A DNA stretch of 24,795 bases from a virus: the IMG/VR virus record IMGVR_UViG_3300042691_024482, positions 1 to 24,795 of that record; one strand, written 5' to 3'. The notes under the pieces were generated by a model, which worked only from the letters and a program-made list of their open reading frames with translations, made no database searches and was not told where the DNA came from. Shown here one piece after another: positions 1-24,795 of this stretch. The position numbers and the translations under genes were made by a program. The number at the start of each line of letters is the position of its first letter. Within the stretch, counting starts at the first letter, position 1.

Positions 1-408
1 GTCATCCGTTCCGGCCGCGATCGATTGCAACCTGATTACATCCGTCAGTGTGGCTTGTGATGCAATGCGTTCAATCTCTTCAGCGGTCAAGCCGGGATTG
101 TATTGGCGAAGTGCGGCCATGATGAACACGATGCCAAATTCCGAACGGGTCAGAAATCGCCGGTCACAAAGTGCCGTTATAGCGTCAGGCGGCCAAATGT
201 CGTGACGTTGCAAGGCATCGGCAACGATCGAATCGGCCGCTTCATGGCTGATCGATTTGAGAATTCCCGATTGCTCGATACGCTCAAGCTCAGTCGGCAA
301 AGTCTTGAGCCACGTTTCGATTTCAAGCCCCATCCCGATCGTCAGACGGCCGAACGAAAACGCCCGGCCGCCTATTTCATGAGACTTGAGCGGATTTGCC
401 AGTTTCAA
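1..408 (-). CDS. hypothetical protein in tail assembly chaperone position (3' end outside window)
   Basis: This frame is open from a TTG at 408 to the left edge, giving 136 visible residues, so the C-terminus is missing. A GGAG Shine-Dalgarno lies about ten bases before the TTG and the frame starts five bases after the tail-tube stop, which supports this start. The visible protein is soluble and rich in Ala, Ile, Leu and charged residues, with a segment AALRQYNPGLTAEEIERIAS that looks helical. I do not recognise a named domain. In siphovirus genomes the gene right after the tail tube usually encodes a tail assembly chaperone, often with a programmed frameshift product, so that is the positional guess. 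The frameshift region, if present, would lie outside the window. Confidence 0.7.
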   Translation of the reverse strand, partial: MKLANPLKSHEIGGRAFSFGRLTIGMGLEIETWLKTLPTELERIEQSGILKSISHEAADSIVADALQRHDIWPPDAITALCDRRFLTRSEFGIVFIMAALRQYNPGLTAEEIERIASQATLTDVIRLQSIAAGTDD

Positions 409-413
409 TTTTG

Positions 414-830
414 TCAGGCTCCAAAAGACCCGTTAGCCCAGCCGCCTTGGCCGGTAAAGTTGATTGTGCAAGGGATGACGCCATCAGCGCTGGCTTCCCC
501 GCGATTGATCGTGCCGACCTGAATTGGCACGGTGTAATTCCCGAGCGAGATGTTAGTCGTATTGACGTTCCATCGAAGCGTTCCGGTCTGTCTTGCGAGC
601 ATCGGAAGATTTTCACCTTCGCGTTGATACACGCGAATCGATCCGGTAATCTTGGAAAGCGTCATGACGGTGAACGCATAACCATTGTCCTCGGTTGTAG
701 TGGCATCGGCTTCGCTCAATTCCTCATTGATAGAAAGCGATGCAGCCCGAATGACGGTTTGATTGTTGGTGCCTGTTAGCTGAAATGTGACGTTCGTTCG
801 GTAAAAGGCGATGCGATCACTTGCGGGCAT
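414..830 (-). CDS. putative major tail (tube) protein
   Basis: A 138-residue protein, largely beta-type in composition (many Thr, Val, Ile and Asn, few Lys), with a central stretch alternating hydrophobic and polar residues as in phage tail-tube subunits. It has no Cys-rich or catalytic motif. The start ATG has a GGGGG element eight bases upstream. It follows the DUF3168-like tail completion gene and precedes a probable tail chaperone gene, the usual order connector, gp10-like, completion, tube, chaperone. Identification rests mainly on position, size and composition, because tail-tube sequences diverge beyond easy recognition. A small decoration protein is the main alternative. Confidence 0.6.
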   Translation of the reverse strand: MPASDRIAFYRTNVTFQLTGTNNQTVIRAASLSINEELSEADATTTEDNGYAFTVMTLSKITGSIRVYQREGENLPMLARQTGTLRWNVNTTNISLGNYTVPIQVGTINRGEASADGVIPCTINFTGQGGWANGSFGA

Positions 831-842
831 TGGCGGACCCCC

Positions 843-1217
843 TTATCGGTTCCAGCGGATAGAGAAAGACATCTCCGATGACCACAAGGCCCCCGGATCG
901 GTGAAATTGATATCAAGCGACGCGGATGTCATGACTGATGAATACACGACGCCAAAAGCCGTGCGGTCAAATGCCGCGGCAATTCGATCCATTCGCGAAA
1001 GACATTCCGTATCGCTTGAAGAATAGCAGATAAACGTGATTCCGATTTCATAGTCAAAATCGGAAATCGTCGGATCTGCTGGCGTGATCGTGCCCGCGTT
1101 GACGACGCAATATGGAACTTGAACGCCTTCGGTCGCGACTTGAAAATATAATGGCGTTTCGGCCAAATTGGCCGCCCATTGTGCATGAATCGATTCGATG
1201 ACGGATTGAATGTTCAA
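843..1217 (-). CDS. DUF3168-like tail completion/terminator protein
   Basis: A 124-residue protein with the layout of the DUF3168 / gp17-like tail completion family: an N-terminal helix (about residues 1-20), a short PLYFQVATEG-type strand, a PYCVV strand, an FDYEIGITFICYS strand, then a helix (CLSRMDRIAAAF) and C-terminal strands ending in FSIRWNR. Family members cap the tail tube at its head-proximal end. The start is a TTG that overlaps the stop of the preceding gene as TTGA, an arrangement repeated elsewhere in this window. The match is by overall pattern, not by an invariant motif. Confidence 0.6.
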   Translation of the reverse strand: MNIQSVIESIHAQWAANLAETPLYFQVATEGVQVPYCVVNAGTITPADPTISDFDYEIGITFICYSSSDTECLSRMDRIAAAFDRTAFGVVYSSVMTSASLDINFTDPGALWSSEMSFSIRWNR

Positions 1218-1540
1218 AGGCTTGTTTGATCCAGTTCGATGGCCATGATTTTCGTGTGGTCAATTGTGGTTGGCGACCGTTGCGGCATGGCCCCCACAAC
1301 CTCATAGGTCTTGCCGTCATAAGTGATCCGGTCCAGCGGCTTGGCTGGGCAATTGCCTTGGATATAGATCGTTGCCGCCGTTCGTGCCGTTCCGGTCTGG
1401 TTAATAAGATCGATCGATTCCGACCGTATTTGAACAAATGCGGTATAATTGGTTCCCGTGCCGATCGTTTGCCCAATTCCGCCGATGGTCGATTGCGTAA
1501 TGGTTACGGGATAGAGCGTGACGACGTGTCGAAATATCAT
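1214..1540 (-). CDS. head-tail joining (adaptor) protein, Phage_H_T_join-like
   Basis: A 108-residue protein. It opens with a strand (HVVTLYPVTITQ), has a central SESIDLINQTGTARTAATIYI region, and then a DRITYDGKTYEVVGA segment. That last pattern (xRITYDGKxYEVxG) is typical of the head-tail joining family that includes SPP1 gp16-like stoppers. It lies between a connector/gp10-like pair and the tail completion gene, as expected. It starts with ATG overlapping the upstream stop as ATGA, and its own stop overlaps the next start as TTGA. The role would be closing the portal exit and docking the tail. Confidence 0.72.
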   Translation of the reverse strand: MIFRHVVTLYPVTITQSTIGGIGQTIGTGTNYTAFVQIRSESIDLINQTGTARTAATIYIQGNCPAKPLDRITYDGKTYEVVGAMPQRSPTTIDHTKIMAIELDQTSL

Positions 1541-2127
1541 TGCGAAGCCCTTGCCACGGCCAATTGGAATCCGAATAGAACCCGTTGCGACTCATCCAAC
1601 AAAGCTGGCCGCATGTACGGGCGAGGCGGAAGCCTGATCAGTCCACGGCCGCCAAGTTCCTGAATTCGGCCATAAATAAGACGTTGCGATGGTCCGATCT
1701 TGGCTTTCATGCCGTGCGACTCCATTTCTACCGCGATTGATCGTTGGAGCGTGCCCGTTTGCTTGTGTGGCGGTGATCCGGGCGGCGACGATTGAACCCA
1801 TCGATGAAGCGGTTCGCCGTACCAATAAATGCGGTTGATATTTTGGTGGGTGCCGCTAACACCTTTTAATCTTTTATGGTTTACTGGTGACAATCCTCTG
1901 ATTTTTTCGTCAAGTCCGCCCGTTCGTCGTTCCCATCTTGCGCTTACACTGCCCCTATTTAATCCAGCTTTGGTGGTTGCCGTTTTGCCGCTCGTGTTTA
2001 ATTGTACTTGTTTTGCGTTCCGCTGCACCCGTTCGGCCCCTTGCCGCGTGGCCCGTTGAAGCTCGCGCAACAATTTACGCTTGTATGGTTCGCCCTTCCA
2101 GTCGAGAACGTAGGCACCTTGGATCAT
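1537..2127 (-). CDS. HK97 gp10-like tail component
   Basis: A 196-residue basic protein. The C-terminal third contains an ELGGRG turn followed by LPPRPYMRPALLDESQ. The xPxRPYMRPAL motif is the hallmark of the HK97 gp10-like family, which acts at the head-tail junction or in tail completion. The N-terminal half is helical and Lys/Arg-rich. The middle carries PPGSPPHKQTGTLQRSI, again typical of the family (PPxxxTGxLRxSI). It overlaps both neighbours by ATGA, so translation is probably coupled. The length is slightly above the usual 130-170 residues because of an extended N-terminal region. Confidence 0.85.
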   Translation of the reverse strand: MIQGAYVLDWKGEPYKRKLLRELQRATRQGAERVQRNAKQVQLNTSGKTATTKAGLNRGSVSARWERRTGGLDEKIRGLSPVNHKRLKGVSGTHQNINRIYWYGEPLHRWVQSSPPGSPPHKQTGTLQRSIAVEMESHGMKAKIGPSQRLIYGRIQELGGRGLIRLPPRPYMRPALLDESQRVLFGFQLAVARASQ

Positions 2128-2474
2128 CCTACCACCAAAATCCGATAAGGCCCCAAAAGCCCCGCAACGGCCGGGGAGCAGACGTAGGAAATCACTTTGT
2201 CGCTCGACTCAGAATATGAAACCGAGTAATCGCCGATCTTTTCGTCGGTCTTATCTTTTCCTGCGTCGTTGCCGGCTGCCAGTTCTTCGGCCCACAATGC
2301 GACCGCCATCGCAACCGATGCGGGCAAGTCCTCAAGAACGGTGTCAAAAGTTCGCCCGCAAAATGCATCGACCTGATCCGATGCCACTTGCAAAAGGGCA
2401 TCAGCTTTCGCCGATGGCAAAGTTGCCATGGTATCGGAATAGATAGCCGCCTGCGATTGCGTGATATATGCCAT
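2124..2474 (-). CDS. head-tail connector protein (gp6-like)
   Basis: A 116-residue protein, mostly helical, with a first helix AYITQSQAAIYS, a segment DALLQVASDQVDAFCGRTFD and a helix AVALWAEELA. The dxfcgrxfd turn after a helix is characteristic of gp6-like connectors, which bind under the portal ring. A longer frame could begin at 2522, but the ATG at 2474 has a good GAGGTG Shine-Dalgarno eight to nine bases upstream. The longer version would run through an intrinsic terminator, so the short start is preferred. It is the first gene after that terminator, so either readthrough or an unseen promoter must supply its transcript. Confidence 0.7.
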   Translation of the reverse strand: MAYITQSQAAIYSDTMATLPSAKADALLQVASDQVDAFCGRTFDTVLEDLPASVAMAVALWAEELAAGNDAGKDKTDEKIGDYSVSYSESSDKVISYVCSPAVAGLLGPYRILVVG

Positions 2475-2488
2475 GCGAAACACCTCAG

Positions 2489-2528
2489 AAAAACCAAGGG
2501 CGGCGGCGGGAGAATCCGCCACCCTTGG
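2489..2528 (-). terminator. Rho-independent terminator downstream of the capsid gene
   Basis: On the minus strand the sequence folds as a 13-base-pair stem: CCAAGGGTGGCGG pairs with CCGCCGCCCTTGG with one G-T pair and a nine-base loop. It is followed at once by five T residues. It sits 20 bases after the capsid stop codon and ends just before the Shine-Dalgarno of the connector gene. This is the only textbook intrinsic terminator I found in the window. Confidence 0.85.
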
Positions 2529-2548
2529 CCCCGGTAAAGGGTAAAAGG

Positions 2549-3952
2549 TCAGGCCAGTTCATGAACGATTCGGAACGCACGCGGATCGCGGACGGCCCCG
2601 CCGAAACGGAATCGCCAAGTGATGTAGGCCAGATTGAACCGAGCCCCGGACGTGACATCGACCGTAACCGAAATACCTGACCGGATGGCCAAGATATATT
2701 CATTCCAGTCGCCGACGATGATCGATTTTGGCGTGGAAACTCCGGACGCCGGAACATATTCGTTGTAGTAAATCGGAATCGACATGATCGACGGCCGCCC
2801 GTTGATCATCATGCCCGTTTCATGCGGCAAAAACAGGCTTCGGTTGTTCGCGTCCAGAAGGTTGATCAGCTTGCCGTGCGTTGGCCGCTGCATAACGCAA
2901 CCGAGGTTCGTTGCGTATTGGCTTCGGAAAGCATACCAAGCCTCAGTAATCTTGGTAGCGACCAAGGTGTTATTGGTGCCGGTCTTCGTAACGCCAACCG
3001 ACGCGCAGTTAAGGACGCCTTCGCATTGACCGGACGCCGTGGCCCCGTTGATGGTTTCGTTGTCGTATGCGGCGGCAAAAGCTTTCAGGCCCTCGTTGAC
3101 GATGTACGCCTGAGCATTCGGAACATCGTCCAGGAAGTCGAGCGTAACTGCCGTCCACATCGTTCCGGTATTGATATCGATGGTCAGTTGAGTAAAAGGC
3201 CCGGTATCCTTTTGGCTCAGCGTGGTGTTAGGCTTTTCGGCCTTGGTTGAGGCAAAGCCCGTACCGACCTGATCGGTTGCGGAAGCGTCGGCGTTTCGCG
3301 GGTAGGTGACCTTGGTTCGCGTCGTGTTGATCGTCTGGACAAGCGAAGCCATCACGGGCGTGATGGTTCGTTGCGTGATGATATCCTGACGGAAATCCGG
3401 CGGCACAGCGTTCGAGCCGTTTGTGGTCGTGCCGAGGGTCATATCCTTTCGGAACGGGATGAAAAACTCGTCGCCTTGAAAGCCTTCACCCTTGCCGTAC
3501 CGCTCCAAGATTTCCCGTTGTTCCGACGAACGGACGCGGGAAATGTCGAACCGATTTCGAACCAGTTCGTTGAAGGCCTTGTTGTACTCATAGCTCATCC
3601 GGGCTTCGTCGTATTGGCTTTCGCCGAATCCGACGTTGCCGATCGAATCGGTGATCTGACCCGAACGCGAGTCGTATTTGACCGTTCCCGCGTAGCTCAC
3701 GGGAGTAACCCGTCGAGGCTGTTGCGAAAGCTTTTTGATCATCTTTTCGGCATTTTCGAGCGAGTCCGCAAGGGTATATTCTCGATCGACCGTTTCGAGC
3801 CGTTCGACGGTTTCTTGAAGCTCAAGACCCTTGGTAATGCGTTCGTCGCCATCAAGGCTTAGAACCTCGTTCCGCAGATTTTGGGCTTTGGCGGCAAGCT
3901 CAAGACGCTCTTCGGCGATCTCGGCAGCCGGACGATTCGTAGCGTCTGACAT
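2549..3952 (-). CDS. major capsid protein, HK97 fold
   Basis: A 467-residue protein. Residues 1 to about 95 are highly charged and predicted coiled-coil (RLELAAKAQNLRNEVLSLDG, LENAEKMIKKLSQQ), matching the scaffolding delta domain that the neighbouring protease removes during maturation. The rest is a typical HK97 coat: a P-domain start near VPPDFRQDIITQR, an E-loop/strand region GPFTQLTIDINT, and a C-terminal block with DWNEYILAIRSGISV and the ending AYITWRFRFGGAVRDPRAFRIV. The ATG at 3952 is preceded by AAGGA. An intrinsic terminator follows it, as expected for a gene needing high, discrete expression. Confidence 0.93.
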   Translation of the reverse strand: MSDATNRPAAEIAEERLELAAKAQNLRNEVLSLDGDERITKGLELQETVERLETVDREYTLADSLENAEKMIKKLSQQPRRVTPVSYAGTVKYDSRSGQITDSIGNVGFGESQYDEARMSYEYNKAFNELVRNRFDISRVRSSEQREILERYGKGEGFQGDEFFIPFRKDMTLGTTTNGSNAVPPDFRQDIITQRTITPVMASLVQTINTTRTKVTYPRNADASATDQVGTGFASTKAEKPNTTLSQKDTGPFTQLTIDINTGTMWTAVTLDFLDDVPNAQAYIVNEGLKAFAAAYDNETINGATASGQCEGVLNCASVGVTKTGTNNTLVATKITEAWYAFRSQYATNLGCVMQRPTHGKLINLLDANNRSLFLPHETGMMINGRPSIMSIPIYYNEYVPASGVSTPKSIIVGDWNEYILAIRSGISVTVDVTSGARFNLAYITWRFRFGGAVRDPRAFRIVHELA

Positions 3953-3990
3953 GCTTTTTTCCTTTCGATGGAAATGGAATTGCGACCGCC

Positions 3991-4662
3991 TTAAAAGCGG
4001 CTTAGAACCTTGTCCGCAAGTTGTGCCCGTGCGATCAGGGCTTTAAGATCAACTCTTGGAGCTACCGCCACCGCTTTAGACGGTGTTTCTTCGATTTGGC
4101 CGTGTTCGTCGATCGACTTGACGGCCAAAATAGTTGCGTCAGGATTAGCTGGTATCGGGACTACGCTAACTTCCAGAATTTCCGATACATCCGTGATGAC
4201 TTTTGCGCCCCGTTTTGCCATGGCTTTTTGCCGCTCGTTTGGCATCATGCCGTAGCTTGCCCATAGGGATTGCAACTCCTTTTCGGTATATGGCCGCGAT
4301 TTGCCATAAAAACCGATTGACATTTTTCGAAGTGCGCCTTCGTTCATTAGCTGGCGGACTTCCTGCCCGGTTTTTGTGGCCGAAAATTGGACATCCACCA
4401 TTAATCCGTTCATGTCTTCGCGGGCATCGATCAGCGTTCCGATGATTGCGCCGGTCTGATTTTTATGATCGGCCAATACAAGCCCGCCGGAATCGACGAA
4501 TTCCGGCAGGGCCTTGGTAAAGGCACCCGGCAAAATCATATCGTTTTGCCGATCAATGTTCAAAAACCGGGCGGCATAACCGCGAAATCCCCCGGTGTCC
4601 GTTAGTTCGGCACTAGCCGAAACTTGCTTGGTGAATTTTTGCATTCGTTGTTTCCGTGTCAT
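3991..4662 (-). CDS. prohead maturation protease (HK97 gp4-like, peptidase S78/U35)
   Basis: A 223-residue protein. It opens with GGFRGYAARFLNIDRQNDMI, the classical start of this family (FxGYAxxFxxxDxxxDxxxxGAF). The catalytic set can be read as His66 (LADHKN), Ser115 (LRKMSIGFYG) and a Glu in EILEVSVVPIPANPDA (residues 161/164), which also holds the conserved PxPANPxA tail. Family members cut the delta domain off the coat protein. The frame extends upstream to 4728, but the ATG at 4662 overlaps the previous stop as ATGA and keeps the family length. An ATG at 4644 is also possible. It lies directly upstream of the coat gene. Confidence 0.9.
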   Translation of the reverse strand: MTRKQRMQKFTKQVSASAELTDTGGFRGYAARFLNIDRQNDMILPGAFTKALPEFVDSGGLVLADHKNQTGAIIGTLIDAREDMNGLMVDVQFSATKTGQEVRQLMNEGALRKMSIGFYGKSRPYTEKELQSLWASYGMMPNERQKAMAKRGAKVITDVSEILEVSVVPIPANPDATILAVKSIDEHGQIEETPSKAVAVAPRVDLKALIARAQLADKVLSRF

Positions 4663-5513
4663 GTCGTGAGGAAAACGCGATCGCGGTATCGCTCGAAGAA
4701 TTTGAGCAAGTGCGGGCAAGCCCTGCACCTTGTATGATGGACGGCCACGCGGCCAAGGTCATTCCAGTCAAGTGCCCCGTAATGGAACATTCGAAGCGGT
4801 GTTCCATCCACGAACCATCGTTCGTTGATTTTGCGAAACTGGCCTTCGCCATCATATCGCCAGAACGCAAAATTGATTCCCTGATCACGGCATATCCATA
4901 CCCGGTCCATGTAATCGCCAACAAAACGAAACCATCCCTGTTCGGCAAACCGGCCGGCCCCCATGTTGCATTCAGGGTTATCGATCGATTCCCTCATCCA
5001 CCATTCCACAAATTGGCGAGCGTTCGGGGTGTTCGAGAAACCAACCAAGCCGACATTGTAGTTTCCGCACATTGCAAATTGCTCAAGGCACATCGCCTTG
5101 CCGTCACGCGGCGGGGGCTTGATTCTATGCGGTGTCGCGATTGCGTCATGCGTGACCAGCTTATCCCACAGGTCATCGATCGTACCTAAAAATTCGGTGT
5201 CGCCATCGAAAGCCATAACGGCCGAATGACCTTGGCGAAGCATGTACTCGACAATCAAACAGCGTGGAAATCCGCCCATTGTGCCTACGTGAATCATTCG
5301 TTCAAGGTAGTATGCATCCATTTGATTTGGATAGACAACCTTGACAAAGTGCGGCACTGAGATTCGAGCAAAATCGCGAATCGACCCGCAAAATAAAAGG
5401 TAGTACTCGGTGTCATCGCCGCCCTCATGGCACTCGCGATACGATTCAATCGAGACGCGGGTTTGAAACCATCGTTCGGCCGACGAGAACCATCCTACGG
5501 CTTTGGGCTTCAA
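4659..5513 (-). CDS. putative glycosyltransferase (GT-A fold, DxD-type)
   Basis: A 284-residue protein. An AVMAFDGDTEFLG segment (DGD at residues 103-105) resembles the metal-binding DxD of GT-A glycosyltransferases. A NYNVGLVGFSNTPNARQFVEWW segment follows, recalling the FNxGxxxF acceptor region of GT8-like enzymes. An EQGWFRFV motif follows further on. A longer GTG start at 5528 exists, but the TTG at 5513 has GGGAG eight bases upstream and overlaps the preceding stop as TTGA, so it is chosen. It is one of three glycosyltransferases in this head module and directly follows a GT2 gene. The substrate is unknown. A sugar on capsid or tail proteins is the contextual guess. Confidence 0.7.
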   Translation of the reverse strand: MKPKAVGWFSSAERWFQTRVSIESYRECHEGGDDTEYYLLFCGSIRDFARISVPHFVKVVYPNQMDAYYLERMIHVGTMGGFPRCLIVEYMLRQGHSAVMAFDGDTEFLGTIDDLWDKLVTHDAIATPHRIKPPPRDGKAMCLEQFAMCGNYNVGLVGFSNTPNARQFVEWWMRESIDNPECNMGAGRFAEQGWFRFVGDYMDRVWICRDQGINFAFWRYDGEGQFRKINERWFVDGTPLRMFHYGALDWNDLGRVAVHHTRCRACPHLLKFFERYRDRVFLTT

Positions 5514-6283
5514 GATACAGTCTCCCACGGCAACCGGCCGCCATGCTGTTCTGCGAATTTTAAGTTGCCGTCGATGAAAAATTCCGGCTTAGGCGAAAGT
5601 TCCCATGAGCCCAACTCATAATTGACGGTCCATCGTGGAATCATGGCATAATTTGGGAACTTGCGTTTAAGCAGGTTGCATATTTGCGTATCGGCCGACG
5701 GCTGGACGGTCTTGGTCTTATCGTAGCGGGATTTATGCCAGTGCGGGGCAATATGCACGGCTACGCTACGCTTAAGGCAATAGCAATTCGTATCGATATG
5801 GCTGAAATCAGGGTTATACCATACCGGCCAAATGCCAACCGATTCGCATTCGTCGCGACATAGGTATTCGCCATTCTGATAGATGTTTCGCATGGCAAAA
5901 CACCAATCAAGGCTATTTTCTTCGCAAGCCTTGATGCAATTCTTGACGTGATCCGGGTCAAACCAGTTATCATCGTCCAGATAGAAAATATAGTCTTGAT
6001 TAACGATCATCGGTGTTGCGCCATAGATCCGATGGCACACATATCCATTAGATCCGGTATTTTGAGGAAGAGTCACAATATCAATCCAGTCCGCATCACG
6101 CTTTTTTATGGCGTCGTGATAGACGGCCCGGGCGTTATTGTCGAATTCAGGACCATCGACAATAACAAGGCATTGAAGGCTTCCCGGCCCTCGCTCATAC
6201 GTCTGCTCGTAAAGCGATTCAATCGCCCGTGCAAGCGTTGGCTTGCCGATTGTGGCAATGATTACGATAGCCGAATCACTCAT
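5510..6283 (-). CDS. glycosyltransferase family 2
   Basis: A 257-residue protein. It starts with the GT2 nucleotide-binding strand AIVIIATIGKPTLARAIESLYEQT. It carries LQCLVIVDGP at about residues 37-45 and the metal-binding DxD motif in IFYLDDDNWFDPDH (DDD at residues 103-105). Family members move a sugar from a nucleotide sugar to an acceptor. No membrane anchor is visible, so it should be cytoplasmic and able to act on virion subunits before or during assembly. It overlaps the MuF-like gene by eight bases and the next glycosyltransferase by four, so all three are likely co-translated. Confidence 0.88.
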   Translation of the reverse strand: MSDSAIVIIATIGKPTLARAIESLYEQTYERGPGSLQCLVIVDGPEFDNNARAVYHDAIKKRDADWIDIVTLPQNTGSNGYVCHRIYGATPMIVNQDYIFYLDDDNWFDPDHVKNCIKACEENSLDWCFAMRNIYQNGEYLCRDECESVGIWPVWYNPDFSHIDTNCYCLKRSVAVHIAPHWHKSRYDKTKTVQPSADTQICNLLKRKFPNYAMIPRWTVNYELGSWELSPKPEFFIDGNLKFAEQHGGRLPWETVS

Positions 6284-7205
6284 CTTCTCTGTTCTCCCAA
6301 ACAGTGACGAATCCGGTCACGCTTTTGGCGTTCCCGATTTCCACGGTTTCATATCCGCCCTCTTCCGCTGCCGCAAAATCCTGAGGCGATGGCTTGATGT
6401 AGCCGCTTTCGCTTGGCGTCACGGGTGCCGGCCAAGTGTCCGGAACTTCATCATCAAACACCGAAACAATCGTGCATCGGCAATTTGGATGAAATGGCGG
6501 CAGCTTGAGATTTCGATAAGTCTTGTTCTTTCCGTTCTGGCCAAACGATCCGCCTTTCGGAATGACCGGGCATAGCCTGTTAATCGCATGGCATAACGGG
6601 CAAGCGTCGGCCGAAAGAACCAGCTTATACCCTGCGACAAAATCGAGATCCTGAGTCGAAAGGATTTGGCCCGTGTTAAAGGCCCTTGCGGATTCGGTGT
6701 TCGCAATGCGTCTCGCACGCCATCGGGATTCGTCGTTAAACCATTTCGCCATGCTATCGACTAAATCCCCGGCCGTTTCGCCAGCCGCAATCGATCGGGC
6801 GGCTTCTTGCCGTAGCCGGTCGATCTCGTTTGCTGAAGCCGTCAAAAAGCTATCTACCGTCTCTTGGCAAAGGTCATAGGCAGCGTTACGAGCCGAAAAC
6901 AAGGCCGACGGATTGCGGACAAGCCAATCGTCGGCCGGTTGAAGCCCCATTTCCGTTCGTGCGACATTTGCCCCTTGATCAAGATACGAGTTGATATACG
7001 GGATAAATTGGGACGCCATGTTTTGTGCGGCCATAAACGGATCGATCGGATCGATGGCCTTTTTTGCGTATTGCTCCAAAGCCCTCAGTTGCCACTTGCC
7101 AAGACCTGCTAAAATGTCACGAGCAATCCTGTAGAGCGGTGCCCCGGTTGGCATGGCGGCAATGGTGCTGCGTGGATCAGGCTTTTTAGGAGCGGCGATG
7201 GTCAT
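6276..7205 (-). CDS. phage head morphogenesis protein (SPP1 gp7 / MuF-like)
   Basis: A 309-residue protein. The first 200 residues are helical, with IANTESARAFNTGQIL, typical of this family (RxIAxTExxxAxnxG). A Cys/His cluster follows (DACPLCHAI, then PPFHPNCRC), which is the canonical CxxC...HPxCRC signature of MuF / SPP1 gp7 proteins. These are minor head proteins that bind the portal and may be injected with DNA. In most phages this gene directly follows the portal. Here it is about 6.6 kb away from it. The ATG at 7205 lacks a clear Shine-Dalgarno. Confidence 0.9.
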   Translation of the reverse strand: MTIAAPKKPDPRSTIAAMPTGAPLYRIARDILAGLGKWQLRALEQYAKKAIDPIDPFMAAQNMASQFIPYINSYLDQGANVARTEMGLQPADDWLVRNPSALFSARNAAYDLCQETVDSFLTASANEIDRLRQEAARSIAAGETAGDLVDSMAKWFNDESRWRARRIANTESARAFNTGQILSTQDLDFVAGYKLVLSADACPLCHAINRLCPVIPKGGSFGQNGKNKTYRNLKLPPFHPNCRCTIVSVFDDEVPDTWPAPVTPSESGYIKPSPQDFAAAEEGGYETVEIGNAKSVTGFVTVWENREDE

Positions 7206-7262
7206 GATTGATCGGGAGTCGAATCACGCAAGACTGATCGGTAGATTGTCGAGGGAACTTAC

Positions 7263-7451
7263 ATGAGCCAGAAACCGCCGAAATATAGCCCGTTTGAATT
7301 GGTTGGCGGCCCGCATGACGGCCAGATCCACTATTGTCATCCCGGCGTCATAACGATTGCCATCCCGCATGGCGATCAGATTTTTCAATACATCCGAAAT
7401 CAGGATGGCCGCTTGCACTTCAAGCCAATCCGGCCGGCGTTGAGCGAATGA
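7263..7451 (+). CDS. small GGPxDG-motif protein on the opposite strand
   Basis: A 62-residue protein on the plus strand, the only convincing gene in this orientation. The ATG has a strong GAGGGA Shine-Dalgarno seven bases upstream. The N-terminus reads SPFELVGGPHDGQIHY, and the [FY]ELxGGPxDGQ pattern is common in small phage and bacterial proteins of unknown function. Part of the pattern recurs in this window in the minus-strand protein at 23528-23857 (FACIEGPLDGATV). It fills the gap between the MuF-like gene, from which it diverges, and the GT41-like gene, with which it overlaps 32 bases tail to tail. Function unknown. It may be a separately expressed cargo gene. Confidence 0.7.
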   Translation: MSQKPPKYSPFELVGGPHDGQIHYCHPGVITIAIPHGDQIFQYIRNQDGRLHFKPIRPALSE

Positions 7452-9225
7452 CGGAATCAAGCCATGATCCAAATTCCTTCGCTCCGGTTGCCGTATACAA
7501 ATTGGCGTCAAGGTCCGCCATCGAAAGATCGGCCGCGAAGGCGTCGCGGACATGACCATAACGAATCATGTCAATGATCAGGCTCTTGAACGCTTCAGGC
7601 GTGTCCGCCACAAGCCCGCCGAGGCCTACGGCCCGCAACATGGCCGGCCCGATCCGGTTGAACCATCGATCGCCCTCAAGGGCTATCACGGGCTTCCTGA
7701 GCCACAAATTATCAGAAACCGTGTTCGAACCGGCAAAAGGGTGGCAATCAATCGCAAAATCGGCCCGTTCCATTTGTGCCATGTACTCGCTGTATTCGAG
7801 GTGCGGGTAAACGACAACTTCGCACGCGGTGATCGCTTCGCCCATGTCGCGAAGAAATGCCCCGAATCCGCCGCGGTTCGTTGCGGCCCCGCCAGCGAAC
7901 ACTTGCAGCTTGACCTTAGAACCGTCATCGGCCACCGCTTCGCCGATCGCTTGGTTGACAAGATCCAGAAATGGCCGCGTTACTTTTTGCCCGTACCACG
8001 ATGCATTGATCAGGACGCCATCAAAATCTTTTGCCGTGCCTTGTGGCTCATAGGTTGGCTTGGCATGAGTTGCACCAAAACCGGGTAGCCTTACGAGAAA
8101 TTCGCTGTAGTTAGCCTGATGCTCGGGATTTTCGACCAATTGACCGGAAATGAAATAGTCGATTTCGCTTCCGAATGTACTGACGGGGTGCCCGGTCATC
8201 ATGATTTGAATGGGAGCAATCCGCATATTCGAAAGCAGGATCGACGATCCGGTCATGCCGACATCCGGATAAATGACAACGGCAAGGCCAAGGTTATTGA
8301 GCGGATCGGTGTTGAGCAGTTCGCCGTCAAAATCCAGCTTGAACGATTCAGCGAAAAGCGATGTATCAAGGTCTTCGGGCTTGCGGATTGTCGATATCAG
8401 GATAAGCCGGTAATCGGCCGCAAGGGCTTCGATATAGGCTTTAAGCGTCCGATAAACGGAATGACCCTCAAACCACAAGTCCGAAATGACCGCAATCGTG
8501 CGGGATGGCTTGCCGCCTTCAATTTGAGGAACGGTCTTTTTGACCGCATGATTGATCCAGCTTTTCAGATTTCTTTCGGCTTCCATGGCGCCTAGGTACG
8601 TGCAGAGAAAATAGGGTTCTTGCACATTTTTCGTATAGCGATATCGGCCGCTGACTTGTCGTGCAAAGCTGATCAGCTTGTTTCGGCATCGCGTGTTCAC
8701 GTTGCCGGAAAATGTCGTCTTGAATGTTTCGTTGAGCCATGCCGAGGCCAGCGAAGGGGCGGCGGCAAAAAGCTCATCGAATCGAATGTCGCCATTGTTC
8801 CGGGCGGATAGCATGACGCATGATTTGAAAGCTTCTTGTTTTTGCCCGGCAAGGCTTGCGACAAAAGCGTCAGTGGTGTTATCGCCAGCCGTTGCGATGG
8901 CATTTGCGATTGTCGGATTATGCCATAGAAAGTTGCGGGAATGGCTTTCGGGAATCTGATAATCCGGCCGTGCGATGATTGCCAGCACGGAATTGATAGC
9001 CTGAGTGATTTCGCCCATGGATTGTGGCGAAGGCCCCCGGGAATCGGCTTCGATGGCCGAAAGGATTTCCAGAATCCATCGTGTCGCGGCAAAATGATCT
9101 CCGCTTGCGTAACTTGCCACCATAGCCGAAATAGGCCCATCATATCGACCTTGTTTCGGCGAATGAGGCCGAACGATTTCGATCGGCTTTGGCGGTGCGA
9201 TTGCGACTGATTCGGCCGTTGCCAT
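7420..9225 (-). CDS. large glycosyltransferase, GT41 / O-GlcNAc transferase-like C-terminal domain
   Basis: A 601-residue protein. The N-terminal 200 residues are helical without clear TPR consensus. From about residue 245 there is a Rossmann-type domain (RTIAVISDLWFEGHSVYRTLKAY). The C-terminal part reads YMAQMERADFAIDCHPFAGSN, then DNLWLRKPVIALEGDRWFNRI and GLGGLVADTPEAF. This matches the GT41/SPINDLY layout (DxxLDxxPYxGxTTxxDALWMGxPVVTLxGxxxxxRxxxS) with changes at several positions. GT41 enzymes add a single sugar to Ser/Thr of proteins. A strong GGGGAAAAGC leader precedes the ATG. Together with two GT-A enzymes downstream it suggests virion protein glycosylation. Specificity cannot be read from sequence. 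Confidence 0.8.
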   Translation of the reverse strand: MATAESVAIAPPKPIEIVRPHSPKQGRYDGPISAMVASYASGDHFAATRWILEILSAIEADSRGPSPQSMGEITQAINSVLAIIARPDYQIPESHSRNFLWHNPTIANAIATAGDNTTDAFVASLAGQKQEAFKSCVMLSARNNGDIRFDELFAAAPSLASAWLNETFKTTFSGNVNTRCRNKLISFARQVSGRYRYTKNVQEPYFLCTYLGAMEAERNLKSWINHAVKKTVPQIEGGKPSRTIAVISDLWFEGHSVYRTLKAYIEALAADYRLILISTIRKPEDLDTSLFAESFKLDFDGELLNTDPLNNLGLAVVIYPDVGMTGSSILLSNMRIAPIQIMMTGHPVSTFGSEIDYFISGQLVENPEHQANYSEFLVRLPGFGATHAKPTYEPQGTAKDFDGVLINASWYGQKVTRPFLDLVNQAIGEAVADDGSKVKLQVFAGGAATNRGGFGAFLRDMGEAITACEVVVYPHLEYSEYMAQMERADFAIDCHPFAGSNTVSDNLWLRKPVIALEGDRWFNRIGPAMLRAVGLGGLVADTPEAFKSLIIDMIRYGHVRDAFAADLSMADLDANLYTATGAKEFGSWLDSVIRSTPAGLA

Positions 9226-9244
9226 GCTTTTCCCCGTTTACCGG

Positions 9245-10063
9245 TTATTCCGCCACTTTCGGCGGATTCAATTCATTTTTCACCGCTACGGACAAAATCA
9301 GGACCGCTTGGCCGAAAGTGCCTTCAATGGCATCTCCGTTTAACCAGCAGCATCCTTTTTGCCCCCAGCGTTCTCCCCAACTGTTCACGCACTTGACAAG
9401 CCACCCATGCCGCCCGGTCCGTTTGAGACCGTAACCGCTCACGACGGCGTGATTATGCATCCCCGGCGAATTGCCCGGCACTCCGTCCCGGTCCAGCTGG
9501 TCGAATCCGCTATTGACGGCTATCGAGTGCATCATCGTTCCACGCAAGTGCGTTCCGACAATCCAGTCACGCCACTTACGGGGCTTTCCGGCCTGAATTT
9601 CGATCCGCCAATGTTTCGCGTCATCCCGGGCTTCCTGAGTGATTTTTCGCGGGCTGTAGACGCCATGCGGAACAAGATTTTCCCGGCAAGTTCCAACCGT
9701 GGCGGCAAGGTCAATTACGTCAGTAATGATCGCCCCGCGATCAATTCCATTGCATGCCAAGGCATAGAGAAACCAAGGCGAAAGATCGATGTCGCCGTAC
9801 CCGCCTTGCCAAAGCATCCGCTCCATGCCCGTTGCGGCCATATGGCCCGTACATGCCCCGATAGAGCCCTGATCCTTTATCCTGATCGGGAATTTCGGGT
9901 TGTCGAACAGGTCGAACGGGATAAGCTCAGAATCGGGCACATCCGGAATCTCTACCCAATTGATTTCGGCCTTGAATGCCATCGGGCTTTTTGCCCGTTC
10001 TGGATCGAAGCCTAGCTTTCGAGTCGTGCCATCCGCGTTAGTCCATTCTGGAAGCTCGCTCAC
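9245..10063 (-). CDS. papain-like (C1A-type) cysteine peptidase
   Basis: A 272-residue protein. The active-site block is KDQGSIGACTGHMAATGMER with Gln65 (oxyanion hole) and Cys71. The His is in GMHNHAVVSGYG (His205) and the Asn in KCVNSWGERWG (Asn227). The full Q-C-H-N set of the C1A family is therefore intact, and the NSWGxxWGxxG motif is exact. No propeptide or signal peptide is visible, so it would be made active in the cytoplasm or used as a virion protein. It starts with GTG overlapping the preceding stop as GTGA. C1A peptidases are unusual in phages. Processing of virion proteins or an attack on host surface protein are possible roles. Confidence 0.88.
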   Translation of the reverse strand: MSELPEWTNADGTTRKLGFDPERAKSPMAFKAEINWVEIPDVPDSELIPFDLFDNPKFPIRIKDQGSIGACTGHMAATGMERMLWQGGYGDIDLSPWFLYALACNGIDRGAIITDVIDLAATVGTCRENLVPHGVYSPRKITQEARDDAKHWRIEIQAGKPRKWRDWIVGTHLRGTMMHSIAVNSGFDQLDRDGVPGNSPGMHNHAVVSGYGLKRTGRHGWLVKCVNSWGERWGQKGCCWLNGDAIEGTFGQAVLILSVAVKNELNPPKVAE

Positions 10064-10632
10064 TTGCCTAAGGCCTCATCCATGGCCTTGACGACATCGG
10101 CCGGCCCCGTAACCGTGCGGCTAACGATGACCTTGCCCTTCGCAGTCTGGATCACCACGCAAGGCACACCACTGCGTCTTACGATTTCGCGAAATCCCAA
10201 GTCATCAACTTCGGGCTCGGTTGACCGAAATCCCCGAAACTGAATAAAACGGGCGGCCGCGGCGTCTCGGATCGATTGATCGTCGAGCCATGTGGCATCG
10301 CTTTTGTGTGGCGCGACGAACAAACAGACGAATGCGGGCTTATCAACATTGACGACGGGGGCAGGGGGCTTGGGCGGCGGTTCCGGCGTTGGCGTTGGTG
10401 CCGGTTGCGGTGTTGGCGGAACGGGCTTGCCATCGGGCGATTCCGTGAAAGTAACCTTGCCTGAATCAAGATCGACCCTGTAAAGCCGCCCCTGATCGGC
10501 GAATTCAACCACCTTGACCATCCGTGAAGGGATCGTCGCTTGCCCGTTCGCCATGGGTGCGGCAACGGCAATTGGCACGGCCATGATGAGTGGCGTTATG
10601 GATCGAATCACGATTGCAAAGCTGCAGGCCAT
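10060..10632 (-). CDS. exported protein with Pro-rich linker, thioredoxin-like C-terminus (tentative)
   Basis: A 190-residue protein. Residues 1 to about 30 form a signal-peptide-like segment (hydrophobic core ITPLIMAVPIAVAAP). A Pro/Thr-rich linker of about 25 residues follows the first small domain (residues 68-93). The C-terminal 95 residues contain PAFVCLFVAPHK, GVPCVVIQTAKGKVIVSRTVTG and a final helix. A cis-Pro-like VPCVVI strand and the terminal helix recall a thioredoxin fold, but no CxxC is present, so redox activity is unlikely. It overlaps the peptidase start by four bases. It may work with that peptidase at the cell envelope. This is inferred from order only. Confidence 0.7.
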   Translation of the reverse strand: MACSFAIVIRSITPLIMAVPIAVAAPMANGQATIPSRMVKVVEFADQGRLYRVDLDSGKVTFTESPDGKPVPPTPQPAPTPTPEPPPKPPAPVVNVDKPAFVCLFVAPHKSDATWLDDQSIRDAAAARFIQFRGFRSTEPEVDDLGFREIVRRSGVPCVVIQTAKGKVIVSRTVTGPADVVKAMDEALGK

Positions 10633-10642
10633 GATGAACAGG

Positions 10643-10960
10643 TTAGCCGATACCCAGAACGCTTTTGATCACGGCCAAAATGGCCCGTCCGCCTTTCGTT
10701 TCGGCAACGGCAACGTCGGCTTGCAATTGCTCGTTTTCAAGCCTTAGCCGCTCGATTTCCGCGTCTTTTGTGGCGATGGCTAATTTGACCCCGTTCAATT
10801 CTTCGGCCAATTCCGCGATTACATCTACCAACAGATCACCCGGCCTTTCTATCGATGTCTCGGGGATCCCGAAATCTTTTTCGTGATCCCCGGCTCTCAC
10901 GGCTTGTTTGAGCCATCTTATCGAACGATCGCGAACACGGGCGGACGCGGTGTCAACCAT
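10643..10960 (-). CDS. small coiled-coil protein
   Basis: A protein of about 105 residues if it starts at the ATG at 10960. The start is uncertain because no good Shine-Dalgarno precedes this ATG and the first 14 codons overlap the upstream small gene. Residues 50-85 form a strong heptad coiled coil (DVIAELAEELNGVKLAIATK, EIERLRLENEQLQADVAVAE). A short hydrophobic tail ILAVIKSVLGIG follows. A coiled coil ending in a hydrophobic segment in a run of membrane mini-proteins could fit a lysis accessory protein, but no family is recognised. Confidence 0.6.
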   Translation of the reverse strand: MVDTASARVRDRSIRWLKQAVRAGDHEKDFGIPETSIERPGDLLVDVIAELAEELNGVKLAIATKDAEIERLRLENEQLQADVAVAETKGGRAILAVIKSVLGIG

Positions 10961-11097
10961 GGAAAAACGGGTCGCGGTGCGGCCTGATAGATGATGATGG
11001 GCGGCGGCGGTTGCACGGCGGCAACCATGGGCGCCGGTTGTGGGCAAGTGCCGGTTGCGCATGATGCCGAAACCACGTAATAGATCACTGGGTTCAT
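10918..11097 (-). CDS. 59-residue Pro-rich mini-protein
   Basis: Opens with an ATG preceded by AGGGG and A-rich spacer, and overlaps the stop of the mini-gene upstream as ATGA. The protein begins MNPVIYYVVSASCATGTCPQ, with two Cys near the N-terminus, and continues with repeated Pro (QPPPPIII, APRPVFPWLTPRPP). The N-terminus looks like a short lipoprotein-type or membrane-exposed leader, but no proper lipobox is clear. Support comes from the Shine-Dalgarno and coupling. The composition is unusual enough that the reading needs protein evidence. Function unknown. Confidence 0.55.
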   Translation of the reverse strand: MNPVIYYVVSASCATGTCPQPAPMVAAVQPPPPIIIYQAAPRPVFPWLTPRPPVFAIVR

Positions 11098-11189
11098 TTT
11101 TTCCCCTTGTTCCCGTGTCGAACGATACCGATCAGGACGCCACCGGCGGCAATCATGATGACGAATCCGGCGAACGCTTCAACCGTCAT
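11094..11189 (-). CDS. 31-residue single-span membrane mini-protein
   Basis: A tiny frame, beginning MTVEAFAGFVIMIAAGGVLI and ending with a basic tail (RHGNKGKK). It has one obvious membrane span with positive residues at the C-terminus. It is tied to both neighbours by ATGA overlaps, at 11186-11189 and 11094-11097. The basic tail is partly the Shine-Dalgarno of the next gene read as protein. Such proteins occur in phage lysis cassettes as holin or antiholin partners, but size alone cannot decide this. Confidence 0.55.
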   Translation of the reverse strand: MTVEAFAGFVIMIAAGGVLIGIVRHGNKGKK

Positions 11190-11305
11190 CGGTTGCGGCC
11201 ATTCATGGTCATAAGTCCATGCAAAACGGCCGATGACGCGGCGATAGTTCGCGTGATGGTTGCCGCAATGATCAAAATCGCCAGAATCAAAACGACGATT
11301 GCCAT
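11186..11305 (-). CDS. 39-residue single-span membrane mini-protein
   Basis: Begins MAIVVLILAILIIAATITRT, a clear hydrophobic N-terminal span, followed by a short polar tail with Arg. A weak GAAGG element lies about 13 bases before the ATG. Its stop overlaps the next ATG as ATGA. It is the first of three consecutive coupled mini-genes located after two larger membrane-protein genes, so it fits a lysis-type or membrane cassette. No homologue is recognised. Confidence 0.5.
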   Translation of the reverse strand: MAIVVLILAILIIAATITRTIAASSAVLHGLMTMNGRNR

Positions 11306-11346
11306 ACTAGCGATCGCCTTCGCGAGTCTTACGATCGATGGCATCA

Positions 11347-11643
11347 TCACAGTATATCGATCGTCTTTTGGTCAATCGATGGCTTTCCCTGTCCCGCGTT
11401 GATTCGTGCAAGCTCGATTTCGCGATGGATTTCAAGTTTCGCTTCGGTTATGGCCCGCAAGTTCTGGACGTGTCGCCAGCCGATTACCGCCCCGCAAATT
11501 GTTCCTACCAGTGGCGAAAGTACCGACAACAACGTCGGATCGGTCGTTGCCGTGGCAAGCAACTTCAATCCGCTATAAACGGAAAAGAAGCTCCACACCC
11601 CGGCCCCGATCACGTCGTCGTTAAATATGTCGTCAAGCGTCAT
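11347..11643 (-). CDS. small membrane protein, holin candidate
   Basis: A 98-residue protein with two hydrophobic stretches (about residues 14-34, VWSFFSVYSGLKLLATAT, and 40-57, LSPLVGTICGAVIGW) and a charged C-terminal tail (about residues 62-98). This topology fits class II holins or related phage membrane proteins. Its ATG overlaps the previous stop as TAATG. Position in a run of membrane genes next to a peptidase gene adds mild support. It could equally be a non-lytic membrane protein. Confidence 0.6.
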   Translation of the reverse strand: MTLDDIFNDDVIGAGVWSFFSVYSGLKLLATATTDPTLLSVLSPLVGTICGAVIGWRHVQNLRAITEAKLEIHREIELARINAGQGKPSIDQKTIDIL

Positions 11644-11954
11644 TATCTTGCCTCTTTGAGCGGGTCGCCTTCGTCAAGGTACTTTTCGCCGATCTTGCGA
11701 GCACGAATGTACGCTGCCGCAATCGTCGCCAGTGTGGCCAATTCCATTTTATACGGCCCAATATACCAGCTTTGGAAGTCGCCTAGAATCGTCAGTGCCG
11801 CAAAAGTGGCAAATCCGATCAGTGTTGATTGCTGAAGTGATTTCGCAAGCGTTCGCATGAATTCGTCTCGGTTGAGGAAGCCCTTGAGGCTAACCCCATA
11901 ACCGGAATCTACGAAATCCTGCGACACTTTGGACGGCGTGATTTCAAATTTCAT
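11643..11954 (-). CDS. small membrane protein
   Basis: A 103-residue protein with an N-terminal soluble segment (EITPSKVSQDFVDSGYG), then two hydrophobic segments (STLIGFATFAALTILG and ELATLATIAAAYI) and a charged tail (RARKIGEKYLDEGDPLKEAR). The start overlaps the stop of the preceding gene as ATGA. Together with the next gene it forms a pair of two-span membrane proteins, which would fit a holin/antiholin pair. No signature motif exists to prove this. Confidence 0.6.
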   Translation of the reverse strand: MKFEITPSKVSQDFVDSGYGVSLKGFLNRDEFMRTLAKSLQQSTLIGFATFAALTILGDFQSWYIGPYKMELATLATIAAAYIRARKIGEKYLDEGDPLKEAR

Positions 11955-12133
11955 GCAAAGTACCCCCGTGAGAAATAAGCCGGTCGGCTTATGTTGGCAT
12001 GATCAGGTTTTTGACGGTCTTCTAAAGCCGTCAAGATGGCTTGCGTGTCGGCTTTGATATCGTCGATGGCTTTTTGCATCTTAGGATCAAATACCGTGAT
12101 CGTGGCTATTGCGGGCTTGCTTGCGTTACTCAT
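11951..12133 (-). CDS. hypothetical small protein
   Basis: A 60-residue soluble protein. A central helix KMQKAIDDIKADTQAILTAL is amphipathic and may form a coiled coil. The frame extends upstream to 12202, but the ATG at 12133 overlaps the sigma-like gene's stop as ATGA, so this start is chosen. It is charged and without membrane segments, unlike its downstream neighbours. Function unknown. Confidence 0.55.
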   Translation of the reverse strand: MSNASKPAIATITVFDPKMQKAIDDIKADTQAILTALEDRQKPDHANISRPAYFSRGYFA

Positions 12134-12552
12134 GCCGTGATGGCCTTTCGGGCTTTGGCTCTTCCACGAACCAAAAGCAGCTTGGCGGCCTTCCACGAGC
12201 AATTGAGGCTTTCAGCGATTTCTTGGCCGGTCATGTCGCTTTCATAGCAGAGACACAATGCCGCCCGCTCCCGATCGCTGCATTTGTGGAAATATTTATC
12301 AGGAATCGGATCGTTGCAACGTGTTTCGCCAATCAGGTCGTCAGGCAAGCCGGGGTTGAATCTTTTGTGCCTGTAGCGATCGCGTCGAAAATCGTTCCAT
12401 ACAAGCCTAGCCGATTGTCTGACGTTTCCGGTTGCGAGATAGTGCATGGCGGCGGATTGTCTTGCATCTTCCAAGTCCCAAATCGGCGAAAGCCTCAATC
12501 CGCAATGACGGCGAAGCAAAATGACACTGAGCGTTATTGCGTCATCGATCAC
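12130..12552 (-). CDS. sigma-70 region-4-like DNA-binding protein (phage sigma factor candidate)
   Basis: A 140-residue protein. The C-terminal half (residues 92-137) reads SDRERAALCLCYESDMTGQE, then EIAESLNCSWKAAKLLLVRG, then RAKARK. This is the helix-turn-helix of sigma-70 region 4 / ECF factors (xxRxxxxLxxxxgxxxxEIAexLgiSxxxVkxxlxRArxxLR). The N-terminal part has LEDARQSAAMHYLATGNVRQ and RLVWNDFRRDRYR, a weak echo of region 2. At 140 residues it is shorter than a normal ECF factor (about 180). It starts with GTG overlapping the previous stop. It could direct RNA polymerase to phage late genes or act as a regulator only. Confidence 0.7.
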   Translation of the reverse strand: MIDDAITLSVILLRRHCGLRLSPIWDLEDARQSAAMHYLATGNVRQSARLVWNDFRRDRYRHKRFNPGLPDDLIGETRCNDPIPDKYFHKCSDRERAALCLCYESDMTGQEIAESLNCSWKAAKLLLVRGRAKARKAITA

Positions 12553-12923
12553 GGGATGGATGCCTGAATATCAAGACCGGCCGCTTGCAGGAAGGCGGCA
12601 AACGATGGATTGTCGGGCGGTTGCGGCAGATTGTGCTGCACAAGCTGGCCGTCTTGCGTCCACAAGGCGGCAAACCATGATTGTGTACCTTTTTCAAATG
12701 CGGATGTCATCATGTCGCTGGCTACCCAGTCTTCGAGGCCTTGGGAAGCCCCCCACCACACGAGCCCCTGCCCGTTGGCCGCGTTCCATTCCGCACTTGG
12801 CGAACCCGGAATTGCGGTCAGACGGATCGAATGCTCGGTAACAAGCCCGCTTAGGTGCGTCATCGTGGCCGCGATAGCCCGCTTGGAATCAGGAACAGCC
12901 AAGTGAACTTGCAATCGAGCCAC
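12549..12923 (-). CDS. hypothetical protein
   Basis: A 124-residue protein with mixed helix and strand, four to five Trp (GLVWWGASQGLEDWV, SWFAALWTQDG) and a C-terminal FAAFLQAAGLDIQ. No recognised domain, signal or membrane segment. It starts with GTG one base after the LamG stop codon (TAA G GTG) and ends in a GTGA overlap with the sigma-like gene, so it is probably translated as part of the same block. A Trp-rich virion surface or fibre-associated protein would fit the place next to the LamG gene, but this is only positional. Confidence 0.65.
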   Translation of the reverse strand: MARLQVHLAVPDSKRAIAATMTHLSGLVTEHSIRLTAIPGSPSAEWNAANGQGLVWWGASQGLEDWVASDMMTSAFEKGTQSWFAALWTQDGQLVQHNLPQPPDNPSFAAFLQAAGLDIQASIP

Positions 12924-12924
12924 C

Positions 12925-13689
12925 TTACAGCCCCCATTTTGCCGATAGGTAGTCTTCGACCTGCGAGATTTCCGAAGCCGTCAACAGCCGGTTGTAGTGG
13001 ATCATTTCCGCTTCGTAAATCGTTGCGGCAGATGCATCCCAGTTGTTTTGCCAAGTCATGTTTGTGGAATTGAACGCCGCGTTCGATGCCAGATTAAGCG
13101 TCACGAATGCCGCTTTGTCACGCCTTAAGGCAACTTGCTGGCCAGCGATGTCAAAGCTCGCGACATATAAGCTCATGTTGGCCGTGAACCAGTTCGTTCC
13201 AAAAACGGTATTTGCGGTGTCGTTGTATGATCCGTGAAGAAATAGGTGAAATTGATTTGTTCGCCAGATCACCGTGTCCAGAAACGCCGTATCCGCACGG
13301 TGCCATCCGCCGGGAAGCGTTCCGCTAACATTCTTGAAGACCCGAAACTGCGTGCCCGTGTTTCTGTTTGTGCCGAAAAAACCGCCTGACGCTACCGATC
13401 CGGTTACAAGCCGCGTCGCACCAGCCGCGTCGGTAACGATAAGATTCTTCCCGTTCTGCGTCTGCGTTCCCCATGCGGGCCTGAGTAATGCGTTCGCTTG
13501 CGCTGCGTGCCTTGCGTTGCCGCTCTTGTCGTTCCACTGGCTGACGTTGTTCGACACGTCCAGTGTGATTGACCCGTTATCAGCGGCATCAAGCCACAAG
13601 GCAAGCCCGGCAAGATCTGTCGGCACAAATGCCGCAACGGCTTCGAGTGCCGACGAAGCATATTGAAGTTTTGATGTCCCGCGTCTCAA
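12925..13689 (-). CDS. LamG / concanavalin A-like lectin domain protein
   Basis: A 254-residue protein. After a short N-terminal segment it shows DLAGLALWLDAADNGSITLD and VSQWNDKSGNARHAAQ, the typical opening of LamG-like domains found in planctomycete and phage surface proteins. It closes with IYEAEMIHYNRLLTASEISQ and VEDYLSAKWGL, the usual C-terminal block (xxEixxYnrxLtxxExxxxxxYLxxKwgl). These domains bind carbohydrate. The gene is likely a virion decoration or receptor-binding protein. It starts with TTG overlapping the preceding stop as TTGA. It sits between portal and sigma-like gene, not with tail fibres. Confidence 0.8.
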   Translation of the reverse strand: MRRGTSKLQYASSALEAVAAFVPTDLAGLALWLDAADNGSITLDVSNNVSQWNDKSGNARHAAQANALLRPAWGTQTQNGKNLIVTDAAGATRLVTGSVASGGFFGTNRNTGTQFRVFKNVSGTLPGGWHRADTAFLDTVIWRTNQFHLFLHGSYNDTANTVFGTNWFTANMSLYVASFDIAGQQVALRRDKAAFVTLNLASNAAFNSTNMTWQNNWDASAATIYEAEMIHYNRLLTASEISQVEDYLSAKWGL

Positions 13690-13931
13690 GTGTAAACTAC
13701 CGTTGAGTTAGCCGAAGCGACGCCATAGAGCGTGCCTTGGTACACGTCCACATATACCGACGAATTGGCCGCAATCGAAGGCGAAGTCGTGTTCGATGGC
13801 GTCAGTGAATCGTTGGCCGTCATTTCGTAATATACAATTCCCGGCCCGTTATTCTGGACCCTGAGCGTCTTCAGCCCGTTCGGGCTGCTGAATATCGTCG
13901 TTTTCGCTGTCGTTACTGTCACGCCCGGCAT
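13686..13931 (-). CDS. small beta-rich protein, possible virion surface protein
   Basis: An 81-residue protein of mainly beta-type composition, with LRVQNNGPGIVYYEM and a Ser/Thr/Asn-rich remainder ending in YGVASANSTVVYT. An ATG at 13931 with a GGAGGG element nine bases upstream is preferred to the upstream start at 13985. The gene overlaps the disordered C-terminus of the portal by 83 bases in another frame. It leads directly into the LamG gene by a TTGA overlap. The pattern recalls small phage proteins placed beside LamG or fibre proteins, but no family is certain. Confidence 0.65.
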   Translation of the reverse strand: MPGVTVTTAKTTIFSSPNGLKTLRVQNNGPGIVYYEMTANDSLTPSNTTSPSIAANSSVYVDVYQGTLYGVASANSTVVYT

Positions 13932-15213
13932 CGCTTTCGCCCTCCGATTCTTGAGTTGGTTCCGCGTCATCTTCCAGTTCGGCAAGGCCTAGCATTGTCC
14001 TAGCCTCATTGATTGTAATGACGGCCGATTGCATCAATTTCGTTACCCGATCGGCCATCTTGTCCGAATCCGCTGCAAGTTCCTCGATTTGGCTTGTATC
14101 GAAGCGGACGGACAATAAAGGATCAGCATCGAAAACCATGTCGCCATATGCGAACCGATGCGCCCGGACGGCTTTTGTGAGCGACGCGGCAAGAGTTTCC
14201 AAAAATGGAATCACCGCATCACGCCAGCTTGCTTTATTGGCTTCGATCAGGTTGCTATAGGTCTTGCCGGTATCAGGTTGTTTAAGCGTCATCGGTGCCC
14301 ACCCGAGGACACCGCAAACACGGGCAACCGCAAGTTCGGCCATTTCGGCAACTGACAGATCACGCGGGGAAAATCCCGGCGTGTCAATTTTCATTTCGCC
14401 TTTTGTGACGAACGGATCACCTACGGTTTTTCCGCTCATGGCCCTTTTCATATCGCTTTTGAACACCGCAATTTGTTCGCGGCCAAGCTGCTGGCCTGAC
14501 GTTCCAAGCAAGCTGATGATAAATGATGGCACGCCCGATCGGCTTAATACGGTCGTTTCGTACATGCTTACCAGCTTGATTAAAGCCAGTTCAGGCTTAA
14601 CCGCGTCTAAGGGTGTCCGGCCAAAAGCCCGGCCGTTGGTCGATACGCCTATCTTGGCATGGATCATCAATTCGGCCGGGACGGCATAAGCCCAAGTCCT
14701 GCCGTAATCGCTTCCTACGACCGGATATTCGAGAACTTCGCCGATCGCCTTGCCCATTTTAGGCCACTGAACCCAGTGGCATGGTATCGGTTGAATCTCG
14801 CGAATGGCCGCCCCTGCCGCGTCCGGAACCAGTTGCAAAAAAGCGTTTCCGCCGTGAAGTTCCGAGGTCACGAACGATCGATAGACGTGCTCAAGAATCG
14901 TTCCGTCGGTTTCGCCCGGTGCGGGGGCTTTGAAGATTTCCAAGAGCGGATGATCGATCGGCTTAAAACCACCGTCATCATCGTAATAGCCCACCTGAAT
15001 CGTGGCCTTCTGGGCATTCCGCCGCATGGCTTCGATAGCCGCCATGATGAGCGGATTAAGCTCAAAAGGCTTCGCCAGTTGCCCGTAATCGTCGTCTAAA
15101 GCGTTGACTACATCGATCGACCACGCTGAGCTGGCGATTTCCGTAGTATCGGCCATGATAGCCGCTGGTGCGGCCTTCGTGAAGTATCGGGTTATCGTGT
15201 CTAGGATCGGCAA
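13849..15213 (-). CDS. portal protein, HK97 family
   Basis: A 454-residue protein with the portal family blocks PFELNPLIMAAIEAMRRNAQ, ELHGGNAFLQLVPDAAG, FGRTPLDAVKPELALIK and KIDTPGFSPRDLSVAEMAEL, then RVCGVLGWAPMTL and YSNLIEANKASWRDAVIPFL. The portal is the dodecamer at the capsid vertex through which DNA enters and leaves. The C-terminal 50 residues are acidic and disordered (ESEGESDAGRDSNDSENDDI) and are also read in another frame by the next gene. The start is a TTG at 15213 with no good Shine-Dalgarno. An ATG at 15156 is the alternative. Confidence 0.93.
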   Translation of the reverse strand: MPILDTITRYFTKAAPAAIMADTTEIASSAWSIDVVNALDDDYGQLAKPFELNPLIMAAIEAMRRNAQKATIQVGYYDDDGGFKPIDHPLLEIFKAPAPGETDGTILEHVYRSFVTSELHGGNAFLQLVPDAAGAAIREIQPIPCHWVQWPKMGKAIGEVLEYPVVGSDYGRTWAYAVPAELMIHAKIGVSTNGRAFGRTPLDAVKPELALIKLVSMYETTVLSRSGVPSFIISLLGTSGQQLGREQIAVFKSDMKRAMSGKTVGDPFVTKGEMKIDTPGFSPRDLSVAEMAELAVARVCGVLGWAPMTLKQPDTGKTYSNLIEANKASWRDAVIPFLETLAASLTKAVRAHRFAYGDMVFDADPLLSVRFDTSQIEELAADSDKMADRVTKLMQSAVITINEARTMLGLAELEDDAEPTQESEGESDAGRDSNDSENDDIQQPERAEDAQGPE

Positions 15214-15220
15214 GGTTGGT

Positions 15221-16585
15221 TTAGAACCACTCGAAAGGTTCGGACCGGCTTAGATAGTTGAAAGCGTCGGAAGCCGCGTCAACCTGATCATCGTTTCGGC
15301 CGGTTGGAAAGTTGCAAAGTTCGTCCAGAAAATCGCGGTTCCACGGCCCACGTTCAAGCTCAACCATACCAGCTTCGCATGCCGCGGCAAAAGGCATCGC
15401 CCGCACTTCCTTCGATCCGGTTGGACGGCAAGTTACGACCGGATAGCCGCCAAGGTTGCGGATATCGTGTTCGACCTGATCAACGCCGGCCGAGCCCGGG
15501 TCTTGCGCAAGATGCTGGATCGTTTCGTGTCCGTCCATTTGGGCTATCAATCGTTGCCGGTTTCGACGTTCGGCGGGGCTTACTTGACCACGCCATGCGT
15601 CTTTAACCACGTATCGATCACCTGAACGGGAGATCCGAACCCCTGCGGTGTAATCACCGCTGCTAGGGGTTGCGGCCGTGTCCCAGCCCCGGCAAGAAAT
15701 TCCATCGACTTGAGATGGTTCGACAATCCGAAACCACTCCGGCCGGAAAAACCCGCCGTCGCGAGGGCTTGGATGCTGCTGGTACAGTGCCGAAAATGCA
15801 TATGATCCTATCGCCCGTTTGATTCGCTCGAAATCCTGAACGCCATATCGATCAGGCCACAAGGCTTCGCCCGGTTGCCGGCCGATCAGGTCGTTTTCCT
15901 GAGCGATGGCCGGCAAGCTAACGACATCCCATTGTTCCCCGCCGCTTTTGGCTTCTTCCAAAAGCTGGCCCGCTAAATCGAGCGAATGCCAACGGGTCAT
16001 GATCAGGATGATCGCCGCCCCCGGATGCAATCGCGTGTAAAGGTCATTTTGATACCAGTCCAGAACTCGCTGGCGATATGTGGGCGATTCGGCTTCGGCC
16101 CGGCTTTTTACCGGGTCGTCGATGACTACCAGATCCGCACCGTACCCCGTGACGCCCGATCCCACCCCTACGGCATACATTCCGCCACCGTGGGTCGATC
16201 CCCACTGATTTTGCTTGTTCAGATCAGGGGCGAACGAAAATCCGAATCGATCGACAATCCGCCGAGTCTGACGTGAAAACGTGCAAGCCAAACTATGATT
16301 ATAAGCCCCAATGATAACCCGCATGGATTGATTGCGAAGCAATCGATAAGCAGGGTAATGGATTGTGGCTTGTTCGCTTTTGCCGTGCCGAGGCGGCAGG
16401 AATAGCATGAGTCTTCGGCATGGCTTTTCAGGTTGCGAAACCGTGTCAAGATGCCTTCGGCACTTGACTAGATGTTTCGGATCCCATTGATGGCTAGGCG
16501 ATGCCCTGCGAAGAAATGCCTCAAAACCCTTGGGGATTAACCCGATCTTGCCTTTACGTGATCTGCGGCTCTGGGTCGTCGGCAT
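15221..16585 (-). CDS. terminase large subunit
   Basis: A 454-residue DNA-packaging motor with all key elements. Walker A is LFLPPRHGKSEQA (about residues 62-74) and Walker B is ADLVVIDDPVK (about 150-160). A coupling motif is LIMTRWHSLD. The RNase H-type nuclease domain is marked by GWDTAATP (Asp302) and the closing acidic group in RNDDQVDAASDAF (about residues 431-443). The start is uncertain between a TTG at 16606 and an ATG at 16585. The ATG is preferred because its protein begins MPTTQSRRSRKGK, and either overlaps the preceding gene. The phage cuts and packages its genome with this protein. Confidence 0.94.
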   Translation of the reverse strand: MPTTQSRRSRKGKIGLIPKGFEAFLRRASPSHQWDPKHLVKCRRHLDTVSQPEKPCRRLMLFLPPRHGKSEQATIHYPAYRLLRNQSMRVIIGAYNHSLACTFSRQTRRIVDRFGFSFAPDLNKQNQWGSTHGGGMYAVGVGSGVTGYGADLVVIDDPVKSRAEAESPTYRQRVLDWYQNDLYTRLHPGAAIILIMTRWHSLDLAGQLLEEAKSGGEQWDVVSLPAIAQENDLIGRQPGEALWPDRYGVQDFERIKRAIGSYAFSALYQQHPSPRDGGFFRPEWFRIVEPSQVDGISCRGWDTAATPSSGDYTAGVRISRSGDRYVVKDAWRGQVSPAERRNRQRLIAQMDGHETIQHLAQDPGSAGVDQVEHDIRNLGGYPVVTCRPTGSKEVRAMPFAAACEAGMVELERGPWNRDFLDELCNFPTGRNDDQVDAASDAFNYLSRSEPFEWF

Positions 16586-16859
16586 AATCCGGACCATCAT
16601 CGTCAATTACTTCAATTGCACCTGTAGGCTTTCCATCAAACCGATCATAAATCGCTTGCCAAAATCGAAAATCGCCGGCTTTAGCTTTTTCGATTCCGGT
16701 CTTAATCATTTCACGCAATGCGCCGGGGTCTTCATCCTGAACATACGAATCCAAAACGGAATTCATGCTAGGACGCTTGGGGCGGCCATTAGGGTTGCCT
16801 GACTCTCCGGCCTTCCAAGGCGGACGCAATCCAGAAGTGTTTGGGTTTGGATTTGCCAT
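16554..16859 (-). CDS. DUF5681-like protein in small terminase position
   Basis: A 101-residue protein. The N-terminus LRPPWKAGESGNPNGRPKRP is the DUF5681 signature (WxxGqSGNPxGRPxG). A helical body follows and an acidic C-terminal tail (VIDDDGPDYADDPEP). Proteins of this family regularly occur directly before the large terminase, and the two genes overlap by 32 bases here. The small subunit recognises the packaging site. I infer that role from position. A direct helix-turn-helix cannot be read. Confidence 0.7.
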   Translation of the reverse strand: MANPNPNTSGLRPPWKAGESGNPNGRPKRPSMNSVLDSYVQDEDPGALREMIKTGIEKAKAGDFRFWQAIYDRFDGKPTGAIEVIDDDGPDYADDPEPQIT

Positions 16860-16902
16860 GTTTTTTCGGTGTTTGTATCGGTGGTAAACCCCGATTTGAC
16901 GT

Positions 16903-17316
16903 TCAACCGCTTAATCCCGCCTTGATCGCATCCATCACGGCCTTTTTGTTCGCCGGATTCAGCTTTGCACCGCGTCGCCCCAACCGTTGCGCCGCTGCCT
17001 TCGCTTTGATCATATTGACACGCCGTTTTGCGTTCAAGGCTTTTAGGATTCGATCCTCACGCCTGACCGATTCGATAACCTGATCGATCCGCCTAGAAGC
17101 CCTTGAGCAACGAAGGCAGACGGCTTTACCGGCCACGTCAAGCCGCTGCCCGTTGTTGCAAAGAGTGCATTCGCAAGATGGTGGGCTTTCGGCATGATTT
17201 GGTTCGGTTGTGCCGACAAGATCAATCGCCCCGCCTACTGCGGCCTTGACCCGTCGCATGGACAGGTCTTCGATTTCTTCGTCCGTAAGCGTTTCGAGCG
17301 ATACTACGTGGATCAT
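16903..17316 (-). CDS. hypothetical zinc-ribbon protein
   Basis: A 137-residue protein. Two Cys pairs, CTLC and CLRC, spaced by about 17 residues (CNNGQRLDVAGKAVCLRC), look like a zinc ribbon at residues 49-75. A basic helical region follows with RRVNMIKAKAAAQRLGRRGA and a C-terminal ANKKAVMDAIKAG. It could bind nucleic acid and lies just before the terminase pair, so a packaging or regulatory role is possible. The ATG at 17316 has a near-contact AGGA. An internal ATG at residue 20 is the alternative. Confidence 0.6.
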   Translation of the reverse strand: MIHVVSLETLTDEEIEDLSMRRVKAAVGGAIDLVGTTEPNHAESPPSCECTLCNNGQRLDVAGKAVCLRCSRASRRIDQVIESVRREDRILKALNAKRRVNMIKAKAAAQRLGRRGAKLNPANKKAVMDAIKAGLSG

Positions 17317-17329
17317 ATCCTAAATTCTG

Positions 17330-17650
17330 TCAAGTCTTCTTGCCTTTCGCAAGTGTCTTTTTTGTGATTGCTTTAACGCCGTCAGGCGGTGCCAACTTGC
17401 GAAGGCAATGAACGCACTTTCGCGGCCTTGCTTTGCCGTCGTCGATAAACGGGCTATCTGCGACACGCATAAAGCATATCGACGTGCGAAGGAACTCAAG
17501 GCCCGGAACTTGCCGCACGGCATGCAAGATCGTTTCCCGCCCGGTCGATGAATGCCAGACGACGGGCAATTCATTTTTCATGTACAATTCGATCCGGGCG
17601 GCCTTGGCGGCCCGTTCTTTTTCGATTTCCTCGTTAGTCCTGCGTGTCAT
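17330..17650 (-). CDS. hypothetical Cys-containing basic protein
   Basis: A 106-residue protein. The N-terminus is a charged helix (TNEEIEKERAAKAARIELYM). The centre has HSSTGRETILHAVRQVPGLE. The C-terminal part carries KCVHCLRKLAPPD with one CxxC pair and a Cys further upstream (SICF), followed by a Lys-rich tail. The start overlaps the previous stop as ATGA. A short copy of the first codons (MTRRT.EE) occurs at 19653-19688, suggesting an older duplication. Function unknown. Confidence 0.6.
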   Translation of the reverse strand: MTRRTNEEIEKERAAKAARIELYMKNELPVVWHSSTGRETILHAVRQVPGLEFLRTSICFMRVADSPFIDDGKARPRKCVHCLRKLAPPDGVKAITKKTLAKGKKT

Positions 17651-17892
17651 TTGATTTGCCCCTTGTAGTGCTCAGTATCTTGCGTCCATGGTTTCCCGGC
17701 GAACACTTTTGGCTTGTTGGTAAAATCAAGCATTTGTAGTTCACCGTTCCATCTTAAGCAATAGCACGGCGGTGAAACGATTCCGGCTTCAATGCATGCG
17801 TTAAGGAACTTTATCAAGTCAGGTTTAAACATATGACCGAATTCCTGATAAAATGTGTTTGGTATGTCTTCCGATTTGATTGTGTAGCTCAT
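17647..17892 (-). CDS. small protein, tandem paralogue B
   Basis: An 81-residue protein. It shares its layout with the gene just upstream (17889-18149). Both begin MS.xIKxEDxP, both contain NACIEAGIVSPPC / NAAIEAGLVSPPC, a GEL motif, an F[AI]GKP motif and end in EH[YW]KGQxK. The overlap with the neighbour is ATGA. This is direct evidence for a tandem duplication that then diverged. The conserved EAGxVSPPC block with its Cys is the core. No function is known to me. Confidence 0.75.
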   Translation of the reverse strand: MSYTIKSEDIPNTFYQEFGHMFKPDLIKFLNACIEAGIVSPPCYCLRWNGELQMLDFTNKPKVFAGKPWTQDTEHYKGQIK

Positions 17893-18149
17893 TTTGTCTG
17901 TCCTTTCCAGTGTTCGTCGCCTTCTTCCTTCGGCTTGCCGATGAACAGTTGCGGATCAAGCGTTCCGCCTTGGCACTCCAGCTCGCCAAGGTGTCGTTTT
18001 ACATGGCACGGCGGTGAAACAAGCCCGGCTTCGATAGCGGCGTTTATATCGGCTGCGATTAAATGCCTCCATGAAATGCCAAGGTTCGTGGGCAAGTAGT
18101 GTTCAACCAACACGTCCGGCACGTCTTCCGGCTTGATTATCTCACTCAT
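17889..18149 (-). CDS. small protein, tandem paralogue A
   Basis: An 86-residue protein, paralogous to the following gene. It has the same N-terminal IKPEDVPDV block, the INAAIEAGLVSPPCHVKRHL core, LGELECQG, LFIGKP, and the EHWKGQTK end. The Cys, Glu-Ala-Gly and Pro-Pro positions are kept, which marks the likely functional core. Its start overlaps the coiled-coil/membrane gene as ATGA, and the C-terminal RKRGGE of that gene is the Shine-Dalgarno of this one read as protein. Confidence 0.75.
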   Translation of the reverse strand: MSEIIKPEDVPDVLVEHYLPTNLGISWRHLIAADINAAIEAGLVSPPCHVKRHLGELECQGGTLDPQLFIGKPKEEGDEHWKGQTK

Positions 18150-18553
18150 TCACCGCCCCTCTTTCGTTCTTTTAGACCCGGAAACCACCGCACCACGACT
18201 GGTTCGACGCTTTCGACAAATCTGATAACGCACCATGCCGCCAGTGGAAACAGGACAAAAGGTGCAAACAGGATTGCCAAGGGGATGGCAAGGATTGCGC
18301 CGATAACTATTTGAACGGTTTCGATCGGTCCCCTTTTTTCATTTGCCAAGGCTGCTTGTGCATCTTCCACGTCCTCCTCATCTTCCGCCCTGATTTCCGC
18401 CTCCAACTCTTTTACCCGCTTTGTCAGCCGATCAATTTCGTCGTGTAGGTGATCGACGAGGGCGATCTGACGCTTTGTCGCCAAGTCCGTAGTGGTCTTG
18501 CACTGCTCAAGCCACTTTTTTGCCTCGTGCCATGGGTCACTTTCATTACTCAT
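18146..18553 (-). CDS. coiled-coil protein with C-terminal membrane segment
   Basis: A 135-residue protein. Residues 1-60 are a coiled-coil module (EAKKWLEQCKTTTDLATKRQ, then VDHLHDEIDRLTKRVKELEA), nearly identical in pattern to the N-terminus of the protein at 19195-19581. The second half is different. An acidic linker (EDEEDVEDAQ) is followed by one long or two short hydrophobic segments (IETVQIVIGAILAIPLAILF, APFVLFPLAAWCVI), so it should be membrane-anchored. The two genes therefore share one module and differ in the tail. Start and stop are ATGA overlaps. Confidence 0.7.
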   Translation of the reverse strand: MSNESDPWHEAKKWLEQCKTTTDLATKRQIALVDHLHDEIDRLTKRVKELEAEIRAEDEEDVEDAQAALANEKRGPIETVQIVIGAILAIPLAILFAPFVLFPLAAWCVIRFVESVEPVVVRWFPGLKERKRGGE

Positions 18554-18861
18554 TCCCCGCCCCCTTTTGCCTCACGCAGCATTTCGGCCCAGAGCTTTCC
18601 AGCGTCGTGGGCAATTTTGAGAATGTTGTCATGCGGATCAGATTTATCGCCCGGCACTCCTTCGGTCCACTCCGCCAGCCGCACCACGATGTCAAGCAAG
18701 TCCGGTGCCGCTGCGATTAGCAATGCTTGATAAATCGTGAGGCTGGAAGCGATTGCCGTGTATCCATCGACTGGATAGATCGGATGGCCGCTCAAACCTG
18801 GCACCACGTCGTACAGTTTATCGCTGCCTGGATTTGGCATCACTCGCCACGTATATTTCAT
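18550..18861 (-). CDS. small protein with shared C-terminal module
   Basis: A 103-residue protein from the ATG at 18861. The frame runs up to 18888, but the ATG at 18861 overlaps the previous stop as ATGA and gives the start MKYTWRVMPNPG. The C-terminal DIVVRLAEWTEG ... AHDAGKLWAEMLREAKGGGE resembles the C-terminus of the gene upstream (DIVRRLAEWAES ... DAVVLWAKMKGGKE). The N-terminal halves differ, so a C-terminal module has been copied and joined to another start. The GGGE end is the Shine-Dalgarno of the next gene. Confidence 0.65.
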   Translation of the reverse strand: MKYTWRVMPNPGSDKLYDVVPGLSGHPIYPVDGYTAIASSLTIYQALLIAAAPDLLDIVVRLAEWTEGVPGDKSDPHDNILKIAHDAGKLWAEMLREAKGGGE

Positions 18862-19214
18862 TCCTTGCCCCCTTTCATCTTGGCCCAAAGCACAACCGCA
18901 TCTGAAGCGATTTGGTCGAAGTCGCCCATAAGATCGCTTTCAGCCCATTCCGCCAGCCGCCGTACAATGTCGCGGCACTCTTTGTCACGTTCTTGATCGG
19001 GTAGCAAGAGCTTAGGAATCGCTTCGCTGTCGCCCCGAATCTTTCCGGGCTGAAGAGGGCTGTCATCGATGATCCACGGCAGCAATCCCGCCAGTTTCTG
19101 GATATTAAAACCCTCGGATTCAATCAACGACGCTGAAGCCGAACCCTCTATTTTTCCGTCAATCCACGCCTCGCGTCGCATTGTGTAAGGATTGTCATAG
19201 ACTGCGACCTTCAT
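18858..19214 (-). CDS. small protein with shared C-terminal module
   Basis: A 118-residue protein. The start ATG has an unusually strong G-rich leader (GGGGGGCGGGG). The N-terminal half (VAVYDNPYTMRREAWIDGKI ... QKLAGLLPWIIDD) is unlike the next gene, but the last 40 residues (RDIVRRLAEWAES ... WAKMKGGKE) match it. It overlaps the preceding gene by 20 bases and the following one by ATGA. Function unknown. The shared end is a sign of local duplication and recombination. Confidence 0.65.
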   Translation of the reverse strand: MKVAVYDNPYTMRREAWIDGKIEGSASASLIESEGFNIQKLAGLLPWIIDDSPLQPGKIRGDSEAIPKLLLPDQERDKECRDIVRRLAEWAESDLMGDFDQIASDAVVLWAKMKGGKE

Positions 19215-19581
19215 TCCCCGCCCCCCTTTCGTTCTTTGAACCCGGAAGCACGGCGATCAGATCGTCATTCTTGTGCCAGCCCCTCCAGTCGTCACAACGA
19301 ATGATTCTTTGATTCGGCTCAAGGTCAATTTCCGTGACAGTCCGAATTGCTCCGACTGAAAGAACCACATCGCCAAGCACGATCTCGTCAGCCCGCTTCA
19401 AAACCGCTGGCGTAAATTCCGGCTCTTCCTCCAACTCCGCCAACCGTTTCGTCAGCCGGTCGATTTCGGAGCTGAGGTGATCGACAAGGGCAATCTGCCT
19501 TTTTGTCGCCATGTCCGTAGTGGTCCTGCATTGCTCAAGCCACTTTTTTGCCTCTACCAACGGGTCATTTTCTTCGCTCAT
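19195..19581 (-). CDS. coiled-coil protein, soluble relative of 18146-18553
   Basis: A 128-residue protein from the ATG at 19581, which has GGAGGGG upstream. An in-frame ATG at 19617 and a start at 19695 are possible, but the paralogue at 18146-18553 begins at the equivalent Met, supporting this one. The N-terminal coiled-coil module (EAKKWLEQCRTTTDMATKRQ, LSSEIDRLTKRLAELEEEPE) is shared. The C-terminal half is beta-type and soluble (LGDVVLSVGAIRTVTEIDLE, DWRGWHKNDDLIAVLPG), not membrane. Same scaffold, different partner end. Confidence 0.65.
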   Translation of the reverse strand: MSEENDPLVEAKKWLEQCRTTTDMATKRQIALVDHLSSEIDRLTKRLAELEEEPEFTPAVLKRADEIVLGDVVLSVGAIRTVTEIDLEPNQRIIRCDDWRGWHKNDDLIAVLPGSKNERGAGNEGRSL

Positions 19582-19652
19582 CCCATCCCCTCCGTCAGCC
19601 GCAAAATGTTTGGGCATCCTGCCCCCGGATTTCGTTCCTTCTGAAGTTGCCG

Positions 19653-19688
19653 TCAGTCGCTTTCTTCTTCGCTGGTCCTGCGAGTCAT
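19653..19688 (-). pseudogene. short remnant of the MTRRT-type gene start
   Basis: A frame of eleven codons, MTRRTSEEESD, begins at 19688. Its first 24 bases match 20 of 24 bases of the start of the gene at 17330-17650 (MTRRTNEE). It sits in the 122-base gap between the methyltransferase stop and the coiled-coil gene. I read it as the leftover of a duplicated copy. It could also be a small leader ORF. Confidence 0.4.
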
Positions 19689-19703
19689 TTTTCAAGGCCT
19701 CGA

Positions 19704-20561
19704 TTAGTTGCAGGTGCGTCGATTCGTCAATCGCTTCTCATCTCGATTCATCATCAAAATCCGCCATGCGATCGCAGCCACAGCCGAAACTTGTCCGTTT
19801 CCAATGGCTTTAAGTCTGTCCACCCGATTGGCCACCCCATGAGCCACTCGACCCAGTTCGGGTTCAGTTGCCCACCAATCATCTGCTTCACGGATGCTTC
19901 GCCGTGGTTGTCCGCAATCATCTTTCTGGCACGCTGGCCGCCGTCTAATCCTATTCGTCCGCCGCTTCGGCTCTTGCTTACAGGCGTCGGCCACATCTTC
20001 ACCGCTTGCGTCAAGCTCAGATCCCGGCTGTTCGGCCCGTTCCCGCCTTTCGGACCATCCGAGGCCCGCGGCGTCGGCCAAAATCCAGATCCTTTCCCGC
20101 AAGTGCGGAGCACCGGCGTCGGCTGCCGAAACAACTCCCCATCGTGCATCGAACCCCATTTCGGAAAGGTCTCCGAGAACTCTTCTAATCCCCCGAGAAG
20201 TAAGCATTGGCGAGTTTTCCACGAACGCGTATCGGGGTCGAACTTCGCTAATGATCCGGGCCATTTCGCCCCAGAGTCCGGAGCGTTCGCCGTCGATTCC
20301 TGCCCCTTTTCCGGCTGCGCTGATGTCCTGGCATGGGAATCCGCCGCAGACGACATCGACGATTCCGCGCCAGGGCCGACCGTCGAATGTTCGCACGTCA
20401 TCCCAGATCGGGAACCACGGCAAAATCCCATCCCGCTGCCGTTGCAAAAGCACTTTTCGGCAGTAAGTTTCAATCTCGACCGCACAAACGGTTCGATGTC
20501 CGAGAAGTTGTCCGCCGAGGATTCCTCCCCCTGCTCCCGCAAAAAGGTGAAGCTCATTCAT
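19704..20561 (-). CDS. DNA (cytosine-5) methyltransferase
   Basis: A 285-residue enzyme that moves a methyl group from S-adenosylmethionine to cytosine C5. Motifs in order: I, ELHLFAGAGGG (7-13); IV, GGFPCQDIS with the catalytic Cys77; VI, VENSPML (115-117); VIII, HLRERIWILAD (155-159); target-recognition part with WWATEPELGRVAHGVANRVD; X, RLKAIGNGQVSAVAAIAW (254-258). All are present, so it looks active, though short. In phages such enzymes protect DNA from restriction. The ATG overlaps a 29-codon mini-gene as ATGA. Nearly the whole gene also carries a second open frame with its own recognisable motifs. Confidence 0.93.
   Translation of the reverse strand: MNELHLFAGAGGGILGGQLLGHRTVCAVEIETYCRKVLLQRQRDGILPWFPIWDDVRTFDGRPWRGIVDVVCGGFPCQDISAAGKGAGIDGERSGLWGEMARIISEVRPRYAFVENSPMLTSRGIRRVLGDLSEMGFDARWGVVSAADAGAPHLRERIWILADAAGLGWSERRERAEQPGSELDASGEDVADACKQEPKRRTNRIRRRPACQKDDCGQPRRSIREADDWWATEPELGRVAHGVANRVDRLKAIGNGQVSAVAAIAWRILMMNRDEKRLTNRRTCN
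19754..20557 (-). CDS. overlapping-frame protein within the methyltransferase gene (WPTP / NPxWVEWLMGWP family)
   Basis: A 267-codon frame in the +1 frame relative to the methyltransferase, beginning four bases after its start (ATGAATGAG). From about residue 70 it contains blocks that I recall from many phage proteins annotated as unknown or methylase-like: ADSHARTSAQPEKGQ, AKFDPDTRSWKTRQCLLLGG, EEFSETFPKWGSM, FWPTPRASDG, and LNPNWVEWLMGWPIGWTDLK. The HARTSAQ block is the PCQDIS motif region read one base off. The final block is the WWATEPELGRV region read one base off. A shorter start at residue 68 (Met, 20356) is possible. Whether it is translated is not shown by sequence alone. Confidence 0.5.
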   Translation of the reverse strand: MSFTFLREQGEESSADNFSDIEPFVRSRLKLTAEKCFCNGSGMGFCRGSRSGMTCEHSTVGPGAESSMSSAADSHARTSAQPEKGQESTANAPDSGAKWPGSLAKFDPDTRSWKTRQCLLLGGLEEFSETFPKWGSMHDGELFRQPTPVLRTCGKGSGFWPTPRASDGPKGGNGPNSRDLSLTQAVKMWPTPVSKSRSGGRIGLDGGQRARKMIADNHGEASVKQMIGGQLNPNWVEWLMGWPIGWTDLKPLETDKFRLWLRSHGGF

Positions 20562-20647
20562 TCAGTCCCCATCTCCACAACCTGAACCCGTGACATTTCC
20601 GTTTTGCCGTAGGTTTTGCTGATCTCGTGCGAAAAGATCTCGCTCAT
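20558..20647 (-). CDS. 29-residue mini-gene between repressor-like and methyltransferase genes
   Basis: The frame begins MSEIFSHEISKTYGKTEMSR and ends VVEMGTE. The ATG overlaps the XRE gene stop as ATGA and has a GGAGGGGAAGGG leader. Its stop overlaps the methyltransferase ATG as ATGA. It could be a real coupled peptide or just a translational bridge that delivers ribosomes to the methyltransferase start. The sequence gives no family. Confidence 0.45.
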   Translation of the reverse strand: MSEIFSHEISKTYGKTEMSRVQVVEMGTE

Positions 20648-20892
20648 CCCTTCCCCTCCGTCAATTCATCCATCGAAATCCCCAGAACCTTCGCCAGCCG
20701 CACGGCAACCGTCAGCGAAGGCAAAACCCGTCCACACTCGTAGGCAAAGATCGTCGATCCGTTTACCCCAGCCTTGGCCCCCAGTTCCCTGCAAGTCATG
20801 CCAGCCTGATTGCGGGCCTTGCGTAGCTTTGTGCCGACGCTTTTTCGCTCGTTCGTTGTCGATGGCTTCCGCCCGGCAATGCAAGTGTTCAA
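20644..20892 (-). CDS. XRE-family helix-turn-helix regulator
   Basis: An 82-residue protein, nearly all one HTH_3 domain: KLRKARNQAGMTCRELGAKA, then GVNGSTIFAYECGRVLPSLT and VRLAKVLGISMDEL. This is the usual order of the Cro/C1 type fold (helices 2-3 at about residues 33-50). It starts with TTG, overlapping the previous stop as TTGA and with GGGGAA before it. It is a near tandem relative of the next upstream gene, with the same DNA-binding layout and a similar C-terminal ISMDEL/SIDAL ending. DNA target unknown. A role in the phage decision circuit is likely but not shown. Confidence 0.87.
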   Translation of the reverse strand: MNTCIAGRKPSTTNERKSVGTKLRKARNQAGMTCRELGAKAGVNGSTIFAYECGRVLPSLTVAVRLAKVLGISMDELTEGKG

Positions 20893-21128
20893 TCGAATTC
20901 CCCGATCAAGGCATCGATTGAAACCTCGTAGACTCTTGCAAGCCTGACCGCCCGTTGAACGGTTGGAAAAACGATTCCGTGTTCAAGTTGCTGGATCGCC
21001 CTATGGCCGATTCCCACACGATCGGCAACGTACTCTTGAGACCATCCCCTAGCGGACCGCATGGCCCGCAACTTATCGCCCATGGCGATCCGCTGTTCGA
21101 TTTCGCGTTGCGTCAGCTTAGGTCTCAT
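20889..21128 (-). CDS. XRE-family helix-turn-helix regulator
   Basis: A 79-residue protein: KLRAMRSARGWSQEYVADRV, then GIGHRAIQQLEHGIVFPTVQ and VRLARVYEVSIDALIGEF. A textbook Cro/C1 HTH with the conserved WSQE at the start of helix 2 and an E-xG turn after helix 3. It is the classical form, while the downstream gene is more diverged (MTCRE in place of WSQE). The two lie in tandem in the same orientation, not divergent as in a lambda-like switch. The start overlaps the nuclease stop as ATGA. Confidence 0.88.
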   Translation of the reverse strand: MRPKLTQREIEQRIAMGDKLRAMRSARGWSQEYVADRVGIGHRAIQQLEHGIVFPTVQRAVRLARVYEVSIDALIGEFD

Positions 21129-21475
21129 TCTTCCCCGTTCTCCTGTTTGATTTCGTTAAGCCGTGCCGCGGCCATTTCGGCCGCAACTTGCATGAAATCG
21201 TCTTGATGCACCAAAAACCAGATGCCCGGCCGATGCTTTTGGGCAAGCCCGATGACCGGGATCTTGCTTTCCTTTTTTGCCATCTTTTTGACCTGATCCC
21301 ATAGCGTGATAACGCTATGGGACTTTCTTGACTTGATTTCAAGAAAGATTCGTTCGTGCGTTGAATCGGATCGAGTCCGGTCATCCCGGCCTAACGAGCC
21401 TGATCCGATGGTTCGACGTGCGCCAAAAACGGCCGCCCCGTTTCGTTCGCGTTTCTTCCAAGGCTTATCAGGCAC
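21125..21475 (-). CDS. putative PDDEXK-type nuclease
   Basis: A 116-residue protein. The N-terminal segment FGARRTIGSGSLGRDDRTRS followed by RIFLEIKSRKS fits the small phage nuclease family with the pattern RR-x-G-x-G-x-D-x-ExK. The E-I-K forms the metal-binding ExK at about residues 47-49, and Asp31/32 or the Asp before THER could be the other ligand. The C-terminal part (ESKIPVIGLAQKHRPG, WFLVHQDDF) also matches. Such enzymes cut DNA structures in replication or recombination. It starts with GTG and a GGGGAGGTG element. Two perfect hairpins lie within the coding sequence. Confidence 0.72.
   Translation of the reverse strand: MPDKPWKKRERNGAAVFGARRTIGSGSLGRDDRTRSDSTHERIFLEIKSRKSHSVITLWDQVKKMAKKESKIPVIGLAQKHRPGIWFLVHQDDFMQVAAEMAAARLNEIKQENGEE
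21298..21347. repeat. two adjacent perfect hairpins inside the nuclease gene
   Basis: Hairpin one: CCCATAGCGT (21298-21307), a GATA loop, and ACGCTATGGG (21312-21321), a perfect 10-base stem. Hairpin two begins one base later: CTTTCTTGA (21323-21331), a seven-base loop, and TCAAGAAAG (21339-21347), a perfect nine-base stem. Both lie within codons of the PDDEXK-like gene. Confidence 0.75.
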
Positions 21476-21476
21476 G

Positions 21477-21776
21477 TTAAGACACCTCCCCGGGAATCGT
21501 GTCGATTTGGCCCCAAGCGGTACGAATCGGGTCGATCAGCGGCCCGGTAACGGCCGTTTCGCGTTGCTGGATATCGTTTTCCAACCGCACGATTTCGCGG
21601 TTGAGATACCATGCCGCTTTGCGAAGGCACTCAAGGCGATCGCCTTTTCGTCCTGACCGCCACACGTATTTGATGACATTGCCAAGGTTGAACGTAAATT
21701 CCTCAGCAATTTCGATGCATTCGGCCCCGGATGGATGCCAGTTGTAGTGATCCGGATGGTCGATGTTTTTGCTCAC
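21477..21776 (-). CDS. DUF3310 family protein (SaV-like)
   Basis: A 99-residue protein. The block DHPDHYNWHPSGAECIEIAE, then NLGNVIKYVWRSGRKGDRLE and LRKAAWYLNREI is the DUF3310 signature (HPxHYxxgxxExIdxxexxxfxxGNxxKYxxRaxxKxgxxxDLxKAxwYL). The family is common in phages and has been linked to nucleotide metabolism, but its reaction is not settled. It starts with GTG overlapping the preceding stop and lies directly before the nuclease gene. Confidence 0.9.
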   Translation of the reverse strand: MSKNIDHPDHYNWHPSGAECIEIAEEFTFNLGNVIKYVWRSGRKGDRLECLRKAAWYLNREIVRLENDIQQRETAVTGPLIDPIRTAWGQIDTIPGEVS

Positions 21777-22063
21777 TTGATCCTCAGTTCTTCGCCCAAT
21801 TCCCGAGCCGGAACATCCCGGCCTAATTCGTCAATTTCGCTTTGCAGCGAATCCAGTTCCTGTTGCCTCAAGTGTGGAACGGTCTGATCAGCTTGGTTGA
21901 TCAACCGCTCAAGAAAAGCGGCCCGTTGTCGCTCGTAGTTTTCCCGGCCGCCGAACATTTCATATCGGGCGGCTTCCCTGCGGATCTTGGTTACTTCAAT
22001 CCCCGCAAGAATTCCAAGGGTTGTCACACTTCCAACCGCTGCCAAGATGATTTGCTTTCGCAT
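21773..22063 (-). CDS. small membrane-anchored coiled-coil protein
   Basis: A 96-residue protein. An N-terminal hydrophobic span (IILAAVGSVTTLGILAGIEV) acts as signal anchor. A charged helical part follows, with a heptad-type segment (LRQQELDSLQSEIDELGRDV). It overlaps the preceding gene by 40 bases and the next by a GTGA stop/start. It could be an envelope-associated protein made early in infection. No family recognised. Confidence 0.6.
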   Translation of the reverse strand: MRKQIILAAVGSVTTLGILAGIEVTKIRREAARYEMFGGRENYERQRAAFLERLINQADQTVPHLRQQELDSLQSEIDELGRDVPARELGEELRIK

Positions 22064-22401
22064 CGTTCGATCTGCTTTACGCCTTGAGCGTCAAGCCATA
22101 CCACGTGAGGCGAAACGACTGATCCGGGCATGAACTCGACGTTTTGAATGTGGGATTCGTTCGCCACATTAAAAACAATTATTGGTTTGCGTCGTGACAC
22201 CTTAATTCGTGGAAATCCGAATTCGTCAAGAATTTCACTGACGACTTTGTAGTGATTTCCGCCGATACTTCTAAAAAGTGTCGCTTCAATAATTGAACAC
22301 TTAACGTACTTCGCCCCCCTGCGGATCTGGTCGTTTGCCAGCTTGCAAACAAGCTGACGGAATTCGTGTTCCGTGTATTGTCGCTGATCACTACTACTCA
22401 T
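22024..22401 (-). CDS. hypothetical protein
   Basis: A 125-residue protein from the ATG at 22401, with a GGGAGC leader. The frame continues up to 22548, but the extra 49 residues look non-coding and the region holds inverted repeats. The body shows KLANDQIRRGAKYVKCSIIE, then LFRSIGGNHYKVVSEILDEF and RIKVSRRKPIIVFNV, a mixed helix/strand domain rich in basic residues, which could bind nucleic acid. It lies directly after csrA. No named family. Confidence 0.6.
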   Translation of the reverse strand: MSSSDQRQYTEHEFRQLVCKLANDQIRRGAKYVKCSIIEATLFRSIGGNHYKVVSEILDEFGFPRIKVSRRKPIIVFNVANESHIQNVEFMPGSVVSPHVVWLDAQGVKQIERCESKSSWQRLEV

Positions 22402-22431
22402 CCCGATAGCTCCCGTTGTTTGAAACCCTTG

Positions 22432-22520
22432 CCGCTTGCCGCTCAAGTCCGCGAAAACTCGATCGATTCGACCGCCCCGGCTAGAGATTTCCGGGGGATA
22501 CATGCCATCACGGCAAGCGG
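22432..22520. repeat. inverted repeat in the leader between csrA and the next gene
   Basis: CCGCTTGCCG (22432-22441) and CGGCAAGCGG (22511-22520) are perfect 10-base complements about 69 bases apart, in the 143-base stretch between the csrA stop and the start at 22401. On the minus-strand RNA they would pair across the leader. The loop holds several GGA trinucleotides, the core of CsrA sites. Confidence 0.5.
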
Positions 22521-22544
22521 AACCGCCCATGATTAGCGGCCTTG

Positions 22545-22739
22545 TCAAGGGTTGCGCCTGTTGATTTTGGTTGGCTTGTCTTCGAGCAGTTCCGTCCGAA
22601 AAATCGGCAGTTCCTTAGGTGCCGTGATTCCGATTTTGATCCGGGCATTCTGGCCCCTGCCGACTGCTTCAACCACTTGGATGACAATTTCATCGCCGAT
22701 GATGATTGATTCGCCGGGCTTGCGTGTCAAAACGAGCAT
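22545..22739 (-). CDS. csrA: carbon storage regulator CsrA/RsmA
   Basis: A 64-residue protein that matches CsrA throughout: MLVLTRKPGESIIIGDEIVI at the N-terminus (the highly conserved MLxLTRKxGExIxIGDxIxI), then RIKIGITAPKELPIFRTEL, close to the usual VRIGIxAPxxVxVxRxEL. The RNA-binding Leu4 and Arg6 are present. The second key Arg, usually in VHRxE, corresponds to FRTE here. CsrA dimers bind GGA-containing hairpins in messages and change translation or stability. A phage copy could re-direct host metabolism or control phage messages. It lies in the early region. Its own ribosome site resembles a CsrA site. Confidence 0.95.
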   Translation of the reverse strand: MLVLTRKPGESIIIGDEIVIQVVEAVGRGQNARIKIGITAPKELPIFRTELLEDKPTKINRRNP

Positions 22740-22745
22740 CGAAGT

Positions 22746-22757
22746 AACCTCCGTGTT
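22746..22757 (-). promoter_or_regulatory. csrA ribosome binding site resembling a CsrA-binding motif
   Basis: On the minus strand the csrA leader reads AACACGGAGGTT seven bases before the ATG. The known CsrA/RsmA consensus is RUACARGGAUGU. The ACA, GGA and GU parts fit, with two mismatches. The GGAGG is also the Shine-Dalgarno. Binding here would block translation, the usual autoregulation of csrA genes. This is inferred from sequence only. Confidence 0.45.
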
Positions 22758-22770
22758 GCGTGTCGTTGCG

Positions 22771-23046
22771 TCAGTTGAGAGTGATTTGCCGGGGAAGCGA
22801 CTCGTAGCTCAGCCATTCGACCGCTTCGATCTGGCGATTGAGCATGTCCGACCACGCCAAATATGTGCCGAAATCGTAAATGGCTGAATATCGCGGGCAA
22901 TCCTGAATGATCTGCGAATCGACGTAAAGCTCGCAGATTTCGCCAGATTCGGTTTTTACCGTGATGCACGTGTCATCCGGCCCGCATGGCACTTTGCTGA
23001 GGATGATGCACTTGCGGCGCCGGTTGATATTAATTGTCGTTTGCAT
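22771..23046 (-). CDS. hypothetical protein
   Basis: A 91-residue protein from the ATG at 23046 (MQTTININRRRKCIILSKVP). A frame extension to 23088 would run into a perfect hairpin and lacks a Shine-Dalgarno, so the short form is chosen. It has several Cys (KCIIL, VPCGPDDTCI, GEICELYV, DCPRY) and a helical C-terminus (LAWSDMLNRQIEAVEWLSYE). No named domain. It lies just upstream of csrA, with about 31 bases between. Confidence 0.6.
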   Translation of the reverse strand: MQTTININRRRKCIILSKVPCGPDDTCITVKTESGEICELYVDSQIIQDCPRYSAIYDFGTYLAWSDMLNRQIEAVEWLSYESLPRQITLN

Positions 23047-23077
23047 GATTCGCTTTCTTGCGGAAAAGAGTGTGAAT

Positions 23078-23206
23078 CCCGCTGGCAACGAGCCAGCGGG
23101 GAAAGTCCAAGAGAGTCGTCAGCCGTGCAGACATGCCACACAATGCAAACGCCGGGGGCTGGACTGTATCGGCCCCCGAATCGGCTGCCCGGAACACGAA
23201 TCCGGG
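23078..23206. ncRNA. candidate structured RNA or leader (three perfect hairpins)
   Basis: Three consecutive perfect stems: CCCGCTGGC/GCCAGCGGG (23078-23086, 23092-23100), CGGGGGC/GCCCCCG (23153-23159, 23172-23178) and CCCGGA/TCCGGG (23188-23193, 23201-23206). None has a T-tract that would make it a terminator. On the minus strand they would be a 5' leader of the gene at 22771-23046. On the plus strand they would be a separate small RNA. No known RNA family was recognised. Confidence 0.4.
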
Positions 23207-23349
23207 TGCAAGGCCCCAAAAAGATCGCGATTGTTGCAGTTGAGTCCGATCATGTTGCCTTGCATCTCGTTTCCAGCCGTCGGCCAGTGCCTTCCACAGG
23301 TTTTTTTGTGTTTCTGGCCGATGCCGCGGGCGGGTTGTGATTCCCGCTA

Positions 23350-23376
23350 GTCAAATGTTTGACCGCTTTTTTGACC
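23350..23376. promoter_or_regulatory. operator-like repeat of TTTGACC half-sites
   Basis: GTCAAA (23350-23355) and TTTGAC (23358-23363) form an inverted pair. TTTGACC is then repeated 12 bases further at 23370-23376. Three half-sites in 27 bases in the largest non-coding gap fit a regulator-binding site. TTGACC also resembles a -35 element, but no convincing -10 follows at the right distance. The two XRE regulators in this window are candidate binders. Confidence 0.4.
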
Positions 23377-23444
23377 ATGCCACAATGCGCCGCGACGAAT
23401 GATTTTGCCGTCCATGGCTTTTGACTTGGACCGCTAAGCCAAGG

Positions 23445-23684
23445 TCATCCATGACTGCCGGTTTTAGGCCCGGCAACGTCTTTTTCGATCCTGCGAATTT
23501 CTTCGCCGATCGCATTGAGTAGTTCGATCACCCCATCAATCTCCGTAGCTGAAAGATGGCTTTGAGGGATTTCAAGACATGCTGCCGTCTCATACGTTTC
23601 CGGCTCGTATGCAATGGTGAGTTCGCGTCCGCTAGTAAGCATGACGGACCACTCAATCCGTTTACTGATTCGCTCAATTGCCAT
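23445..23684 (-). CDS. hypothetical protein
   Basis: A 79-residue protein from the ATG at 23684 (MAIERISKRIEWSVMLTSGR). The body has strands (ELTIAYEPETYETAACLEIP) and a C-terminal helix (ATEIDGVIELLNAIGEEIRR). The frame extends upstream to 23792, but that part is another gene read in a different frame. It overlaps the GGPxDG-type gene by 157 bases, with no clear Shine-Dalgarno. No family known. Confidence 0.5.
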   Translation of the reverse strand: MAIERISKRIEWSVMLTSGRELTIAYEPETYETAACLEIPQSHLSATEIDGVIELLNAIGEEIRRIEKDVAGPKTGSHG

Positions 23685-23857
23685 TGCATGGTTCCCGAAT
23701 AAATGAGAATCGATCGGCCCGGAATGCGGCCATACGCGTGAACGCGGATTGGCGTATGGTAGATGTAGCTTGTGTCTGATTCGAGCATGCAAACGGTGGC
23801 CCCATCAAGCGGCCCTTCGATGCAAGCGAATTTTTTGACGCGGATCGCGTTGCTCAT
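23528..23857 (-). CDS. GPxDG-motif small protein
   Basis: A 109-residue protein from the ATG at 23857, which has GGGGA before it. The N-terminus VKKFACIEGPLDGATVCMLE has the GPxDG pattern also seen in the plus-strand gene at 7263-7451. The first 55 residues look genuine, while the last 50 (Ser/Arg-rich, RKRMRRQHVLKSLKAIF) look like a shadow of the following gene's frame. A frameshift or a shortened ancestral gene could explain this. An earlier ATG at 23863 overlaps the previous stop as ATGA. Confidence 0.55.
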   Translation of the reverse strand: MSNAIRVKKFACIEGPLDGATVCMLESDTSYIYHTPIRVHAYGRIPGRSILIYSGTMQWQLSESVNGLSGPSCLLADANSPLHTSRKRMRRQHVLKSLKAIFQLRRLMG

Positions 23858-23859
23858 TG

Positions 23860-24237
23860 TCATGTCCCCAGCGTGCAAAAAGGATCGATTGTGCCGTTAG
23901 TCGGGGCGGAAATTGCGGGGGCTTGATAGACGGGCTCGCGAAGCCATCGCATATCAAGCCACTTGTCAGCGGCCTCGGCTTCGCACTCCAACATTTCTTC
24001 AGGGCGAAACAGGATGATCCGCCCTTTTCGTTTAGGCCATGCCACCGATTGCTGATTTGGCGGTCCATCAACGGCCATTTCGGCCATGGCTTCAAAATCG
24101 AAAGCCCATGGCAGTCGCATGGCGTCCGTCAAATAGACCCGGCCGTCTTGAATTTTGACCAGCCGGCCGAAGTAAGTTGCACGGTTAAGCGTGCCAAGGA
24201 TCACGTGTATTGCTTTTTGCGGTTGAGTGGATATCAT
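23860..24237 (-). CDS. hypothetical protein
   Basis: A 125-residue protein. The ATG has an AGGAG Shine-Dalgarno eight bases upstream. The N-terminal half is beta-type (VILGTLNRATYFGRLVKIQD, GRVYLTDAMRLPWAFDFEAM) and a GRIILFRPEEMLECEAEAAD segment follows. The layout resembles small DUF-type proteins with a DGRVxLxDA motif, but I cannot name the family. It follows the DNA-binding protein gene with a hairpin in between. Confidence 0.65.
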   Translation of the reverse strand: MISTQPQKAIHVILGTLNRATYFGRLVKIQDGRVYLTDAMRLPWAFDFEAMAEMAVDGPPNQQSVAWPKRKGRIILFRPEEMLECEAEAADKWLDMRWLREPVYQAPAISAPTNGTIDPFCTLGT

Positions 24238-24270
24238 TCTGTTAGCTCCTGTCTGTTTGCCTGATTGATT

Positions 24271-24299
24271 GCCCCGCGTGCCATGCCGACACGCGGGGC
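24271..24299. terminator. perfect hairpin after the DUF2815-like gene
   Basis: GCCCCGCGTG (24271-24280) and CACGCGGGGC (24290-24299) form a perfect 10-base GC-rich stem with a nine-base loop. It lies seven bases after the DUF2815-like stop in transcription order. No T-tract follows (AATCAATCAGG), so an intrinsic terminator is not fully met. It may be a weak terminator, an RNA-end stabiliser or a processing site. Confidence 0.5.
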
Positions 24300-24306
24300 G
24301 ATTTGT

Positions 24307-24795
24307 TTAGAATGGCATGTCCGAATTGAAGTCGTCAACATCGCCGTTGAACGCGGGCGAATTTGTCGTCAAGGCCCGTTTCATCGCCTGATCAGCGGAT
24401 GAAGAAGTAGGGGCGGAAACGGCCATTCGCGATTGAATGTGGTGGCTTTTAAGGTAGTCCGGAACTTCAGGTGCCTTGTATCCAGCGGTGGCGGGATTGA
24501 ACGAAGCCCGGCCAAACGGCTTGCCGTCGGCAATCTTTTGGACTCCGACAAGAAAGAACTTGACGCCTTTGCCCATTTTCATGGCGTAAGCCATCGGTTG
24601 AACCCAAAGCTGGCCGATCGCTCCGCCGTAGATTTCTTCCTGATCGGTGATCGGCCGGTTGTGTGCATCCAAAACGAAAGGCCTTCGCTTTGGTGAAGCT
24701 GTAGCCTTAATGAGCCAATAACCATATTGGGGATGATCTTCGCCCTTGGCGTCACCGTTTTTGATCGGGCAATGATCGCCAAATTCCGAGAGCTT
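24307..24795 (-). CDS. DUF2815-like single-strand DNA-binding protein (5' end outside window)
   Basis: The frame is open to the right edge, so about 162 C-terminal residues are seen and the start is missing. The visible part has DHCPIKNGDAKG, then YWLIKATASPKRRPFVLDAH, IYGGAIGQLWVQPMAYAMKM and GVKFFLVGVQKIADGKPFG. This is the DUF2815 pattern (PIKDGD...RPxVVD...YGGxxVxaxxxxYa...GVxxxLxxVQKxxDGexlG), a gp2.5-type family that binds single-stranded DNA during phage replication. The C-terminus ends in an acidic tail (GDVDDFNSDMPF) with a terminal Phe, typical of SSB-like proteins that recruit partners. Confidence 0.85.
   Translation of the reverse strand, partial: KLSEFGDHCPIKNGDAKGEDHPQYGYWLIKATASPKRRPFVLDAHNRPITDQEEIYGGAIGQLWVQPMAYAMKMGKGVKFFLVGVQKIADGKPFGRASFNPATAGYKAPEVPDYLKSHHIQSRMAVSAPTSSSADQAMKRALTTNSPAFNGDVDDFNSDMPF

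Follow-up and report, generated by a model that had tools for sequence, protein, structure and literature searches.

A reading frame nested in a phage cytosine-5 methyltransferase gene probably encodes the second subunit of the enzyme

Does the cytosine methyltransferase gene of this phage encode one protein or two? The window, a virus record of 24,795 bases, carries terminase, portal, repressor-like and resolvase-like genes, together with a methyltransferase gene (alpha) whose +1 frame is open almost throughout (beta). A preliminary description had reported a 267-codon frame, one base off the methyltransferase frame and covering nearly the whole gene, and had offered two readings: either a single stretch of DNA serves two proteins, or a widely annotated protein family is an alternate-frame shadow of dcm genes. 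The frame is present as described and, at 267 codons against 285 in alpha, leaves about 94% of the gene common to both proteins.

19704..20561, minus strand: alpha, predicted large subunit of a C5 methyltransferase; ATG at 20561, stop at 19704, 285 amino acids
19754..20557, minus strand: beta, predicted target-recognition region and motif IX; ATG at 20557, stop at 19754, 267 amino acids, +1 frame

Alpha contains methyltransferase motifs I–VIII and X and lacks motif IX. Its match to PF00145 is well over the cut-off (3.3e-31) and confined to residues 3–178, which span motifs I–VIII, catalytic PCQ and AdoMet site included; the match stops at profile position 176 of 324, whereas the single chain of phage MM1 covers positions 1–321. 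By sequence, alpha matches PF00145 and M.HhaI no further than motif VIII, and it does not hold motifs IX and X in one chain with I–VIII, motif IX being in the +1 frame only. The AF2 model of alpha comprises a confident core (residues 1–176), a disordered stretch (177–241) and then a C-terminal helix, with no ordered small domain. Its core compares with M.HhaI at a Z of about 21.5 over ~195–196 of the 327 M.HhaI residues, a partial coverage that fits expectation if the small domain is missing. Motif VI of alpha (residues 115–120; 20202–20219, minus strand) reads ENSPML in this family and not the usual ENV, with E115 and N116 invariant.

20328..20336, minus strand: alpha motif IV, PCQ, with the expected catalytic Cys77; invariant in A2 except for the near-invariant Q78
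19887..20066, minus strand: alpha spacer between motifs VIII and X, codons 166–225, overlapping the predicted target-recognition region of beta; distinguished by dN/dS and disordered in the model
19755..19814, minus strand: alpha motif X, LKAIGNGQVSAVAAIAWRIL; conserved in A2 and a C-terminal helix in the model

Beta had no Pfam or NCBIfam match, its profile found nothing credible among PDB sequences (best E 0.53), and AF2 gave a low-confidence fold for beta alone (pLDDT 56). It matched phrog_1008, which is labelled DNA methyltransferase, at about 4.3e-31 over beta residues 38–201, placing it in that family, and also phrog_26627, of unknown function, at 6e-18. The second parts of split and single-chain relatives match phrog_1008 as well. 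Aligned with the single-chain profile, beta runs through motif IX (97.6%, E 3.7e-12), and alignment with M.HhaI alone picks out exactly motif IX (272–289), pairing GQLNPNWVEWLMGWPIGW with RKLHPRECARVMGYPDSY, a match that is weak by itself (E 0.23). The motif IX position is occupied by LNPNWVEWLMGWPIGWTDL of beta.

20213..20242, minus strand: beta FDPDTRSWKT, opposite alpha motif VI, EVRPRYAFVEN; +1 identity 0.49 against 0.30 expected, with an in-frame counterpart in the single-chain ORF L326
20054..20083, minus strand: beta FWPTPRASDG, start of the predicted WPTP/LPTP target-recognition region; aligns with LPTP segments of single-chain enzymes
19808..19873, minus strand: beta motif IX, GQLNPNWVEWLMGWPIGWTDLK; +1 identity 0.68 against 0.31 expected, and covered by the single-chain profile

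The conserved blocks quoted in the preliminary description do all lie in the second frame, but their placement over conserved parts of the methyltransferase needed correction, as FDPDTRSWKT falls over motif VI and not over PCQDIS. The latter faces SHARTSA of beta, FWPTPRASDG faces the end of alpha motif VIII (WILADAAGLG), and LNPNWVEWLMGWPIGWTDLK of beta faces WWATEPELGRVAHGVANRVDRLK of alpha.

Profile scans recovered 20 ORFs in which alpha motifs I–VIII are followed by the C-terminal half of beta in one chain, most of them also with motif X. The best example is a natural single-chain version of 730 amino acids in an actinobacterial genome (L326:2222-4411), in which alpha 1–170, beta 107–242 (with FDEKTLSWR and LNPDWVEWLMGWPVGWT) and alpha 215–264 follow one another in frame. 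The nested pair therefore has the same parts in the same order as L326 and the ShiLan gp70-type single chains (I–VIII, LPTP/WPTP region, IX, X), except that in those all parts lie in one frame and one polypeptide. Because single chains hold alpha I–VIII, the beta segment and motif X together in one frame, beta corresponds to the missing target-recognition and motif IX part, and the target-recognition region is apparently located in beta.

We consider it very likely that the nested genes encode a two-subunit cytosine-5 DNA methyltransferase, for which we infer translation of both proteins, complex formation, methylation and a choice between starts. Alpha would provide the AdoMet-binding and catalytic large domain (I–VIII) and the closing motif X helix, with its stretch between VIII and X as a disordered passenger, while beta, read in +1 from an ATG 4 nt downstream, would provide the target-recognition region and motif IX. 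The two would assemble into one enzyme in which alpha catalyses and beta serves as the small DNA-reading domain. Neither this identification of the second protein nor the resemblance to M.EcoHK31I discussed below was part of the preliminary description.

Alternatively, beta could act independently of the enzyme, as a regulator or counter-defence factor for example, its gene simply happening to overlap that of the methyltransferase. Its lack of a confident fold and of a PDB match would suit such a role, as would its first 104 residues, which are under weaker selection and have no in-frame counterpart in single chains. We nevertheless regard a separate function as very improbable, given that alpha lacks both motif IX and an ordered small domain, that the C-terminal half of beta is that very segment in single chains, and that no lone beta occurred among 79 loci of bacterial and archaeal genomes. 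Alpha was found in the expected phase in 77 of these 79 loci; the two exceptions are the single chain L326 and L322, a remnant in which the ends of both frames survive.

The two subunits most likely come from two starts on one message.

20553..20561, minus strand: double start ATGAATGAG, with alpha and beta ATGs 4 nt apart; Asn2 AAT and Glu3 GAG fixed
20566..20576, minus strand: purine-rich GGAGATGGGGA, from its sequence a possible shared ribosome-binding site

The four-base spacing of the starts, also pointed out earlier, was borne out, the alpha ATG at 20561 and the beta ATG at 20557 overlapping as ATGAATGAG, and beta starts exactly +4 nt from alpha in 142 of 159 viral loci. The alpha Asn2 codon is always AAT (62/62, compared with 44% AAT gene-wide) and thereby creates the beta ATG, while Glu3 is GAG in 64/65. 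Since GGAGATGGGGA sits just ahead of both ATGs, ending 4 nt before that of alpha and 8 nt before that of beta, a single ribosome-binding site could serve both starts. One message with the double start ATGAATG would then yield both alpha and beta, with ribosomes loaded at one leader picking between the two ATGs.

Selection on each frame was assessed from dN/dS by substitution class in 38 independent pairs, estimates that are approximate for overlapping frames. By alpha codons, beta dN/dS was 0.39/0.56 (codons 2–104), 0.32/0.34 (105–165), 0.06/0.07 (166–225) and 0.16/0.20 (226–268), every 95% interval lying below 1, and alpha dN/dS in the same order was 0.03/0.04, 0.09/0.10, 0.65/0.71 and 0.10/0.12, with an interval that includes 1 at codons 166–225. 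These results indicate that the DNA at codons 166–225, conserved in beta and near-neutral in alpha, is kept for beta, such that alpha is nearly a passenger there.

The same estimates bear on programmed frameshifting, which would join alpha I–VIII to the target-recognition and motif IX part of beta and shift back for motif X to give one long chain. The order of parts, being that of the single-chain relatives, makes a fused product plausible, but two opposite shifts would be required with motif X in the frame of alpha. Moreover, such a product would need neither the selection on beta upstream of motif VIII (0.32–0.56) nor a beta ATG fixed 4 nt after that of alpha; both features favour separate translation, and frameshifting seems to us as improbable as an unrelated function of beta.

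Viral homologues were gathered twice, once with beta and once with alpha, the alpha-selected set being the fair one for judging the +1 frame. In 97% of its 79 viral loci, at least 80% of the gene was open in the +1 frame; no locus was open to that extent in the +2 frame. These loci contained 124 stops in +1, compared with 435 expected when synonymous codons were permuted, and 1,074 in +2; nearly all of the 124 are either the TGA of the initial ATGA or terminal stops. A deficit of this size rules out chance. In Acinetobacter phage ABMM1, for instance, the +1 frame is open for nearly 300 codons and the +2 frame is crowded with stops. The phase of beta was identical (+1) in 159/159 scored viral loci, which pool both sets with some contigs in both (132 without near-duplicates).

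With alpha held fixed under synonymous permutation, +1 protein likeness exceeded the null across beta, peaked at motif IX and dropped to null level over the final 15 codons of alpha, beyond the beta stop. The ratio to the null was 1.48 in +1 and 1.36 in +2, and because the +2 frame was also above its null, part of the +1 excess reflects shared ancestry of wobble bases. We therefore put more weight on fixed wobbles, a held-out profile and dN/dS. Further fixed wobbles in alpha were Gly136 GGG (64/64), Val261 GTG (60/60) and Ala265 GCA (65/65). When a beta profile was trained on half of the loci, the held-out real +1 frames had a median score of 341 bits and never fell below 246, and permuted frames had a median of 179 bits and a maximum of 250; the +1 frame of the window reached 378 bits compared with at most 240 when permuted. 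Single-chain relatives, used as a control, showed no consistent +1 constraint (dN/dS 0.42 to 4.1, few counts), and in L326 the +1 frame across the alpha part gave 32.8 bits, a value within the permuted range (mean 27, maximum 45) and thus no evidence of a surviving beta there.

That the +1 frame is open and family-like solely through the conserved residues and codon bias of alpha, with no beta protein, is hardly credible: alpha does force part of the likeness, as the median of the permuted genes indicates, but the scores of real frames, the deficit of stops, a beta dN/dS of 0.06–0.56 with alpha near-neutral at codons 166–225, and the in-frame presence of the beta segment in single-chain enzymes all argue against it. 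The earlier suggestion that a widely annotated family is a shadow of dcm genes was accordingly rejected on synonymous permutation, wobble counts and dN/dS, while its counterpart, two proteins on one stretch, agrees with the conserved openness, the fixed wobbles, the +1 dN/dS below 1 and the in-frame segment of single chains. The signs against dual coding that had been named beforehand, many +1 stops and a neutral +1 dN/dS, were looked for and neither was found. These sequence comparisons strongly support the view that one stretch of DNA codes for two proteins in this phage and in more than 100 related viral sequences.

Among known two-polypeptide enzymes, M.EcoHK31I (YGGCCR) carries motifs I–VIII and X on its large polypeptide and motif IX alone on the small one, with the target-recognition domain predicted in the large subunit, according to the account in PMC3404938, which cites Lee et al. 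1995. The present pair has the same motif layout, I–VIII and X without IX in alpha and IX on the separate small polypeptide beta, but its target-recognition region apparently lies in beta and not in the large polypeptide, where the EcoHK31I assignment is itself predicted. The small-subunit gene of M.EcoHK31I reportedly likewise overlaps that of the large subunit in a different frame; unlike that system, the present one has a near-complete overlap (267/285 codons, starts 4 nt apart) and is carried by a phage, and none of the neighbouring genes scanned in the window was recognised as a restriction gene. Because the extent of overlap and the apparent location of target recognition differ, we do not file the pair as an EcoHK31I member, the likeness being one of motif layout. 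By analogy, the present system would work like M.EcoHK31I.

M.AquI (CYCGRG) has motifs IX and X both on its small polypeptide, as summarised in PMC3404938. Like M.AquI and the AquI-like enzymes of actinophages (Samy, Vash, Koreni, TelAviv), the present pair is encoded by overlapping ORFs, one per polypeptide and the second of them in +1, and, as in the AquI-like enzymes, the LPTP region and motif IX are in the second polypeptide. The split in Streptomyces phage Samy and other actinophages follows motif VIII, and their second ORF (+1) ends in IX and X (FAEWLMGLPDGWVTD...AIGNGVVP), whereas here the small polypeptide lacks motif X, which is in alpha.

Earlier work noted, without explaining them, C5 methyltransferase ORFs that overlap completely in streptococcal phages and Tn5252 (MM1, 5093 group; PMC5601072). 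MM1-type genes likewise contain a nested second +1 ORF conserved beyond chance, but motif IX remains in the MM1 main chain, and the ORF nested there (phrog_16143) spans only ~codons 45–190. Identity of MM1 with the present system was rejected on translation, which shows motif IX in the main chain and a different nested ORF. Across MM1-type phage enzymes (L329:7480-8634 with nested 7631-8053; L330–L408), motif IX was in the main chain in 38/44, the nested ORF had zero stops in codons 61–180, and +1 identity was 1.3 to 2.5 times the null inside the nested ORF, with a peak at CSLSDILEEEVDERYFLS, and ~1.1 outside. A literature search found no paper on the present nested alpha/beta family. Two-polypeptide C5 enzymes are known; what differs here is the near-complete overlap together with a target-recognition region that is apparently in beta.

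Beta-like frames were present in 161 phage records, at least 600 IMG/VR stretches and the 79 loci of bacterial and archaeal genomes. In the 11 records whose annotation was checked, alpha was listed in seven, beta in four and both in none. Related Vibrio phages differ in the annotated frame (alpha in L412; beta in L409 and L410), and beta is listed as hypothetical in Pseudomonas phage phPA-G and as a methyltransferase in Stenotrophomonas phage SOVA965 (L166 and L416 among the loci). Occasional copies are broken, whether by decay or by sequencing error, beta ending early in L083 and alpha in L147 and L152, with the other frame staying open, and in Mycobacterium phage Llama and relatives (L162:1299-2058) the alpha frame itself is interrupted, giving two ORFs that each carry a methylase annotation. 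Elsewhere in the window, on the minus strand, are a papain-family cysteine protease-like gene in the structural region (9245–10063; PF00112, 3.4e-5) and, among the head genes, two glycosyltransferase-like genes (7420–9225, family 41-like, 4.3e-8; 5510–6283, family 2, 4.6e-8).

The long same-strand overlap allows selection to be assigned to either frame, region by region. A nested pair also accounts for the repeated association of phrog_1008 and phrog_26627 with methyltransferases and for records in which either alpha or beta is annotated. Gene finders that do not allow full overlaps miss a nested subunit. In a recoded clone of an annotated phage methyltransferase, the hidden subunit would be expected to be destroyed and the enzyme inactive. 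The enzyme likely has a putative role in shielding phage DNA against host restriction. We give even chances to a broader reading, in which nesting the DNA-reading part in the catalytic gene would be a general, repeated layout of phage C5 enzymes, the MM1-type phrog_16143 ORF would be another case, and many 'orphan' methyltransferases of phages and prophages would be half-enzymes with an unannotated +1 partner.
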